From positions 190,115-254,114 of the forward strand of contig NZ_LMOI01000012.1 in assembly GCF_001423525.1 (NCBI RefSeq): a stretch of DNA of 64,000 nt. The letters are read 5' to 3'. Every line of letters begins with the position of its first letter. Position 1 is the first letter of the stretch. Shown here in pieces: positions 1-64,000 of the stretch. The position numbers and the translations under genes are program-made. Origin of the DNA: Arthrobacter sp. Leaf137 (lineage in GTDB: Bacteria > Actinomycetota > Actinomycetes > Actinomycetales > Micrococcaceae). A model generated the notes under the pieces. The model worked only from the letters and a program-made list of their open reading frames with translations. It was not told where the DNA came from and did no database searches.

Positions 1-1
1 C

Positions 2-655
2 GAACCCAACCAATGCGATCCCGAACTCTGGGTCTATGACATCGGTGAAAACAGTGACTGCTCCGTGGATGCGCTGATCAGTGACAACGTAGAGGACCTG
101 GTTGGGCTATTCCGGGAACTGCCCACCGCCAAGCTGTCATTCGCTACGAAGTACGTCAACAGGGACATGCTCACGTGGGACCACGGCGGGCACAGCCGGA
201 TTCGCTTTTCGCTGATGCCCGCGCACCTGGCGAAGTCCATAGATGTCCGGACGTCCCCGGTAGCCGAACGCATTGCCGCGATCAACGATTTCGTCGACAC
301 CGGGTACGAGGTGCACGTAAATTTCTCCCCGGTGGTGGTCACCGAGACCTGGCTTGAGGACTGGCGTGAACTGCTTCAACAGCTCGACGCCAACCTGACG
401 CCCGCAGCCAAAGCGCAGCTTGCAGCGGAAGTGATCTTCCTGACCCATAATGAGGGACTCCACAAGGTCAACCTCGGATGGCACCCGCAGGCTGAGAAGG
501 TCCTCTGGCGTCAGGACCTGCAGGAGTCCAAGACCTCCTCTAACGGCTTCAGCAACGTCCGTTACCGCAGCGGAAGCAAGGGCCGCTATGTACGGCAGCT
601 GACGGCACTGATCGAGGAGATCGCCCCCTACTGCCGGGTCCGCTACGCCTTCTGA
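2..655 (+). CDS. Spore photoproduct lyase family protein, C-terminal part
   Basis: This is the 3' part of a gene whose start lies before the window. The frame is open from base 2 and ends at TGA, giving about 217 residues. The visible part resembles the C-terminal half of spore-photoproduct-lyase-like radical SAM proteins: a YDIGENSD stretch, then KLSFATKYVN, a RIRFSLMP strand, VHVNFSPV and a late EVIFLTHNE segment, which read as successive strands of a TIM-barrel-like fold. The N-terminal cysteine cluster that would bind the iron-sulfur centre is outside the window and cannot be checked. The organism type is not spore-forming, so a DNA photoproduct role is an inference from family only. An ABC-F gene follows in the same direction after 143 bases. 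Confidence 0.75.
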   Translation, partial: EPNQCDPELWVYDIGENSDCSVDALISDNVEDLVGLFRELPTAKLSFATKYVNRDMLTWDHGGHSRIRFSLMPAHLAKSIDVRTSPVAERIAAINDFVDTGYEVHVNFSPVVVTETWLEDWRELLQQLDANLTPAAKAQLAAEVIFLTHNEGLHKVNLGWHPQAEKVLWRQDLQESKTSSNGFSNVRYRSGSKGRYVRQLTALIEEIAPYCRVRYAF

Positions 656-798
656 TATTCCGGTCCGCGCCGGAAGGTCCGGTTTCCTTGGCATGGACGG
701 TAGACTTGTCAAGGCCGTTCTCCGGCCACTCTGCCTCCAGCCCCCGCCATATCCTGTTGGGGCTGCGGCGTTCCCCGTTGTGAAAGGCCTTACCTTCT

Positions 799-2397
799 GT
801 GATTACTGTCCAGGATCTTGAACTCCGCGCCGGTGCCCGGCTCCTGATGGATCAGGTGAGCTTCCGCATCGATAAGGGCGACAAGATCGGCCTCGTGGGA
901 CGCAACGGAGCGGGCAAGACCACCCTCACCCGCGTCCTTGCAGGCGAGGGGCTTCCCGCAGCCGGCAAGGTGACCCGCAGCGGCGAGATCGGCTACCTGC
1001 CGCAGGACCCGCGCACCCCGGACATGGAGCAGCTGGCGCGGGACCGGATCCTCTCCGCCCGTGGTTTGGACGTCGTCGTCGGTAAGCTCCGCAAGGCCCA
1101 TGACGAAATGGCAAGCGAAGACGCTGCCGTGCAGCAGAAGGCCATGAACCGGTACGACCGGCTGGAATCCGAGTTCCTGGCAGCGGGCGGCTACGCCGCG
1201 GAGGCCGAAGCCGCATCCATCTGCTCGAACCTGGCACTGCCTGACCGGCTGCTGAATCAGCCGCTCAAAACACTTTCCGGTGGCCAGCGCCGCCGCGTGG
1301 AACTGGCCCGGATCCTGTACTCGGATGCCGAGACCATGCTCCTGGACGAGCCCACCAACCACCTCGACGCCGATTCCATTGCCTGGCTTCGCGACTTCCT
1401 GAAGAACCACCAGGGCGGGCTCATTGTCATCAGCCACGACACCGAACTCCTCGAAGCCACGGTCAACAAGGTGTTCCTGCTGGACGCCAACCGGGCCCAG
1501 ATCGATTTCTACAACATGGACTGGAAGCGGTACCTCACCCAGCGCGAAACGGATGAGCGCGCCCGCAAGCGGGAACGTGCCAATGCCGAGAAGAAAGCCC
1601 AGGTCCTCTTCGACCAGGCCAACAAGATGCGGGCGAAGGCCACCAAAGCCGTGGCCGCGCAGAACATGGCCAAGCGTGCTGAGCGGCTCCTCAGTGGCCT
1701 CGAAGCCGTCCGCGAGAACGACCGTGTGGCCGCCCTCCGGTTCCCGGATCCGTCGCCGTGCGGCAAGACCCCGCTCACCGCAGACGGGCTCAGCAAGTCT
1801 TATGGCTCCCTGGAGATCTTCACGGACGTGGACCTCGCCATCGATCGCGGCTCCAAAGTGGTCATCCTCGGCCTCAACGGTGCCGGCAAAACCACGCTGC
1901 TGCGCATGCTTGCCGGCGTAGACCAGCCGGACACCGGCGAAATCGTGCCGGGGCACGGGCTTAAAGTGGGCTACTACGCCCAGGAACACGAGACCCTCGA
2001 CGTCAACCGCACCGTTCTCGAGAACATGCGGTCATCTGCACCTGACATGAAGGACGCCGAGGTCCGCGGCATCCTGGGTTCATTCCTGTTTTCCGGTGAC
2101 GACGTCGACAAGCCCGCCGGCGTCCTGTCCGGCGGTGAGAAGACCCGCCTGGCACTGGCCACCATCGTGGCGTCCAGCGCCAACGTCCTGCTTCTCGACG
2201 AACCCACCAACAACCTGGACCCCGCCAGCCGCGCGGAAATCCTCGGCGCGCTCCGGAACTACACCGGCGCCGTCGTCCTTGTCAGCCATGATGAAGGCGC
2301 CGTTGAGGCGCTGAACCCCGAACGCGTTGTGCTGCTGCCCGACGGCGTCGAGGACCACTGGAACGAGGACTACCTGGACCTGATCACGCTGGCTTAG
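799..2397 (+). CDS. ABC-F family ATPase (ribosome-associated type)
   Basis: This 532-residue protein carries two ABC ATPase domains and no membrane segments, the ABC-F layout. Walker A motifs are GRNGAGKTT (residues 34-42) and GLNGAGKTT (about 355). Each half has a signature (LSGGQ, LSGGE) and a Walker B followed by DEPTN. The linker between the halves is Lys/Arg-rich and helical (KRERANAEKKAQ), as in the P-site tRNA interaction motif. ABC-F proteins act on ribosomes, as translation factors or antibiotic-protection proteins; which applies here cannot be told. Translation starts at GTG, with a GAAAGG ribosome-binding site 11 bases upstream. It appears to be a single-gene unit; the accessory region begins right after it. 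Confidence 0.93.
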   Translation: MITVQDLELRAGARLLMDQVSFRIDKGDKIGLVGRNGAGKTTLTRVLAGEGLPAAGKVTRSGEIGYLPQDPRTPDMEQLARDRILSARGLDVVVGKLRKAHDEMASEDAAVQQKAMNRYDRLESEFLAAGGYAAEAEAASICSNLALPDRLLNQPLKTLSGGQRRRVELARILYSDAETMLLDEPTNHLDADSIAWLRDFLKNHQGGLIVISHDTELLEATVNKVFLLDANRAQIDFYNMDWKRYLTQRETDERARKRERANAEKKAQVLFDQANKMRAKATKAVAAQNMAKRAERLLSGLEAVRENDRVAALRFPDPSPCGKTPLTADGLSKSYGSLEIFTDVDLAIDRGSKVVILGLNGAGKTTLLRMLAGVDQPDTGEIVPGHGLKVGYYAQEHETLDVNRTVLENMRSSAPDMKDAEVRGILGSFLFSGDDVDKPAGVLSGGEKTRLALATIVASSANVLLLDEPTNNLDPASRAEILGALRNYTGAVVLVSHDEGAVEALNPERVVLLPDGVEDHWNEDYLDLITLA

Positions 2398-3243
2398 CCA
2401 GCGCGAAGGGGCCCGACGCCGGACGGGGACCTGCCGGCATTGTTCACGGCCATTGGAAGACCTGAGTGGATGGACCGCCAATGCTCCCCATGTAGGGAAA
2501 GCGGGGTTAACACGGACCCCAAACGGCTCCCGCTGGACGCCGCATTAGCCCAAGGTATCGAACGAGTGCGCCTGAGGCCGATGTGTTGAATATCCGTTCA
2601 CGAGCGGCCATAAAGCGGATTGGTGCCTAGCCGGAGGCGGTGGGTGTGCTCAGGCACGTTCAACGACGAGCGGACGGTCGCTGGCGTGATACGGCCCTAT
2701 ACCCGACCCCGCGTGAGGAATGGCCCGAGGTGCGCCGTCGGCTTGAACAGCGCCTGGCGGTGCCGCCAAGGGGCTGGCTTCAGTGTGCTCAAGCGTAGGT
2801 CATGAGTAATTTTGGTTCCGGTTGGCGTCATCGGGCGGCGGCCGTCTCCGCGCATGTCTGATCCGGCGCCGAACGTTCCGTCTTGGTGATTCGCCCACGC
2901 CCGTCCTGTGTCGGTCTCTAAGGAACAGGGTTTCGCCGCCTTTGCAAGAGCCTGGTTGGCCGGAGATGTCGAGTACGTCACCGCTCTCGGTACACGTTGG
3001 TGTGTAGCGTATAGGGCACCCTCACCGGGCAATTTTGCGGGCAGGGTATACGGGACACCCTGAACGTCGGGCTCACGAAACCGCAGGTCAGCGTCGGGTT
3101 GTCCCGATAGGGGACCGGCATACGGACGGACAAGGCAGTTCGGTTTTTCACAGCTTCCGCCCGCGATCAGCGGCTGAGTGAGACTTAGACGGTTGCGCGC
3201 GCTGCCAACGGCCCAGTGACCAAAGTTTAATTACAGTTGAGCA
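2398..3243. other. Gene-poor spacer, possibly decayed DNA
   Basis: I see no convincing gene in these 846 bases. Two overlapping short frames around 2620-2805 are open. One (GTG at 2646, stop at 2798) has a GGAGG eight bases before its start and would give a 50-residue basic peptide containing REEWPEVRRRLEQ; the other has slightly better third-position GC but a Cys/Arg-rich translation. Neither is supported enough to call. Two similar segments, GTATAGGGCACCCT at 3009-3022 and GTATACGGGACACCCT at 3046-3061, lie 37 bases apart and may be remnants of a mobile element or a duplicated site. No transposase is visible. Confidence 0.45.
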
Positions 3244-3767
3244 ATGACATTGGCCCTTATTGGAGATGGCACGGTCCATCTTGGGCCCGGTACCTTCATG
3301 TGGATCGCGCTGACGCATTTCCTCATAGACCCCGGGCAGGACAACCAGTCCATTCTCGAGAGCCTGATAAAGAGCCCCGGGTACCAGCATGACTACGCCT
3401 CCCCCTATTCCCCGACGGCGGAGACAAAGCCCAAGCTGCGGGAATTCATGAGCCGTGGAAGGTTGATGCCATTCACCCGAGTCTGTTCGAGCCATCGACG
3501 GCCGAAGCGGCGAAAGCCGAGATCGATGCCTGGGCCAACGACCAGGATTGGACGGACCCAGAATTCTCGCAACCCGCCGACGCCATTCAACGGTTGGGAA
3601 CCATCTATTCAATCCTGGGCTCAGGTCCTGTCCTGAGGCTACGCAATCCCCCGCGGGAAGACGAACACGACTACGGCTTCGTCACGGGAAGCCTTGGCTT
3701 CCACGAGTTCATCGTGATTGATCGGACGCTCCGCATCCTTCACGTCATCGTCGCTTCAGATGATTGA
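3244..3767 (+). pseudogene. Frameshifted hypothetical protein gene
   Basis: Two reading frames here look like parts of one gene. The first, from ATG 3244, has strongly GC-rich third positions up to about 3450 (LTHFLIDPGQDN, then SPGYQHDYASP) and then turns into an Arg/Pro-rich shadow. The second, open from 3393 to TGA 3767, takes over with a normal protein sequence: AEIDAWANDQDWTD, YGFVTGSLGF and the ending ILHVIVASDD. The second frame has no ATG or GTG near its beginning. The simplest reading is an indel between about 3430 and 3470 in a gene of about 174 codons. No family is recognised. Alternatives are two overlapping small genes, or an error in the assembly. Confidence 0.5.
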
Positions 3768-3838
3768 AATTACTCGGCCTAAACGTGCTGCGCCCGGAGC
3801 CCGCAACACGGGACAAGCACTCTCAATGACAACGCAGG

Positions 3839-3864
3839 GCCCCGTAAAGGATCCTCCACCGGGC
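3839..3864 (+). repeat. GGATCC-centred repeat, copy 1
   Basis: The GGATCC core is at 3849-3854 and is followed by TCCACCGGGC, the shared right half of this family. The left arm GCCCCGT (3839-3845) pairs with ACCGGGC (3858-3864) at six of seven positions, so it can form a hairpin. It lies between two convergent reading frames (stops at 3767 on + and 3896 on -). Confidence 0.6.
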
Positions 3865-3895
3865 TTCGGGACTTGTCCCGGGGACCCCGTGCAGG

Positions 3896-4111
3896 CTAAC
3901 CGGGCCGGTCAACGGACGAAGAACGAGGACGGCCAGGTGTCCTGGTTGTTGAGCGACCTCGAATGATCTTGAGGATCAGGAGAACGGTCACGATGGCGGC
4001 GAAAACGATCCCCATGATCATGCGGGTCGTTGACAGCGGGGGCCAGAAGATTGTTCCACAGATCAGATACAGCAACCCTAATTGCCACCACGATGGATCT
4101 TGATACCGCAT
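3896..4111 (-). CDS. Small two-helix membrane protein
   Basis: This 71-residue protein begins with a short polar stretch (MRYQDPSWW), followed by two hydrophobic segments, about residues 10-25 (LGLLYLICGTIFW) and 31-49 (MIMGIVFAAIVTVLLILKI), then a basic Arg/Ser/Thr tail. It should be a two-pass inner-membrane protein with the basic C-terminus in the cytoplasm. An AAGGAG ribosome-binding site lies seven bases before the ATG, which supports this frame over the overlapping one. The family is not recognised. It is transcribed away from the next gene at 4317. Confidence 0.7.
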   Translation of the reverse strand: MRYQDPSWWQLGLLYLICGTIFWPPLSTTRMIMGIVFAAIVTVLLILKIIRGRSTTRTPGRPRSSSVDRPG

Positions 4112-4187
4112 CTCAACTCCTTAGGGCAAGAAAGTCATCCGAGTGCAAATCGCGAAACGCAAGATAACGTCCTAAGTCAAAGGGCTT

Positions 4188-4211
4188 CCACAGAGGGATC
4201 CTCCACCGGGC
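4188..4211 (+). repeat. GGATCC-centred repeat, copy 2
   Basis: The core is at 4196-4201 with the right half TCCACCGGGC, identical to copy 1 over 16 bases (4196-4211). The left side does not pair with the right side, so this copy is probably not a hairpin. It lies between divergent genes (starts at 4111 on - and 4317 on +). Confidence 0.55.
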
Positions 4212-4316
4212 GGCATGCCGATAGACATTTTCGGTCCGCATAGGATGCACTCATGGCTCTAAATGTCCTTTTCTCAAGACAGCGCTCCACCGTGGCGTCA
4301 ACGTAGTGATCGGACG

Positions 4317-4604
4317 ATGATGATGAACAATTACAACGTGCGCCTCGCCAGGAAAGTGCTGGAAGCCATTCAAAATCTAGAAAACGGAACTCGCACTCTT
4401 GCTGAAACCCAGTCCGTCCTAGAGAGCGCTGCCCCCTTGTGCGAGAACGACGGTTCAGGCTTGGAGAAGGCCATACGTCTCGCTGCAGCTGACCTTGAAT
4501 CAATCCAATTCACCACCATGCGCGACGAGCAAACGCCGGCAGCGATCTTCAGCCTGGCCAATCTTCGCGCTGCATTGCAGGCGGCAGATACCGAGTCGCC
4601 TTAA
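4317..4604 (+). CDS. Hypothetical 95-residue helical protein
   Basis: Three consecutive ATG codons start at 4317. The translation after them (NNYNVRLARKVLEAIQNLENG) reads as amphipathic helix throughout, with heptad-like leucine spacing and a second helical block near the end (SLANLRAALQAAD). There is no signal peptide, membrane segment or recognised domain. An upstream in-frame ATG at 4263 gives a less protein-like extension and has no better ribosome-binding site. Third-position GC is lower than in the housekeeping genes of the window, in keeping with an accessory gene. The function is unknown; a small coiled-coil adaptor is only a guess. Confidence 0.55.
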   Translation: MMMNNYNVRLARKVLEAIQNLENGTRTLAETQSVLESAAPLCENDGSGLEKAIRLAAADLESIQFTTMRDEQTPAAIFSLANLRAALQAADTESP

Positions 4605-4752
4605 GCCGCCATACCTCGCCGAAACGCGAGGAATTCCCACGCAACCTGCGATACATACCGTTAGCCAGCAAACGTCCGCAAGCCCATCCCCAAATGGACG
4701 ATTCTGGGTCTTGCCCGTCTCCGCGCGGCGGTAAGCATGGTCTGATGGACGG

Positions 4753-5004
4753 ATGAAGAACTGGGCTTGGGGCTTTATCGGGGTAGCTACGTTATGCATG
4801 GCTTTAGGGCTGATCGCAGTGGGTTTCCTTCAGCCTGGAATCACATGCGCTGAAGACGATACTTCCGCCGGCTGCCCGTCGACGCCTGTTCATGCAGTAA
4901 TGCTGGTATCAGGAACTGTTCTTCTTCCAACGGGTATCTTGTTCCTGATTCGGTCAGGGAAACAAGAACGCCTGGCACCGGATTTGGTAGCTCCATTCAA
5001 GTAG
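4753..5004 (+). CDS. Small two-helix membrane protein
   Basis: The protein has 83 residues. A first hydrophobic segment (about residues 5-27, WGFIGVATLCMALGLIAVGF) is followed by a loop with two cysteines (ITCAEDD...AGCPS) and a second hydrophobic segment (about 47-67, HAVMLVSGTVLLPTGILFLI), ending in a charged tail. If the loop faces outside, the two cysteines could form a disulfide. The ribosome-binding site is weak. The next gene is 88 bases on in the same direction. No family is recognised; the regular membrane topology is the main reason to accept it. Confidence 0.6.
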   Translation: MKNWAWGFIGVATLCMALGLIAVGFLQPGITCAEDDTSAGCPSTPVHAVMLVSGTVLLPTGILFLIRSGKQERLAPDLVAPFK

Positions 5005-5017
5005 CGGATTGCTCAGG

Positions 5018-5077
5018 GTCGTCACGAGTAGCACGTTGATGGATCGGCTTACGGTCGGTTCACCTCGTCGTCACGAG
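5018..5077. repeat. Pair of 11-base direct repeats
   Basis: GTCGTCACGAG occurs at 5018-5028 and again at 5067-5077, with starts 49 bases apart, in the short spacer before the gene at 5092. The second copy is also part of a small inverted repeat (CTCGT at 5065-5069, ACGAG at 5073-5077). The pair could be a binding site for a regulator of the following gene. Confidence 0.35.
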
Positions 5078-5091
5078 GCAGAATGTAGGTC

Positions 5092-5799
5092 ATGGGGAAT
5101 GACGACGGGACGCCAAGACTAGTTCAACTCGGGAACTGGGACGTTAAGCTCTCGCTGCTGGAAGGGCCGGGTGCTGCTTGGGACGGTATCGTCTCCGCTT
5201 GGTTGCCGGCGGAGAACAGGCTTCCACCGAGAGCTCCGCATGACTTCCCGTCGAATGGCTGGAGAATCGTTCACACCTTTCACCCGAAGTGGGCCCACGA
5301 GGCCATGATCCTGGGCGCCCCATCTCAGGTGGAACCTGACAGGTGGGTGCTCGTTCAGCTGTCCCGAGACGACAACGGTTGGCAGTTCGCTATGCCGTTC
5401 TCCAGCTGTGGGCCTATTCCCATCCGAGAGGAACGCCGGGTTGGGCTACGTCTGGACTGGGCAAAGACAACCTATTCAATGGCAATAGGCTCTATCCCTG
5501 AGGTCAACGTCGTCCTCGTCAACGAATCATTGGAGGAGTGGACACCCACCGGGGAAGACACGTCCCACGTCCAAGGCCTGGTGCTGACACAACACGGCGA
5601 GCAAATCGGAAACGGCTGGTACGCCACAGGAAGCACCCCACTGTTACCAACGCTCCAACCAGGGCAGGAAACAATGCTTCCAGCGTTTCGAAATAATCCC
5701 GAGCTCAAGAACCTGTCTGCCGGCGATTACCAAATGGTGGCCTTTCTGGCCGCCTTGAACCTTCGGACAGTCATCCCTGCAAAGCTCACCATCGGATAA
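5092..5799 (+). CDS. Hypothetical protein with a C-terminal beta-sandwich-like region
   Basis: This 235-residue soluble protein has no signal peptide or membrane segment. The C-terminal 100 residues (from VNVVLVNESLEEW) have the spacing of an Ig-like beta-sandwich of the BsuPI/CARDB kind: a VLVN strand, a LVLTQHGEQIG hairpin, a TLQPGQE turn and a closing AGDYQMVAFLAAL strand. That assignment is a fold-level inference, not a family hit. The N-terminal half (DGIVSAWLPAE, HTFHPKWAHEAM) matches nothing I know. A GGATCC repeat follows at 5830 and the next gene converges on it. Substrate and role are unknown. Confidence 0.6.
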   Translation: MGNDDGTPRLVQLGNWDVKLSLLEGPGAAWDGIVSAWLPAENRLPPRAPHDFPSNGWRIVHTFHPKWAHEAMILGAPSQVEPDRWVLVQLSRDDNGWQFAMPFSSCGPIPIREERRVGLRLDWAKTTYSMAIGSIPEVNVVLVNESLEEWTPTGEDTSHVQGLVLTQHGEQIGNGWYATGSTPLLPTLQPGQETMLPAFRNNPELKNLSAGDYQMVAFLAALNLRTVIPAKLTIG

Positions 5800-5829
5800 T
5801 CGACCGGCCACAACCCCGCCGGCGAGACT

Positions 5830-5854
5830 GCCCCTAAGGGATCCTTTACAGGGC
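5830..5854 (+). repeat. GGATCC-centred repeat, copy 3
   Basis: The core is at 5839-5844. The left arm GCCCCTAA (5830-5837) can pair with TTACAGGGC (5846-5854) as GCCC/GGGC plus TAA/TTA around a small bulge. It lies between convergent genes (stops at 5799 on + and 5909 on -), where it could also serve as a weak terminator. Confidence 0.6.
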
Positions 5855-5908
5855 TCGCGGCAGCGACATCCCAGCTGACATCAGCGCTATGGGGCGGATA
5901 GAAGCCCT

Positions 5909-6457
5909 TTAGGCTTGGCGGGCGTTGTGGTGGATCAGCCTTTTGACTGAGATGAATGTGGCGGGGATTAGAAGTACTGCACTGCAAACTATCTGGACGA
6001 CGGTGGTGTTGATGTTCCCGGCCCCTGGCCAGGGGACGTAGCCGAAGCGGTTACCGCCATATTCAACAAACTCGGTGATTGAGGTAGCGACGCCGAACAG
6101 CGCCAGAATTGCTAGGGCTACCCAGACAAGGCTGCTGAGTCGGATGGTCACGGGCGCGATGGAGGGTTGGGGTGTAGCCGGTGATGTGTTCATCTTCTTG
6201 CCCTTTCGTTGGTGCTTCCTGCTCCAGATGAGGTCGGCGGGCAGGCCGCGGAGCGCACGACTAGCTATTGCGCGGTCAATTGCTCCTTGTGAGAGTTCTC
6301 GTTGCTGTCCGTCCGCCAGTTGCTCGTAGATGTCTGAGAGGAGTTCTTGACATCTTTCTTGCGCCACGTACGCCGGAACGAAGCTTGTGTAGAAGTCGAC
6401 CCATCGGAGGACTGCCGACATGGTTCTCGAAGTGGGGATGTCGTACAGAGCGATCAT
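5909..6457 (-). CDS. Membrane protein encoded with a PadR regulator
   Basis: The protein has 182 residues. The N-terminal 75 residues form a soluble helical domain (LRWVDFYTSFVPAYVAQ, LLSDIYEQLADG) like the HAAS/DUF1700-type domains often paired with PadR regulators. Two membrane helices follow, about residues 106-126 (LVWVALAILALFGVAT) and 152-172 (VVQIVCSAVLLIPATFIS), with a loop holding EYGGNRFGYVPW between them. Its ATG overlaps the PadR stop codon by four bases (ATGA), so the two are translationally coupled. By analogy with similar pairs it may sense or respond to envelope stress under PadR control; this is inference. Confidence 0.75.
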   Translation of the reverse strand: MIALYDIPTSRTMSAVLRWVDFYTSFVPAYVAQERCQELLSDIYEQLADGQQRELSQGAIDRAIASRALRGLPADLIWSRKHQRKGKKMNTSPATPQPSIAPVTIRLSSLVWVALAILALFGVATSITEFVEYGGNRFGYVPWPGAGNINTTVVQIVCSAVLLIPATFISVKRLIHHNARQA

Positions 6458-6813
6458 GGCTGAACCGGACGCAGGGTAGCTATCGGGTGCGGTGCCGTGG
6501 CTGGAGCGGGGTGGGACGCGTGGAGAGCGGCGACTCCCTTGGATGAAATGCGGTAGTGGCGTCGGCGCGGCCGACGTTCAGTCACTGCAATCTCAGGATC
6601 TTCCCACTCGGTTTCCAGTAGGCCGACATCGGCCATGCGCGCCAGTGCCTTGTATAGGGTTCCATGGCCCGTCAGTGACTTTCCGCCATCTCCGGACAGA
6701 GCACTCGCAAGCGCAAATCCGTACATGGGTTTGCGGTCTAACTCGGCATTCTGAGCGATTTCCAGGACGCGAAGTTCCAACGGAAGTAGCGCCCCTGCTT
6801 TTCGTCGCGGCAT
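6454..6813 (-). CDS. PadR-family transcriptional regulator
   Basis: The 119-residue protein is a PadR-type winged helix-turn-helix regulator. Recognisable elements are the first helix (ELRVLEIAQNAE), MYGFALASAL in place of the usual YGYEI helix, the recognition region GHGTLYKALARMADVGLLE and the wing RRRHYRISSKG. The Pro-rich tail (HPAPATAPHPI) replaces the C-terminal dimerisation helix of longer PadR proteins. Such proteins usually repress their own operon on loss of ligand or stress. It is the first gene of a two-gene unit with the membrane protein at 5909-6457. Confidence 0.85.
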   Translation of the reverse strand: MPRRKAGALLPLELRVLEIAQNAELDRKPMYGFALASALSGDGGKSLTGHGTLYKALARMADVGLLETEWEDPEIAVTERRPRRRHYRISSKGVAALHASHPAPATAPHPIATLRPVQP

Positions 6814-6933
6814 GCTGAAAGAATAGGAAGATACCTTCCTTAAGTCAATGCCTGCCTACCTGTTGATAGTCTCGTAACCCGCTTCGTCCTAATCCCTAGC
6901 CTCACGAGACCGCTGGCATGCAACGGTGCCGGC

Positions 6934-6959
6934 GTCCGATGAAGGATCCGTCACCGGAC
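6934..6959 (+). repeat. GGATCC-centred repeat, copy 4
   Basis: The core is at 6944-6949. This is the clearest hairpin of the family: GTCCGATGA (6934-6942) pairs with TCACCGGAC (6951-6959) at eight of nine positions around an eight-base loop. The outer GTCC/GGAC pairing replaces the GCCC/GGGC of copies 1 and 3, a compensatory change. It lies just past the stop of the PASTA gene. Confidence 0.65.
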
Positions 6960-6964
6960 ATCGC

Positions 6965-7279
6965 TCACTCGTCCTTCTCAGCCTCCGCATGACTCTTAAG
7001 TGAGGGGGTCGGCCCGCCCGTCTCCTCCGGCACGTCGCTTCGGGCTTGACCGTCCTGAACGAATGTAATCCTAATTTGGCTCCCCCGCTCAAGGACCGAC
7101 CCGGCGGACGGAACTTGGGAGGTCGCCCAGAACAGTCCTGGCCACGTACGCGAACGGAGCCCCGGCCCGTCAGGGTCCCCGGCTGCGAGACCAAACCCAA
7201 TGTTCGCCGCCATCTCTTGGGCAATGTGCACAGGCTGCCCAACCAGATCGGGAACAGCCAGCTTCTGACGATGATCCAT
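6965..7279 (-). CDS. Small soluble protein with one PASTA domain
   Basis: Nearly the whole 104-residue protein is a single PASTA domain, about residues 9-75: VPDLVGQPVHIAQEMAANI, then a variable loop, the QVPSAGSVLERGSQIRITFV ending, and a charged tail. PASTA domains usually occur outside the cell on Ser/Thr kinases and penicillin-binding proteins, where they bind muropeptides; here there is no signal peptide or membrane helix, so it would be cytoplasmic unless exported some other way. An AAAGGAG ribosome-binding site lies eight bases before the ATG. It stands alone, flanked by two GGATCC repeats. Confidence 0.75.
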   Translation of the reverse strand: MDHRQKLAVPDLVGQPVHIAQEMAANIGFGLAAGDPDGPGLRSRTWPGLFWATSQVPSAGSVLERGSQIRITFVQDGQARSDVPEETGGPTPSLKSHAEAEKDE

Positions 7280-7405
7280 CTCTGCAACTCCTTTGAGCCT
7301 GACCAGCTAGAACGGTGAAACCAACCTTCTTCGTCACCAAAATACTGCCGGTGGTCAGGCGGGCCTGGCCAACCCGATTTCTTGGTTCCTAAAGCGCGCC
7401 GGGCG

Positions 7406-7430
7406 CCCTTTGGAGGATCCACTACCGCAC
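7406..7430 (+). repeat. GGATCC-centred repeat, copy 5 (diverged)
   Basis: The core is at 7415-7420 with right half ACTACCGCAC, which keeps the TACCG part of the shared pattern. The arms do not pair well. It lies between the PASTA gene and the gene at 7565, in a spacer of 285 bases where I see no other feature. Confidence 0.4.
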
Positions 7431-7564
7431 ACCAGTCGCAGGACTTCAACCCAGAACACGGCGCTTGCGGCGGTGTAATCCCGAGGCCATACGTAAAACT
7501 TGGACGGTGGGGTTGGTCCTCACGCTGAACTTTCTGAATGGATTCTGACGTGGACGAAGGCGAA

Positions 7565-7828
7565 ATGAAGATGCTGGCTTTCTTCATCGGGGTGGCAGCG
7601 CTGGCATTGGTGCTATTCGTTTCAGGCGAGATCACGCGGCGCCGCCGGCGGGCCTCCAGGGGTTCGGCATCCACCCGTACCGGCGGAGGTCACGGTGACT
7701 ACGGAGTGGTCGTAGGAGGTGCGGCTGCGTCTTCTGACGAACGTGGCGGCACTGATGCGGATGGTGGCGGTCCTGATGGCAGTGGTGGTGGCGGTCCTGA
7801 CGGCGGTGGAGGCGGTGGTGGTGACTAA
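7565..7828 (+). CDS. Small membrane-anchored protein with Gly-rich tail
   Basis: The predicted 87-residue protein starts with one hydrophobic segment (MLAFFIGVAALALVLFVSG) that acts as an N-terminal anchor, then a basic patch (TRRRRRASR) and a low-complexity tail made almost only of Gly, Asp and Ser. I chose the ATG at 7565 because a GAAGG lies seven bases before it; an ATG at 7538 would add a short acidic leader. The basic patch should hold the tail in the cytoplasm. The tail resembles the Gly-rich C-termini of many short actinobacterial proteins and has no known role. A strong hairpin follows at 7860. Confidence 0.6.
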   Translation: MKMLAFFIGVAALALVLFVSGEITRRRRRASRGSASTRTGGGHGDYGVVVGGAAASSDERGGTDADGGGPDGSGGGGPDGGGGGGGD

Positions 7829-7859
7829 GTATTGGTTCAGCCTGAACCTGGACACAATG

Positions 7860-7890
7860 AAGCCCTTCCCGGGTGGCCCGGGAAGGGCTT
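7860..7890 (+). terminator. Rho-independent-type terminator
   Basis: A perfect 14-base inverted repeat (AAGCCCTTCCCGGG / CCCGGGAAGGGCTT) with a three-base loop follows the gene at 7565-7828. The T-run after it is weak (TATTGTG). Confidence 0.75.
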
Positions 7891-7971
7891 TATTGTGTGG
7901 ATCTGGGTAAGGCTGCGCAGCACCTCGGCTGTTCGGAGGGGGATAAGGAGATCCCTAACCGGGCGCTCCAG

Positions 7972-8067
7972 TCATGGCCGCGTCCGGTAGCCCTGCAGGT
8001 AGCGTTCGCGAACCTCGAACCAATCGTTGGGTCCGGGCTTCCCGGGATAGGGCAGCGGTGTCATCAT
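7972..8067 (-). CDS. 31-residue peptide coupled to the hydrolase gene
   Basis: The ATG of this short frame overlaps the TGA of the hydrolase at 8067-8828 as TGATG, the classic arrangement for translational coupling. The peptide (MMTPLPYPGKPGPNDWF, then EVRERYLQGYRTRP) has normal amino-acid composition and GC-rich third positions. It is too short for a domain. It could be a genuine small protein, or the detached C-terminal end of a longer ancestral protein. No homologue is recognised. Confidence 0.4.
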   Translation of the reverse strand: MMTPLPYPGKPGPNDWFEVRERYLQGYRTRP

Positions 8068-8828
8068 CAACCGCGATGAGGGAATGACGCCCACCTGCCT
8101 GCCGACTCAATGGCCTTGGCGAGGTCGCGGGGACGGCTCCACATAGGCCAATGCCCCGTCGGGAGGTCAATGACGTCGAGGTGCTCGATGTTCGCGACCT
8201 CGGCGAACATGGGATGGCCTGCACGTGCCAGCTCCAGCACTTTCGCGCTGGGGATCGAGCAGCACACCAGGGTGGTCCGGACTTTGCGGCGGGCATTGTT
8301 GGTGAGTTCGACCCGCTGGCGAAGCACGGGCCCGGGCTCAGGGACGGCCCGGCCCCTGAAACGCTCAAGGACCTCTGCGCTCAGGCCTTCGAGGCTCGCT
8401 TGCTGCGCGAGTACGTCGAAAGAGGGAAGCGGAAGCTCCTCCACGTCCTCCGGTAGGCCCGGGCCGAAGGCGCTTCCCGTTGCCACGGGGCCGGAGTCGA
8501 CCCACACCACTCGATGGACCAGCTCGGGATGTTGATCAAGGACAAGGCTGACCGGGGCGTTTGCCCCGCTGTGAGCCACCAGGGTTGCCGGCTGATCCTC
8601 GGTGACCCCTAGTTGGGTGATGACGTCCAAGACCGCTGCGGATTGATCGTCGAGGGCCCTCGCCGCACGTTGCGGGTCGTCCCCGTCGAGACCAGGCAGC
8701 GTCATCGCGATTGCCCGGGCGTTGCCGGGTGCCAGGTGTCCCAGCACTTCATCCCAGGCCCAGGCGCCCAGCCAGTGGCCGGCGATGAGGAGGATGAGCG
8801 GGGGATTTGCAGTAGTTGTCATGCCCAT
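8067..8828 (-). CDS. Alpha/beta hydrolase
   Basis: This 253-residue protein has the alpha/beta-hydrolase fold. The nucleophile elbow is VAHSGA with Ser87, the oxyanion region is near AGHWLGAW, an acid candidate lies in the EHLDVIDLP stretch, and the catalytic His is in PTGHWPMW close to the C-terminus. There is no signal peptide, so it is cytoplasmic; the substrate cannot be read from sequence. Two in-frame starts exist (ATG 8828 and ATG 8822), and an AAGGG sits better for the second. It is divergent from the WYL regulator at 8896, which probably controls it. Confidence 0.85.
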   Translation of the reverse strand: MGMTTTANPPLILLIAGHWLGAWAWDEVLGHLAPGNARAIAMTLPGLDGDDPQRAARALDDQSAAVLDVITQLGVTEDQPATLVAHSGANAPVSLVLDQHPELVHRVVWVDSGPVATGSAFGPGLPEDVEELPLPSFDVLAQQASLEGLSAEVLERFRGRAVPEPGPVLRQRVELTNNARRKVRTTLVCCSIPSAKVLELARAGHPMFAEVANIEHLDVIDLPTGHWPMWSRPRDLAKAIESAGRWASFPHRG

Positions 8829-8854
8829 ACCCTTGCAGGCTCTCCGGACAACGG

Positions 8855-8873
8855 TATGTCACTATTTATGTCA
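8855..8873. promoter_or_regulatory. Candidate operator, direct repeat TATGTCA
   Basis: TATGTCA occurs at 8855-8861 and at 8867-8873, twelve bases apart, in the 67-base divergent spacer between the hydrolase and the WYL regulator. Its position suits control of both promoters by that regulator; this is inference. Confidence 0.45.
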
Positions 8874-8895
8874 TGAATTTGCCAAGGGCTGAACT

Positions 8896-9594
8896 TTGAA
8901 GCGGGTGGAACGGCTCCATGCCCTTTCCGAGATGTTGCGCCGTAGCGGCAAACGGGGCGTGTCCGCCGAACGCTTGGCGCGAGAGTTTGAGGTGTCTGTG
9001 CGCACCATCAAGAGAGACCTCGATGCGTTGGAAAACAGTGGTGCACCTGTATGGTCTCGGCCGGGTCCGGGCGGCGGCTACGGTTTGGCTTCAGGAGCAT
9101 CTCTTCCGCCTGTGACCCTTTCCCCAGCGCAGGCGATGGCGCTCATGGCGGCCGTGTCCGCTGCACCGGACGCCCCCTACGCCGATCTGGCAGCAGCAGG
9201 TATCCAAAAGATCCTGGACGTCCTCGATCCTAAGACTCGGGCACGAGCCGACGAACTGGGCAGCCGGGTCTGGGTCAACGCACTTCCGTCCTCTTCCCGG
9301 ACCATCAAGTCTGCGCTCGAGGATGGGATGGCCGGGCAGCGAGTGATCCGCATGCGCTACACATCGAAAAACGGGACCACGACCACCCGCGACGTTGAGC
9401 CCGTGCTGTTCGCCTCCACTAACGGCCAGTGGTACCTGGTGGGGTGGTGCCGGCTGCGCAACGCTATGCGATGGTTCACCGTCGCGCGCATCGAACGGGC
9501 CAGCGTAACCAAGACGGCTTGTAGCGGCCACACCATCCACGAGGTGGGGGAACCCCCAGCAAACGCCAGGCCGGTGCACACCCGGGGCGGGTGA
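8896..9594 (+). CDS. YafY-like HTH/WYL transcriptional regulator
   Basis: The 232-residue protein has an N-terminal winged helix-turn-helix of the DeoR type (about residues 1-60: RLHALSEMLRRSG, then FEVSVRTIKRDLDALE and GGYGL wing) and a C-terminal WYL domain (about 150-215: RMRYTSKNG, VEPVLFASTNGQWYLVGWC). WYL domains bind ligands or nucleic acid and adjust DNA binding. The start is TTG at 8896, chosen because an AAGGG ribosome-binding site lies seven bases before it. It is divergent from an alpha/beta hydrolase, a common pairing of regulator and target. Confidence 0.88.
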   Translation: MKRVERLHALSEMLRRSGKRGVSAERLAREFEVSVRTIKRDLDALENSGAPVWSRPGPGGGYGLASGASLPPVTLSPAQAMALMAAVSAAPDAPYADLAAAGIQKILDVLDPKTRARADELGSRVWVNALPSSSRTIKSALEDGMAGQRVIRMRYTSKNGTTTTRDVEPVLFASTNGQWYLVGWCRLRNAMRWFTVARIERASVTKTACSGHTIHEVGEPPANARPVHTRGG

Positions 9595-9633
9595 GTCGTG
9601 CATTACCCCACCACGCCGGTTTGCCCCGGTGCG

Positions 9634-10110
9634 TCAGCGCACCGCGGTTTCCTCGGCGCCGGTGATCCGGTGCAGGTCCTGGTAGGTGATGCAGAACATC
9701 GACTCGTGATCGCCCGCTCCGGCCCAGAGGAGGTTATGGGACCGCAGGCTCACATCAAGCAGGGTTCTGATGCGGCGAGGATGGCCAACCGGTGCCACTC
9801 CGCCCACCTTTTGGCCCGTGTGCTCGAGCACAAAGTCCGGCGAAGCGCGGCGGATGCGGCCTTCACCCAGTCGGTCCGCCACCAGAGCCGTGTCCACCCG
9901 GGCCGCACCGCTGGCGAGGATGAGCAGGGGCGCCCCGTTGAGGTCGAAGATGAGGCTGTTGGTGATGGCTGCAACGTCACAGTCCAGCGCCTCAGCCGCG
10001 GCAACGGCAGTGGGAACGCCGGCAGGGAAGCTGCGCACCGTGTCGCCGATGCCCGACTCAACCAGTACCGTGCGCACCCGGCTGACCGGCCCGTCGTCGT
10101 GCGTTGTCAT
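9634..10110 (-). CDS. YbaK/EbsC-type aminoacyl-tRNA deacylase
   Basis: The 158-residue protein is one YbaK/prolyl-tRNA editing domain. Family signs are AAAEALDCDVAAITNSLIF near residue 40, LILASGAARVD, the KVGGVAPVGHP stretch around residue 100 that forms the substrate pocket, and an LLWAGAGDHESMF segment. These proteins hydrolyse mischarged tRNAs such as Cys-tRNA(Pro) in the cytoplasm. It lies three bases after SURF1 on the same strand and is the last gene of that run. The exact mischarged substrate is not known. Confidence 0.88.
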   Translation of the reverse strand: MTTHDDGPVSRVRTVLVESGIGDTVRSFPAGVPTAVAAAEALDCDVAAITNSLIFDLNGAPLLILASGAARVDTALVADRLGEGRIRRASPDFVLEHTGQKVGGVAPVGHPRRIRTLLDVSLRSHNLLWAGAGDHESMFCITYQDLHRITGAEETAVR

Positions 10111-10113
10111 GCT

Positions 10114-10986
10114 TCAGTACCCCTGCGCGTCCAGCAGCGCGTCTTCCTCTTCTTCGGCCGTCGCCTTCTTCCGCTTGCGTTCAGGAGGCGTACGACGGCG
10201 GGACGGCACCGCAGCGTGCATGGTCCCCGCTTCTTCGGCCTCGTCTTCCTCGGCGTCGATGGCGGCGTTGCGGGCCTGCTGCCGCGCCGCGTAGCCGAAG
10301 CCCACGAACATGAGCACTCCGAACGCAAACCACTGCAACGAATAGGACAGGTGGGTGCCCTCTTCAGTGGACGGTTTCGGGAATGCCACTGGCATCTCAG
10401 CGGCCGTGGGCGTCTCCGAGGCCAGCTGGCCGTAGGCTCCAGTAAGCACCGGGTAGCCGAGCTGGGCAGCGTACGTCGGGAGGTCGATGGAGGCGAGCTG
10501 GCCCTGCGGGGCGCCGCGCTGCAGCTCCGGTTCCGCGTGCTTGAGGCGGACGACGGTGGTCACCTCGCCGGAGGGCGGGGCCGGGACCGAGTCCGGGCTG
10601 CCGGGGTTGTTGTTGCCGATGGGCAGCCAACCGCGGTCGATGATGACCGTTTCGCCGGTGGCCAGCTTGAACGGAACCACCACTTCGTAGCCCGGCTGGC
10701 CGTTCAGGGGGCGGTTGCGCACGATGCGCTGGCCGTCGGTGTCGTAGGTGCCCTGCAACTCCACCTGCGTCCATTCCTTGGCGGGATCAAGCTGCGTGAA
10801 CTGGTCCCGGGCTGCCGCGAAAGGAATGGGTGTGGCGGAATAGTTGCTGACGACGCGGTTGATCTCGGCGAGGGTTTCGGCGCGCCTGTCCATCTGCCAA
10901 CGGCCCAGGAACACGCAGGCCGTGGCAAAGACCGCGGCCAGCAGGAGATAACCCAGCCATTTGCTGGAAAAGAGGAAACGGTACAT
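10114..10986 (-). CDS. SURF1 family cytochrome oxidase biogenesis protein
   Basis: This 290-residue membrane protein helps assemble the aa3-type cytochrome c oxidase. It has the SURF1 layout: a first membrane helix (about residues 10-30, WLGYLLLAAVFATACVFLG) ending in GRWQ, an external domain with NRPLNGQPGYEVVVPF and the IIDRGWLP strand, and a second helix (about 216-236, LQWFAFGVLMFVGFGY). The C-terminus is a long charged tail (Arg/Lys then Glu/Asp-rich) beyond the usual end of the family. It is packed between a short cysteine-containing gene and the YbaK gene, with gaps of zero and three bases. Confidence 0.93.
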   Translation of the reverse strand: MYRFLFSSKWLGYLLLAAVFATACVFLGRWQMDRRAETLAEINRVVSNYSATPIPFAAARDQFTQLDPAKEWTQVELQGTYDTDGQRIVRNRPLNGQPGYEVVVPFKLATGETVIIDRGWLPIGNNNPGSPDSVPAPPSGEVTTVVRLKHAEPELQRGAPQGQLASIDLPTYAAQLGYPVLTGAYGQLASETPTAAEMPVAFPKPSTEEGTHLSYSLQWFAFGVLMFVGFGYAARQQARNAAIDAEEDEAEEAGTMHAAVPSRRRTPPERKRKKATAEEEEDALLDAQGY

Positions 10987-11249
10987 TCAGTTGTCCTGCT
11001 CCAGAGGGCTGTCCGTGCTGCCGGGCTGAAGGGGAAGGGTTTCCTTCCACAGGCCGCGGGTCTGCAGGTAGTCCTCCAGCCAGCCGCGGTGGTCCTCGCA
11101 TGCCAGCCACGTCTTCCGGCGCTCCGGCGTGTGGATCTTGGGGTTGTTCCACAGCAGTTGCCAGGACGCTCCGGCACGGCATGCCTTCCGGGAGCAGAGT
11201 GCGGAGTCTGATGCTGCCGTGCTGGTTCCGGCGGCGAAATCGAAAATAC

Positions 11250-11253
<4 letters not shown>
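10987..11253 (-). CDS. Small conserved protein next to SURF1, possible metal site
   Basis: The protein has 88 residues and no membrane segment. It contains a CSRKAC pair followed by ASWQLLWNNPKIHTPERRKTW and then ACEDHRGWLEDYL, so two Cys plus a Cys/His pair could bind a metal ion. The start overlaps the stop of the DUF3099 gene by four bases and its own stop abuts the SURF1 start, so it belongs to the same transcript. I recognise the sequence as a typical actinobacterial companion of SURF1 but not its function. Confidence 0.75.
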
Positions 11254-12562
<1,309 letters not shown>

Positions 12563-12698
12563 CCATCGAACCCCACGTGGCCGCCACCAGCGGTCCGGCC
12601 CTTCTTTGTGGAACCCGGACAAGGGAATCACCAGGCCGCGCTGGCATGATGGAGTTCAGAGCCGCTTCACTTTAGACGTTTCAAACAAAGGAGCCCAG

Positions 12699-13451
12699 AT
12701 GGGACTGCTGGACAACAAGACCGCCATCGTCACCGGATCATCACGCGGAATCGGCGCTGACGTAGCGAAGATCCTCGCCGGCGAGGGCGCCGCCGTCGTG
12801 GTCAACTACCGCCAGAAGGCGCCGCGCGCCAACAAGGTGGTCCAGGGCATCGAGGCCGACGGCGGCCGCGCCGTCGCCGTTGGGGCCGATCTGACCACCC
12901 AGGAAGGCGTGCAGGCGCTTGCCTCCGCCGCCATGGAGAACTTCGGTTCCCTGGACATCCTGGTCCTGAACGCCTCGGGCGGCATGGAAACCGGCATGGG
13001 GGAGGACTACGCCCTCAAGCTCAACCGCGACGCCCAGCTCAACATGCTCAACGCCGCAGTGCCGCTGATGCCGGAAGGCTCCCGCGTTGTCTTCGTGACC
13101 AGCCACCAGGCACACTTCATTAACACCGTTCCCACCATGCCGGCCTACGAGGCCGTGGCCCGCAGCAAGCGCGCCGGTGAGGACGCATTGCGGGAACTCA
13201 TCCCCAACCTCGCCGAGAAGGGCATCAGCCTGGTGGTGGTCTCCGGCGACATGATCGAAGGCACCGTCACCGCCACGCTGCTGGACCGTTCGACGCCGGG
13301 CGCCATCGAGGCCCGCCGCGCCGAAGCCGGCAAGCTGTACTCCGTGGAAGAGTTTGCCCAGGTGGTGGCCGGAATGGCCACCGCTGATGTCGAGTCCGGC
13401 CACACGGAATACGCCGGCGGCGCAGACTACTTCGGTAAGAGCGGCCAATAG
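12699..13451 (+). CDS. SDR family oxidoreductase with altered YxxxK
   Basis: This is a 250-residue Rossmann-fold protein of the short-chain dehydrogenase superfamily. TGSSRGIG at the N-terminus and NASGG confirm NAD(P) binding. The active-site stretch reads VTSHQ (Ser) and then YEAVARSK: the Tyr has Ala four places on instead of Lys, and the next Lys comes seven places after the Tyr. The C-terminal half (GDMIEGTVTATLLDR) is also unlike FabG. It may be a distinct SDR subfamily that uses this longer spacing. AAAGGAG lies just before the ATG. A strong terminator follows. Confidence 0.85.
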   Translation: MGLLDNKTAIVTGSSRGIGADVAKILAGEGAAVVVNYRQKAPRANKVVQGIEADGGRAVAVGADLTTQEGVQALASAAMENFGSLDILVLNASGGMETGMGEDYALKLNRDAQLNMLNAAVPLMPEGSRVVFVTSHQAHFINTVPTMPAYEAVARSKRAGEDALRELIPNLAEKGISLVVVSGDMIEGTVTATLLDRSTPGAIEARRAEAGKLYSVEEFAQVVAGMATADVESGHTEYAGGADYFGKSGQ

Positions 13452-13462
13452 CCCACTGAGTG

Positions 13463-13504
13463 AAAAAGAGGTGCCCGGCGCAAACGCGCCGGGCACCTCT
13501 TTTT
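13463..13504. terminator. Bidirectional terminator
   Basis: An 18-base perfect inverted repeat (AAAAAGAGGTGCCCGGCG and its complement) with a six-base loop has A and T runs at both ends, so it can end transcription from the SDR (+) and from serB (-), which converge here. Confidence 0.92.
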
Positions 13505-13523
13505 GTCAGCATCCGTGGGCGGT

Positions 13524-14417
13524 TCAGACCCCGGCGATGTGGCGCACCGCGTCAAGGTAGGGCATGTTGACGGCCGAATCGGCGACCGCCCGCACGGCCG
13601 GCTTGGCGTTGAAGGCCACCCCGATCCCCGCTGCGCCCAGCATGTCGAGGTCGTTGGCGCCGTCGCCCACGGCGATGGTGTGTTCCATGGCGATCCCCTC
13701 GGCGGCCGCCCACTCGCGCAGGTACTTCTCCTTGGCCGCCCGGTCCACCACCGCGCCCAGGACCTTGCCGGTCAGGGCACCGTCAACGATTTCCAGTTCG
13801 TTGGCCTGCCAGTAGTCCAGGCCAAGGTCCGCTGCGATCGGCTCGAGTATCTGGTTGAACCCGCCGGAGACTACGGCTACCGGATGCCCGGCCGCCTTGA
13901 ACGCAGCCACGAGTTGCGCGGCGCCTTCGCTGAGCTTCACTTCGTGACGGACGGAATTGACGACGTCGGCCGGCAGCCCGGCGAGGACTGCCACGCGGGC
14001 GTGCAGGCTCTGGGCGAAGTCCAGCTCCCCGCGCATGGCCGCCTCGGTGACCGCGGCCACCTCGTCCCGCTTGCCCGCATACGCGGCCAGGAGTTCGATG
14101 ACCTCCTGCTGGATCAGGGTGGAGTCCACGTCCATGATCAGCAGCTTCCGGCCGGCCGAGCGCAGGCCCGCGGGCACTAAAGCGGTGTCCACGCCGGGGA
14201 TGGCGGCATCCGCCACGGCACTGCGGAGCGCAGCCAGGCCGGCCTCGGTGGCATCCGGCAGCTCCAGTTCCGTGATGCGCACCTGGTAGCGGTCGTCGCC
14301 GGCGCTGGATTCGGCTCCTGCAGCTGCACCGTGCTCCGCGAGGATGAAACGCAGCTGCTCCAGTCCGGTGTCGGTCAGATTTTGGCCATAGCTGACCGCA
14401 GTCACGTTGGAAGTCAT
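13524..14417 (-). CDS. serB: Phosphoserine phosphatase SerB
   Basis: The 297-residue HAD enzyme performs the last step of serine synthesis, phosphoserine to serine. The nucleophile motif is DVDST (about residue 95), followed by SGGFN (motif II), a conserved Lys in AAKEKYLRE and GDGANDLDML (motif III/IV). The first 80 residues form a regulatory N-terminal region of ACT-like length (RYQVRITELELPD). A TAAGAT seven bases before the ATG suggests a leaderless or very short leader. It is convergent with the SDR gene and divergent from the ABC ATPase at 14561. Confidence 0.93.
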   Translation of the reverse strand: MTSNVTAVSYGQNLTDTGLEQLRFILAEHGAAAGAESSAGDDRYQVRITELELPDATEAGLAALRSAVADAAIPGVDTALVPAGLRSAGRKLLIMDVDSTLIQQEVIELLAAYAGKRDEVAAVTEAAMRGELDFAQSLHARVAVLAGLPADVVNSVRHEVKLSEGAAQLVAAFKAAGHPVAVVSGGFNQILEPIAADLGLDYWQANELEIVDGALTGKVLGAVVDRAAKEKYLREWAAAEGIAMEHTIAVGDGANDLDMLGAAGIGVAFNAKPAVRAVADSAVNMPYLDAVRHIAGV

Positions 14418-14560
14418 GCCTGCAATCTTAGCCAGCGGAAGAATGGTCCCGCGTATTCATTGCGGAGCGCGGCCGGCCCGGCACCGTGGCTGGACAAGCG
14501 CCGGGGGAGCGGTCACACCGGTTATCAGTCGTCCACTTTTTTGTCCTAGTGTCTATTCCT

Positions 14561-15346
14561 ATGAGTGATGTTCTGGAACTGGACTCCGTTAGCGTTGTCC
14601 GAGGCAAAAAGACCCTGCTGGACAAGGTCGACTGGCAGGTCAACGAAGGCGAACGCTGGGTCATCCTCGGCCCCAACGGCGCCGGAAAAACCACGCTCCT
14701 CCAGATCGCGGCGGCACGCCTGCACCCCAGCAGCGGCAAGGCCGGAATCCTCGACGAAGTACTCGGCCGCACCGACGTCTTCGAACTGCGTCCCCGCATC
14801 GGTCTGTCATCGGCCGCCCTGGCCACCCAGATCCCGGAGCACGAGAACGTCCTCAACGTGGTGGTCACCGCCGCGTACGGCGTCACCGGGCGCTGGCGTG
14901 AAGGCTACGAGCGCGACGACGAGCGCCGCGCCTTCCGTCTCCTGAACGACTGGGGGATGGGTCCGCTGCTGAACCGGACGTTCGCCACCCTGTCCGAAGG
15001 CGAACGCAAGCGTGTCCAGATTGCCCGCGCCCTCATGACCGATCCGGAGCTGCTGCTGCTGGACGAGCCGGCCGCAGGCCTTGACCTGGGCGGCCGCGAA
15101 GAACTGGTCCACAAGCTCGGCGAACTGGCCCGGGACGAGGCCGCGCCCGCGATGGTCCTGGTGACCCACCACCTTGAAGAGGTACCACCGGGCTTCACCC
15201 ATGCCATGCTGCTGCGCGACGGCGGCGTGGTGGCGGCCGGCCCCATCACCGAGGTCCTCACCGACAAGCACCTCAGCGAAACGTTCGGGCTGGCCCTGGA
15301 CGTGACGGAAAACGGCGGCCGCTACGCCGCCACCGCCCGCCGCTAA
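14561..15346 (+). CDS. Stand-alone ABC transporter ATPase
   Basis: The 261-residue protein is a single ABC ATPase domain: Walker A GPNGAGKTT (about residue 36), LSEGERKRV as signature, Walker B LLLLDEPAAGLDLGG and an H-loop at VTHHLEE. It resembles the YlmA/ModF-like group of ATPases that have no obvious permease partner; none lies nearby. No ribosome-binding site precedes the ATG at 14561, and a TAGTGT box sits eight bases before it, so the mRNA may be nearly leaderless. The next gene is 21 bases downstream and might be cotranscribed. Its role is unknown. Confidence 0.88.
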   Translation: MSDVLELDSVSVVRGKKTLLDKVDWQVNEGERWVILGPNGAGKTTLLQIAAARLHPSSGKAGILDEVLGRTDVFELRPRIGLSSAALATQIPEHENVLNVVVTAAYGVTGRWREGYERDDERRAFRLLNDWGMGPLLNRTFATLSEGERKRVQIARALMTDPELLLLDEPAAGLDLGGREELVHKLGELARDEAAPAMVLVTHHLEEVPPGFTHAMLLRDGGVVAAGPITEVLTDKHLSETFGLALDVTENGGRYAATARR

Positions 15347-15367
15347 GGGCGGGGTTGAACACCTTCT

Positions 15368-16153
15368 GTGGAGATCCTTAGCAGCATCCTGGTCTTTTTC
15401 GCGGGCCTTTGGGCCGGCACCATCAACGCGGTGGTCGGCTCCGGCACGCTGGTGACCTTCCCGGTCCTCATCGCACTGGGCATCACCCCCGTTGTCGCGT
15501 CCATGAGCAACGCCATGGGCCTGGTGGCGGGCACTGCCGCCGGCGCTTGGGGTTACCGCCGCGAACTGGCGGGACGGGGCAGGCAGCTCCTGAAGCTGCT
15601 CCCGGCCTCGCTGCTCGGCGGGATCACCGGCGCCTGGCTGCTCCTCCACCTGCCGGAGAAGGTCTTCCATTACGTAGCGCCCGTGCTGCTGGTCCTGGCG
15701 CTGCTCATGGTGATGTTCCAGCCCAAGCTGCAGTCCTGGGTGCGCAACCGTGAAGAGAACCCCGAACATGCCGTCCGCGACCGCAGCCACGGCGTGCTGC
15801 TGGTGGTGCTCGTTTACCTGGCAGGCGTCTACGGCGGCTACTTCGTGGCCGCCCAGGGCATCCTGCTGGTAGGCATCCTGGGCGTCTTCCTTAGCGGCAC
15901 CATGCAAAACGCCAACGCCATGAAGAACATCCTGGTCCTGGGCGTCAACATGGTGGCTGCAATCTCCTACCTGCTGTTCGCATTCGACCGGATCAACTGG
16001 CTGGTGGTCCTCCTGATCGCCGTCAGCTCCACCATCGGCGGACTCGCCGGTGCCAGGGTGGGCCGCAAGCTTTCACCGAAAGTCCTCCGCGGCGTGATCT
16101 TCACCCTGGGCATTGTGGCGCTTGTCGTCATGGTCGCCAACCTCCTGAAATAA
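15368..16153 (+). CDS. TSUP family (TauE/SafE) anion exporter
   Basis: This 261-residue integral membrane protein has about eight hydrophobic segments arranged in two halves, with the TSUP signatures GTINAVVGSGTLVTFPVL in the first half and GVYGGYFVAAQGILL in the second. The family exports sulfite, sulfoacetate or related anions, or imports sulfur compounds; the substrate is not clear. It starts with GTG, 21 bases after the ABC ATPase. The next gene (rRNA methyltransferase) starts seven bases after its stop, so the three genes form one unit without an evident shared function. Confidence 0.9.
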   Translation: MEILSSILVFFAGLWAGTINAVVGSGTLVTFPVLIALGITPVVASMSNAMGLVAGTAAGAWGYRRELAGRGRQLLKLLPASLLGGITGAWLLLHLPEKVFHYVAPVLLVLALLMVMFQPKLQSWVRNREENPEHAVRDRSHGVLLVVLVYLAGVYGGYFVAAQGILLVGILGVFLSGTMQNANAMKNILVLGVNMVAAISYLLFAFDRINWLVVLLIAVSSTIGGLAGARVGRKLSPKVLRGVIFTLGIVALVVMVANLLK

Positions 16154-16160
16154 TCCTCCG

Positions 16161-16970
16161 GTGACTTTCCACTACCTTGAATCCGCCAGCGACCCGCGGG
16201 TCAGCGACTACACCACGCTGACCGATGTCCATCTCCGCAAGCTCCGCGAACCGCGCGAGGGGATGTACATTGCCGAGTCCTCGCGGGTCCTGCGCCGCGC
16301 CCTCGCTGCAGGGCACCAGCCGCGTTCGTTCTTCCTGGCGGAGAAATGGCTCGCGGACCTCGACGACGTCTTCCAGGCGTATCCTGACGTCCCGGTCTTC
16401 ATCGGAAAAGCCGCCCTCCTCGAGGAAATCACCGGCTTCCACCTCCACCGCGGAGCCATGGCTGCCATGGAGCGGCCCCAGCCCGTGCCCCTTCCGGAGC
16501 TCCTGGCCGGCGCCCGCAGGGTTGCCGTGCTTGAAGACATCGTGGACCACACCAACGTGGGCGCCATCTTCCGCTCGGCGGCCGCCCTCGACATCGACGC
16601 CGTCCTGGTTTCGCCTCGCTGCGGCGACCCGCTGTACCGGCGCAGTGTCCGCGTCAGCATGGGAACGGTGTTCCAGGTTCCGTGGGCGCGCCTGGACAGC
16701 TGGCCGGGTGACCTGCAGGTCCTCAAGGACCACGGCTTCACCGTGGCCGCACTGGAACTGACCCCCGATGCACTGGACGTAGACGACGTCGCGGCCGGCA
16801 ACCCGGACCGGCTGGCCCTGGTCCTGGGCACCGAAGGAGCGGGCATGAGCCCGGAGACGCTGGCCGCCGTCGACCTTGCCGTGAAGATTCCCATGCGCAA
16901 TGGTGTGGACTCGCTCAACGTGGCCGCGGCGTCTGCAGTGGCGTTCTGGGAACTGCGTCCCCGAAGCTGA
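16161..16970 (+). CDS. SpoU/TrmH-type RNA 2'-O-methyltransferase
   Basis: The 269-residue protein should methylate a ribose 2'-OH of rRNA or tRNA using SAM. Its C-terminal SPOUT domain has the three family motifs: NVGAIFRSA (about residue 135), [12 protein letters not shown] (about 220) and [18 protein letters not shown] (about 244). The N-terminal 100 residues form the substrate-binding domain ([16 protein letters not shown]). The start is GTG, seven bases after the TSUP stop. Which position is methylated cannot be read from sequence. Confidence 0.93.
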
Positions 16971-17140
16971 GCCGGGACCTGCAGGAGAAGGCGGGCAGGT
17001 GCCGTGGCGTGGTTCGCGGGTGTCCCCGTGATCCGCTATTATTGACTGCTGGCCCTCTTGTGTCTTTCGACGCGGAACCGGGCCATCCCATTCATACCTG
17101 GCAGCTGGCAAAATCCAGCTGCGCGAACAAAGGCCCCATT

Positions 17141-17398
17141 ATGAAGTCTGATACCCACCCGAAGTACGCAGCCGTCGTTTTCAATGACCTGGCCTCCGGT
17201 ACCAAGTTCCTGACCAAGTCCACCGTGTCTTCCTCGAAGACCATCGAGTGGGAAGACGGCAACACCTACCCGGTCATCGACGTCGAAATCTCCTCCGAGT
17301 CCCACCCGTTCTACACGGGCAAGCAGCGCATCATGGACTCCGCAGGCCGCGTCGAGCGCTTCAACGCACGCTTCAAGGGCTTCGGCGGCAAGAAGTAA
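17141..17398 (+). CDS. rpmE2: 50S ribosomal protein L31, type B
   Basis: The 85-residue protein matches L31 type [15 protein letters not shown] at the start, the GTKFLTKST and SHPFYTGKQ stretches, and a basic [12 protein letters not shown] end. It has no CxxC pair, so it is the zinc-free form that in many bacteria replaces the zinc-binding L31 when zinc is scarce, usually under Zur. I see no clear Zur box in the 170 bases upstream. A strong terminator follows, so it is a one-gene unit. Confidence 0.95.
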
Positions 17399-17420
17399 TT
17401 CTTCCTCCCATGGCTTTTCG

Positions 17421-17452
17421 GAAAGCCCGCACCGGCAACGGTGCGGGCTTTC
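17421..17452 (+). terminator. Terminator of rpmE2
   Basis: A 13-base inverted repeat (GAAAGCCCGCACC and its complement) with a six-base loop lies 23 bases after the rpmE2 stop. The T-run is short. Confidence 0.85.
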
Positions 17453-17496
17453 TTTGCGTTGGCGGGGCGGGCACACCGTACGGCAGGATGTAACCC

Positions 17497-18594
17497 ATGA
17501 GCCATATGACCTCCCCGGACCAGGACGCAGCAACAAACCCCCGCCGGCACGGCGAGTACAAGGTTCCGGGCGGCAAGCTGGTGGTGGCGGACCTGTCCGT
17601 GGCCGGCGGCGTCCTGGCCGACGTCTCGATCAGTGGCGACTTCTTCCTCGAGCCGGACGAGGCCCTCATCGCCATCAACCGGGCCCTCACCGGGCTTCCG
17701 GAGACCACCCCGGCCGCAGACCTCGCAGCGGCAGTCACCGCTGCCCTGCCCGCCGACGCCACCCTGTTCGGATTCTCCGCCGACGCCGTGGCCGTGACCG
17801 TACGCCGGGCGCTGGCCAAGGCCACCTCCTGGGCGGACCACCACTGGAACGTCATTGCGCCCAGCGTCCTGCCCACCGAAATCAACGTGGCCCTCGACGA
17901 GGTACTCACCGAGGAAGTTGGCGCGGGCCGCCGCAACCCCACCCTGAGGTTCTGGGACTGGCAGGAACCGTCCGTGGTCATCGGCAGCTTCCAGTCGGTG
18001 CGGAACGAGGTGGATCCCGACGGCGTGGCCCGGCATGGCATCAAGGTGGTCCGCCGGATCAGCGGCGGGGGAGCGATGTTCATGGAGGCCGGCAACTGCA
18101 TCACCTATTCCCTGTACCTGCCCCAGACACTGGTGGACGGGCTCAGCTTCGCCGATTCCTACCCGTTCCTCGATTCCTGGGTGATGGCGGCGCTGGAGAA
18201 AATCGGCGTGACAGCCTTCTACGTCCCGCTTAATGACATCGCCACGGACCAGGGCAAGATCGGCGGCGCCGCCCAGAAGCGGCTGGCGAACGGCGGCATG
18301 CTCCACCACGTCACCATGAGCTACGACATCGACGCCGACAAAATGGTGGACGTCCTGCGCATCGGCAAGGAGAAGCTTTCGGACAAGGGCACCCGCAGCG
18401 CCAAGAAGCGGGTGGATCCGCTGCGCCGCCAAACCGGGCTGGCCCGCATGGACATCATCGGTGCCATGATGGACGTGTTTACGGGACGGTACGGGGCAAC
18501 GCACTCGGAGCTGACCGATGCCGAGCTCGCTGCGGCGCGGGAACGTGCGGCCACCAAGTTCGGCACCGAGGAGTGGCTGCACCGGGTCCCCTGA
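17497..18594 (+). CDS. lplA: Lipoate-protein ligase with accessory domain at the N-terminus
   Basis: This 365-residue enzyme attaches lipoate to the E2 and H proteins of 2-oxoacid dehydrogenases and glycine cleavage. The catalytic part (about residues 115-365) shows TEINVALDEVL, RRISGGGAMFMEAGN and the lipoyl-adenylate Lys in KIGGAAQKR. The first 95 residues (KVPGGKLVVADLS, ISGDFFLEPDEA) look like the accessory domain that E. coli LplA carries at its C-terminus and that some archaea encode as separate LplB. So the order here is accessory-catalytic. The ATG at 17497 has an AGGA nine bases upstream; an ATG three codons later is possible. Confidence 0.88.
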   Translation: MSHMTSPDQDAATNPRRHGEYKVPGGKLVVADLSVAGGVLADVSISGDFFLEPDEALIAINRALTGLPETTPAADLAAAVTAALPADATLFGFSADAVAVTVRRALAKATSWADHHWNVIAPSVLPTEINVALDEVLTEEVGAGRRNPTLRFWDWQEPSVVIGSFQSVRNEVDPDGVARHGIKVVRRISGGGAMFMEAGNCITYSLYLPQTLVDGLSFADSYPFLDSWVMAALEKIGVTAFYVPLNDIATDQGKIGGAAQKRLANGGMLHHVTMSYDIDADKMVDVLRIGKEKLSDKGTRSAKKRVDPLRRQTGLARMDIIGAMMDVFTGRYGATHSELTDAELAAARERAATKFGTEEWLHRVP

Positions 18595-18661
18595 TCCGCC
18601 CCGAATACCACCCTGCAGCGCCACTGCGCACGGTCAGTCCCGGAGCAGCGGCCCTTGGCTG

Positions 18662-21313
18662 TTACGGCGCGGAGTGGGCCGGATCGGATGAACCAACGAC
18701 GGCGGCCTGCGCGGTAAGTGCCCGCAGCAGATGGTTGCGCTGCTCCACGATGATCCGCCGCAGCGCACGGGGCGCATCGGCGTTCGCCTCAAGCCAGGCG
18801 TCGGTCCGGCGCAGCGCCGGGTGGGCGCCGGGCTCCGCGCCGTCGGCCAGGTCCTGGGTTGAGGGGAACAGGCCCCGCACGATCCGGCTGGCGATCTCGA
18901 TGCTGCGGCTGTCCCAGACCTCCCGCAGGCAGCCGAAGTACGGCTCAACGTAGGGTTCCAGCAGGGCAGCCGGGGCGGTGCCGAACCCGGTGATGGTCGC
19001 GGTCAGGAGCTGGTTGGACAGGGCTGTGCCCTGCACGGCTTCGGCCCAGGCCGCAGCCTTCACATCCGCCTCCGGCCGGGCAGCACCGGCCGTGGCGTGG
19101 CCGGCCCGTCCCGAGGCGGTGGTGTCCGTCGCCAGTTCAGCATCGAGCTCTGCCGCGGATGCCTGGCCGTGGGCAGCGAGGGCGTGCCAGAAGTGCCAGC
19201 GGAGTTCGGCGTCGACGGCCAGTCCGGGCACCTGTTCGGAACCGTCCAGCAACCCGCTCAGCAGCGGCAGCAGCGAAGCGTCATACCTGCTGAGCGTTCC
19301 CAGCGTGCGCGCCCAGGCGAGCTGCTGGTCCGAGCCCGGCTCCGCCCGCCGCAACTCCGCGCCGGCGGTGCCAAGGAAGGAAGCACGGACCGCATCGCGG
19401 CGGGACGCGGGTGTGTAGCGTTCGACGGCGGTGCAGGCGTTATCGAGGATGTTCAGGAGCACGCCGATCCCGGTTTCCGACGGACCGAACGCGGCCACCG
19501 CCGCCACGTACCGTTCGGCCGCGGTTTCGCCGTCACGGGCCGAGTTCCACAGCGCAGTCCAGCACAGGGCGCGGGCCATGGGGTCGCTGATCCTGTCCAG
19601 GGAGGCGAGGACCGTAGCTTCGGAGGCGGGGTCGAGGCGGACCTTGGCGTAGGTCAGGTCGTCGTCGTTGAGCAGCAGGAGGGCTGGCCGTTTCCGGCCT
19701 GTAAGTTGGGGGAGCTCCGTACGGGCACCGGCCACATCCGTTTCGATGCTGTCGGTCCGTACCAAAGCGCCGGCTCCGTCGAAGTCGTACAGGCCCACCC
19801 GGAGCCGGTGCGGCCGCAGCTCGTCCCGTCCCGTGACGGGGTCCGTGGCCTCCTGGACGATGGCGGCGGAACCAAGCCCGCCGTCGTCGTTCGCGGCCTC
19901 TGTGGCGGCCTCCAGGGCCAGCGTGGAAATCCCCGATGTCTGCAGCCACTGGCGTGCCCATTCCGAGAGGTCGCGTCCGGAAGCGGAGCTGAGGGCTTCC
20001 AGCAGGTCTGCCAGGGTGGTGTTGCCGTAGGCGTGCTTGCGGAAGTACTCCCGGGAACCGGCGATGAAGGCGTCAAAGCCCACATAGGCCACCAGCTGCT
20101 TGAGCACTGAGGCGCCCTTGGCGTAGGTGATGCCGTCAAAGTTCTGCTTGGCCGCTTCCAGGTCCGGGATGTCCGCCACGATGGGGTGCGTGGTGGGCAG
20201 CTGGTCCTGGACGTAGGCCCAGGCCTTGCGCTTGTTGGCGAAGTTGACCCAGGCGGTGTCCCAGTCCGTGGCCCGGTCCACGGCGAGGGTGCCCATGTAG
20301 TCGGCGAAGGATTCCTTGAGCCAGAGATCGTCCCACCACTGCATGGTGACGAGGTCGCCAAACCACATGTGCGCCATCTCGTGCATCAGCGTGTTGGCCC
20401 GCGCCTGGTACTGGGCGTCCGTGGCCCGGGAGGTGAAGACGAAGCTCTCGGTGAACGTCACCAGCCCCGGGTTTTCCATGGCGCCCAGGTTGTATTCGGG
20501 CACGAAGGCCTGATCGTACTTGCCCCAGGGGTAGGGGTAGTCGAAGAGCCGGTTGAAGAAGTCCAGGCCGGCTTTGGTGAGCCGGAACAATTCGGCGGTG
20601 TCGAAGGATCCGGCCATGGAGGCGCGGCAGTAGAGCGCCAGCGGAACGTCCAGGTGCGTGCCGTCCTCCAGCGTTCCCTGCCAGCGGTCTTCAGCTTTGA
20701 AGTAGGGGCCGGCCAGCACGGTGGTGATGTACGTGGACATCGGCAGGGTGGTGGCGAAATCCCAGCTTACGGTGGCGGGATCGCTGGTGAGCAGGGTCCT
20801 GGCGGTTTCCCCGCCGTTGGATGCCACGTGCCAGGAAGCCGGGGCCATCAGGTGGAAGGTGTAGGTGGCTTTGAGGTCCGGCTGTTCGAAGTTGGCGAAG
20901 ACCCTGCGCGCGTCTGCGGGTTCGTATTGCGTGTAGAGGTAGGTCTGGCCGTCGGCGGGGTCGACGAACCGGTGCATGCCCTCACCGGAGCGGCTGTACA
21001 GGGCTGTTCCGGTGACCGTGACCTGGTTTTCCAACTGCAGGTTGTCCAGCCTGATGCGTGCACCGTCCACCACGTCCTCCACCGGCAGGCCCTTGCCGTT
21101 GAGGAACACGCTGTGCACGCCGCTGCCAATGAAGTCCAGGAACGTGGAAGTGCCCGCTTCCGCGGCGGTAAAGGTGATGACGCTGCGGGTGGTGTAGCCG
21201 GCAGTATCCGGGTTCTCGGCCTGGCGGACGTCGAGGGAGACGTCGTAGCTGGCGGTGCTGATCAGGGCCGAGCGGCCGGCAGCTTCATCGCGGTGCAGAT
21301 TCTCATGTGACAC
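18662..21313 (-). CDS. pepN: Aminopeptidase N (M1 family)
   Basis: The 883-residue zinc peptidase removes N-terminal residues from peptides in the cytosol. GAMENPG (about 277-283) binds the substrate amino group, HEMAH (311-315) with the Glu of LKESFAD (about 332) binds zinc, and a Tyr in the GITYAKGASVL segment is the likely transition-state residue. An ERAP1-like C-terminal helical domain makes up the last 350 residues. Length and layout match the actinobacterial PepN group. The start is a GTG at 21313 with no good ribosome-binding site. A lone gene, convergent with the lipoate ligase. Confidence 0.94.
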   Translation of the reverse strand: MSHENLHRDEAAGRSALISTASYDVSLDVRQAENPDTAGYTTRSVITFTAAEAGTSTFLDFIGSGVHSVFLNGKGLPVEDVVDGARIRLDNLQLENQVTVTGTALYSRSGEGMHRFVDPADGQTYLYTQYEPADARRVFANFEQPDLKATYTFHLMAPASWHVASNGGETARTLLTSDPATVSWDFATTLPMSTYITTVLAGPYFKAEDRWQGTLEDGTHLDVPLALYCRASMAGSFDTAELFRLTKAGLDFFNRLFDYPYPWGKYDQAFVPEYNLGAMENPGLVTFTESFVFTSRATDAQYQARANTLMHEMAHMWFGDLVTMQWWDDLWLKESFADYMGTLAVDRATDWDTAWVNFANKRKAWAYVQDQLPTTHPIVADIPDLEAAKQNFDGITYAKGASVLKQLVAYVGFDAFIAGSREYFRKHAYGNTTLADLLEALSSASGRDLSEWARQWLQTSGISTLALEAATEAANDDGGLGSAAIVQEATDPVTGRDELRPHRLRVGLYDFDGAGALVRTDSIETDVAGARTELPQLTGRKRPALLLLNDDDLTYAKVRLDPASEATVLASLDRISDPMARALCWTALWNSARDGETAAERYVAAVAAFGPSETGIGVLLNILDNACTAVERYTPASRRDAVRASFLGTAGAELRRAEPGSDQQLAWARTLGTLSRYDASLLPLLSGLLDGSEQVPGLAVDAELRWHFWHALAAHGQASAAELDAELATDTTASGRAGHATAGAARPEADVKAAAWAEAVQGTALSNQLLTATITGFGTAPAALLEPYVEPYFGCLREVWDSRSIEIASRIVRGLFPSTQDLADGAEPGAHPALRRTDAWLEANADAPRALRRIIVEQRNHLLRALTAQAAVVGSSDPAHSAP

Positions 21314-21365
21314 CCAGCTATCTAATCACGCTGCAACGGCCGCCATCGCCTGCCTCACGGGCAGG

Positions 21366-22409
21366 TCAGCCGGCGATGAGCAGGGCGGCCGCGAGGCCCA
21401 GGACCGCAATCAGCAGCCACGATGCCAGCGCGGCCAGCAGGGCACGCCCGCCGGTCAGGAGCAGCGTTCGGATCCGCACCGCGGACCCCAGTCCGAAGAG
21501 GGCCGCCCCCAGGAGCACGTCCTGCAGCAGGGCCCCTGCCTCCAGCCACCCGTCGGCCAGCCACCCGGTGGAGCGCAACGCCACCATCGCCACGAATCCC
21601 AGCACGAACAGCGGCACCACAGGCGGCAGGCCGGCGTCGTCACCGGAAGGACGGAGGGAAATCCGGTGGTGTGCCCCCGCCAGCGCCGTCACGGGCGCCA
21701 GGAGCAGCACCCTGGTGAGTTTGACGACGACGGCGATCGCCAGGGCCGCGGGGCCTGCGGTTTGCGCCGTGGCCACCACCTGTCCCACATCGTGCACGGA
21801 CGCGCCTGTCCATGCGCCGAAGACCTCGGCGCTGAGCTGGAGCGGGTGGACCAGCAGCGGCAGGACGCCGATGGCCAGTGTTCCGCACAGGGTCACCAGC
21901 GCCACCGGCAGTACGGTGTCCACATGCCGGATGCGCCGCACCGCTGCCATCGCGCCGATGGCTGAGGCCCCGCAGATAGAGAACCCGGTGGCCACCAGCA
22001 GCGACGTCACCGGCGGCAACCTGAACAGCCGGGAGATCAGGTACGTGCCGCCGAAACTGGCCGCGACCACGGCGGTGATCAGCACCAGTGCCAGCCACCC
22101 CAGGTCCAGGACGTCGCCGATGCCCACTTTCAGGCCCAGCAGCACGATTCCGCCGCGCATCAGGTGCTTGCCGGCGAAGTCCAGGCCGGGGCGGGCACGT
22201 CCGGCCGTCCATCCTCCGGTCACCGGCAGGTTGGCGGCAAGGACCCCCATCACCACGGCCAGGGTCATCGCCGGAAGGGACGGCACCAGTGCGTGGATGA
22301 GGAAGGCGAGCACCAGCGCCACTGCCGCAGCGGCAAGGCCGGGCAGCAGCCGTGTGGCTCCCCGCGGGCGTCCCGGGCCGGGAGTGGGGGAGCTTCTGCT
22401 GACTGGCAC
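21366..22409 (-). CDS. YeiH/UPF0324 family putative sulfate exporter
   Basis: This 347-residue membrane protein has about ten hydrophobic segments. The YeiH family signs are GWTAGRARPGLDFAGKHLMRGGIVLLG (positions about 70-95, read in parts), FSICGASAIGAMA around residue 145 and ASVHDVGQVVATA around residue 205. The family is predicted to export sulfate or related anions, on thin experimental evidence. It shares strand with pepN and follows it after a 50-base gap in the upstream direction; it diverges from the ATP-grasp operon at 22487. Confidence 0.88.
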   Translation of the reverse strand: MPVSRSSPTPGPGRPRGATRLLPGLAAAAVALVLAFLIHALVPSLPAMTLAVVMGVLAANLPVTGGWTAGRARPGLDFAGKHLMRGGIVLLGLKVGIGDVLDLGWLALVLITAVVAASFGGTYLISRLFRLPPVTSLLVATGFSICGASAIGAMAAVRRIRHVDTVLPVALVTLCGTLAIGVLPLLVHPLQLSAEVFGAWTGASVHDVGQVVATAQTAGPAALAIAVVVKLTRVLLLAPVTALAGAHHRISLRPSGDDAGLPPVVPLFVLGFVAMVALRSTGWLADGWLEAGALLQDVLLGAALFGLGSAVRIRTLLLTGGRALLAALASWLLIAVLGLAAALLIAG

Positions 22410-22486
22410 TCACCCACTTTGCCGGACGGAGCCCGGAATGTCCGAACCGGCTGCGCGCACCAACACGCCTCAATGGAAGGCCGTTT

Positions 22487-24079
22487 ATGAATTCGAAACA
22501 AAAAGGTGGTTGGCTATTGGGCATGTCAGACCTCTTCCAGGATTACTCCGAGGCCGCGGGCCGGACCGGAGCCTACGACGAAATGTTCGCCCCCGGGCAA
22601 CAGGCCCGCCCCTCCTATGAGCAGGTGGCGGATGCGCTCCGCAAGCTCTCGCTGGCCGATGTCAGCGCCCGTGCCGATTCCATGGCACGGACCTTCCTGG
22701 ACCGCGGCGTCACCTTCGACTTTGCGGGGGAGGAAAGGCCCTTCCCCCTGGACATCGTGCCCAGGGTCATTCCCGCTGCCGAATGGGACGTCATGGAGCG
22801 CGGTGTCGCGCAGCGCGTCCGCGCCCTCGAGGCCTTCCTCAACGACGTGTACGACAAGATGACGGTGGTGTCCGACGGCGTGATCCCCCGCCAGCTGGTG
22901 ACCACCAGCGCCCACTTCCACCGCCAGGTGCACGGGTTTGAACCCGCCGGCGGCGTCCGCGTCCACATTTCCGGCATCGACGTGGTCCGCGACGCCGCCG
23001 GAACCTTCCGAGTCCTCGAGGACAACGTCCGTGTTCCCTCCGGCGTCAGCTACGTTCTTGAGAACCGCCGTGCCATGGCCAAGGGCCTGCCGGAGGCCTT
23101 CGGCCAGCAGCTCATCCGCCCGGTCGAGGAGTACCCGCGCCGGCTTCTCTCGGCCCTGCGCAAGACCGCACCTTCGGGCGTGGACGATCCCACCGTCGTC
23201 GTGCTGACGCCCGGCGTATTCAACAGCGCCTACTTTGAGCACACACTGTTGGCCGGGCTGATGGGCGTGGAACTGGTTGAGGGACGCGACCTCATCTGCC
23301 GCGGCAACCGCGTATACATGCGCACCACCGCAGGTGAACAGCGCGTGGACGTCATCTACAAGCGCATCGACGACGACTTCCTGGACCCACTCCAGTTCAG
23401 GGCCGATTCCATGCTCGGCTGCCCCGGACTGGTCAACGCGGCCCGCGCCGGCGGGGTCACCATCGCCAACGCCGTGGGCAACGGCGTCGCGGACGACAAA
23501 CTGGTTTACAGTTACGTTCCTGACCTGATCCGCTACTACTTGAGCGAGGAGCCCATCATCGCGAACGTGGACACGTTCCGCCTCGAGGAGAAGGAAGCCC
23601 GGGAATACACCCTGGACAACCTCGCCGAACTCGTGGTCAAGCCGGTGGACGGCTCCGGCGGCAAGGGCCTGGTCATCGGCCCGGACGCCTCCAACGACGA
23701 ACTGGACGCCCTGCGGCAGCGGATCATCGCCGATCCCCGCGGCTGGATCGCCCAGCCGGTCCTGCAGCTCTCCACGGTGCCCACGCTGAGCGGCGACAAG
23801 TTCGGTCCGCGCCACGTGGACCTGCGCCCGTTTGCCGTGAACGACGGCGACAACGTCTGGGTGCTGCCCGGCGGACTCACCCGCGTGGCGCTGAAGGAGG
23901 GCTCGCTGATCGTGAACTCCAGCCAGGGCGGCGGTTCCAAGGACACATGGGTCCTGGCCGATTCGCCGCAGATGCCCGTCGAGTCCGTGCCGAGGCAATC
24001 CATCTCGGTCCGCGAGCGGGTCTCGGTGTGGCCCGTGGAAAGCAACTGGCGCGACCGCCAGTCGGAGCAGCAGCAGTGA
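22487..24079 (+). CDS. Circularly permuted type-2 ATP-grasp protein
   Basis: The 530-residue protein belongs to the circularly permuted ATP-grasp family (formerly DUF404/DUF407). Visible signs are VRVHISGIDVVRDAAG, the VLEDNVRVPSGVSYVLENR block, VVLTPGVFNSAYFEH and the nucleotide-binding VVKPVDGSGGKGLVIGP region (about 392-408), with QPVLQLSTVPT near the end. Such enzymes should join a carboxylate to an amine using ATP, perhaps making a peptide or glutamyl tag. A GGAAGG ribosome-binding site favours ATG 22487; homologues more often begin like the ATG at 22523. It heads a three-gene operon with alpha-E and transglutaminase genes. Confidence 0.9.
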   Translation: MNSKQKGGWLLGMSDLFQDYSEAAGRTGAYDEMFAPGQQARPSYEQVADALRKLSLADVSARADSMARTFLDRGVTFDFAGEERPFPLDIVPRVIPAAEWDVMERGVAQRVRALEAFLNDVYDKMTVVSDGVIPRQLVTTSAHFHRQVHGFEPAGGVRVHISGIDVVRDAAGTFRVLEDNVRVPSGVSYVLENRRAMAKGLPEAFGQQLIRPVEEYPRRLLSALRKTAPSGVDDPTVVVLTPGVFNSAYFEHTLLAGLMGVELVEGRDLICRGNRVYMRTTAGEQRVDVIYKRIDDDFLDPLQFRADSMLGCPGLVNAARAGGVTIANAVGNGVADDKLVYSYVPDLIRYYLSEEPIIANVDTFRLEEKEAREYTLDNLAELVVKPVDGSGGKGLVIGPDASNDELDALRQRIIADPRGWIAQPVLQLSTVPTLSGDKFGPRHVDLRPFAVNDGDNVWVLPGGLTRVALKEGSLIVNSSQGGGSKDTWVLADSPQMPVESVPRQSISVRERVSVWPVESNWRDRQSEQQQ

Positions 24080-24136
24080 GCCGCCCCGCCCGGCACCGTT
24101 TCTTGTCCGTTTCGGCCCCGCAGGAGGTAGCCGCGA

Positions 24137-25063
24137 ATGCTTAGCCGTATTGCCGAATCCCTATTCTGGATCGGCCGCTATGTGGAGCGGGCCGACGGCA
24201 CCGCCCGTATCCTCGACGTGCACCTGGAGCGGCTCAACCACCTCCCAATGGACGAACGCAAAAGCGTGGCCCAGGAGCTGTTGGCTGTGATGGGAGCACG
24301 GCCCCAAAGCGACGACTTCGGCCTGCCCGAGCTGCTGCACGCCCTGGCCTACGACAAGACCAGCGCCACGTCCATTGCCGGGTCCCTGGGCGCTGCCCGC
24401 GAGAACGCCCGGCGTGCCCGCGAAACGGTCTCTTCCGGGCTGTGGGAGAGCCTCAACACCACCTATTACGGGCTCAGCCAGCACCGCAAGGACGTGGTGG
24501 GCACCTACCGGTTCTGCAACTGGACCCTGGAGCGCACCGCCATGGTCAGCGGCCTGGCGGACACTACCGTCAGCCACGACGAAAGCTGGCTGTTCCTCGT
24601 CCTGGGCCGGTCACTTGAGCGGGCCGACATGACAGCCCGCATGCTGTCCACCAGGGATGTCCTGTCCGCAGGCATGTCCTGGGTGAACATGCTCCGGTGC
24701 GCCGGCGCCTACGAATCCTTCCTGCGGACCCGCCGGGCAGCCTTCGGTGACCAGCACGCGGCTGAGTTCCTGCTGCTGGACCGGCTGTTCCCGCGCTCCA
24801 TCGTGTACGCACTGCGTGACGCCGACGAATGCCTCGCCAAGCTGGACCCCTCAGCCCAGCGCGTGGGCTTCATCAACGACGCCCGCCGCATTGTGGGCCA
24901 GGCCCGCACCTTCCTCGAGTTCCACCGTACGGACGACCTCATGTCCGAACTGCCCGAACACATGGAACGCGTGCAGAAGGCTGTGTCCCAGGCCTCGGAC
25001 GCCATTTCCCGTAAGTACTTCAATCAGGCGGACGAACTGGCCTGGGTGGGAGAAGTTTCATGA
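24137..25063 (+). CDS. Alpha-E domain protein
   Basis: The 308-residue protein is an all-helical alpha-E (DUF403) protein. The N-terminus MLSRIAESLFWIGRYVERADGTAR is the family hallmark; repeated R-x-E/ERAD motifs (LERADMTARMLSTRD at about 158) and NMLRCAGAYESF follow. It nearly always sits between the permuted ATP-grasp and transglutaminase genes, as here, and may hold their substrate or product. An AGGAGG ribosome-binding site lies in front of the ATG, 57 bases after the ATP-grasp stop. Its own stop overlaps the next start (ATGA). Confidence 0.92.
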   Translation: MLSRIAESLFWIGRYVERADGTARILDVHLERLNHLPMDERKSVAQELLAVMGARPQSDDFGLPELLHALAYDKTSATSIAGSLGAARENARRARETVSSGLWESLNTTYYGLSQHRKDVVGTYRFCNWTLERTAMVSGLADTTVSHDESWLFLVLGRSLERADMTARMLSTRDVLSAGMSWVNMLRCAGAYESFLRTRRAAFGDQHAAEFLLLDRLFPRSIVYALRDADECLAKLDPSAQRVGFINDARRIVGQARTFLEFHRTDDLMSELPEHMERVQKAVSQASDAISRKYFNQADELAWVGEVS

Positions 25064-25911
25064 CCCGGCTGAGCATCGTCCACCGGACGGCGTACAAGTA
25101 CAACAAGCGCGTCACCCTCTCCTACAACGAGGCACGGATGACGCCGCTGACGGACTCCCAGCAGGTGGTCCTCGAATCAGTGGTTAAGGTGTCCCCGTCG
25201 CAGGCGGCCGTGAGCACCTACCGCGACTACTGGGGCACCAGGGTGACGGCCTTCGACATGCAGATGCCGCACGACCACCTGGAGGTCATCTCCAACATCA
25301 CCGTCGAGGTCCACCGTGCCGGGAAAATCCCGTCCGAGTCCGATATCGCCGGCTGGGATGTGCTGGCGTCGCCGGAAACCCTCAACACCCACAGCGACTG
25401 GCTGCCGCAGTCACGGCTCAGCGGACCGGGTGACGAAGTCCTGGGCATCATCCCCGGCGTTGTTGCCGGCAAGAACCCGCACGAGGCCGCCATGGCCATC
25501 TTCGCCTGGATGCGCGGCGAGATGACCTACATGTCAGGGTCCACCGCCGTCACCACGAACGCGGAAGAGGCGTGGACGCAGCGGCAGGGCGTCTGCCAGG
25601 ACCTCGCGCACCTGGCCATCGGTGCGCTGCGCAGCTGCGGCATCCCCGCACGCTACGTCTCGGGTTACCTGCACCCGCGCTCCAGCGCCGGCGTGGGAGA
25701 GACAGTTGCCGGCCAGTCACACGCCTGGCTGGAGTGGTGGGACGGGGACTGGCGCAGCTGGGACCCCACCAACCACAAACCTGCCGGCGATTTCCACGTT
25801 ACCGTGGCACGCGGAAGGGACTACCGGGACGTCACGCCACTCAAGGGCATCCTGTCCGGCGGCGGCGGATCGGCACTGAACGTTAGCGTGGAGATTACCC
25901 AGCTCGCCTGA
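25060..25911 (+). CDS. Transglutaminase-like cysteine protease family protein
   Basis: This 283-residue protein has an N-terminal beta-rich domain (about 1-90: HRTAYKYNKRVTLSYNEAR, typical of the family) and a transglutaminase core. The catalytic Cys is in RQGVCQDLAHLA (about residue 177), the His in SHAWLEWW (about 225) and the Asp in SWDPTN (about 239). In this setting it is predicted to cut or transfer the amide bond made by the ATP-grasp partner. Start overlaps the alpha-E stop by four bases. There is no signal peptide. Confidence 0.92.
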   Translation: MTRLSIVHRTAYKYNKRVTLSYNEARMTPLTDSQQVVLESVVKVSPSQAAVSTYRDYWGTRVTAFDMQMPHDHLEVISNITVEVHRAGKIPSESDIAGWDVLASPETLNTHSDWLPQSRLSGPGDEVLGIIPGVVAGKNPHEAAMAIFAWMRGEMTYMSGSTAVTTNAEEAWTQRQGVCQDLAHLAIGALRSCGIPARYVSGYLHPRSSAGVGETVAGQSHAWLEWWDGDWRSWDPTNHKPAGDFHVTVARGRDYRDVTPLKGILSGGGGSALNVSVEITQLA

Positions 25912-25947
25912 CCGGTGGCGTGCGCACTGCGCGCACGCGGCCGGTGC

Positions 25948-26415
25948 CTACTCGTGGGCGGACTTGGCCGAGCTGCTGATCTGGGTCCACCAGGTCATCG
26001 GCTCGGTGACCTTGAACCGGCGGCCAGTGACGGAGTCGGGGGTAATCCGGACGAATGCGTCCTTGCGGCCCGCCTGCCAGGGAAAGAGGTAGAGCCGGGA
26101 GGTGTCCAGGACCTCCTCGGCCCCCTTCACCACTTCGGCGGTTCCCTTGACCACCACGCTCCAGGCGAGTCCGCTCTCCGGATCCACGCCGTCGGCCTCA
26201 ACCGCCACGGCCGCGTCTCCGGACGCGGCCGATAACTTGCTGCCCTGGCCGGTGCGGAAGACCACCGTGCCGCCGTCCACCGTGTAATTGACGGGGAAGA
26301 TATCCGGGCGGCCGTCAGCAAGGACGGCCAGCCGGCCAACGGAGACGGTGCGCAGCATGGCCCAGCATTCATGGTGCTCGAGGTTCTGGACGTCAGGTGA
26401 TGACTCGTTGCTCAT
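25948..26415 (-). CDS. Pyridoxamine 5'-phosphate oxidase-like flavin protein
   Basis: The 155-residue protein has the split-barrel fold of PPOX-like proteins: the N-terminal CWAMLRTVSVGRLAVLADGRPDIFPVNY block, VVFRTGQGSKLSAA (flavin phosphate contact), SVVVKGTAEVV and a WVPG-less C-terminus. Members bind FMN, F420 or heme and reduce small molecules; the cofactor is uncertain here. A TATGCT box ends six bases before the ATG, so the mRNA is probably leaderless. Convergent with the transglutaminase gene. Confidence 0.85.
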   Translation of the reverse strand: MSNESSPDVQNLEHHECWAMLRTVSVGRLAVLADGRPDIFPVNYTVDGGTVVFRTGQGSKLSAASGDAAVAVEADGVDPESGLAWSVVVKGTAEVVKGAEEVLDTSRLYLFPWQAGRKDAFVRITPDSVTGRRFKVTEPMTWWTQISSSAKSAHE

Positions 26416-26421
26416 GCCGTG

Positions 26422-26427
26422 AGCATA
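26422..26427 (-). promoter_or_regulatory. -10 box of the PPOX-like gene (leaderless)
   Basis: TATGCT (read on the minus strand) lies at -12 to -7 relative to the A of the ATG, so transcription would start at the start codon. Confidence 0.5.
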
Positions 26428-26433
26428 CGCCTT

Positions 26434-27885
26434 TCACCAAGGGCTGGGCTTGTAATCCTTCAGGAAGACACCGTACTGGTCTTCGCCGTTTTCACCCATG
26501 ACAATGGGGTCGTAGACCCGGGCCGCACCGTCCACCAGGTCCAGCGGCGCGTGGAAGCCCTCCTCCATGAGCCGGACCTTCGTGTAGTGCGGCCGCTCGT
26601 CGGTGATCCAGCCGGTATCCACGGCGGTCATCAGGATGCCGTCGGTATCGAGCATTTCCTGCGCGCTGGTCCTTGTCATCATGTTCAGCGCGGCTTTGGC
26701 CATGTTGGTGTGCGGGTGTCCGGCTCCCTTGTAGGCGCGGGAGAACTGGCCTTCCATGGCGGAGACATTGACGATGTATTTGCGGTGTGCCGTGGAACGC
26801 TGCATGGCCCCGCGGAGGCGGCTGACCAGCAGGAACGGTGCCGTCACGTTGCAGAGCTGGACTTCAAGCATCTCCAGCGGGTCCACCTCGTCCACCACCT
26901 GCGTCCAGCTGTTGATGGTGGCCAGGTCCGGGACCAGGCCGCCGGCGTCGATGGCCGTTCCCGCCGCGATGCGTTCCAGTGAGGCGGAACCGGTGGACAA
27001 TGCCAACGACGTCACGGCATCCCCGGCGAGGACGGGGTGCTCGGTGACGGTGCCTGCGAGTGCCAGCGGATGCTTGTCATGGGCGTGGCCGAACGTCAGC
27101 AGCTCCGGCCCGCCGTTTGCCTGCTCCAGCGCTGCGGGCAGCGGTTCGTCCTCGGCATCCACCAGCGGCTTGTAGGCATTGCCGGAGCGGCGGACGGTCT
27201 GGGCAGCGTTGTTGATGATGATGTCCAGCGGCCCGGCGTCGTTCAGGGAGTCGGTCAGTGCCATGACCTGGGACGGGTCGCGGAGGTCGATGCCGACAAT
27301 CCGCAGCCGGTGCAGCCAGTCGGCGCTGTCCTCCATGGCAGCGAACCGCCGCGCTGCGTCTTTGGGGAACCGAGTGGTGATGGTGGTGTGGGCGCCGTCC
27401 CGCAGCAGCCGGAGCGCGATGTACATGCCGATCTTGGCGCGGCCGCCGGTCAGCAGGGCGCTGCGGCCGGTGAGATCGGTCCGGGCATCGCGCTTACTGT
27501 GGCTGAACGCCGCGCATTCCGGGCAGAGCTGGTGGTAGAAGGCGTCCACCTGGGTGTAGTGCTGTTTGCAGATGTAGCACGGCCGGGACCGGATGAGGTG
27601 GCCGGCCACTTCGCCGGTGGCCGAGGGAGCGAGCTTGTTTCCGCGCGTCTCGTCGTCGATCCGGTCAGGGGCGGCCGTGGCCGTCAGGGCAATAACGGCG
27701 CGGTCGGCGTCGGCAATCAGGTCGCGCTTGGTGACCCTGCGGTGGCGCTTGACCGCCTTGAACATCTTGCCGGTGGCCCGGCGCACCGAGATGTAGTCGG
27801 GGTGCTCCTCGTCGTAGACGTGGATGGTGTTCAGGACCTTGAGGCAGGCCTGGATTTCCTCAGGGGTCAGGTCGGGGGAGCTCAT
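26434..27885 (-). CDS. SDR family protein with N-terminal zinc ribbon
   Basis: The protein has 483 residues. The N-terminal 135 residues are a helical region with a four-cysteine zinc ribbon, C103-x2-C106 and C121-x2-C124 (RPCYICKQHY, LCPECA). A short-chain dehydrogenase domain follows from about residue 139: LTGGRAKIG binds the nucleotide and IIINNAAQT is the NNAG equivalent. The active site is unusual: NVSAMEGQF has the Ser, but where YxxxK is expected the sequence is HTNMAK, with Lys present and Tyr replaced by Thr. The start at 27885 is the ATG before SSPDLTPEE; an upstream frame is an unlikely leader. The substrate is unknown. Confidence 0.85.
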   Translation of the reverse strand: MSSPDLTPEEIQACLKVLNTIHVYDEEHPDYISVRRATGKMFKAVKRHRRVTKRDLIADADRAVIALTATAAPDRIDDETRGNKLAPSATGEVAGHLIRSRPCYICKQHYTQVDAFYHQLCPECAAFSHSKRDARTDLTGRSALLTGGRAKIGMYIALRLLRDGAHTTITTRFPKDAARRFAAMEDSADWLHRLRIVGIDLRDPSQVMALTDSLNDAGPLDIIINNAAQTVRRSGNAYKPLVDAEDEPLPAALEQANGGPELLTFGHAHDKHPLALAGTVTEHPVLAGDAVTSLALSTGSASLERIAAGTAIDAGGLVPDLATINSWTQVVDEVDPLEMLEVQLCNVTAPFLLVSRLRGAMQRSTAHRKYIVNVSAMEGQFSRAYKGAGHPHTNMAKAALNMMTRTSAQEMLDTDGILMTAVDTGWITDERPHYTKVRLMEEGFHAPLDLVDGAARVYDPIVMGENGEDQYGVFLKDYKPSPW

Positions 27886-27924
27886 TGGGTCAATTTTACA
27901 GCGTGGACACAGGGCATCATGACT

Positions 27925-27963
27925 GAAGGACCGGAGGCGCCGTGCAGGCGCCGCCGGTCCTTC
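27925..27963 (-). terminator. Terminator-like hairpin after glgC
   Basis: The arms GAAGGACCGG-A-GGCGCC and GGCGCC-G-CCGGTCCTTC pair over 16 bases around a five-base loop, 20 bases beyond the glgC stop. No T-run, so termination strength is uncertain. Confidence 0.7.
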
Positions 27964-27983
27964 CACCGGATGTCAGCGGCGTG

Positions 27984-29390
27984 TCAGGACACGCGTGCCC
28001 CGGGGGAGGCTTCGGCTGCGGCGGCATGGGTCCGGGCCACCTTGTCCACCGACTCGCGCACCTCCGGGTACTGGTCCGCGGCGGCCTTCACGGCGTTGGG
28101 GACCAGATGCAGGTTCTTGGCGGCCAGCTGGCGTTCGTGTTCGCCGGGCTCCGGGACTTCCTGGTACTTGGACAGGACGGTGATGCCTGATTCGGTGACC
28201 TTAAAGCCGCGTGCACGGTCGAGGTCCGGGTCCAAACCGATGGCGGCGCCGGCCGGCACCTTGACGTTCTTGTCAATGATGGCCCGGTTGATCACGGCGC
28301 CCTCGCCGACCTGTACCTTGTCCATCAGGACGGAGTCGATGACCCTGCTGCTGGTCGCCACGTACACGTCGTTGGAGAGGACGGACCCCTCCACCACGCC
28401 GCCGGAGATCACCACGCCGCTGGAGACGATCGAGTCCAGGGCGGTGCCCACCGTGTTGTTGAGGCCGCGGACGAACTTGGCGGGCGGGGAGATGCTTTGC
28501 CGCGTGTAGATGGGCCACTCTGAGTTGTAGAGGTTGAACACCGGCAGCGGCGAAATGAGGTCCATGTGGGCGTCGTAGAAGGAGTCGATGGTGCCGACGT
28601 CGCGCCAGTAGGTGCGGTCGCGTTCGGTGGAGCCGGGGATTTCGTTGAGCGTGAAGTCGTAGACCCCTGCCTCGCCCTGGTTGACGAAGTAGGGGATGAT
28701 GTCACCGCCCATGTCGTGCTTGGTGTCGAGGCGTTCGGCGTCCACATGCAGGGCAGCCACCAGGGCGTCGGCGTCGAACACGTAGTTGCCCATGGAGGCG
28801 AGGAACTGGGACGGATCCGCGGCGAGGCCGGGCGTGGTGGCGGGTTTCTCCACGAATGCCGCAATCTTCTGCGGATCGTTCTGGTCCACCTCGATGACAC
28901 CGAACTGGTCGGCCATGCTCAGTGGCTGGCGGACGGCGGCAACCGTTGCCTTGGCCCCGCTGTGGACGTGCTGTTCCACCATCTGGGCGAAGTCCATGCG
29001 GTAGACGTGGTCTGCACCGACTACGACGACGATGTCGGGGTTGGCGTCATGGATCAGGTTCAGGGACTGGTAGATGGCGTTGGCGCTGCCCAGGAACCAG
29101 CTCTTGCCTACGCGCTGCTGTGCGGGGACGGAGGCGACATAGTTCCCGAGCTGGGTGGACATGCGCCAGGCTTCGGAAATATGCCGGTCAAGGCTGTGGG
29201 ATTTGTACTGCGTGAGGACCACGATTTGCAGGTAGCGAGAATTCACCAGGTTGGAAATCGCAAAATCGATAAGGCGGTAGCTGCCGGCGAAAGGCACCGC
29301 GGGCTTCGCCCGGTCTGCCGTCAGTGGCATCAGTCTGTTTCCCTCGCCACCTGCGAGGACAATGGCCAGGACTTTTTTATTCAACGGCAT
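27984..29390 (-). CDS. glgC: Glucose-1-phosphate adenylyltransferase GlgC
   Basis: This 468-residue enzyme makes ADP-glucose for glycogen and alpha-glucan synthesis. The N-terminal nucleotidyltransferase domain has [19 protein letters not shown] (pyrophosphorylase motif), [11 protein letters not shown] and FVEKP; the C-terminal left-handed beta-helix (from about residue 310) carries repeated isoleucine/valine hexapeptides ([21 protein letters not shown]). The last 60 residues ([14 protein letters not shown]) extend beyond the usual length of about 410. It is divergent from glgA, so both ends of glucan synthesis share the 93-base spacer. Confidence 0.95.
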
Positions 29391-29483
29391 AGTGGTCGCT
29401 CCTGTACGCCTTCGTAACTCCCCAAGACAATCCGGTACGCCCGGACTCCTTCACACTAGAACAGTTATGCGTGAAGGACTACC

Positions 29484-30698
29484 TTGGGTCTTGTGCGAAT
29501 AGACATTGTGACTAAAGAGTTCCCGCCGGAAATTTATGGTGGCGCCGGGGTGCACGTCGCCGAATTGAGCAGGGTGCTTAGTAAGCACGTTGACCTGCAG
29601 GTTCGTGCCTTCGGTGCCCCCCGCGACGCCGACTATCACGGTGCTGTGGTGACTTCCTACGCTGTACCGGAGGACCTCGGCTCCGCCAACGCCGCTGTGC
29701 AGACGTTGGGTGTGGACCTGAGGATCGTCCCGGACATCGCCGGCGCCGACCTGGTCCACTCGCATACCTGGTACGCCAATATGGCCGGCCACCTGGCCTC
29801 ACTGCTGCACGGAATTCCGCATGTTTTGAGTGCCCACAGCCTTGAACCCCTGCGCCCGTGGAAAGCGGAGCAGCTGGGTGGCGGCTACGCTCTGTCCTCC
29901 TGGGTCGAGAAGACCGCGTATGAGGCTGCCGCCGCCATCATCGCCGTGTCCGAGGGCATGCGGCAGGACATCCTGCGCAGTTACCCCGACGTGGATCCGG
30001 AGAAGGTCCGGGTGGTGCACAACGGGATCGACGTCGAGATGTGGAAGCGTGACGAAAACGGCGACGCCATCCGTGCGCTCGGCATTGATCCCGCCAGGCC
30101 AAGTGTCGTCTTTGTGGGAAGAAACACGCGGCAGAAGGGAGTTCCGTACCTTCTTCGGGCAGCCGCTAAGCTTCCTGACGACGTCCAGCTCGTCCTGTGC
30201 CTGGGCGCGGCCGACACCCCGGAACTGGCCGCCGAGACCGCCGCGCTGATCGAGGACCTGCAGAAGCAGCGGACCGGTGTGGTGCTGATCGAGCGGATGT
30301 TGCCCCGCCACGAGCTGATCCAGGTCCTGAGCCACGCCACCGCCTTCGCCTGCCCGTCCATTTACGAGCCGCTGGGCATCGTCAACCTCGAGGCCATGGC
30401 CTGCGGCGCCGCAGTGGTGGCCAGCGCCACCGGTGGCATTCCCGAGGTGGTGGAGCACGGCCGGACCGGGCTGCTGGTGGACCTTGAGCAGGTCACGGAC
30501 GGTACCGGGACGCCGCTGGACCCGGAGAAGTTCGTCAGTGAGTTTGCGGCCGCCCTCACGGAAGTCGTGTCCGATCCGGACCGCGCGAGGGCCATGGGAC
30601 AGGCGGGCCGTGAGCGCGCCGAGAAGCACTTCTCGTGGGAGTCCATCACGGAGACCACCCTTGAGGTGTACCGCTCGGTGCTGCCCGCCAGCAGCTGA
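29484..30698 (+). CDS. glgA: Glycogen synthase, actinobacterial GT4 type
   Basis: The 404-residue enzyme transfers glucose from ADP-glucose (or makes maltose 1-phosphate, as in mycobacterial GlgM). Family signs are KEFPPEIYGGAGVHV near the start, SAHSLEPLRPWK, VVFVGRNTRQKG (about residue 207), and the EX7E motif region in ACPSIYEPLGIVNLEAMACG. Start choice: TTG 29484 has GAAGGA six bases upstream; GTG 29493, giving VRIDIVTKEF, fits the family N-terminus better. It is divergent from glgC. Confidence 0.93.
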   Translation: MGLVRIDIVTKEFPPEIYGGAGVHVAELSRVLSKHVDLQVRAFGAPRDADYHGAVVTSYAVPEDLGSANAAVQTLGVDLRIVPDIAGADLVHSHTWYANMAGHLASLLHGIPHVLSAHSLEPLRPWKAEQLGGGYALSSWVEKTAYEAAAAIIAVSEGMRQDILRSYPDVDPEKVRVVHNGIDVEMWKRDENGDAIRALGIDPARPSVVFVGRNTRQKGVPYLLRAAAKLPDDVQLVLCLGAADTPELAAETAALIEDLQKQRTGVVLIERMLPRHELIQVLSHATAFACPSIYEPLGIVNLEAMACGAAVVASATGGIPEVVEHGRTGLLVDLEQVTDGTGTPLDPEKFVSEFAAALTEVVSDPDRARAMGQAGRERAEKHFSWESITETTLEVYRSVLPASS

Positions 30699-30711
30699 CG
30701 TCCCCTAAGCA

Positions 30712-30763
30712 GTACGACGACGGCGCCGCTCCCCGTGGAAGGGAAGCGGCGCCGTCGTCGTAC
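30712..30763. terminator. Long hairpin between glgA and fadE5
   Basis: A perfect 19-base inverted repeat (GTACGACGACGGCGCCGCT and complement) with a 14-base loop separates two convergent genes. Very stable, but without a T-run on either side. Confidence 0.75.
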
Positions 30764-30813
30764 CAGGACTTTGCGCTATGCCGGTGCTGAGCCGCTGGCG
30801 GGTTAAGGGTTTT

Positions 30814-32928
30814 TTAGGCCTTGCGGCCGCCGGCCTTCCGCGCCAGCAGCACCTTTTCGTCCACGGGGGTCTGTCCGCTGGCACGCTGGCTGCGGAAGTA
30901 GGCGCGGGCCTCGTCCTGGCGTTCCTTCTCGGCGCCGGTGGCGATGGTGGCGCGCACGTGTTCATCGCCGTACCCGAACGCGTCCACCAGGTCCAATGCG
31001 TGCGGCCTGATCTTCTCGAGCAGCCTGTTGATGTAGCCGCCCACGGTACGCGCCCGCTGCATGGAAAGCCTGCCGTTCATGAGGTACCAGGAGAGGTTCT
31101 TTTCGATCAGGGAAAGCCCGAAAAGGTCACGCAGCCAGGTCAGGACCTTCCTGGTGCCGGGATCGGTGACGTCTGCGAGCGCCTCGGTGAAGGCCTCCCA
31201 CTGCAGCAGTTCGGCGTGGGCCTGTGCAGCGTCGATCAGTTCGTTCTGGTGGCGGTTGAAGAGGGCCGCGCCCTTGTCCTGCGGGAGCCGGTTGCTGCCC
31301 TTGAGCGCGGTGGCAGCCTCAGCGACCATGGTCTGCACCCGGTCGGTGAGGAGGGCCCGCTGTCCTTCCTCGTCCCGCAGGGCGATCGCAGCCTTCTGCA
31401 CGGAGCCGGTGTCGGTGATGTACTGAGCAACCTGGCGCAGGCCGGTGCGGTGGATGGCCGCGCCGGTGGCCTGCCCCACCACGTAGCGGGCCAGCACGCC
31501 GAAGTCCACGTTGCGGAACTCCTTGGCGTAGTCGGCCAGCAGCCGCTTGGCAACGAGCTGCAGCAGCACGGTGTTGTCGCCTTCGAACGTGGCGTAGACG
31601 TCAAGATCCGCCCGAAGGGAGGCGAACCGGTTTTCGATCAGGAACCCGGCGCCGCCGCAGGCTTCCCGGCATTCCTGCAGGGTGTCCAGGGCATGCCAGG
31701 TGCTGAGGGGCTTGAGGGCCGCCGCAAGGGTTTCGAGGTCCTGGCGGTCGGCATCGGTGTCCGCGGCGCCGGAGAAGACGTCGTCGAACTTCTGCAGCAG
31801 CTGTTCGTGCGCAAACCCGGCGGCGTAGGTGGTGGCGAGCCGGGTGAACAGGCGGCGCTGGTGCCGCTGGTAGTCCAGCAGCACTTCCTCGTCCGTGTGG
31901 GAGGAGGCGTTGAACTGCCGGCGTTCGGTGGCGTACTGGATGGCGGCTTTCAGCGCCACCTTGGATGCTGCCACCGCTGCACCGTCCAGGGATACGCGGC
32001 CCTGGACCAGGGTTCCCAGCATGGTGAAGAAGCGCCGTCCGGGGCTGGCGATGGGGGAGCTGTAGGCGCCGTCGGCAGCGACGTCGCCGTAGCGGTTGAG
32101 GAGGTTGGTGCGCGGGACCCTGACATTGGTGAAGTGCAGCCGTCCGTTGTCGATCCCGTTGAGGCCGCCCTTGATTCCGTCGTCCTCACCGCCGATGCCC
32201 GGCAGGAATTCCTTGGTGTCCGGGTCGCGGAGGTCCACATAGAAGGCGTGGACCCCGTGGTTGACGCCCTGCGTCACCAGCTGGGCGAACACCACAGCGC
32301 CGAGTCCGTCCGTTGCGGCGTTTCCGATGTAGTCCTTCCAGGCAGCGCGGAAGGGCGTGTGGATGACGAATTCCGCGGTGGCGGGATCGTAGGTGGCGGT
32401 GGTGGCGATGCTGGCAACGTCGGAGCCGTGCCCGGTTTCCGTCATGGCGAAGCAGCCGGGGATGGCCAGGTTCATGATGCCCGGCAGCCACTTGGCGTGG
32501 TGCTCTGCTGTGCCAAGGTGCATGACGGCTGAGCCGAACAGCCCCCACTGGACCCCGGCCTTGATCTGCAGCGACGGGTCCGCAACCACCAGCTCCTCGA
32601 AGCCGGCGATGTTGCCGCCGTGGTCGTCGGACCCGCCAAGCGCGGAGGGGAAGGCGCGGTGGACCGCCCCGTTGTCAACGAGGTACTGCAACTGCCCGAA
32701 GACCCTGGCACGGTGGTCCGTGTGGGTCTGGCCCTCGACCTTGTGCAGTTCGGGACGGGCGGCGAGGTCCCGCGCCTGGCGGCGGACATCCGCCCACTTG
32801 CCCAGGAGTTGCCTGCCCAGCGCTTCGGTGTCGAGGGCAGGCTGGGGTCGGTCTGTGCCGGCAGCGACCCGGGCGGGGCCGGCCGGGCGGGAACCCTTGG
32901 CGGCGGGGCGGTCCACTACTTCAGTCAT
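30814..32928 (-). CDS. fadE5: Acyl-CoA dehydrogenase, FadE5-like
   Basis: The 704-residue flavoprotein should oxidise acyl-CoA to trans-2-enoyl-CoA. It has the acyl-CoA dehydrogenase core: AMTETGHGSDVAS (FAD and substrate contact), FTNVRVPRTNLLNRYGDV, ECREACGGAGFLIENR with the catalytic Glu region, and a Rossmann-free helical end. At 704 residues it is longer than typical FadE proteins (about 390) and is in the size class of M. tuberculosis FadE5 (about 611). The neighbours match the Rv0241c-Rv0244c gene set. GAAGGACA precedes its ATG. It is transcribed after tetR on the same strand, one base apart. Confidence 0.88.
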   Translation of the reverse strand: MTEVVDRPAAKGSRPAGPARVAAGTDRPQPALDTEALGRQLLGKWADVRRQARDLAARPELHKVEGQTHTDHRARVFGQLQYLVDNGAVHRAFPSALGGSDDHGGNIAGFEELVVADPSLQIKAGVQWGLFGSAVMHLGTAEHHAKWLPGIMNLAIPGCFAMTETGHGSDVASIATTATYDPATAEFVIHTPFRAAWKDYIGNAATDGLGAVVFAQLVTQGVNHGVHAFYVDLRDPDTKEFLPGIGGEDDGIKGGLNGIDNGRLHFTNVRVPRTNLLNRYGDVAADGAYSSPIASPGRRFFTMLGTLVQGRVSLDGAAVAASKVALKAAIQYATERRQFNASSHTDEEVLLDYQRHQRRLFTRLATTYAAGFAHEQLLQKFDDVFSGAADTDADRQDLETLAAALKPLSTWHALDTLQECREACGGAGFLIENRFASLRADLDVYATFEGDNTVLLQLVAKRLLADYAKEFRNVDFGVLARYVVGQATGAAIHRTGLRQVAQYITDTGSVQKAAIALRDEEGQRALLTDRVQTMVAEAATALKGSNRLPQDKGAALFNRHQNELIDAAQAHAELLQWEAFTEALADVTDPGTRKVLTWLRDLFGLSLIEKNLSWYLMNGRLSMQRARTVGGYINRLLEKIRPHALDLVDAFGYGDEHVRATIATGAEKERQDEARAYFRSQRASGQTPVDEKVLLARKAGGRKA

Positions 32929-32929
32929 G

Positions 32930-33643
32930 TCAATGTCCTTCGTTGGTGCTGACAGGTTGCTTGGTGGTGCTGGGAGTAGACAGTTCGGGTGCTATGCCGA
33001 CGCAGAGCCAGTCGGTGATTTGGCGGGCCATGGCGTCCTGGCCCGGTTTGGCGGCGGAGCCAGGGGTACTGAGCCACTGTTCGCCGGCATTCCGCACCAG
33101 CCCGATGGCGGCCTTGGGCCAGAATCCGATGACCGCTTCCTTCCCGCCGCCCAGGTGGGAGCGCATGGGGGTGGCGATCATCTCGGCGACTGCGTCGAAG
33201 AAGTGCCCCAGGGCGCCGGAGACGGCCGCGGCGCCGGACGCCTCGGCGTGGCGTGTCACGAAGGTGTAGACGTTCGGGCTGGTGGACGCCATCTGCAGGT
33301 AGGCGGAGACCATCGCGAACAACCCTTCCCGCGGCGTTACGGCGCTCTGTGCGGCCTCGCGGATGCGCCGCTGCATCTGGTCCAGGACCACCTCGCCCAC
33401 CGCCTGCTGCAGCCCGGCCTTGTCGCCGAAGTAGCGGTAGAACACCGACTTGGACGTTCCGGCAGCTGCGGCGATGTCCTCCATGGGGGCGTCGCTGCCA
33501 AGGGCGTGTACCGCGCGCCGGGCCTGCTTGATGAGCTGCCGCCGGCGTTCTTCACGGTGGGACTCCCAGCGGGATGATCTTCCGTCCGGACTGGCGGCAG
33601 GGGAGTGCCCGTCGGCGTGTGCTTCAGTTCGTGCTTCGGGCAT
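32930..33643 (-). CDS. TetR-family regulator of the fatty-acid module
   Basis: The 237-residue protein has a TetR helix-turn-helix (about residues 45-90: DIAAAAGTSKSVFYRYFGDKAGL) and a ligand-binding domain with VYTFVTRHAEASGA and a FFDAVAEM helix. The start at 33643 is the ATG before PEARTEAHADG; the frame upstream is unlikely. A perfect 13-base inverted repeat lies seven bases before this ATG, between tetR and the thiolase gene, as expected if the protein represses both directions. The probable inducer is an acyl-CoA; this is inference. Confidence 0.88.
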   Translation of the reverse strand: MPEARTEAHADGHSPAASPDGRSSRWESHREERRRQLIKQARRAVHALGSDAPMEDIAAAAGTSKSVFYRYFGDKAGLQQAVGEVVLDQMQRRIREAAQSAVTPREGLFAMVSAYLQMASTSPNVYTFVTRHAEASGAAAVSGALGHFFDAVAEMIATPMRSHLGGGKEAVIGFWPKAAIGLVRNAGEQWLSTPGSAAKPGQDAMARQITDWLCVGIAPELSTPSTTKQPVSTNEGH

Positions 33644-33649
33644 GTTCAC

Positions 33650-33680
33650 GATACCCAGCGTATCAGGTACGCTGGGTATC
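33650..33680. promoter_or_regulatory. Perfect inverted repeat, TetR operator
   Basis: GATACCCAGCGTA (33650-33662) and its exact complement TACGCTGGGTATC (33668-33680) are separated by five bases. The site lies between divergent tetR and fadA2 starts, and is the likely binding site of the TetR dimer for control of the module. Confidence 0.85.
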
Positions 33681-33710
33681 GGTAACCGCATGCGACCAGA
33701 GGAGACACCC

Positions 33711-35072
33711 ATGTCCATTGACGGACAGTCGGCCACCGGCCCCGACGAGACAGCCCGCCCAACCGCGGGGGCCACCGCGCTCCGGCGGGCAATCGTTGTG
33801 GGCGGCAACAGGATTCCCTTCGCCCGCGCCGGAGGTGCCTACGCAAAGTCCTCCAACCAGGACATGCTGACGGCAGCCCTGGACGGCCTCATTGCCCGCT
33901 TCGGCCTCCAGGACGAACGCGTGGGAGAGGTGGCAGCCGGCGCTGTGCTCAAGCATTCCCGTGACTTCAACCTCACCCGCGAAGCGGTCCTCGGCTCGGC
34001 GTTATCTGCCGAAACGCCGGCCTATGATCTCCAGCAGGCCTGCGCCACGGGCCTGGAAACCGTGGTGGGCCTGTCCAACAAGATCAAGCTCGGCCAGATT
34101 GACTCCGCCATCGCCGGTGGCGTCGACTCCGCCTCCGACGCCCCGGTGGTGGTCAGCGAAGGGCTCAGGGAGGTCATCCTCGACCTCAACCGGGCAAAGA
34201 CGCTGCCGCAGCGGCTGCAGATCCTCAGCCGGCTGCGGCCCAAGGACCTGGCTCCGCTGGCTCCGGGTACGGCAGAACCGCGCACCGGCCTCTCCATGGG
34301 CGAGCACCAGGCCCTGACGACCGCCCAATGGAAGGTTTCCCGGGAAGCCCAAGATGAGCTTGCCCTCAACAGCCACCGCAACCTTGCCGCCGCTTACGGG
34401 GCCGGGTTCTTTGACGACCTCGTCACCCCCTACCGGGGCCTGTCCCGCGACGGCAACATGCGCGCCGATACCTCGGCGGAAAAGCTCGCGTCGCTGAAGC
34501 CCGTCTTCGGCAGGAACCTTGGCGCCGACGCCACCATGACCGCCGGAAACTCGACGCCGCTGACAGACGGCGCCTCGACGGTCCTGCTGGCCTCGGATGA
34601 ATGGGCCGACGCACGCGACCTGCCGAAGCTGGCTGCCGTGGTGGATGCGGAGGCCGCGGCAGTGGACTTCGTCCACGGCAAGGACGGGCTCCTGATGGCT
34701 CCGGTCTTCGCGGTTCCCCGGCTGCTGGCACGCCACAACCTGACCTTGGCGGACATCGACTACTTCGAGATCCACGAGGCCTTCGCGGCCACTGTACTGA
34801 GCACGCTTGCTGCCTGGGAGGACGAAGACTTCGGCCGCACCCGGTTGGGCCTGGACGGTGCCCTCGGCAAGGTGGACCGCTCACGTTTGAATGTGAACGG
34901 CTCGTCGCTGGCAGCGGGACACCCGTTTGCGGCCACCGGCGGACGCATCGTGGCTTCGCTGGCCAAGCTGCTGCACGCCAAGGGCAGCACGGACGGGCGG
35001 CCGGCCCGCGGACTGGTGTCGGTGTGTGCTGCAGGCGGCCAGGGCGTCGTCGCAATCCTGGAATCGGTATAG
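33711..35072 (+). CDS. fadA2: Acetyl-CoA acetyltransferase (thiolase), FadA2-like
   Basis: This 453-residue enzyme cleaves 3-oxoacyl-CoA in beta-oxidation. The active-site Cys is in LQQACATGLETV (about residue 111), the His in EIHEAFAATVL (about 354) and Cys/His near the end in SVCAAGGQGV (second Cys) and NVNGSSLAAGHPFAATG. It has the actinobacterial start after AGAGGAGACACCC; ATG 33711 is chosen for that site, though an in-frame ATG at 33690 exists. The next gene (FabG4-like) begins nine bases after its stop. Confidence 0.92.
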   Translation: MSIDGQSATGPDETARPTAGATALRRAIVVGGNRIPFARAGGAYAKSSNQDMLTAALDGLIARFGLQDERVGEVAAGAVLKHSRDFNLTREAVLGSALSAETPAYDLQQACATGLETVVGLSNKIKLGQIDSAIAGGVDSASDAPVVVSEGLREVILDLNRAKTLPQRLQILSRLRPKDLAPLAPGTAEPRTGLSMGEHQALTTAQWKVSREAQDELALNSHRNLAAAYGAGFFDDLVTPYRGLSRDGNMRADTSAEKLASLKPVFGRNLGADATMTAGNSTPLTDGASTVLLASDEWADARDLPKLAAVVDAEAAAVDFVHGKDGLLMAPVFAVPRLLARHNLTLADIDYFEIHEAFAATVLSTLAAWEDEDFGRTRLGLDGALGKVDRSRLNVNGSSLAAGHPFAATGGRIVASLAKLLHAKGSTDGRPARGLVSVCAAGGQGVVAILESV

Positions 35073-35081
35073 GAGGCCGGC

Positions 35082-36422
35082 ATGGCGGACAAATACACGC
35101 AACTGGTCAACCAGGGGCTCGGCAAGAACGTCGCCAAGAGGCTTGGGCTGCCCCAGCCGGCACTCCTGCGCCGGTACCGCCCGGGCCAGCCCCTGATAGC
35201 GGGGCCGGTCGTCATCCAGGGTGATTCCGCTGCGGCCGACCAACTGGGCGCAGAGCTGTTGTCCTGGGACCTGGACGTCCGCCGGCACGCGGTTCCGGGC
35301 GAGAAGCTCGGGGCCATCATCCTGGTGCTGGACGAGGTGGAGCGGCCGGAGGATCTCGGCAGGACAGTCCTGAGCGCGGCCGCCTCCCTGAGGGACCTCG
35401 CGCCAAGCGGCAGGGTCCTCACAGTTTCCCGTCCCGCCGCTGAAGCCGGTTCGCCTGCAGCTGCAGCGGCCCGTCAGGGAATCGACGGGCTCCTGCGGTC
35501 CCTGGCCAAGGAACTGCGTGCCGGGGCAACCGGAAACGGCATCCTTCTGGCGGAGGGCGTGGACATCACGAGCCCCAGCGCCCTGGGTGCGGTGCGCTTC
35601 TTCCTCTCCGGGCGTTCAGCGTTCGTGGACGGCCAGTTCCTGAAGATTTCCGACGCCGGAGGCACGCTGCCCGAAGACCCTGACCTCCCGCTGGCAGGAA
35701 GGATCGCCGTCGTCACCGGCGCAGCCAGGGGGATCGGCGCGCAGATTGCCCGTACCCTGCACAGGGACGGCGCCACTCTGGTGGTGGTGGATCTCCCCGC
35801 AGCCGGGGACCACCTGGCGGCCGTGGCCAACGAGGTCAGGGGAACAGCCCTGCAGTTGGACATCACCCGTGCGGACGCCGGGCAGAGGATCATCGACCAT
35901 GCCGTCCAACGCCACGGCCGGCTCGATATCGTCATCCACAACGCCGGCATCACCCGCGACAAACTCCTCGCCAATATGGATCCCGCCCGCTGGGACTCGG
36001 TCATCAACATCAACATCGCTGCCCAGCTTCGGATCAACGAGGCCCTCCTGGCCTCGGAGCACTTCAGTCAGTCACCGCGTATCGTCACTGTTGCGTCCAC
36101 CAGCGGGATCGCCGGAAACAGGGGGCAGACCAACTATGCGGCCTCCAAGGGAGGAGTCATGGGCATGGTCAGGGCAACAGCGCCACTGCTGGCAGAAGCC
36201 GGCGGAACCATCAACGCAGTGGCGCCGGGGTTCATCGAAACAGAGATGACCGCACGGATCCCCCTGGCCCTCCGGGAAACAGCAAGGCGCCTGAACTCGC
36301 TCAAACAGGGCGGCCAGCCCGCGGACGTGGCTGAAACCATCGCCTTCCTTGCCAGCGACTCCGCCGGAGGCATCACCGGGGAAGTGCTCCGGGTATGCGG
36401 ACAGAACCTGGTCGGCGCGTAA
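35082..36422 (+). CDS. fabG4: 3-oxoacyl reductase, FabG4-like
   Basis: The 446-residue protein belongs to the high-molecular-weight FabG group. The N-terminal half (about 1-205) is a degenerate Rossmann-like domain without nucleotide motif; the C-terminal half (about 210-446) is a full SDR with TGAARGIGAQ, HNAGIT, VASTSGIAG and YAASK intact. It should reduce 3-oxoacyl-CoA with NAD(P)H. GGAGG lies just before the ATG. Its stop overlaps the start of the MaoC gene as TAATG, so the two are translationally coupled, as in the mycobacterial fabG4-htdX pair. Confidence 0.9.
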   Translation: MADKYTQLVNQGLGKNVAKRLGLPQPALLRRYRPGQPLIAGPVVIQGDSAAADQLGAELLSWDLDVRRHAVPGEKLGAIILVLDEVERPEDLGRTVLSAAASLRDLAPSGRVLTVSRPAAEAGSPAAAAARQGIDGLLRSLAKELRAGATGNGILLAEGVDITSPSALGAVRFFLSGRSAFVDGQFLKISDAGGTLPEDPDLPLAGRIAVVTGAARGIGAQIARTLHRDGATLVVVDLPAAGDHLAAVANEVRGTALQLDITRADAGQRIIDHAVQRHGRLDIVIHNAGITRDKLLANMDPARWDSVININIAAQLRINEALLASEHFSQSPRIVTVASTSGIAGNRGQTNYAASKGGVMGMVRATAPLLAEAGGTINAVAPGFIETEMTARIPLALRETARRLNSLKQGGQPADVAETIAFLASDSAGGITGEVLRVCGQNLVGA

Positions 36423-37429
36423 TGGCGGTGCAACCCCTCATCCTGGGGGAGATGCCGTCACTGTCCAAGCTCTACATTAACGCCGCCGCGCAGGCTGCCC
36501 GGCGGCGGCTCCTCGGGACAGGCGATTCCTCCCACCTGCCCGACGAAAGCCACGAGGTGCGGGCAGTCGCGGTGGATGTCGCAAACCTCACCGCCTACCA
36601 GCACCTGTTGGGCGAGACCGCCAGTGATGTGCTGCCCGCAGGTTTCGTCCACGCCTTGGCGTTTCCGCTGGCCATGAGCGTGATGAACCGGGACGACTTC
36701 CCGCTTCCACTGCTGGGCATGATCCACCTGGGCAACCGGGTGGAACAGCGCGTGCCGCTGCTCTTCACCGAGGCCCTCGACATCACGGCGCGGGTAGAGA
36801 ACCTGCGGGGGCACCGGTCCGGCACGCAGGTGGACGTTGTGGCGGAGGTCCGCAAATCCGGCAGTAATGCCGTTTGCTGGCTGGGAGTCTCCACTTACCT
36901 GGCAAAGGGGATCTTCCTGCCGGGAATCGACAAGCCCTCGGCCCAACACGGCAAGCCCGACTTCCGTGCGCCCGATCCGACTGCACTCTGGCAGTTGGGT
37001 GTGGATGCGGGCCGGGCTTACGCGGCCGTTTCCGGTGACTTCAACCCCATCCACCTCAGCGTGTTGTCTGCGAAGGCGTTGGGCATGCGCCGGTCGATAG
37101 CCCACGGCATGTATTTGGCTTCCAGGGCGCTCGCCGACGTCGGCCCTGCCCGCGGCGATTCCTTCATTTGGGAGGTCGGGTTCGAGGCACCGGTGTTCCT
37201 GCCGGCCCGGGTTGCCCTGGACATCACCACTGAACAGGAAGGCACAGGCGCTTGGCACCGTTCGGATTTCGTTGCGTGGAACCCGCGGTCCGGGCGGCGC
37301 CACTTCAGCGGCTCAGTTGCGGCGCTTGAAGATGCGGCTTCGGGCAATGGTGACGAAAGGGCCGGAAAGGACACACCCGGCCTCACCGAAACCGGCGTTT
37401 CCGGGCCGGTGCAGGAAGAGCGAATCTAG
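36422..37429 (+). CDS. htdX: MaoC-like 3-hydroxyacyl dehydratase, HtdX-like
   Basis: The 335-residue protein has two hot-dog domains. The second carries the MaoC signature: AYAAVSGDFNPIHLSVLSAKALG (about residues 200-222) with Asp and His of the catalytic pair, then MRRSIAHGMYLASRAL. The first half is the non-catalytic hot-dog. It should dehydrate 3-hydroxyacyl-CoA, the step after FabG4. Start ATG 36422 shares a base with the fabG4 stop (TAATG). It ends the thiolase-reductase-dehydratase unit. Confidence 0.9.
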   Translation: MAVQPLILGEMPSLSKLYINAAAQAARRRLLGTGDSSHLPDESHEVRAVAVDVANLTAYQHLLGETASDVLPAGFVHALAFPLAMSVMNRDDFPLPLLGMIHLGNRVEQRVPLLFTEALDITARVENLRGHRSGTQVDVVAEVRKSGSNAVCWLGVSTYLAKGIFLPGIDKPSAQHGKPDFRAPDPTALWQLGVDAGRAYAAVSGDFNPIHLSVLSAKALGMRRSIAHGMYLASRALADVGPARGDSFIWEVGFEAPVFLPARVALDITTEQEGTGAWHRSDFVAWNPRSGRRHFSGSVAALEDAASGNGDERAGKDTPGLTETGVSGPVQEERI

Positions 37430-37438
37430 GAACGCCCG

Positions 37439-38557
37439 CTAGTCTGCCGGACGGACGGCACGAAGAATGCGGTGCAGGCTGAGCAGGATTGATTCCGAAG
37501 CGGGCACCGTTCCCTGCTCGGATTCCCGGGTGGAGGTGGCAGCCATGCACGCGTCCACCGCTGCCTTCGCGGCATCGAAGCGGTCCTGGTGCCCCTGCCT
37601 GTCATCATTCCCGTAAGACGTCAGCAGATCTCCGGCGGCCGTCATCGCCTCGGACAGAGGATTGCTGTCCTGCACCGGCACCTCGTAGGGGACTTCGCTC
37701 TCCCAAATGACATCGGAGAGGACATCGGTCATGTCCTGGATGTGGAACGTCACCCGCTCCAGCTCGCGCAGGTGGCGGTAGTCCTCGTCCACGTCGCGGG
37801 GATGGAATCGCCGCCTTGGATTGCCCCGGCGGCTGGCGTCGGCTTCCCTGACGAGGTGGCGTACGGAACGTGTGGCAGCTGCCAGTTCATCGGACCGGCG
37901 GGACCATTCGGCATGGGCGGGCGGCCACTCTTCCCGGAGCGCCTTCCCCATGTCGGTGAGCTGGGTGCCGAGGGCGCGTCGCAGTTCATCGAGGCTGGCT
38001 GCTGCTGCGTTGAAGTGCAGGGGTGGAAAAATCACGAAATTGACGCCAATGCCCACGGCCACCCCCACGCCCATCTGCACCAGGTACCCGAACGAAAAAT
38101 CATCGGGATGGCTGTTGCCCACCAGCAACACGAGGAGGGCCGCCGTCGGAATCCAATCGCTGCCGGACCCGATGCCGGGCAGGCCGCCCAGGAGGACGCC
38201 GATGCCCATGAAGATCGCCACGGTAAGCGGCGAGGGATCGGTGTACGCCACCAGGACGAATGCCAGGCCGATGCCGACGGCCAGTCCGGCCAATGCCTGC
38301 GCACCCTGGCGGACCGAGCCGGCGATGTTGTGGTACATCACCACCAAGGCTCCCAGGGGAGCGTAGTAGGGGTAGTCTGCAGCTGCCCCGGGCATCAGGG
38401 GCGCGATCAGGAAGGCAAGCCCGGCCGCGATGGCCGCTTTGGCGGCCAACTGGAGCCGCTGGGCGGCGAAGGCGGCCGAGAGACCGGACACCGCCCGTTT
38501 CAGGATCTCGGTTCCCCGGCCCCATATGACTTGCGTTCTGGCTTGCGGCGTGCTCAT
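37439..38557 (-). CDS. FUSC family transporter-like membrane protein
   Basis: The 372-residue protein has six to seven membrane helices in the N-terminal half (LAAKAAIAAGLAFLIAPLM, PLGALVVMYHNIAGSV, ALAGLAVGIGLAFVLVAY, LTVAIFMGIGVLLGG, TAALLVLLVG, GVGVAVGIGVNFVIFPPL) and a long cytoplasmic helical domain after. This is the half-size form of FUSC/aromatic acid exporter proteins. The substrate is unknown. ATG 38557 is chosen since a TAAGGT lies seven bases before it. Convergent with the fatty-acid module. Confidence 0.88.
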   Translation of the reverse strand: MSTPQARTQVIWGRGTEILKRAVSGLSAAFAAQRLQLAAKAAIAAGLAFLIAPLMPGAAADYPYYAPLGALVVMYHNIAGSVRQGAQALAGLAVGIGLAFVLVAYTDPSPLTVAIFMGIGVLLGGLPGIGSGSDWIPTAALLVLLVGNSHPDDFSFGYLVQMGVGVAVGIGVNFVIFPPLHFNAAAASLDELRRALGTQLTDMGKALREEWPPAHAEWSRRSDELAAATRSVRHLVREADASRRGNPRRRFHPRDVDEDYRHLRELERVTFHIQDMTDVLSDVIWESEVPYEVPVQDSNPLSEAMTAAGDLLTSYGNDDRQGHQDRFDAAKAAVDACMAATSTRESEQGTVPASESILLSLHRILRAVRPAD

Positions 38558-38629
38558 CCGCCCAACCTTAGGGTGGTTTTCCCTCAACCCCAAAAGGCGC
38601 AGGTCAGAGCGCCCGATGGTTTGGGAGCA

Positions 38630-39739
38630 CTATGCCAGCGCGGCCGCCGAGCGCCGTACTGCGGCCGCCAGCCGGTGGGCCCGGCCGGGCGTCCGCCCGT
38701 CCTCGGCCCGCCGCGGAATGTAACCGAACCCGAGGGCGTATGAGGGGTCGGCAAAGCCAAGGGCGGCGTTGGCGCCCTCATGGCCGAAGGCCCGGTGGCT
38801 GCCAAAGTTGCGGGATGGATGAGGCTTCATGAAGACCACAGCGAAAGCGTTGTCCAGGCCTGAAGAACGGTCCAGCCCCCAGACCTGTTCGGCGGACATC
38901 CGGCGGACCGTGTCCTTGCCAAGGAACGGTTCTGAGCCGTCCGCGCCGGTGGTGGCCGCAGCGTACAGGCGGGCAAGGCCGTCCGCTGAGCCCACGCCTC
39001 CGGCGGCTGACATTCCGGCTGCGCGGACGGCCTTGATGTTCGGTAGTTCCATGATGGTGCTGACCGGCGAGTTCGAGTTGAGCCCGTCCAGGCTCAACGG
39101 ATCAAGCCACGGCTGGTCCGCTTCAGTCGTATACAGGACGTCCCTGTAACGGTGTTCCTCCTCCTCGGGCAGCCCCAGGAAGAATTCCACACCAAACGGG
39201 ATCCGGATCCGCCGATCGTAGAGGTCCTGCAATGACTCTCCCGACGTACGCCGGCAAAGCTCCTCCATCAGGATGCCTATGGTGAGCGCGTGGTAGCCGA
39301 ATTGCCGTCCGGGTTGCCACAAAGGCCGGGCTGAGGCCAGCCTGGCCGCAGCCCCGGGTGTTGTGAACTCGCCCAGCCCAAAGCCGCCCGCGATGCCCGG
39401 CAGCCCGGCCTGGTGCGACAGGGCCTCACGTACCAGCAACCGGTCCTTGCCGTGCACCCCAAACTCCGGCCAATAGAAGGCCACCGGCCGGTCGAGGTCC
39501 AGGACACTCTCCTGCACGAGCAGCGCAATGACCATGGCGGCGACACCCTTGGAGCATGAGTAGGCCCCCGTAACTGTGTCCTCAGCCATGTCCGGGCCGC
39601 CGGTAAGTCCCACAACGCGGACGCCGCCGTGGTACGCAGCGAGCTGGGCGCTGTAACCAGGATCCTCGGCCAGGAAAGACTCAAACAGGTCGAGGACGTT
39701 TTCGAAGCCGGCCGCTACCGCGCCGCGGGAAATCTGCAT
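38630..39739 (-). CDS. Serine hydrolase, class C beta-lactamase/esterase fold
   Basis: The 369-residue protein belongs to the penicillin-binding-protein-like hydrolase family (EstB group). SxxK is SCSKG (about residue 65-68), a YxN-type Tyr is found in the FGYHAL stretch (about 150), and the third motif (HxG) is GHEGA near the end. It has no signal peptide, which points to esterase activity in the cytoplasm rather than peptidoglycan work. The ATG at 39739 is used; a GTG at 39745 is also possible. Genes for a FUSC protein and a GST-like enzyme flank it on the same strand. Confidence 0.85.
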   Translation of the reverse strand: MQISRGAVAAGFENVLDLFESFLAEDPGYSAQLAAYHGGVRVVGLTGGPDMAEDTVTGAYSCSKGVAAMVIALLVQESVLDLDRPVAFYWPEFGVHGKDRLLVREALSHQAGLPGIAGGFGLGEFTTPGAAARLASARPLWQPGRQFGYHALTIGILMEELCRRTSGESLQDLYDRRIRIPFGVEFFLGLPEEEEHRYRDVLYTTEADQPWLDPLSLDGLNSNSPVSTIMELPNIKAVRAAGMSAAGGVGSADGLARLYAAATTGADGSEPFLGKDTVRRMSAEQVWGLDRSSGLDNAFAVVFMKPHPSRNFGSHRAFGHEGANAALGFADPSYALGFGYIPRRAEDGRTPGRAHRLAAAVRRSAAALA

Positions 39740-39769
39740 CCCCACATTCTAGAGGAAACCGCTTTCCGC

Positions 39770-40855
39770 CTAGTTTGCCGCTCCGTGCCCCGGGGTTATT
39801 TCCTCGCCCTTCCTGACTGGCCCTGGTGGCGTTCCGTCGCCGAAAGGCCGCCCGCCGAGGGTTTCCCGGCCGTGCGCTTCGAGCCACCCGGACAGATCCG
39901 GCCCGGCCGGAACGATGCCGGTGGGATTGATGTCCTCGTGAACGATGTAATAGTGCTGCTTGATCTGCACGAAGTCTGTGGTGTCGCCGAAACCGGGAGT
40001 TTGGAAGAGGTCGCGGGCATAGGCCCACAGGGCCGGCATTTCGCTAAGCTTTTGCCGGTTGCATTTGAAGTGGCCGTGGTAGACCGCGTCAAAGCGTGCC
40101 AGCGTCGTGAACAGGCGGACATCCGCCTCCGTGATGGTGTCACCAACCAGGTAACGCCGGGCGGTGAGGCGGTCCTCCAGCCAGTCCAGGGCTGTCCAGA
40201 GCCGGTCGTAGGCGGCCAGGTACGCGTCCTGGGATCCTGCAAACCCGCACCGGTACACGCCGTTGTTCACTTCGGTGAACACCCGCTTGTTCACCTCATC
40301 GATTTCGTCCCGCAACCGTTCCGGATAAAGGTCAGGGGCGCCCGGCCGGTGGAATTCAGTCCACTCCGTAGAGAAATCCAACGTGATTTGGGGGAAGTTG
40401 TTTGTCACGACAGCGCCGGTGGGCACGTCCACCAGGGCAGGAACGGTGATGCCCCGCGGGTAGTCAGGAAAACGCTTGAAGTAGGCTTCCTGCAACCGCT
40501 CGATGCCCAGGACCGGATCCTTTCCGCCGGGATCAAGGTCGAATGTCCAGGACCGGGCATCATGCGTTGGTCCGGGCTGCCCAAGGGAGATTGCTTCCTC
40601 GAGGCCCAGCAGCCTGCGCACGATGACTGTCCGGTTGGCCCAGGGGCACGCCCGCGCTGCAACCAGCCGGTAGCGTCCCGCTTCGGCGGGCCAGCCTGGC
40701 TCGCCGTGGTCCCCGGGCCTGCCATCCCGGGTCACCCGGTCCTCAATGTAGTTGGTGTCCCGCTTAAATTCGTGGCCGCCGGTAACGTAGGCGCCCCGGG
40801 TGCTGTGCTCCCCGGTTCCGCCGGCCGTCGGGGTGCTCTCAGTGTCGTGGCTCAT
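39770..40855 (-). CDS. Glutathionyl-hydroquinone-reductase-like GST (Xi class)
   Basis: The 361-residue protein matches the ECM4/YqjG group. The catalytic Cys is Cys70 in RACPWANR; family landmarks include SWTFDLDPGGKDPVLG, the YFKRFPDYPRG stretch, VPALVDVPTGAVVTNNF and a C-terminal helical domain with ITEADVRLFTTLARFDAVYHGHFKCN. In Proteobacteria these enzymes remove glutathione from glutathionyl-hydroquinones. Actinobacteria make mycothiol (mshC lies at 54270-55547), so the thiol used here is in question. A TAGGCT ends six bases before the ATG, overlapping the M50 gene's stop codon. Confidence 0.87.
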   Translation of the reverse strand: MSHDTESTPTAGGTGEHSTRGAYVTGGHEFKRDTNYIEDRVTRDGRPGDHGEPGWPAEAGRYRLVAARACPWANRTVIVRRLLGLEEAISLGQPGPTHDARSWTFDLDPGGKDPVLGIERLQEAYFKRFPDYPRGITVPALVDVPTGAVVTNNFPQITLDFSTEWTEFHRPGAPDLYPERLRDEIDEVNKRVFTEVNNGVYRCGFAGSQDAYLAAYDRLWTALDWLEDRLTARRYLVGDTITEADVRLFTTLARFDAVYHGHFKCNRQKLSEMPALWAYARDLFQTPGFGDTTDFVQIKQHYYIVHEDINPTGIVPAGPDLSGWLEAHGRETLGGRPFGDGTPPGPVRKGEEITPGHGAAN

Positions 40856-40861
40856 CTGCCC

Positions 40862-40867
40862 AGCCTA
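40862..40867 (-). promoter_or_regulatory. -10-like box before the GST-like gene
   Basis: TAGGCT lies at -12 to -7 of the ATG on the minus strand and includes the M50 stop codon TAG. It is either a leaderless promoter or chance sequence in a two-gene unit. Confidence 0.4.
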
Positions 40868-41605
40868 TGCGCCAGCAGACAGGACTGCGGTGACAGGCTG
40901 CAACGCGACGATCCACGAGCCGGCCACAATAGCCGAAAAAAGGACAATCCATACGCCCGAGGGAACATGGGTGGCCGTGTACAGCAGGTAGGCGTCCGAG
41001 GTCGCAAGCTGGCTCCGCCTGCGGAGGTGTACATGGGCCAGTTTGATGAGGTCCCTCACCGCCCCAACCAGCAAGGCCAGCCCCAGGATCACGGCGACGT
41101 GGCCAGTGAATTCCCTGGGCACAACGAGGATCATGGCCAGTGCAGCGCAAATCGCTGCCACCGTGATGAGGAATCCGGCAAGGTTGCGCAGGAACAGCAG
41201 GGTGGCCACCAGGGCAAGGCCTCCCGCGGCGATGGCGGCCGGACCCCAGCCCCTGAATCCGCACACCACCAACACGGCGCCGGCCACCGCCGGAACAGGA
41301 TACCCCCAGAAGCATGACCACACAGTGGCGAGCCTGCTGCGGCTGTAAGTGGTGGTAGTGCCGGAATGATCGAGCCGCAAGTGGATGCCGGAGAGCCGCT
41401 GTCCGCTGGTGACGGCAGCAAAAGCATGGCCGAGCTCATGCGTGGCCGTGGTCAGGAGACCAAAGTACTTCCAGGAGCGCCGCGGTACGGACAGCGCAGT
41501 CGCGGCCATTAGCGCCAGCACAAGTTCGGTCAAGGTGATGAGGGGCGGTGCCGTGGGGGTGAAGGATGCCAACAGGACCTGCCACAGGTCGGCGGGGCCG
41601 TTCAT
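40865..41605 (-). CDS. M50-type membrane metalloprotease
   Basis: The 246-residue protein has six or more membrane segments. HELGH (residues 56-60) lies in the third segment (TTATHELGHAFAAV) and is the zinc-binding and catalytic motif; the third ligand may be an Asp in the ATSDAYLL stretch (about 211). This is the compact M50B-like form without PDZ domains. Possible targets are membrane-bound regulators. The gene lies ten bases before a GST-like gene on the same strand. Confidence 0.85.
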   Translation of the reverse strand: MNGPADLWQVLLASFTPTAPPLITLTELVLALMAATALSVPRRSWKYFGLLTTATHELGHAFAAVTSGQRLSGIHLRLDHSGTTTTYSRSRLATVWSCFWGYPVPAVAGAVLVVCGFRGWGPAAIAAGGLALVATLLFLRNLAGFLITVAAICAALAMILVVPREFTGHVAVILGLALLVGAVRDLIKLAHVHLRRRSQLATSDAYLLYTATHVPSGVWIVLFSAIVAGSWIVALQPVTAVLSAGA

Positions 41606-41686
41606 CCGGGCGTGCCATGTCTCATGATCAGGGTGCCGTCCATGGCTCCAACGCTACCGGGCCACGCTGGACGTCCCCTTAAAGCC

Positions 41687-41714
41687 GGAAGGCACGCCGG
41701 GTGGCGTGCCTTCC
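41687..41714 (-). terminator. Terminator-like hairpin after DUF4193
   Basis: A 12-base inverted repeat (GGAAGGCACGCC and complement, 13 with the outer C-G) has a GGGT loop, 42 bases after the DUF4193 stop on the minus strand. Confidence 0.7.
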
Positions 41715-41755
41715 GTTGCGGCCGGATCGGGGAGGATCCGAAGGGTTCCTGGTGC

Positions 41756-42058
41756 CTAGCCTTCGCACTCGGTGCAGTAGCTGTGACCATCCTTCTGGCG
41801 GGCTATCTGGGACCGGTGCCGGACCAGGAAGCAGGAGTAGCAGGTGAATTCGTCGTCAGCCTGCGGAATGACCTGCACCACGAGCTCTTCGGCAACGAAT
41901 TCGCCACCCGGTACGCCCGCGCTGTCGAGCCCATCAGCCTCATCCAGCTCAAGGACGACACTTCGCGCATCGGGAGCATTCGCTGACTGGAGCTGCTCGA
42001 GCGAGTTGTCCTGCGACTCCTTGACGTCGGAGCGCAGTTCATCATAATCGGTTGCCAA
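41756..42058 (-). CDS. DUF4193 family protein with zinc ribbon
   Basis: The 100-residue protein is DUF4193, a short actinobacterial family: LATDYDELRSDVKESQDNS at the start, a conserved acidic middle and an end with CYSC and CTEC (C-x2-C pairs), a zinc ribbon. I start it at a TTG (42058), read LATDYD, as the family begins at that point; AGAAG lies upstream and the frame further up is not protein-like. Transcription-related function is suspected from the zinc ribbon only. It is divergent from the GT9 genes. Confidence 0.85.
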   Translation of the reverse strand: MATDYDELRSDVKESQDNSLEQLQSANAPDARSVVLELDEADGLDSAGVPGGEFVAEELVVQVIPQADDEFTCYSCFLVRHRSQIARQKDGHSYCTECEG

Positions 42059-42264
42059 TTTAGGTGCTTCTCTTTTCTTTGGTTGGCCTGTCGCGTATGA
42101 AACGTACAGCATCAAGGGGGTATTCCCCAAGAGAGGGAGTATATTTACCGCCGCCTGGGTACAGGTTCCATGAGGCGGCCGGGCCATGACCACTGGATGG
42201 TTTCCGCGCCGGAAACGGTGGGCGCAACGGCAGTTGTGCGTCCAAAGGATCCGAAAGGACGTAC

Positions 42265-43410
42265 GTGGAACTACTCACTGCAGGATTTGGCGGTGCCGCC
42301 CAGGTAGCAACGGGCGTTGGCCCCGTCCTGGAGAAATTCGACGGCATCTCGCGGATTGCCGTCCTGCGCGGCGGAGGGCTGGGTGACCTGATCTTCGCTA
42401 TTCCCGCGATGGCGGCGCTTAAAGCGGCCTATCCGGAGGCGGCCCTGACGCTTCTCGGCACGCCCGTTCAGCAGGCGCTTTTGGCTGCTGTCGAATCCCC
42501 GGTGGATGATTTCTGTCTGTTGCCGTTTGCGGAAGGCGTTCGGCCCGGTGTTGAAGATCACTCTGAGCTGGAAGGCTTTTTCGACCGGCAGCGTGCACGG
42601 CCGTTTGATCTCGCCGTGCAGCTTCATGGTGGTGGCCGGTACTCCAACCCGTTCCTGCTCCGCCTTGGCGCACGGCACACGGTGGGCACCCAGACTGCAG
42701 ATGCCGCAGGCCTGGAGCGTACCGTTCCCTATGTCTACTACCAGCATGAGCCCCTGCGTGCCCTGGAGGTGGCGGGGTTCGCCGGCGCCACGCCTGTGGA
42801 CCTTGAAGCGAGGCTTGTCCCCGCGGCGGGGGTGCGGGCGATACGCCACGCAGCCAACGACGACGGTGCGCGGCCCCTCGTGGTGATCCACCCGGGGGCA
42901 ACCGACCCCCGCCGTCGTTGGCCCGTTGAGCGCTTTGCACAGCTTGCCGGCACGTGCGCCGCGGACGGCTGCCGCGTCGTGGTCATCGGCGATGGCAGCG
43001 AACACGAGCTGGGAAAACAGATCGCAGGCACTGCCGCCTCAAAGTCCGTGGAGTCCCTGGCGGGCAAGCTCACTATGGCCGAACTGGTAGGCCTGCTGGC
43101 CGACGCCTCCGTGGTGGTGGGAAACGACAGCGGCCCCCGCCATCTTGCCCAGGCGCTTGGTGTCCCAACTGTGGGCATTTTCTGGGTGGGGAATGTCATC
43201 AACGCCGGGGCCCTGGGAAGGGCAATGCACCGTGTGCACATGTCCTGGCTCACGGAGTGCCCCACCTGCGGGATCGACATAACGCAGGTGGGCTGGACGG
43301 CGCCGCGTTGTGCGCACGACGATTCAATCGTCGCCGGCATAGAGGTCAGGGAGGTCTACGAGGATGTTCGGAACCTGGTGGCCACAGCCGTGAGAAGGTC
43401 ACCGGCGTGA
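42265..43410 (+). CDS. GT9 family (heptosyltransferase-like) glycosyltransferase 1
   Basis: The 381-residue protein is a GT-B glycosyltransferase. The N-terminal AVLRGGGLGDLIFAIPAMAALK is the GT9 signature, and the C-terminal half has VVIHPGATDPRRRWPVERFA, VIGDGSEHELG and VVVGNDSGPRHLAQALGVPTVG (nucleotide-sugar site). GTG start follows AAAGGAC. In Gram-negative bacteria these add heptose to LPS; here the acceptor is probably a cell-envelope glycan. Its stop overlaps the next start (GTGA), so the two GT9 genes form an operon. Confidence 0.9.
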   Translation: MELLTAGFGGAAQVATGVGPVLEKFDGISRIAVLRGGGLGDLIFAIPAMAALKAAYPEAALTLLGTPVQQALLAAVESPVDDFCLLPFAEGVRPGVEDHSELEGFFDRQRARPFDLAVQLHGGGRYSNPFLLRLGARHTVGTQTADAAGLERTVPYVYYQHEPLRALEVAGFAGATPVDLEARLVPAAGVRAIRHAANDDGARPLVVIHPGATDPRRRWPVERFAQLAGTCAADGCRVVVIGDGSEHELGKQIAGTAASKSVESLAGKLTMAELVGLLADASVVVGNDSGPRHLAQALGVPTVGIFWVGNVINAGALGRAMHRVHMSWLTECPTCGIDITQVGWTAPRCAHDDSIVAGIEVREVYEDVRNLVATAVRRSPA

Positions 43411-44381
43411 ACGGGGGAGCTGTGCCCATGGACGCTTTGGGCAGCGGAACAGCCGACAAGCCCGAATTGCTGGTGCTCAGGGCGCTGAAACTCGGCGACC
43501 TGTTGGTGGCCGTTCCGGCGTTGAAGGCCATCCGTCGGGCCTACCCGGAGCACAGGCTCCGATATGCAGCCCAGGGTTGGCTGTCCGAGATGCTGGGCCT
43601 GGTGGGCGGGTATGAGCTGCTGCCCACGCACGGGCTCGACGAGCCGTTGGCCCTTCGGCCCGGAGTGGTGGACGTGGCCGTGAACCTCCACGGAAACGGT
43701 CCGGAAAGTGCTGCCCGGATCGAGGCGCTGGAGGCCCGGCGAACCATTGCCTACCGCAGTGGCAACCTTGATGGTCCACCATGGCGGGCAGAACTGCATG
43801 AGCGCGAACGCTGGACACATCTGCTGTCCTGGCACGGCATCGAAACCGATCCAACAGATCTTCGGCTTGAACATCCGAGGGTTCCCAACCCTGTGCCGGG
43901 AGCAACGGTGGTGCACGTTGGTGCCGCGTACGGCAGCCGGCTCTGGCCTGTCGAACGGTTCGCCGCCGTTGCCGCGGAACTCGCACAGGCCGGTCACCAC
44001 GTGGTCTTCACCGGTGCGGAGGGGGAAAGAGACCGCGCCCGTGCTGTCTGCCGGCTGGCTGGTCTCCCGGCGGAATGCATTCTCGCCGGCAGCCTGGGTT
44101 TGGCTGGGTTCGCCGCCATCATTGCCGGCGCCAGGCTCGTGATCTCCGCTGACACCGGCGCCGCGCACCTGGCATCGGCCTATGGCACGCCCTCCGTGGT
44201 GCTCTTCGGCCCGGCGCCACCGGAAATCTGGGGTCCGCCGCCGGGCCCGCACGTTGTGCTCACAAAGGCAAAGCTCCGCCGCGGTGACACGTTTTCCGAC
44301 GTTCCGGACCCGGCTCTGCTGGGAGTAGAGGTTGACGATGTCCTGGCGGCGGTAGGTGTCCTCGGTCTGCTCCCGGCTTGA
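43407..44381 (+). CDS. GT9 family glycosyltransferase 2
   Basis: The 324-residue protein is a second GT9 enzyme: ELLVLRALKLGDLLVAVPALKAI at the N-terminus, TVVHVGAAYGSRLWPVERFA and VISADTGAAHLASAYGTPSVVLF near the C-terminus. It shares the fold with its neighbour but little direct sequence, so they probably act in sequence on one glycan. Starts: GTG 43407 overlaps the previous stop (GTGA); ATG 43428 has a GGGGGAG eight bases upstream. Either is plausible. Confidence 0.88.
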   Translation: MNGGAVPMDALGSGTADKPELLVLRALKLGDLLVAVPALKAIRRAYPEHRLRYAAQGWLSEMLGLVGGYELLPTHGLDEPLALRPGVVDVAVNLHGNGPESAARIEALEARRTIAYRSGNLDGPPWRAELHERERWTHLLSWHGIETDPTDLRLEHPRVPNPVPGATVVHVGAAYGSRLWPVERFAAVAAELAQAGHHVVFTGAEGERDRARAVCRLAGLPAECILAGSLGLAGFAAIIAGARLVISADTGAAHLASAYGTPSVVLFGPAPPEIWGPPPGPHVVLTKAKLRRGDTFSDVPDPALLGVEVDDVLAAVGVLGLLPA

Positions 44382-44426
44382 GCAAAATTTGTGGATAAGT
44401 GGAGCGCCGGGCGGCGGCGTCGATCC

Positions 44427-44432
44427 TAAAAT
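44427..44432 (+). promoter_or_regulatory. -10 box of the small membrane gene (leaderless)
   Basis: TAAAAT lies at -12 to -7 relative to the ATG at 44439. It supports transcription from the start codon and so the gene itself. Confidence 0.6.
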
Positions 44433-44438
44433 GGAGTC

Positions 44439-44675
44439 ATGGGCACCGAGATTGGCATTGCCTTGGTATTGCTGACAGCGTTCGTCTGGATGGCCGGGAC
44501 GCTGGTAATCCTCTCCGCCATCGACCGGCCGGAACGCAAAGCCCGCCGCCAGGAGCGGCGTGACACCCGGGCTGGAGACCACAGGCGGAGAGTGGAGTAC
44601 CGTCCCGTCGCGGCGGGTTCCCGGCCGGAGGGCCGCAGGCGACATTCCCGGACGAGGACGCTGCGTCCGCACTGA
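44439..44675 (+). CDS. Small single-pass membrane protein
   Basis: The 78-residue protein has one hydrophobic N-terminal segment (about residues 4-27, EIGIALVLLTAFVWMAGTLVIL) and a long, highly basic tail (RPERKARRQERRDTRAG and so on), giving a bitopic protein with a cytoplasmic tail. No family recognised. The -10 box exactly twelve bases before the ATG, and no competing frame of better quality on either strand, support it. Confidence 0.65.
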   Translation: MGTEIGIALVLLTAFVWMAGTLVILSAIDRPERKARRQERRDTRAGDHRRRVEYRPVAAGSRPEGRRRHSRTRTLRPH

Positions 44676-44838
44676 GGCGCCCTGTGGGCTGCGGCATCAA
44701 CGTCACCGCAGTCCACGTGGAGTCATGAAAGAACACTTCGTAGTAATCCGGTGAAGTTTATCCATCGAACGGAGTTTTGGCTCCGTTTAGCCCTACGATG
44801 GTCTCGCATCACTCTGTCTACCATTCCGGGGGGAATCA

Positions 44839-45339
44839 ATGAGCTATCCGCAATACCCAAACCAGCAGCAGCAACAGGCAACGTCCTACCAGCCTGGCGG
44901 GGAGCCGCCGCTGTGGGCTCCGTACTACGGTGCCACGCTGCCCATTGCCGCCAAGCGGTTCTTCAAGAAGTACGCCACCTTCTCGGGCCGGGCCAGCCGG
45001 AGCGAGTACTGGTGGTGGGCGCTGATCGGCTTTGCCGTCAGCGTCGTCCTGAACATCATCATGCAGGTCGGCGGCGCAGCAGGTGCCACCGTCGCCGCGA
45101 ACGGTTCCAGTGTTCCCGGGCCGGGTTTCCTGGTGGGCTCCATCATTGCCTTCGTGTGGGGCCTGGCAGTGCTCGTGCCGTCACTGGCACTCCTGGTCCG
45201 CCGCCTGCACGATGTCAACATCAGCGGCTGGCTGGTGCTGATCATCCTGGTGCCGTTCCTGGGGGCCTTGGCGCTCATCGTCATTGCCATCCTGCCGTCC
45301 AATCCGGCCGGGCAGCGGTTCGACCAGCCCGCGGGCTGA
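44839..45339 (+). CDS. DUF805 membrane protein
   Basis: The 166-residue protein begins with a Gln-rich cytoplasmic stretch (YPNQQQQQATSY), followed by the DUF805 block FFKKYATFSGRASRSEYWWW and three or four membrane helices (about residues 55-75, 92-117, 132-152). ALLVRRLHDVNISGWL (about 118-133) is the second conserved element. The family has no established function. GGGGGGAA before the ATG is a good ribosome-binding site. A hairpin (AACGGAG/CTCCGTT, 44768-44787) precedes it and a strong terminator follows. Confidence 0.9.
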   Translation: MSYPQYPNQQQQQATSYQPGGEPPLWAPYYGATLPIAAKRFFKKYATFSGRASRSEYWWWALIGFAVSVVLNIIMQVGGAAGATVAANGSSVPGPGFLVGSIIAFVWGLAVLVPSLALLVRRLHDVNISGWLVLIILVPFLGALALIVIAILPSNPAGQRFDQPAG

Positions 45340-45358
45340 TAGCCGCACGGCCTTGACG

Positions 45359-45393
45359 AAAGGGAGCCCGATCATATCGATCGGGCTCCCTTT
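45359..45393 (+). terminator. Terminator of the DUF805 gene
   Basis: AAAGGGAGCCCGAT and its exact complement with a seven-base loop end in TTTT: a typical rho-independent terminator. Confidence 0.9.
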
Positions 45394-45437
45394 TGCTTTG
45401 CATCAAACATTGGGTTCCGCAGCGTCACGCCGCGGCC

Positions 45438-45443
45438 TAGGCT
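45438..45443 (+). promoter_or_regulatory. -10 box of the hydrolase gene (leaderless)
   Basis: TAGGCT lies at -12 to -7 relative to the GTG at 45450; there is no ribosome-binding site. Confidence 0.55.
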
Positions 45444-45449
45444 GGCGCT

Positions 45450-46274
45450 GTGGAGTGTGAGGTGAGCGGTGTTCCGGTGCATTATGCGGCATTCGGCGAC
45501 GGCGACCCGGTCCTGGTCCTGCACGGCGCCGGCGTGGACCATCGGGAGGTGGCAGCCGTTTTTGAGCCAATATTCGGCAGGCTGCCCGGCTATCGGAGGA
45601 TCTACCCTGACCTCCCGGGCATGGGCCGCACGCCGGCGGCCGCAACGCTTGCGGGTGCCGATGACGTGCTCGACCTTTTGCTTGGTTTCGTTGACGCCAT
45701 CGTCGGCCCGGAACCCTTCCGGCTCATCGGCCACTCTGCGGGCGCGTACTTTGCCCGTGCGATGGCGGGCAAGAGGGTGCGGCAGGTCGCAGGGCTCGCC
45801 CTGGTCTGTCCACTGGGCGGGAGCGCCAAGGACGTTCCGGAACACAAGGTCCTGGTTGCTTCCGTCGATCCGGACAAGCTGTTGGGCACCGAAGAGGCCG
45901 CATCGTTCGGGGAGTACTTTGTGGTCCAGACGCAGGCAACGCTGGACCGATTCCTGGAAGCGGTGGCTCCCTCCCTGGGCCTGGCAGACGAGGCAGCGCT
46001 GGAACGGATTGCGCGGCAGTGGGAGTTCCGCGGCACCGCTCCCGACAGCCAGTCGTATGTGGGTCCTACGCTCATCCTTGCCGGCCGGCAGGACGCCGCG
46101 GTGGGCTACGCCGGTGCCTGGGACCTCCTTCAGCTCTACCCCCGGGCCACTTTCGCCGTGCTAGACCAGGCAGGACACGCGCTCCCGCATGAGCAGCCGG
46201 ACCTCCTCGAAGCTTTGGTTACCGAGTGGCTGGGCCGCTCAGTCAGCCAAAGGCCGGTCCCACCCGGCGCCTAG
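45450..46274 (+). CDS. Alpha/beta hydrolase
   Basis: The 274-residue cytosolic protein has the alpha/beta-hydrolase fold: VLVLHGAGVDHREV (oxyanion region, about 21-34), DLPGMG, the nucleophile elbow LIGHSAGA with Ser96, a possible acid in ILAGRQDAAVG (about 213) and His in DQAGHALPHEQP (about 244). It looks like a carbon-carbon hydrolase or haloperoxidase-like enzyme; substrate unknown. The GTG start has no ribosome-binding site but a -10 box in leaderless position. Convergent with the uvrA2 gene. Confidence 0.88.
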   Translation: MECEVSGVPVHYAAFGDGDPVLVLHGAGVDHREVAAVFEPIFGRLPGYRRIYPDLPGMGRTPAAATLAGADDVLDLLLGFVDAIVGPEPFRLIGHSAGAYFARAMAGKRVRQVAGLALVCPLGGSAKDVPEHKVLVASVDPDKLLGTEEAASFGEYFVVQTQATLDRFLEAVAPSLGLADEAALERIARQWEFRGTAPDSQSYVGPTLILAGRQDAAVGYAGAWDLLQLYPRATFAVLDQAGHALPHEQPDLLEALVTEWLGRSVSQRPVPPGA

Positions 46275-46277
46275 TTA

Positions 46278-48809
46278 TTAACGGCCGAGCGCTGCCGCCA
46301 AATACGGCGCGGTGCGGCTCCCTGCGGCCTGCGCCACGTCTTCCGGCGAGCCGCTTGCCATGATCCGCCCGCCCTGGTCCCCTCCGGACGGTCCCAGGTC
46401 AATGACCCAGTCCGCGGCGGCAACAACCGACATCTCATGTTCGACCACCACCACCGTGTTCCCCGCGTCCACGAGGCCGTGCAACTGGGCCATCAGGAGC
46501 TGGACGTCCGCCGGGTGGAGGCCCGTGGTGGGTTCGTCCAGCAGGTACAGGGTGTGCCCGCGCTGGGCGCGCTGCAGCTCGGTGGCCAGTTTGATGCGCT
46601 GGGCCTCACCGCCGGAAAGTTCCGTGGCCGGTTGTCCCAAGCGAAGGTAGCCCAGCCCCACATCCTGCAGGCATTTGAGGCTGCGGGCCGCAGCGGGGAT
46701 CCCTGCCAGGAATTCTGCAGCGAGGTCCACAGTCATCCCCAGGACGTCGGCCACATTCCGGCCGAGGTACTCCACCTCCAGCGTGGCGGGGTTGAAGCGG
46801 GATCCTTCGCACTCGGGGCAGGGTCCGTAGCTCCCCGGGAGGAACAGGAGCTCCACCGCCACAAAGCCCTCGCCCTGGCACGTCTCACAACGGCCTCCCG
46901 CGACGTTGAACGAAAACCTGCCGGCGCCGAACCCCTTGGCTTTGGCGGCTTCAGTACCGGCAAACACTTTGCGGACAGCGTCGAAGAGACCCGTGTAGGT
47001 TGCCAGGTTGGAACGGGGCGTCCGGCCGATGGGTTTCTGGTCCACCGTGACCAGCCGGTCGATGGTGTTGCTCCCTTGGACAGCACCTACATGAAGATGC
47101 TCCGCCGGCCTGTCCCGTTCCCCTGCTGTTCTGTCCGTCGTGAGTGAGGCAGCCACCACATCGCCCAGAACGCGGCCAACAAGGGTGGACTTGCCGGAGC
47201 CTGACACGCCGGTCACGGCCGTCAGGACTCCCAGGGGGAAACGGGCGTAAAGCCCTTGCAGGTTGTGCTGCCGGACATCTTCCAGCTCCACCCACCCGGC
47301 CGGTTCGCGCGGTTCACCGTTACGGGACGGAGAAGGGGGTGCGGATAGCCGTGGCGCATCGAAGAGGAACGGGCGGGTCACGGATGCTTCAACCTCGGCC
47401 AGTCCTTCCACCGGGCCGCTGTACAGCACTTCGCCGCCACCTTCTCCGGCGCGGGGGCCAACGTCCACCAGCCAGTCTGCCCTGCGGACAACGTCCATGT
47501 TGTGCTCCACCACGAAGACAGAGTTGCCGGAGGACTTCAGTTGCTCCAGAACTTCCAGCAGCGGCTCCGCGTCTGCGGGATGGAGTCCTGCTGACGGTTC
47601 ATCGAGCACATAGATCACTCCGAACAGTCCGGAGCGCAGCTGGGTGGCGATCCGGAGCCGCTGCATCTCGCCCGGCGAGAGGGTGGGGGTTCCCCGGCCC
47701 AAGGCCAGGTATCCCAGCCCAAGGTCCAGGAGGACGTTGATCCGCTGGAGCAGGTCCCGTGTGATGGTTACGGCCACTTCGTTGGACTCACCGGAACGCT
47801 GGGTGCGTGATGCTGTGCCGGCCTGTGCCAGTTCGCTGGTCGGACGGACTGTGTCCGCCAGGTCTGCCAGCGGGAGTGCGTTGAACTCCGCAATGGTCCT
47901 GCCGGCGAAGGTGACGGCCAGTGCCTCGGGAATCAGCCCGGTGCCCGAACAGCGCCGGCAGGGACCTGACTCCATGAATGCCAGGACCCGGTCCCGCATG
48001 GAGGCGCTTTGCGAGTCGGCCAGCGTATGGAGCACGTAACTCCGTGCACTCCAGAACCGGCCTTTGTATGGCTTGGCAACCCGGTCACGCTGCGGGGTTA
48101 CCTCCACCACCGGTTGTTCCTCCGTAAAGAGAATCCAATCGCGGTGCTTCCTGGGCAGTTTGCGCCACGGGACGTCGACGTCGTAACCCAGGTGGGTCAG
48201 GATGTCCCGCAGGTTCTTTCCCTGCCACGCTCCGGGCCAGGCGGCAATGGCCCCCTCCCGGATGGTAAGGGACGGATCGGGGACCAGTGACTGTTCGGAC
48301 ACCGTGTGGGCAACTCCGAGGCCCTGGCATTCCCTGCAGGCACCTGCGGCCGTGTTGGGGGAGAAGGAGTCCGAGTCGAGCTGGCTGCTTCCCTCGGGGT
48401 AGGTGCCCGCCCGGGAAAAGAGCATCCGCACCGAGTTGGAAAGGGTGGTGACAGTTCCTACCGTGGAGCGGCTGCTCGCTGTGCCCCGGCGCTGTTGAAG
48501 GGCGACGGCGGGCGGCAGCCCGCTGATCAGCTCCACCTTCGGATTGTGGCCCTGTTGGATGAGGCGCCTGGCGTAGGGGGCCACGGACTCGAAGTAGCGG
48601 CGTTGGGCCTCGGCATAGATCGTGCCGAAGGCCAAAGACGACTTACCGGAGCCCGAGACGCCGGTGAAAGCAACGATGGCATCCCGCGGAACGTCCACGC
48701 TGACGTTGCGGAGGTTGTTTTCCCGGGCACCGCGGACACGGACAAAGCCGTCGGACTGGTGCGCCGGGGTGGTCAGCTGGGAATCATCAGTGTGCTGTTC
48801 GTTCGGCAT
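46278..48809 (-). CDS. UvrA-like ATPase without UvrB-binding domain (UvrA2 type)
   Basis: The 843-residue protein has two ABC ATPase cores with UvrA-type insertions. The first Walker A is GVSGSGKSS (about residue 51), the second GVSGSGKST (about 540), each with its signature helix (SPGEMQRLRIA, SGGEAQRIKLA). Zinc modules CRECQGLG, CRRCSGTG and CETCQGEG...CPECEG are present. Between RMLFSRAGTYP and FSPNTAAGAC the roughly 130-residue UvrB-binding domain of canonical UvrA is missing. So it is the UvrA2 class, linked to DNA damage or drug tolerance, probably not UvrB-dependent repair. A TAGAGT seven bases before the ATG suggests a leaderless mRNA. Confidence 0.9.
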   Translation of the reverse strand: MPNEQHTDDSQLTTPAHQSDGFVRVRGARENNLRNVSVDVPRDAIVAFTGVSGSGKSSLAFGTIYAEAQRRYFESVAPYARRLIQQGHNPKVELISGLPPAVALQQRRGTASSRSTVGTVTTLSNSVRMLFSRAGTYPEGSSQLDSDSFSPNTAAGACRECQGLGVAHTVSEQSLVPDPSLTIREGAIAAWPGAWQGKNLRDILTHLGYDVDVPWRKLPRKHRDWILFTEEQPVVEVTPQRDRVAKPYKGRFWSARSYVLHTLADSQSASMRDRVLAFMESGPCRRCSGTGLIPEALAVTFAGRTIAEFNALPLADLADTVRPTSELAQAGTASRTQRSGESNEVAVTITRDLLQRINVLLDLGLGYLALGRGTPTLSPGEMQRLRIATQLRSGLFGVIYVLDEPSAGLHPADAEPLLEVLEQLKSSGNSVFVVEHNMDVVRRADWLVDVGPRAGEGGGEVLYSGPVEGLAEVEASVTRPFLFDAPRLSAPPSPSRNGEPREPAGWVELEDVRQHNLQGLYARFPLGVLTAVTGVSGSGKSTLVGRVLGDVVAASLTTDRTAGERDRPAEHLHVGAVQGSNTIDRLVTVDQKPIGRTPRSNLATYTGLFDAVRKVFAGTEAAKAKGFGAGRFSFNVAGGRCETCQGEGFVAVELLFLPGSYGPCPECEGSRFNPATLEVEYLGRNVADVLGMTVDLAAEFLAGIPAAARSLKCLQDVGLGYLRLGQPATELSGGEAQRIKLATELQRAQRGHTLYLLDEPTTGLHPADVQLLMAQLHGLVDAGNTVVVVEHEMSVVAAADWVIDLGPSGGDQGGRIMASGSPEDVAQAAGSRTAPYLAAALGR

Positions 48810-49082
48810 TGTTTTGACTCTAGTGGTGAAGCCGCGTGCGGGACTATTTGTCAGTGGGAAGCTGATGGGGTCTGCAAGGTCCGCTCCTTGGCCGCAGACG
48901 TGGTTGCTGACGTGCTGGTTTGGTTACCCTCGGTTGTTGCCCGGACGTAGTCCGTCACAGTCCCGGCCGGGGGATTCCACCGCGGGCGGGCCGGGCGCCT
49001 CTTGGAGAGCCAGGATTTAATATGACAGAACTCACAGCCAAAGCGGCAGCGTGAACTGGGTGCGCCAAAAATCCAGGGCACG

Positions 49083-49120
49083 AAAAAAGCCCCGGAAAAT
49101 CACTGATTTTCCGGGGCTTT
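49083..49120 (-). terminator. Terminator of tRNA-Leu
   Basis: AAAGCCCCGGAAAAT and ATTTTCCGGGGCTTT form a 15-base stem with a five-base loop; on the minus strand it ends in TTTTTT, just after the tRNA. The remaining 270 bases up to the uvrA2 start hold nothing I can support. Confidence 0.9.
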
Positions 49121-49126
49121 CCCTTG

Positions 49127-49209
49127 TGCGCGGAGGGGGACTTGAACCCCCACCCCCTTTCGAGGACTAGCACCTCAAGCTAGCGCGTCTGCCATTCCGC
49201 CACCCGCGC
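49127..49209 (-). tRNA. tRNA-Leu (GAG)
   Basis: An 83-base class II tRNA. The acceptor stem GCGCGGG pairs with TCCGCGC, with A as discriminator. The anticodon loop reads CTTGAGG, giving anticodon GAG for CUC codons. A long variable arm (about CCTCGAAAGGGGG) and T-loop GTTCAAGTC confirm Leu. CCA is not encoded. A terminator follows directly. Confidence 0.97.
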
Positions 49210-49380
49210 AGGTGGTAATCCGGGAAGCGTCTTCCGTCTTTCAACGTTTCGCGCCTCTCCGAAGCAGCGAGAAAAACTCTAACATGACTTTCCGGGAACA
49301 ACGAATCGGGCCAACTGGGTAGGCTGAGGGCATCGCTATCGCGTGTGCAAACCAGCCGATTAACCCAGCGAGGAGCCCTT

Positions 49381-50685
49381 ATGCCTGACGTCCTGCCCGA
49401 GGATGAAGTTGTCCGGATCTGCCAGGAACTCATCCGCATTGACACGTCCAACTACGGGGACGGCTCAGGCCCCGGCGAACGGGCGGCGGCCGAGTACGTT
49501 GCAGGGCTCATTGAAGAAGTCGGGCTGGATGCAGAACTCTTCGAATCCGAGCCGGGCCGGGCCAACGTGGTCACGCGGATGGCCGGTGAGGACCCGTCAG
49601 CCAGCGCCCTCGTGGTCCACGGCCACCTCGACGTGGTGCCCGCCCTGCGGGACCAGTGGTCCGTGGACCCGTTCGGCGCCGAACTGAAGGACGGATTGAT
49701 CTGGGGCCGCGGCGCCGTAGACATGAAGGACATGGACGCCATGATCCTCTCCGTCCTGCGCAGTTTTGCCCGTACAGGCACGAAGCCCAAGCGGGACATT
49801 ATCTTCGCCTTCTTTGCGGACGAGGAGGCCGGCGGCGCACTCGGCGCACGGTACGCCGTGGAGAACCGTCCTGAACTTTTCGAAGGTGCCACGGAGGCCA
49901 TCTCCGAAGTGGGCGGGTTCTCGGCAACCATCGGCGGCCAGCGCACATACCTCCTGCAGACTGCCGAAAAGGGAATCTCCTGGCTCCGGCTCGTTGCCCA
50001 CGGCCGGGCCGGGCACGGTTCGCAGATCAACACGGACAACGCGGTGACCCGCCTGGCCGCCGCGGTAACCCGCATCGGCGAATACAAGTGGCCCATCGAA
50101 CTGACGCCCACCACGCGCCAGTTCCTCGACGGCGTCACCGAACTCACGGGCGTCGAGTTCGACGCCGACAATCCGGACCGGCTCCTGGACCAGTTGGGCA
50201 CTGTGGCCCGCTTCGTGGGGGCGACCCTCCAGAACACCACAAACCCCACGCTCCTCAAGGGCGGCTACAAGCACAACGTCATTCCCGAGTCCGCCGAGGC
50301 CCTCATTGACTGCCGGACCCTGCCGGGCCAGGAGCAGCAGGTCCTGGAGATCGTCCGCGAACTTGCGGGCAACGGGGTGGACGTCAGCTACGTCCACAAC
50401 GACGTGTCCCTGGAAGTCCCGTTCGCGGGCAACCTCGTGGACTCCATGATCGATGCACTCCACTCGGAGGATCCAGGCGCCAAGGTGCTTCCCTACACGC
50501 TTTCCGGCGGCACCGACAACAAGTCCCTCAGCAGGCTCGGCATCACCGGCTACGGCTTCGCGCCCCTGATGCTTCCGGACGACCTCGACTTCACCGGCAT
50601 GTTCCACGGCGTTGACGAACGCGTCCCGGCGGATTCGCTGAAGTTTGGTGCCCGCGTCCTGAACACCCTGCTCACCAATTACTGA
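49381..50685 (+). CDS. M20 family metallopeptidase
   Basis: The 434-residue cytosolic enzyme is a zinc peptidase or amidohydrolase of the M20 group. VVHGHLDVVP (His82 and Asp84) and GRGAVDMKD (Asp), FFADEEAGG (Glu pair) and a HGRAGHGSQ dimer-contact region are in place, with a final His in FHGVDERVP. It resembles M20 dipeptidases and acyl-aminoacid deacylases. GAGGAG lies seven bases before ATG 49381; the longer frame overlaps nothing useful. The acyl-CoA dehydrogenase gene starts 11 bases after its stop, so they are probably cotranscribed. Confidence 0.93.
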   Translation: MPDVLPEDEVVRICQELIRIDTSNYGDGSGPGERAAAEYVAGLIEEVGLDAELFESEPGRANVVTRMAGEDPSASALVVHGHLDVVPALRDQWSVDPFGAELKDGLIWGRGAVDMKDMDAMILSVLRSFARTGTKPKRDIIFAFFADEEAGGALGARYAVENRPELFEGATEAISEVGGFSATIGGQRTYLLQTAEKGISWLRLVAHGRAGHGSQINTDNAVTRLAAAVTRIGEYKWPIELTPTTRQFLDGVTELTGVEFDADNPDRLLDQLGTVARFVGATLQNTTNPTLLKGGYKHNVIPESAEALIDCRTLPGQEQQVLEIVRELAGNGVDVSYVHNDVSLEVPFAGNLVDSMIDALHSEDPGAKVLPYTLSGGTDNKSLSRLGITGYGFAPLMLPDDLDFTGMFHGVDERVPADSLKFGARVLNTLLTNY

Positions 50686-50696
50686 CAGGAAATCCC

Positions 50697-51857
50697 ATGA
50701 CCCCCGAGGACGTGCTGCCGGATCCGCTCCTGGAAAAGATCCGCGGGCGTGCCGCGGACTATGACAGGAACAACGGTTTCTTCCACGAGGACCTGCGGGA
50801 CCTCGCGGACGCCGGGTACCTCAAGCTGTTCGTGCCGGCGGACGACGGCGGCCTGGGCCTTGGCCTCGCGGCTGCGGCGCAGTGCCAGCGCAGGCTGGCG
50901 ACGGCAGCGCCAGCCACCGCCCTGGCCATAAATATGCACCTGGTGTGGACCGGCGTCGCGCACGTCCTGAAAGCCCGCGGTGACAACTCCCTGGATTTCG
51001 TCCTGGAAGAGGCAGCCCAGGGCGAGGTCTTCGCGTTCGGGAACTCCGAAGCCGGCAATGACTCGGTGCTGTTCGACTCCCGCACCGTGGCTGCTCCCTT
51101 GCCCGGCGGGGGCTACTCGTTCACCGGCACCAAGATCTTCACCAGCCTTTCGCCCGCCTGGACACGGCTGGGGATCTTCGGCAAGGACGCAGCTGCCCGG
51201 GACGGCGCGGGAGAGCTGGTCCACGGCTTCATCACCCGCCAGGCGGAGGGGTACCGCATCCTTGACGACTGGGACACGCTGGGCATGCGGGCCAGCCAGT
51301 CCGCCACCACCGTCCTGGAGGGAGTGGAAGTCCCGGCGGACCGAATCTTCCGGAAGCTGCCGGTTGGCCCCAACGCCGACCCGCTCATCTTCGCCATCTT
51401 CGCCTGCTTCGAGACACTGCTGGCAGCCGTCTACACCGGCCTGGGGGAGCGGGCGCTGATCCTGGGCGTGGAAAACGCCAAACGCCGCACGTCATTCAAG
51501 AACAGCGGCCGCAGCTACGCGCAGGATCCGGACATCCGCTGGAAGGTGGCGGACGCCGCCATGGCGATGGATAACCTGTATCCGCAGTTGGCATCCGTCG
51601 CGGCGGATGTTGATGCGCTGGCCGAGCACGGACCGCAGTGGTTCCCTAAGCTGGTGGGGCTGAAGGTGAACGCCACGGAAACCGCCCGGCGCGTCGTGGA
51701 CCTGGCCATCAGGGTCAGTGGCGGGTCCAGCTACTTCCGCGGGTCCGAGCTGGAGCGGCTCTACCGCGACGTACTGGCCGGGATGTTCCATCCGTCCGAC
51801 GACGAATCCGCCCATAACACGGTGGCAAACGCCTGGTTGGGTCCGCTGGACGGCTAA
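50697..51857 (+). CDS. Acyl-CoA dehydrogenase family protein
   Basis: The 386-residue flavoprotein has the acyl-CoA dehydrogenase core: a helical N-terminal domain (VLPDPLLEKIRGR), the middle beta domain with FTGTKIFTSLSPAW and ASQSATTVLEGVEVPADRIF, and a C-terminal helical bundle with RVVDLAIRVSGGSSYFRGSELERL. The usual catalytic Glu/Gly position (ending in GG...) is occupied by SGGSS, so it may be a dehydrogenase, a hydroxylase (HpaB/DszC-like) or a nitroalkane-type oxidase. It follows the M20 peptidase, overlapping in expression but not in known pathway. Confidence 0.88.
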   Translation: MTPEDVLPDPLLEKIRGRAADYDRNNGFFHEDLRDLADAGYLKLFVPADDGGLGLGLAAAAQCQRRLATAAPATALAINMHLVWTGVAHVLKARGDNSLDFVLEEAAQGEVFAFGNSEAGNDSVLFDSRTVAAPLPGGGYSFTGTKIFTSLSPAWTRLGIFGKDAAARDGAGELVHGFITRQAEGYRILDDWDTLGMRASQSATTVLEGVEVPADRIFRKLPVGPNADPLIFAIFACFETLLAAVYTGLGERALILGVENAKRRTSFKNSGRSYAQDPDIRWKVADAAMAMDNLYPQLASVAADVDALAEHGPQWFPKLVGLKVNATETARRVVDLAIRVSGGSSYFRGSELERLYRDVLAGMFHPSDDESAHNTVANAWLGPLDG

Positions 51858-51875
51858 CGCGTGCGGAGCCGTGCC

Positions 51876-52109
51876 TTAGACGGTCCTCTGGACCTGCATG
51901 ACCCGGCGGCGGAGCCAGAAACGACGGCCTCCGCCCATGTAGAGCTTGCTGCGCTCCAGTTCCCACTTGCCGTATTCGGAGTGTTCCACCAGGCGGCGGC
52001 GCGCCTCAGGCAGGGACTCGTTCGGACTTACCGTCAGCACGAGGTACTCGTACTGCCTCAAATAGTCCCGTTCCCGCTGGACCGAGCTGGTGAGAAATTG
52101 TTCCTTCAT
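51876..52109 (-). CDS. DUF5703 family protein
   Basis: The 77-residue protein starts MKEQFLTSSVQRERDYLRQYEYLVLTVSPNES and ends in a very basic RRFWLRRRVMQVQ strand. The sequence is that of DUF5703, a small family in actinobacteria, with a ferredoxin-like repeat suspected from its beta-alpha pattern. The ATG at 52109 has GGAGAG in front; a long frame upstream is a shadow of the opposite gene. It is divergent from the acidic-tail gene at 52149. Confidence 0.82.
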   Translation of the reverse strand: MKEQFLTSSVQRERDYLRQYEYLVLTVSPNESLPEARRRLVEHSEYGKWELERSKLYMGGGRRFWLRRRVMQVQRTV

Positions 52110-52136
52110 TGCTCTCCATTTTCGTCCTTTTCCCGC

Positions 52137-52142
52137 TAACGT
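52137..52142 (+). promoter_or_regulatory. -10 box of the acidic protein gene (leaderless)
   Basis: TAACGT lies at -12 to -7 relative to the ATG at 52149, with no ribosome-binding site. Confidence 0.5.
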
Positions 52143-52148
52143 GAAGTC

Positions 52149-52412
52149 ATGAGCATCGATCCGCGTGTCGCGCTTTCGTCCCTGACCACCGCTTTGGAAG
52201 AACACCTTATAGCAGCATCGAACCGCCGCGGAGACGGTGACCCCTCCGTGGAGGCAGCCTTTTTTGCAGTGGCAGATGCATTCGAAGTTTATGAAGACGC
52301 CCTCTACGAGGCCTACAACGAAGTGACCCCGCTTCAGGTCTTCGACGACGAGGACGACGAAGACGAAGACAGCGACGTGGACGACGAGGATCTGGAGATC
52401 GTCGAAGAGTAG
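52149..52412 (+). CDS. Small protein with acidic tail
   Basis: The 87-residue protein has a helical N-terminal part (residues 1-65: LTTALEEHLIAASNRRG, FFAVADAFEVYEDALYEAYNE) and an almost purely Asp/Glu tail (about 66-87). It is widespread in the genus under names such as primosomal protein, without support. Acidic tails of this sort often mimic nucleic acid or bind basic partners; nothing more can be claimed. Divergent from DUF5703, convergent with the aldo/keto reductase. Confidence 0.75.
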   Translation: MSIDPRVALSSLTTALEEHLIAASNRRGDGDPSVEAAFFAVADAFEVYEDALYEAYNEVTPLQVFDDEDDEDEDSDVDDEDLEIVEE

Positions 52413-52432
52413 CCGGGGCCGCCGGCCCCAAC

Positions 52433-53368
52433 TTATGCCGCGGCGGACACGTCTTCCAGTGCCCGCGCAATCTCGGGCGGCAGCGGAGACAGCTGGGCTT
52501 CGAGGATTTCCTTGAGCTGGACAGGCGTCCGGGGACCCACAACGGCGGTGGCAACCCCATGTTGCGCCAGCAGCCATCCCAGCGCCACGTCCTGTGGCGT
52601 CCGGCCAAGGCCCTTCGCTGCGGTGCACACTGCTTCCACGGTGCGGGACGGTTTTTCCGCCAGGAACGGCTCAACGGAAGCCGACCCGCTGGCGGACGCG
52701 CCGCGTGAACCCGACGGAATGCTGCCCCGGTATTTTCCGGTGAGTACGCCCCGGCCAAGCGGTGCGCAGGCCATCAGGCCCATCCCTGCATCCTCCACGG
52801 CCGGTATGAGTTCAGCCTCGGGACTGCGGTGCAGAAAGGAGTATTCAGCCTGCGCCGCCACGAGGGGGAAGCCGGCCAGGACTGCTGCCTTCGCCGCCTG
52901 CCATCCGGTGTAGTTCGAGATGCCGGCATACCGGGCGCGGCCGCTGCGGACAGCAAACTCCAGGGCGGAAAGGGTTTCGTCCAGCGGAACGTTGCCGTCC
53001 CAGGCCTCGGCGAACCAGATGTCCACGTAGTCGGTTCCCAAGCGGGCAAGGCTCGCGTCAAGGCCGGTGAGCATCGCATTCCTGGACGTGTCGACGCCGC
53101 GCCGGCCATCCGGCGTCGTCATCCCCGCCTTCGTGGAGATGGTCAGCCCGGTGCGGGAGACGACGTCGCCCAGCAGCGAACCCAGCATCGCTTCGGACCG
53201 GCCATCGGCATATGACGCCGCCGTGTCCACGTGCCGGCCGCCGGAATTAAGGAAGGTCCTCAGCAGCTCCGAGGCGTCCTGTTCGTCGGTTTCCCCGCCC
53301 CACGTCATGGTGCCGAGCGATAAGGCTGAGACCCGCAATCCACTGTTGCCGACGTAACGCTGCTGCAT
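52433..53368 (-). CDS. Aldo/keto reductase with Glu in place of catalytic His
   Basis: The 311-residue NADPH-dependent reductase has the AKR (beta/alpha)8 barrel. Tetrad residues are Asp48 and Tyr53 (DTAASYADG), Lys80 (ISTKAG) and position 121 in VDIWFAEAWD, where relatives read VDLWQVHAWD: the His is Glu. NADPH-binding elements (GISNYTGWQ, AYSPLGRG equivalent CAPLGRG) are intact. The same His-to-Glu change defines steroid 5-beta-reductase (AKR1D), so double-bond reduction is possible. The ATG at 53368 begins the family-typical MQQRYVGNSG. It is divergent from uppP. Confidence 0.9.
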   Translation of the reverse strand: MQQRYVGNSGLRVSALSLGTMTWGGETDEQDASELLRTFLNSGGRHVDTAASYADGRSEAMLGSLLGDVVSRTGLTISTKAGMTTPDGRRGVDTSRNAMLTGLDASLARLGTDYVDIWFAEAWDGNVPLDETLSALEFAVRSGRARYAGISNYTGWQAAKAAVLAGFPLVAAQAEYSFLHRSPEAELIPAVEDAGMGLMACAPLGRGVLTGKYRGSIPSGSRGASASGSASVEPFLAEKPSRTVEAVCTAAKGLGRTPQDVALGWLLAQHGVATAVVGPRTPVQLKEILEAQLSPLPPEIARALEDVSAAA

Positions 53369-53408
53369 AGCAGCAAGCTTACGGGCAGATGCACCCATGC
53401 CCATGCCG

Positions 53409-53414
53409 TAGGGT
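53409..53414 (+). promoter_or_regulatory. -10 box of uppP (leaderless)
   Basis: TAGGGT lies at -12 to -7 relative to the GTG at 53421, with no ribosome-binding site. Confidence 0.55.
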
Positions 53415-53420
53415 CTTAGC

Positions 53421-54254
53421 GTGAACTGGTTTGAGGTGGCCCTGCTGGGCCTTGTGCAGGGACTGACCGAATTTCTACCGATTTCATCAAGCGCGCACCT
53501 GCGGATCGTGGGGCAGTTCCTGCCCAACGCAGAGGACCCCGGAGCAGCCTTCACGGCCATCACCCAGCTGGGCACTGAAACGGCCGTCGTTGTCTACTTC
53601 TGGCGGGACATCGTCCGCATCGTCAAGGCGTGGGCGGGTTCCCTCGCCGGAAAGGTGTCCCGGCAGGACCCGGATGCCCGGATGGGCTGGCTGGTCATCC
53701 TGGGAAGCCTACCCATCATCGTCCTCGGGCTGCTGTTCCAGGACCAGATCGAATCGGTGCTGCGCAGCATGTGGATCGTAGCCACCATGCTGATCGTCTT
53801 CGGCCTGATCCTCGCCGTCGCCGACGCCGTCGGAAAGCAGGAACGGGACCTCACCCAGCTGACCTACAAGCACGGCATCCTTTACGGCTTTGCCCAGGCA
53901 ATGGCGCTCATTCCCGGCGTTTCCCGCTCCGGCGGCACCATCACAGCCGGCCTCCTGATGGGCTACACACGCGAAGCGGCCGCCCGGTACTCCTTCCTCC
54001 TGGCCATCCCTGCTGTCTTTGGCAGCGGCCTGTACCAGCTCTACAAGGTGGTATCCAAGGACGGCATCACGGGCCCTTACGGATTGCCCGAAACGGCGTT
54101 GGCCACAGTCATCGCGTTCGTGGTGGGTTACGTCATCATTGGCTGGTTCCTGAAGTTCGTGTCCACCCGCAGCTACCGGCTGTTCGTCTGGTACCGGATC
54201 TTCCTGGGCCTGGCCCTCTACCTGCTCCTCGGTTTCGGCGTCATCAGCGCCTAG
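53421..54254 (+). CDS. uppP: Undecaprenyl-diphosphatase UppP (BacA)
   Basis: The 277-residue membrane enzyme removes one phosphate from undecaprenyl diphosphate to recycle the cell-wall lipid carrier; loss sensitises cells to bacitracin. [21 protein letters not shown] at the N-terminus and [18 protein letters not shown] (about 160) are the two family motifs (with the Glu and the Ser/Arg of the active site). About eight membrane segments. GTG start, leaderless. mshC follows 15 bases later with its own promoter. Confidence 0.95.
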
Positions 54255-54257
54255 CAC

Positions 54258-54263
54258 TAGGCT
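54258..54263 (+). promoter_or_regulatory. -10 box of mshC (leaderless)
   Basis: TAGGCT lies at -12 to -7 relative to the GTG at 54270. It begins four bases after the uppP stop. Confidence 0.55.
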
Positions 54264-54269
54264 TGGTCT

Positions 54270-55547
54270 GTGAAATCCTGGACTTCCCGCCCCGTTCCAA
54301 CCCTGCCCGGCACCATGCCTGCCATCCGCTTGTTCGACACAGCAGCAGGCCATGAGGTGGTGCTGGAGTCCGGGGACCGGCCTTCCATGTACGTCTGCGG
54401 CATCACGCCGTATGACGCCACCCATATGGGCCATGCAGCCAGCTATGTCGCCTTCGACCTGCTGAACCGCGCCTGGCGGGACGCCGGCAAGGACGTGGAC
54501 TATGTCCAGAATGTTACGGACGTCGATGATCCGCTCCTGGAGCGCGCAACGGCCACCAACGTGGACTGGCGTGAGCTTGCGCAAAGCCAGATCGACCTGT
54601 TCCAGACCGACATGGAAGCACTGAACGTCCTGTCACCGGACCACTATGTTGGCGCGGTGGAGTCCATCAGCCTCATCGTGCCCGAGGTGGAACGGCTGGT
54701 CAGCCAGGGCCTTGCGTACACAGTTCCGGGAACCAACGGCGAGCCTGACGGAGACGTCTATTACGACGTCGAAGCGGCCGGAAAGCAGTCAGTGGCCCCC
54801 GAAGCGTGGAGCCTTGGTTCCATCTCGGGACTGTCCGAAAGCGAGATGCTTGAACTCTTTGCCGAACGTGGCGGGGACCCCGGCCGGTCCGGCAAGCGGC
54901 AGGCGCTGGATCCCTTGCTGTGGCGGGTGGCGCGGGACGGCGAACCCAGTTGGCCCGGTGCCAGCCTGGGTGACGGCCGCCCCGGGTGGCACATTGAGTG
55001 CACCGTGATTGCGCAGAAATACCTGCCCGCACCTTTCACCGTCCAGGGAGGCGGCTCCGACCTGATCTTCCCGCACCATGAAATGGGTGCAGGGCACGCC
55101 TACTCGCTGGCCGGGGTACCCCTCGCGAGGCATTACGCGCACGCCGGCATGGTGGGGCTGGACGGCGAAAAGATGAGCAAGTCCAAGGGCAACCTGGTAC
55201 TCGTGTCCAAGCTCCGTGCAGCGGGGGAGGAACCCGCGGCCATCCGCCTGGCGATCCTGGCCCATCATTACCGGTCGGACTGGTCCTGGACCGACGAGGG
55301 ATTCGCCGCAGCCAAGGCAGACCTGGCCGCCTGGCGCCGGGCACTGGATCATGCCCCGCGCGGGTCCGCGGGCCCTTTGGTGGAAGAGATGCGCGCAGCG
55401 TTGGCAGCCGATCTGGACGCTCCGGCGGCCGTCGCGGCGGTGTCGCGCTGGGCACGGCAGGCGAACGACGGCGGCGCCACGGCCAGCGCTTTGGACCAGG
55501 CCTTGGTGAGGGACGCCGTCGACGCCCTCCTGGGCGTTCAGCTGTAG
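54270..55547 (+). CDS. mshC: Cysteine:GlcN-inositol ligase MshC
   Basis: This 425-residue class I tRNA-synthetase-like enzyme ligates Cys to GlcN-Ins with ATP in mycothiol synthesis. [17 protein letters not shown] has the zinc-binding Cys and the HIGH-type motif (HMGH); KMSKSKG is the KMSKS motif; [15 protein letters not shown] carries other zinc and ATP contacts. Mycothiol-specific features separate it from CysRS: it is about 40 residues shorter and lacks the anticodon domain. GTG start with a leaderless -10 box. A strong terminator follows. Confidence 0.96.
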
Positions 55548-55571
55548 GCTTCCCGCGCCGCTATTAACGGC

Positions 55572-55611
55572 AAAGGGGCCCGGCCCGGAGTATTCCCGGC
55601 CGGGCCCCTTT
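55572..55611. terminator. Terminator between mshC and PAC2
   Basis: AAAGGGGCCCGGCC and its exact complement with a twelve-base loop, flanked by A and T at both ends, separate two convergent genes. Confidence 0.9.
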
Positions 55612-55620
55612 CGTCAGTGG

Positions 55621-56526
55621 TCAGGGCCTGTCCTGGCCCCGCCGCTTTAGGTAACGCTCGAATTCCCTGGCGATCGACTCGCCGGTGGCCTCCGGAAGGT
55701 CGGCTGTGTCCTTGGCCTCTTCCAGCTGGCGGACGTACGCCGCGATTTCCGGGTCCTCGGTGGCCAGCTCGTCCACCCCGCGTTCCCAGGCGTCCGCCTC
55801 CTCGGCCAGCTCGTGGGTGTCCAGCGGCACCTGGAGCAGTTCCTCGATGCGGTGCAGAAGTGCCAGCTGGGCTTTGGGGGACGGCGCCTGGGCCACATAG
55901 TGCGGAACGGCGGCCCACAGCGACACGGTGGGAAGCCCGGCCAGGAGGGCCACTTCAGACAGGACGCCGACGATGCCCACAGGGCCCTCGTACTGCGACG
56001 CTTCCAGGTTCATGCGCTCCCGCAGCGGAGCATCATCCGATGACGTGCTCACCGGTATGGGCCGGCTGTGCGGAACATCGGCCAGCAATGCACCCACCAG
56101 CACCACGTAGTCCACGTTCAGGGCTTCGGCATGCACCAGCAGTTCGGCCGTGTAGGCCCGCCACTTGTAGGAGGGCTCGGTGCCCTGGACAAAGATGACG
56201 TCCACATTGGAGTTGGGCGCACTGGCCTTGTAGATCCGGGTGGAAGGCCATTTGATTTTCCGTTCCCCCGCCGCGTTCCTGCGCACCGTGGGCCGGGTGA
56301 ACTGGAAGTCGTAATATTCGTCGGCGTCGATTGAGGCAACCTTCTTGCCGCCCCACAGCTTGTTGAGGTAGCGCAACGAGTCGCTTGCGGCCTCGCCGGC
56401 GTCGTTCCAGCCTTCAAAGGCGGCCAGCATCACCGTGACTCGCTGCCCCCCGGCAACTGGCTGCAGGAACCGTTCCCGCTCGGGTCCGGCACCCGTATCG
56501 GCGGTGTCTTCCTCGAAGCTATTCAT
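55621..56526 (-). CDS. PAC2 family proteasome-assembly-chaperone-like protein
   Basis: The 301-residue protein has the PAC2 fold seen in eukaryotic proteasome assembly chaperones: VTVMLAAFEGWNDAGEAAS at the start, DADEYYDFQFTRPTVRR, VIFVQGTEPSYKWRAY and LVGALLADVPHSRPI, followed by a long helical acidic end. In actinobacteria PAC2 proteins accompany the 20S proteasome; a role in assembly is suspected but not shown. A TAGGGT lies exactly at -12 to -7 of the ATG. It is divergent from the HAD gene. Confidence 0.9.
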   Translation of the reverse strand: MNSFEEDTADTGAGPERERFLQPVAGGQRVTVMLAAFEGWNDAGEAASDSLRYLNKLWGGKKVASIDADEYYDFQFTRPTVRRNAAGERKIKWPSTRIYKASAPNSNVDVIFVQGTEPSYKWRAYTAELLVHAEALNVDYVVLVGALLADVPHSRPIPVSTSSDDAPLRERMNLEASQYEGPVGIVGVLSEVALLAGLPTVSLWAAVPHYVAQAPSPKAQLALLHRIEELLQVPLDTHELAEEADAWERGVDELATEDPEIAAYVRQLEEAKDTADLPEATGESIAREFERYLKRRGQDRP

Positions 56527-56532
56527 TCCATC

Positions 56533-56538
56533 ACCCTA
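56533..56538 (-). promoter_or_regulatory. -10 box of the PAC2 gene (leaderless)
   Basis: TAGGGT (minus strand) lies at -12 to -7 relative to the ATG at 56526. Confidence 0.5.
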
Positions 56539-56664
56539 CGTCCAAGGAGTGCGGGCGTGCAGGGAATGAAGCGCCGCAACATCGGCAAACACCGGCCACA
56601 ACGGGCCTTATCAGCCGGGTATTCGCCAAGGGCGTAGCCTCAGGGACCGTCCAGAATGTCCCCG

Positions 56665-56670
56665 TAGACT
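56665..56670 (+). promoter_or_regulatory. -10 box of the HAD gene (leaderless)
   Basis: TAGACT lies at -12 to -7 relative to the ATG at 56677. Confidence 0.5.
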
Positions 56671-56676
56671 TGGGGC

Positions 56677-57414
56677 ATGCAACTTCATGGCTCCGAATCA
56701 CCGCTCAAAGCCGTCCTCTGGGACATGGACGGAACCATCGTGGACACGGAGCCATACTGGATTGCCGCCGAGCATGCGCTGGTGGAAGCCCACGGCGGCA
56801 CCTGGTCCCATGAACAGGCCATGCAGTTGGTGGGGCAGTCCCTGACATTTTCCGCCGGCCTCCTGCAGAAGGCGGGCGTTGCCCTCAGCATCCGGGACAT
56901 CATCGACCACCTCACCGCCGAGGTCGTCAGCAGCGTACGGCAGGAAGTGCCGTGGCGGCCCGGGGCGCGTGAACTGCTCGAAGACCTTCACCTCGCCGGC
57001 ATCCGGTGCGCCCTGGTCACCATGTCCGAGGGGCCGCTGGCCCGCCAGGTGATGGACAGCCTTCCCCGCCCATATTTCGAGGTCCTCGTAACCGGCGATA
57101 CCGTCAGCCGTGGCAAGCCACACCCGGAGGCGTACCTGACCGCCGTCGAACGGCTTCGGGAAACCGACCCGCACCTGCATCCCGGACACTGCGTAGCACT
57201 GGAGGACTCGGCACCAGGCGTGGCCGCGGCCGTTGCGTCCGGGGTCACAACAGTGGCCATTCCACACATCGTCCCGTTGCCCGAGCACTCCCATTACACG
57301 CTGTGGGACACGCTGGCCGGACGTTCCCGCACAGACCTCGAGGAACTCCTCGCCGCCGCGGGCAAGGCAAGCCCTGCTGCCGGGTCCGCCACCGCCGTCG
57401 GGACAACGCCGTGA
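56677..57414 (+). CDS. HAD-family phosphatase
   Basis: The 245-residue enzyme is a HAD phosphatase of subfamily IA. The nucleophile is in LWDMDGTIVDTEPYW (about residues 14-28), the second motif near VTMSEGP, the Lys of motif III in GKPHPEAYLTAV (about 148) and motif IV in ALEDSAPGVAAA. It resembles beta-phosphoglucomutase-like and 2-deoxyglucose-6-phosphatase proteins; the substrate is unknown. It begins a run of genes leading into the proteasome locus, with a four-base overlap to the M50 gene. Confidence 0.92.
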   Translation: MQLHGSESPLKAVLWDMDGTIVDTEPYWIAAEHALVEAHGGTWSHEQAMQLVGQSLTFSAGLLQKAGVALSIRDIIDHLTAEVVSSVRQEVPWRPGARELLEDLHLAGIRCALVTMSEGPLARQVMDSLPRPYFEVLVTGDTVSRGKPHPEAYLTAVERLRETDPHLHPGHCVALEDSAPGVAAAVASGVTTVAIPHIVPLPEHSHYTLWDTLAGRSRTDLEELLAAAGKASPAAGSATAVGTTP

Positions 57415-58604
57415 CGGCGCCGGCGCCCGGAGAACCCGGCATGCGGGAACCGGCAACCCCTGGGGCTGCTGTACCGGGGCGCCGTGAAGGGATCCCCCTG
57501 GGCCGGATCGCCGGCGTGCCGGTGGTCCTCGCGTACTCCTGGTTCATCATCGCGGCGTTTACTGTCATCGTGTACGGGCCGGTGCTGCACCGCAACAACC
57601 CGGCCCTGGGTACGAGCGCTTACATCGTCGCATTCGCTTACGCAGTTCTCCTGCTCATATCCGTACTTGTGCATGAACTCGCTCACGCCCTGACCGCAAA
57701 GGTCTACGGCTGGCCCACACAGAAGATAGTCCTGAACCTGTGGGGTGGCCATACGCAGTTTGAGAGTTTCACCGCATCCCCGGGCCGATCGGTCCTGGTG
57801 GCACTGGCGGGACCGGCCGCCAACTTCATTCTTGCTGCCGGTGCCTGGCTGGTACTCACTGCCATGCCCATGGGCAGTGTCGCGGAAATCCTGACCAATA
57901 TCTTCATGTGGGCGAACTTCCTCATCGGCGTTTTCAACGTCCTTCCGGGCCTCCCTCTGGACGGCGGCCGCCTGGTCGAGTCGGCCGTTTGGAAAGCAAC
58001 CGGCAGCCAGGCGAAGGGCACGGTGGCGGCCGGTTGGGCCGGGCGAATCATCGTGGTGGCGCTGGTGGGATGGTTCATCCTCCTGCCGTTCCTTTCCGGG
58101 AGCGATCCGGATTTCAGCCTCGTGATGATCACTGTCCTTGTTTGTGGATTCCTGTGGATGGGAGCCTCGGCCTCGATCCAGCAAGGCACCCTCCGGGCGC
58201 GACTGCCGCTGGTGACGGCCGCGGGACTTTCCACGCCGGCCATCGCGGTGCCCGCCACGGCTTCAGTCCGGGACCTCCTGGGCTACGGTGCGGCCGCCCA
58301 TAAGTCGGTGGTCGTCTGCGGCCCCGACGGCCGGCCGCAGGGGGTTGTTGACCCGGCCGCCCTGGCATCCGTTCCCGAAGCAGCGGCAGGATCCACTCCG
58401 GTCACCGCCGTGTCCTTCGCACTGGCCCCTGGCGCCTACGTCCCGGAATGGTCGAAGGGGCAGGAACTTATCCAGTTCCTCGCCCAGGTTGAGGGCAAAC
58501 ACTACGCCGTCGTTGACCACAACGGGGCGGTGACCGGACTGCTGACGCAGGACGCCGTCCTCGCCGCCATTACCGGGAAGAACCGCCGCACCCGCCAGGC
58601 ATAA
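57411..58604 (+). CDS. Site-2 protease family protein with CBS domains
   Basis: The 397-residue membrane metalloprotease has the M50B layout. HELAH is in SVLVHELAHALTAKVYG (about residue 85), the second zinc ligand is Asp in NVLPGLPLDGGRLVESA (about 184), and about six membrane helices surround them. The C-terminal 130 residues are a CBS pair (ATASVRDLLGYG, HYAVVDHNGAVTGLLTQDAVL) that may sense adenine nucleotides. GTG start overlaps the HAD stop (GTGA), so the two are coupled; an ATG at 57441 is possible. Homologues often lie next to the actinobacterial proteasome genes. Confidence 0.9.
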   Translation: MTAPAPGEPGMREPATPGAAVPGRREGIPLGRIAGVPVVLAYSWFIIAAFTVIVYGPVLHRNNPALGTSAYIVAFAYAVLLLISVLVHELAHALTAKVYGWPTQKIVLNLWGGHTQFESFTASPGRSVLVALAGPAANFILAAGAWLVLTAMPMGSVAEILTNIFMWANFLIGVFNVLPGLPLDGGRLVESAVWKATGSQAKGTVAAGWAGRIIVVALVGWFILLPFLSGSDPDFSLVMITVLVCGFLWMGASASIQQGTLRARLPLVTAAGLSTPAIAVPATASVRDLLGYGAAAHKSVVVCGPDGRPQGVVDPAALASVPEAAAGSTPVTAVSFALAPGAYVPEWSKGQELIQFLAQVEGKHYAVVDHNGAVTGLLTQDAVLAAITGKNRRTRQA

Positions 58605-58739
58605 GAACCCCGGGCAGCCCTCCCGCGAGCAGCGGAGGGGCCGGAACCGGTAGAGTTACCTGCCGGTGTGCCATGCCGCCGACGCAATCACCCGGCAGCC
58701 ATGCGCAGGCACCACAGGTTTACAGGAGTGAGGAACATC

Positions 58740-59804
58740 ATGAGCAGCGAAACTGCCGTCAACGACGCCACAGCAGCAGCCGGGGCCGGTGGCGCAGCCA
58801 GCGGTTCACAGCCCGTCGGAGCCGCGCGGCGCCGCGGACCCTTCCGTGAAGGCGAACGCGTCCAGCTGACCGACGAGCGGGGCCGGATGAACACCGTCAC
58901 CCTTGAACGCGGCGGGGCCTTCCACACCCACCGGGGCTTCCTGAACCACGACGAAATCATCGGCAAGGTGGACGGTTCAGTTGTGGTGAACAACGTGGGC
59001 CAGCAGTACCAGACGCTGCGCCCCCTGCTCTCAGACTTCGTCCTGTCGATGCCGCGCGGCGCCGCCGTCGTCTACCCCAAGGACGCGGGGCAGATCGTCA
59101 CCATGGCGGATATCTTCCCCGGGGCACGCGTCGTTGAGGCCGGCGTCGGCTCGGGTGCCCTCTCCATCTCCCTGCTGCGCGCCGTGGGGGACCAGGGCTA
59201 CCTGCACTCCTTCGAACGCCGGGAAGAGTTTGCGGACATCGCCCGCGGCAACGTGGAGACAATCTTCGGCGGCCCGCACCCGGCCTGGCAGATCTCCCTC
59301 GGCGACTTCCAGGAAGAGGTGGTCCGCAGCGAGGCCCCCGGCTCCGTGGACCGTGTTGTCCTGGACATGCTTGCACCCTGGGAATGCCTCGACGCCGTCG
59401 CCACCGTGCTTGCCCCCGGCGGCGTCTGGATCAATTACGTCGCCACCGTCACCCAGCTCTCCCGCACGGCTGAAGCCATCCGCGCAGACGGCCGGTTCAC
59501 CGAACCGGACGCCTGGGAATCGATGGTCCGCGGCTGGCACCTCGAAGGCCTTGCCGTCCGCCCGGACCACCGCATGGTGGCCCACACCGGGTTCCTGCTG
59601 GTCACCCGGCGGCTCGCCGACGGCGTGACCGGCATCTCCGTCAAACGCCGGCCGTCAAAGACTGAATTCAACGAAGAAGACGTCAACGCCTGGACCCCCG
59701 GGGCCGTGGGGGAGCGGGCCGTGTCGGACAAGAAACTCCGCCGCGCCGCCCGCGATGCGATTGCCGGGACCAACGTCAAGGACACCCCCGAGGTCACGAA
59801 CTAG
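58740..59804 (+). CDS. trmI: tRNA (adenine-N1)-methyltransferase TrmI
   Basis: The 354-residue enzyme methylates A58 (and possibly A57) of tRNA with SAM. The N-terminal beta-rich domain (GPFREGERVQLTDERGR, FHTHRGFLNHDEIIG) is TrmI-typical, and the SAM domain has VVEAGVGSGALSISLLRAVG (about residue 130), a FERREEF stretch and VLDMLAPWE (catalytic Asp in the DM site). GAGG lies before the ATG. It has a Gly/Ala-rich N-terminus of about 30 residues more than usual. In actinobacteria it always sits just upstream of the proteasomal ATPase. Confidence 0.95.
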   Translation: MSSETAVNDATAAAGAGGAASGSQPVGAARRRGPFREGERVQLTDERGRMNTVTLERGGAFHTHRGFLNHDEIIGKVDGSVVVNNVGQQYQTLRPLLSDFVLSMPRGAAVVYPKDAGQIVTMADIFPGARVVEAGVGSGALSISLLRAVGDQGYLHSFERREEFADIARGNVETIFGGPHPAWQISLGDFQEEVVRSEAPGSVDRVVLDMLAPWECLDAVATVLAPGGVWINYVATVTQLSRTAEAIRADGRFTEPDAWESMVRGWHLEGLAVRPDHRMVAHTGFLLVTRRLADGVTGISVKRRPSKTEFNEEDVNAWTPGAVGERAVSDKKLRRAARDAIAGTNVKDTPEVTN

Positions 59805-59886
59805 TCCACATTTCGGGAGTCTCCATCCCTAGCTGCCCTCTTGGGACTAATGTCTTAAGAGAAGAGCAGGAAGGGGCTGATGCATC

Positions 59887-61638
59887 ATGGAGACACCGAA
59901 CCAGGACTCCGGACGTACACCGGCAGAGCAATTTGCCGCCAATGACCTCTCGGTTGCCGACCGCCAGGTCAACATCCTCCGGGACAAACTCAGGCACATC
60001 GACCGCCAGTTGGCTGCGGCAACGCAGAACAACACCAAGCTGGTCAGCATGCTTGAAACCGCGAAGGCGGAGATCCTCCGCCTCAAGAACGCGCTGGACC
60101 AGGAGGGGCAGCCACCGTACAGCTTTGGCACCATCCTGCAGCTGAACCCGCGTCGGCAACCGGCCCCGGGCAGCAGCGGACAGGCGGCAACGGAGGAGTC
60201 TGCGGACATCTTCAACGCGGGCCGGAAGATGCGCGTCGGCCTCAGTCCCCTGGTGAACATCAACCAGCTCGCCGTGGGCCAGGAGGTCCTGCTGAACGAG
60301 GCCCTGCTCATAGTGGCGGGCCTGGGCTACGAACGTGCCGGTGAGCTGGCCACGCTCAAGGAAATGCTCGGGGCCGACCGGGCACTCGTGGTGGGCCGGG
60401 CCGACGAAGAACGCGTGGTCCGGCTCTCGGGTGTCCTGCTCGCACAAAAGCTCCGCGTGGGCGACGCCCTGTCCATCGATTCACGGACAGGGTACGCACT
60501 CGAGAAGGTGCCCCGCTCCGAGGTCGAGAACCTGGTTCTCGAAGAAGTTCCGGACATCACTTACGAGGACATTGGTGGCCTTGGCCCGCAGATCGAACAA
60601 ATCCGCGACGCCGTGGAGCTGCCGTTCCTCCACCCCGACCTCTACCGTGAGCACGGGCTGAAGGCCCCCAAGGGAATCCTCCTGTACGGCCCTCCAGGCT
60701 GCGGCAAGACCCTGATCGCCAAGGCGGTGGCCAACTCGCTGGCCGCCCGCGCCGCAGAACGCTCCGGCAACGTGGACCTGAAAAGCTACTTCCTGAACAT
60801 CAAGGGCCCGGAACTGCTGGACAAGTACGTGGGCGAAACCGAGCGGCACATCCGGTTGATCTTCGCCCGTGCCCGTGAGAAGGCGTCAGACGGCAGCCCG
60901 GTGGTCGTCTTCTTCGACGAGATGGATTCGCTGTTCCGGACCAGGGGCACCGGCATCTCATCCGACGTCGAGACCACCATCGTCCCGCAGCTGCTCAGCG
61001 AGATCGACGGCGTGGAACGGCTGGACAACGTGATCGTGATCGGCGCCTCCAACCGCGAGGACATGATCGATCCCGCCATCCTCAGGCCCGGCCGCCTGGA
61101 CGTCAAAGTCAAGATCCACCGCCCCGACGCCGAAGCGGCTGCGGACATCTTCAACAAGTACATCACTCCGGACCTGCCGTTCCACGAGTCCGACCTTGCC
61201 GAGCACAACGGCGACGTGCAGGCCACGGTGGACGCCATGGTGCAGCGGACCGTGGAGGCCATGTACTCCACTGACAAGTCCAACGAGTTCCTCGAAGTGA
61301 CCTATGCCAACGGGGACACCGAGATGCTGTACTTCAAGGACTTCAACTCCGGCGCCGTCGTCCAGAACGTGGTGGACCGTGCCAAGAAGTACGCCATCAA
61401 GGACCTGCTCACCAGCCAGCAGAAGGGGCTTCGGATCGAGCACCTGCTGCGTGCCGTGGTGGATGAGTTCCGGGAGCATGAGGACATGCCGAACACCACC
61501 AACCCTGATGACTGGGCAAGGATCTCGGGCAAGAAGGGCGAACGGATCACCTACATCCGGACGATTGTCCAGGGCAAGGCCGGGCAGGAACCCGGCAAGT
61601 CCATCGAAACCACGCCGACCACCGGACAGTATCTGTGA
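59887..61638 (+). CDS. arc: Proteasomal ATPase ARC (Mpa)
   Basis: The 583-residue AAA ATPase forms a hexamer that unfolds pupylated proteins for the 20S proteasome. A coiled coil (about 20-75: [20 protein letters not shown]) binds Pup; OB domains follow (about 80-200); the AAA domain has Walker A GPPGCGKT (268-275), Walker B VVFFDEMD and an SRH with [15 protein letters not shown]. The protein ends in GQYL, the penultimate Tyr of the motif that docks to the proteasome. Its stop overlaps the dop start (GTGA). Confidence 0.97.
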
Positions 61639-63308
61639 CGGCTGCACCGGACCCGGCGGGCGGGGGAGGCCTTCCCGCCGGCGGTGCCATGCGGGTCATG
61701 GGCGCAGAAACCGAATATGGGATCCACGCTCCGACAGCGCCCACGGCCAATGCCACCATGATGAGTGCCCGGGTGGTCCAGGCGTACGCCCAGGTCACCC
61801 GGCAGCGCGCAGCGGGCGGAGCGGAAACCCGCTGGGATTACACGGACGAGGAACCGCTGCATGACGCCCGCGGGTGGACCGTGGACCGGGAGTCGGCCCA
61901 TCCCAGCCAGCTCACTGACCAGCCGCCCGTTCTTGACGCCGAAGCGGTGGCGTTGGCCTACGGACGGGAAGACCTGGACCTCGACGGCCAGGACGAGTCA
62001 GGGTCCCTCCTGATGAACATGGTCCTCGGGAACGGGGCACGCCTCTACGTGGACCATGCCCATCCCGAGTATTCCAGCCCAGAGGTCACGAACCCCCGGG
62101 ACGCCGTGGCCTGGGACGCTGCGGGGGACCTCGTGGCCTTGGCCGCTGTCCGCCGGCTCGCGGCAGACCCGGACCTGCCTCCCGTGAATCTTTACAAGAA
62201 CAACACTGACAACAAGTCAGTGTCCTACGGTTCCCACGAGAACTACCTCATGCCACGTTCGGTTCCCTTCTCCGACATTGTCCGCGGACTGACGCCCTTC
62301 TTCGTCAGCCGCCAGGCCGTGTGCGGCGCCGGACGCCTGGGCATTGGCCAGGACAGTTCGACGGCGGGTTACCAGATCAGCCAGCGCGCGGACTTCTTCG
62401 AAGCCGAAGTAGGGCTGGAGACAACCATCCGCAGGCCGATCATCAACACCCGGGATGAACCGCACGCCACGGCGGACAAGTACCGCCGGCTCCACGTGAT
62501 CATTGGCGACGCCAACCTCAGCCAGGTCGCCAACTACCTCAAGTTTGGAACCACTGCCATGGTGCTGAGCCTCATCGAGGCCGGGCTGGCACCGAAGGTC
62601 GAAGTCCACGAACCCGTGCGGGCCCTGCAGGCAGTCAGCCATGACACCTCCCTGACTGCCACGGTGCGCCTGGTGGACGGCCGGCGGGTCACCGCCCTCG
62701 ACCTGCAGTGGATGTACCACGAGGCGGCGGCCAAGCTGGCCCAGGACACCGGTGTCGGCGACGCCATGGACGGTGACGGCCATACCCACGAGGTCCTTGA
62801 ACGCTGGGCTGAAGTCCTCACTCAGCTGGACAGCAACCGGGCGGCCGCGGCGTCCTCGGTGGAATGGCTTGCCAAGCTTTCGCTCCTGGACGGCTACCGT
62901 CAGCGTGATGGCCTGGACTGGGATGACGCCCGGCTGGGATTGGTGGATCTCCAGTGGGCCGACATCCGCCCGGAGAAGGGCCTCTACTACCGGGTCCTGG
63001 CACGAAACCGGATGCAACGCGTGGTGGAGGACGCCGCAATCTCGGCAGCTGTGGGGCAACCGCCCGCTGACACCCGGGCGTTCTTCCGCGGCAAATGCAT
63101 CAGCAGCTTCGGCAAAGACGTAGTGGGCGCCAGCTGGGACTCCGTCATCTTCGATGTTCCTGGCTACGGACGGCTGCAGCGGGTGCCTACCCGCGAGCCC
63201 CTTCGCGGTACAAAGGCCCTGACGGGGGCCCTGTTTGAGCGCTACCGCGAGGCCGGTCCGTTCCTCGGTGAACTGCTGGGACACAACACCGCTCCGCCTG
63301 CGGCGTAA
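61635..63308 (+). CDS. dop: Pup deamidase/depupylase Dop
   Basis: The 557-residue carboxylate-amine ligase-like enzyme deamidates the C-terminal Gln of Pup to Glu and also removes Pup from proteins. [13 protein letters not shown] near the N-terminus contains the nucleotide-binding Glu; [24 protein letters not shown] is the conserved Dop block with catalytic Asp; a Dop-loop like stretch lies between. GTG start overlaps the arc stop. The ATG at 61689 or 61698 is another possible start. Pup lies 88 bases downstream. Confidence 0.96.
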
Positions 63309-63396
63309 ACCGCACGGGACGCCCCGGGGCGTGGCAGGATGGGCATATATTGGTGGATCGGCCGGATCCGCCGGCAACAAAAGGGAAGGGATAGCA

Positions 63397-63600
63397 ATGG
63401 CAGGCCAGGAGCAGCAGCAGCCGCAATCACGCGACAGCCAGGTCGACGAAGACATTCCCGAGGCACCGCCCGCACCCCCGGAGGCGCAGGCCTCGGCATC
63501 GACCGAAGGCGTGGACGACCTGCTCGACGAAATCGACGGCGTCCTTGAATCGAACGCCGAGGAATTCGTCCGCGCTTTCGTCCAAAAGGGCGGCCAGTAA
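63397..63600 (+). CDS. pup: Prokaryotic ubiquitin-like protein Pup
   Basis: The 67-residue Pup protein is largely disordered. The helical part that binds ARC (GVDDLLDEIDGVLESNAEEFVRAFVQ) precedes the C-terminal GGQ, which Dop converts to GGE for ligation to Lys of targets by PafA. ATG 63397 has AAGGGAAGGG upstream. It lies between dop and prcB. Confidence 0.97.
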   Translation: MAGQEQQQPQSRDSQVDEDIPEAPPAPPEAQASASTEGVDDLLDEIDGVLESNAEEFVRAFVQKGGQ

Positions 63601-63681
63601 CCCGGACCCCGGATGGTGGCGGAAGCCGCGGACGGCCGGAATCTGTACCGACGTTGAACACCACGTTTTAGGAGTGCATGA

Positions 63682-64000
63682 GTGCAGGAATCAACCGCCA
63701 ACAAGGTAGCCGCGAACGCCACCTCGTCATTCACCGAACACCTTCAGCGCGACCGGCCGGAGCTTCTGCCGTTCAACCGCTCAGGGCAGGGCGGCGCAAC
63801 GGCCGCCGCCCCGCTCCAGGTGCCCCATGCCACCACCATCGTGGCCATGAGCTACAACGGCGGCGTGTTGATGGCAGGGGACCGGCGGGCCACCATGGGC
63901 AACGTCATTGCCAGCAGGCACATCGAGAAAGTGTTTCCGGCTGACCGGTACTCCGTCCTGGGCATCGCCGGCACCGCGGGCATCGCCATTGACCTGACGC
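63682..64000 (+). CDS. prcB: Proteasome beta subunit PrcB, partial
   Basis: The first 106 codons of prcB are in the window. GTG 63682 follows GGAG at a short distance. The propeptide of about 50 residues ([16 protein letters not shown]) ends before a Thr at residue 51 in [21 protein letters not shown], the catalytic N-terminal Thr of the mature subunit; the residue before it is Ala instead of the usual Gly. [12 protein letters not shown] and [10 protein letters not shown] match PrcB. The gene runs beyond the window, and prcA is expected next. Confidence 0.95.

Follow-up and report, generated by a model that had tools for sequence, protein, structure and literature searches.

Does a glutamate at the place of the catalytic histidine turn a bacterial aldo/keto reductase (AKR) into a reductase of carbon-carbon double bonds? 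This question is raised by a gene in the window, i.e. the whole stretch of 64,000 nucleotides analyzed here, because an initial annotation had pointed to the same change in the vertebrate steroid 5β-reductase AKR1D1. As related bacteria have several different residues at this place or, most simply, have lost the gene, it looks like one step of drift away from the usual chemistry and not like a purpose-built double-bond reductase.

The AKR gene and its catalytic residues

The gene (positions 52433..53368, minus strand) encodes a protein of 311 amino acids with the N-terminus MQQRYVGNSG, which matches the AKR superfamily profile PF00248 over the barrel (207 bits vs. a Pfam cut-off of 24). Its AF2 model is an AKR barrel (pLDDT 91.7, pTM 0.90) with 560 PDB matches at E ≤ 0.001 in Foldseek. 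According to the translation, three residues of the catalytic tetrad, Asp48 (53225..53227), Tyr53 (53210..53212), and Lys80 (53129..53131), are intact as initially annotated, and the codon GAG at 53006..53008 (all on the minus strand) places a Glu at position 121 within the local motif IWFAEAWD. The protein therefore has the tetrad D48, Y53, K80, E121 in place of Asp-Tyr-Lys-His (DYKH). The segment WFAEAWD aligns without a gap under YQMHAWD of 7utf and DepB, and a His is found at position 121 in all four alignments with solved AKRs that are shown (7utf, DepB, 4xk2, and 9nz6), which confirms that Glu replaces the tetrad His. Of the 20 PF00248 matches in the genome, DYKH is found in 19, and the window AKR is the only exception. 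This, together with the gap-free alignment, indicates that the substitution is real and not the background state.

A substitute His elsewhere in the protein is ruled out: the other histidines are His46, His180, and His270 only, position 121 is gap-free against the solved AKRs, and no His of another segment is brought into the tetrad position by the alignment. His46 corresponds to the first His of HIDTA in paralogs from the same genome, and since these paralogs also keep the tetrad His, it is no substitute. Among the 229 orthologs described below, His46 is found in 22 rows, all of them without His121 (13 of the 14 Glu rows and nine of the 44 Gln rows), a co-occurrence that most simply reflects shared descent. 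A pseudogene is likewise ruled out by the full-length frame without internal stop and by a dN/dS well below 1 in the clade.

At the expected nicotinamide-stacking position, a role that we assume by analogy with Kvβ2, the protein has Cys201 (52766..52768, minus strand). Trp is found there in 209 of the 229 orthologs, and Cys only in the window AKR and in row L117. Ser201 is found in 14 rows (L096-L098, L101, L160, L161, L165, L169, L174, L180, L181, L183, L185, and L186), all with DYKH, of which 10 are named Streptomycetaceae and four group with them. Because of these Ser201 rows, Cys201 does not prove that the site is dead.

Gene neighborhood and orthology

The gene lies between a DUF5703 gene and an acidic open reading frame (ORF) on one side and uppP, mshC, PAC2, and HAD genes on the other. 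The undecaprenyl-diphosphatase gene uppP (53421..54254, plus strand) is divergent from the AKR gene with 52 bases separating the start codons, and is followed by mshC for mycothiol cysteine ligase (54270..55547, plus strand; TIGR03447, 651.7 bits, cut-off 485.1). Both have matches in 114 of 114 Micrococcaceae loci. The DUF5703 gene (51876..52109, minus strand) is matched in 101 and the acidic ORF of 87 amino acids (52149..52412, plus strand), which has no Pfam or NCBIfam match, in 102 of these loci; flanks of 1.5 to 4 kb per locus were considered for all neighbor counts. Outside the Micrococcaceae, 121 of 132 loci match uppP, M20, mshC, or DUF5703 (uppP in 69, M20 in 89, and DUF5703 in 58), and none of eight tested neighbors is found in eight loci.

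Judged by synteny and best match to the class-wide AKR beside uppP/mshC, the window AKR belongs, as a syntenic ortholog, to an AKR group that is widespread in Actinomycetes. Within the class, 185 of 246 genomes have a match to it (E ≤ 1e-60), and within the family, 47 of 149 do (E ≤ 1e-70). The nearest named relative found is a protein of Pseudarthrobacter chlorophenolicus Mor30.16 (row L117; 96% identity), which likewise has Glu. No steroid or enone pathway is present among the annotated neighbors, and literature matches listed for mshC, aldo-keto reductase, and undecaprenyl include none that is relevant according to their titles and the beginnings of their abstracts.

Elsewhere in the window (46278-48809, minus strand), a UvrA-like protein of 843 amino acids is encoded, which scores above the cut-off of TIGR00630 and below that of PRK00349, and has about 120 fewer residues ahead of the main match than the model. 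It is perhaps a paralog of the UvrA2/DrrC type.

Variation at position 121

The family alignment, which had been suggested as a check on the extent of the substitution, comprises 246 loci that yielded 229 distinct proteins after 17 duplicates had been merged; Glu is found in 14 of them. These rows are a non-random set of nearest relatives, top matches in the class, and 80 named loci selected with two peptide patterns. The group referred to as Micrococcaceae is the family of the window genome, equated via its nearest named relatives Arthrobacter and Pseudarthrobacter. Over all rows, the tetrad reads DYKH in 150, DYKQ in 40, DYKE in 14, and EYQP in seven cases, in addition to fifteen rarer states of one or two rows each. 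In the 107 rows from other orders, DYKH is found in 103, DYKQ in three, and DFKH in one, and His121 is thus present in 104. Among the 17 rows from other Micrococcales, eight have DYKH. The 105 Micrococcaceae rows comprise 39 with DYKH, 32 with DYKQ, 14 with DYKE, and 20 others, and the residues at position 121 are His, Gln, Glu, Asp, Asn, and Pro. The statement that relatives read WQVHAWD was therefore right in part: orthologs with DLWQVHAWD do exist, but beyond the Glu clade, the closest relatives have Gln in the motif WFAQAWD.

On a FastTree phylogeny of the 229 rows, calculated with the tetrad columns masked and including several long rows as well as a join of L202-L231 flagged as often false, position 121 requires 30 parsimony changes. 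Within the 105 Micrococcaceae rows, 20 changes are counted vs. nine elsewhere, compared with 3185 vs. 5835 changes for all columns together. On an IQ-TREE phylogeny of 70 rows from chosen genera, without the three Pro rows L143, L158, and L168, position 121 changes 13 times, whereas columns 48, 53, and 80 change zero, two, and zero times. Columns 116, 118, and 124 change zero times. With 51 of 311 columns in this tree changing at least as frequently, column 121 does not stand out as the most variable. Among the tetrad residues in the 70-row tree, lability is thus located at the His position.

The Glu clade of the window

Glu121 needs two changes on the 229-row tree, most simply one gain in a Pseudarthrobacter-like clade of 13 rows and one in the single row L054, to which the L127 protein is identical. 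The 13 rows lie inside a 25-row clade that consists of Gln and Glu rows only (support 100 in the 229-row and 99 in the 70-row tree); the support for the Glu clade itself is 85 and 81 only. As Gln rows surround the Glu clade, the last step in the lineage of the window was most likely from Gln to Glu. The codons at position 121 (CAC or CAT for His, CAG in 43 of 44 cases for Gln, and GAG or GAA for Glu) fit a path from His via Gln to Glu in which each step is a single base change.

Asp48, Tyr53, Lys80, and Gln173 are kept in all 14 Glu rows, which suggests that some form of catalysis probably remains under selection. Arg takes the place of Met21 in 11 of the 14, and none of the other 229 rows has Arg there. 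These 11 rows form the sister clade of the pair of the window AKR and L117, which retain Met21. On this topology Arg21 most simply arose once, which leaves its link with Glu121 no more than suggestive. A pairing of these two residues would give Glu121 a charge, in contrast to Glu120 of AKR1D1, which is protonated.

For the analysis of selection, pairs were limited to a dS of 0.15-1.0 and a dN below 0.15, since distant pairs inflate the medians by saturation. The median dN/dS of the AKR in these close pairs is 0.110 for His (145 pairs), 0.102 for Gln (69), 0.066 for Glu (49), and 0.097 for Pro (21 pairs, namely those among the seven EYQP rows by protein identity, with the other five Pro rows outside). 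Accordingly, the retained copies in close pairs are under purifying selection. For uppP in the same pairs, the values are 0.041 for Glu, 0.066 for Gln, and 0.070 for Pro. All are below those of the AKR, which by this measure is somewhat less constrained than uppP in these three groups, yet far from neutral. In 48 His pairs, uppP has 0.150 and the AKR 0.100, a comparison given no weight here because distant rows of this set may carry another uppP. The low dN/dS shows that the retained copies are useful, which simple decay does not explain.

The Pro clade and gene absence

The 12 rows with Pro121 (L143, L158, L168, and L193-L201) form one clade (support 99) with further changes in the active site. 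Lys80 is replaced by Gln in 11 rows and by Leu in one, Ala81 by Gly in all 12, Asp48 is lost in 10, and Gln173 is replaced by Asp or Glu in 10. Ten residues on the expected ADP side of the cofactor site (G205, R206, G207, L209, K212, Y213, R222, G278, R280, and Q284) are retained in 12 of 12 rows, and G207, L209, K212, Y213, G278, R280, and Q284 are invariant in the five tabulated groups, which cover 204 of the 229 rows. These contacts to NADP(H) are presumed ones, which we assigned by motif and by analogy with Kvβ2, and not from a complex of the window AKR. On this assignment and the model, the predicted binding residues for the ADP half of NADP(H) have been conserved.

A total of 102 family genomes lack a match at E 1e-70, and 20 of these, each from another genus, were analyzed for absence of the gene. 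In every one of the 20, uppP is present (L267-L286), and in none of them was an AKR found beside it with six AKR queries at E 1e-3 in flanks of up to 1.5 kb per side. The acidic ORF is near uppP in 17 of the 20, and the genus of one no-match genome (G085) includes other genomes with the AKR gene. The absences are most simply explained by losses of the AKR gene from a conserved site. The correlation between absence of the gene and change of the residue is one at the family level only and carries no causal order.

Proposed role and alternative explanations

The reading that we favor, and consider rather likely from the sequences and the model, is that the window AKR is an NADP(H)-binding AKR from a lineage in which the His-dependent reaction became dispensable. 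The gene would have been inherited vertically at its syntenic site from an ancestor that most likely had the full DYKH tetrad. In Micrococcaceae, the reaction needing His121 would then have lost importance. As the comparison shows, the residue was replaced many times, in the lineage of the window most simply by Gln and subsequently by Glu, with the direction deduced by parsimony. One clade has further lost Lys80 and mostly Asp48, and no AKR gene is present at the conserved site in other lineages. The window AKR is predicted to bind NADP(H) and may catalyze at most a slow hydride transfer driven by Tyr53 and Lys80 without His, comparable to Kvβ subunits and possibly with a substrate that differs from the ancestral one. 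We think such a His-independent transfer, as in Kvβ, is most likely its biochemistry.

A protein that keeps the fold and the ADP-ribose site and has lost its chemistry altogether, i.e. a pseudoenzyme or redox sensor binding NADP(H), is an unlikely alternative. It would agree with the Pro clade, in which His and Lys80 and mostly Asp48 and Gln173 have gone, the ADP-side residues have stayed, and the close pairs among seven rows have a dN/dS of about 0.1. The window AKR itself has Cys201 instead of Trp, but Ser201 next to an intact tetrad indicates that this position is not diagnostic. Moreover, pure binding would not require the Asp, Tyr, and Lys that are invariant in the Glu rows.

Equally improbable is a neutral change, by which the enzyme would tolerate His, Gln, or Glu alike and remain the same carbonyl reductase. 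The repeated alternation of His and Gln among close species in the 70-row tree, next to otherwise nearly fixed tetrad residues, is what such tolerance would produce, but the retention of His121 in nearly all rows from other orders argues against it. In poppy COR, the substitution H119F at the corresponding site left only trace reduction, as described in an excerpt of PMC8524200.

The proposal of an AKR1D1-like switch, by which a protonated Glu121 would polarize an enone carbonyl and make room for hydride transfer to the β-carbon, is distinctly doubtful, and ene reduction by the window AKR is possible without specific support. The precedent is real: Glu120 of AKR1D1 is described as protonated in an excerpt of PMC11354470, single substitutions at the tetrad His position interconvert 5β- and 3β-reductase according to an excerpt of PMC8524200, and AKR1C9 H117E and H117A are further examples from these two sources. 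The same residue is found at the same place with Asp48, Tyr53, and Lys80 intact, and is common to a 13-row clade under purifying selection. However, neighboring lineages have Gln or His at this labile site and Gln rows enclose the Glu clade, which is unlike a conserved new function. The Arg21 present in most Glu rows would, if paired, ionize Glu121 (the window AKR has Met21), the annotated neighbors offer no pathway for such a substrate, and the protein is not close to AKR1.

That the tetrad was rebuilt more than once at one syntenic locus away from carbonyl reduction, with Glu121 for C=C as in AKR1D1 and Pro121/Gln80 for C=N as in the dehydroreticuline reductase of poppy, giving a natural series from ketone to ene and imine reductases, is highly improbable.

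If the favored reading of a dispensable His-dependent reaction is true, the locus provides a fine-grained natural record of an enzyme leaving its canonical mechanism. One chromosomal site would hold a full tetrad, single changes to Gln, Glu, Asp, or Asn, a constrained clade with multiple losses, or no AKR at all. It would then be a ready test bed for the role of the AKR histidine, and would caution against deducing function from a single substitution.

Comparison with known systems

The closest solved proteins in sequence and fold are the deoxynivalenol-pathway AKRs 7utf and DepB (8hwn) with 33-36% identity (E 3e-51 and 7.9e-50 by sequence; 7utf_A, Foldseek E 8.6e-29 at 36% identity). The link of 7utf to deoxynivalenol is given by the title of the structure entry, and for DepB we presume the role in this pathway. 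Both differ from the window AKR by the His at the tetrad position. The open-licence literature searched yielded no bacterial series of tetrad states at a single syntenic locus.

Kvβ subunits (AKR6A), in which the tetrad His is presumably replaced by Asn158, have a fold similar to the model of the window AKR (Foldseek rank 18 onward, 31% identity). The window AKR scores 120.8 bits with the Kv_beta model TIGR01293 of NCBIfam, vs. a cut-off of 365.4, and is thus not a member of this family. For Kvβ, slow turnover and tight binding of NADP+ are described in an excerpt of PMC9317154.

The bacterial Pro clade is changed at the same two positions as the 1,2-dehydroreticuline reductase (DRR) domain of poppy REPI, an imine reductase with His replaced by Pro and Lys by Met according to an excerpt of PMC8524200. 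DRR differs in being a plant AKR that reduces C=N bonds. The Pro clade is not the window's own clade, and the parallel is one of sequence alone.

AKR1D1 is absent among the best 60 of 68 PDB matches at E ≤ 1e-5 by sequence, so that this comparison gives no membership in AKR1, and in an excerpt of PMC3290569 it is mentioned only in the reference list. The type of substitution, Glu for the tetrad His, is already known from AKR1D1 and is shared by the window AKR. AKR1D1, however, belongs to another AKR branch, in which Glu is a functional signature, whereas here it occupies a labile site.
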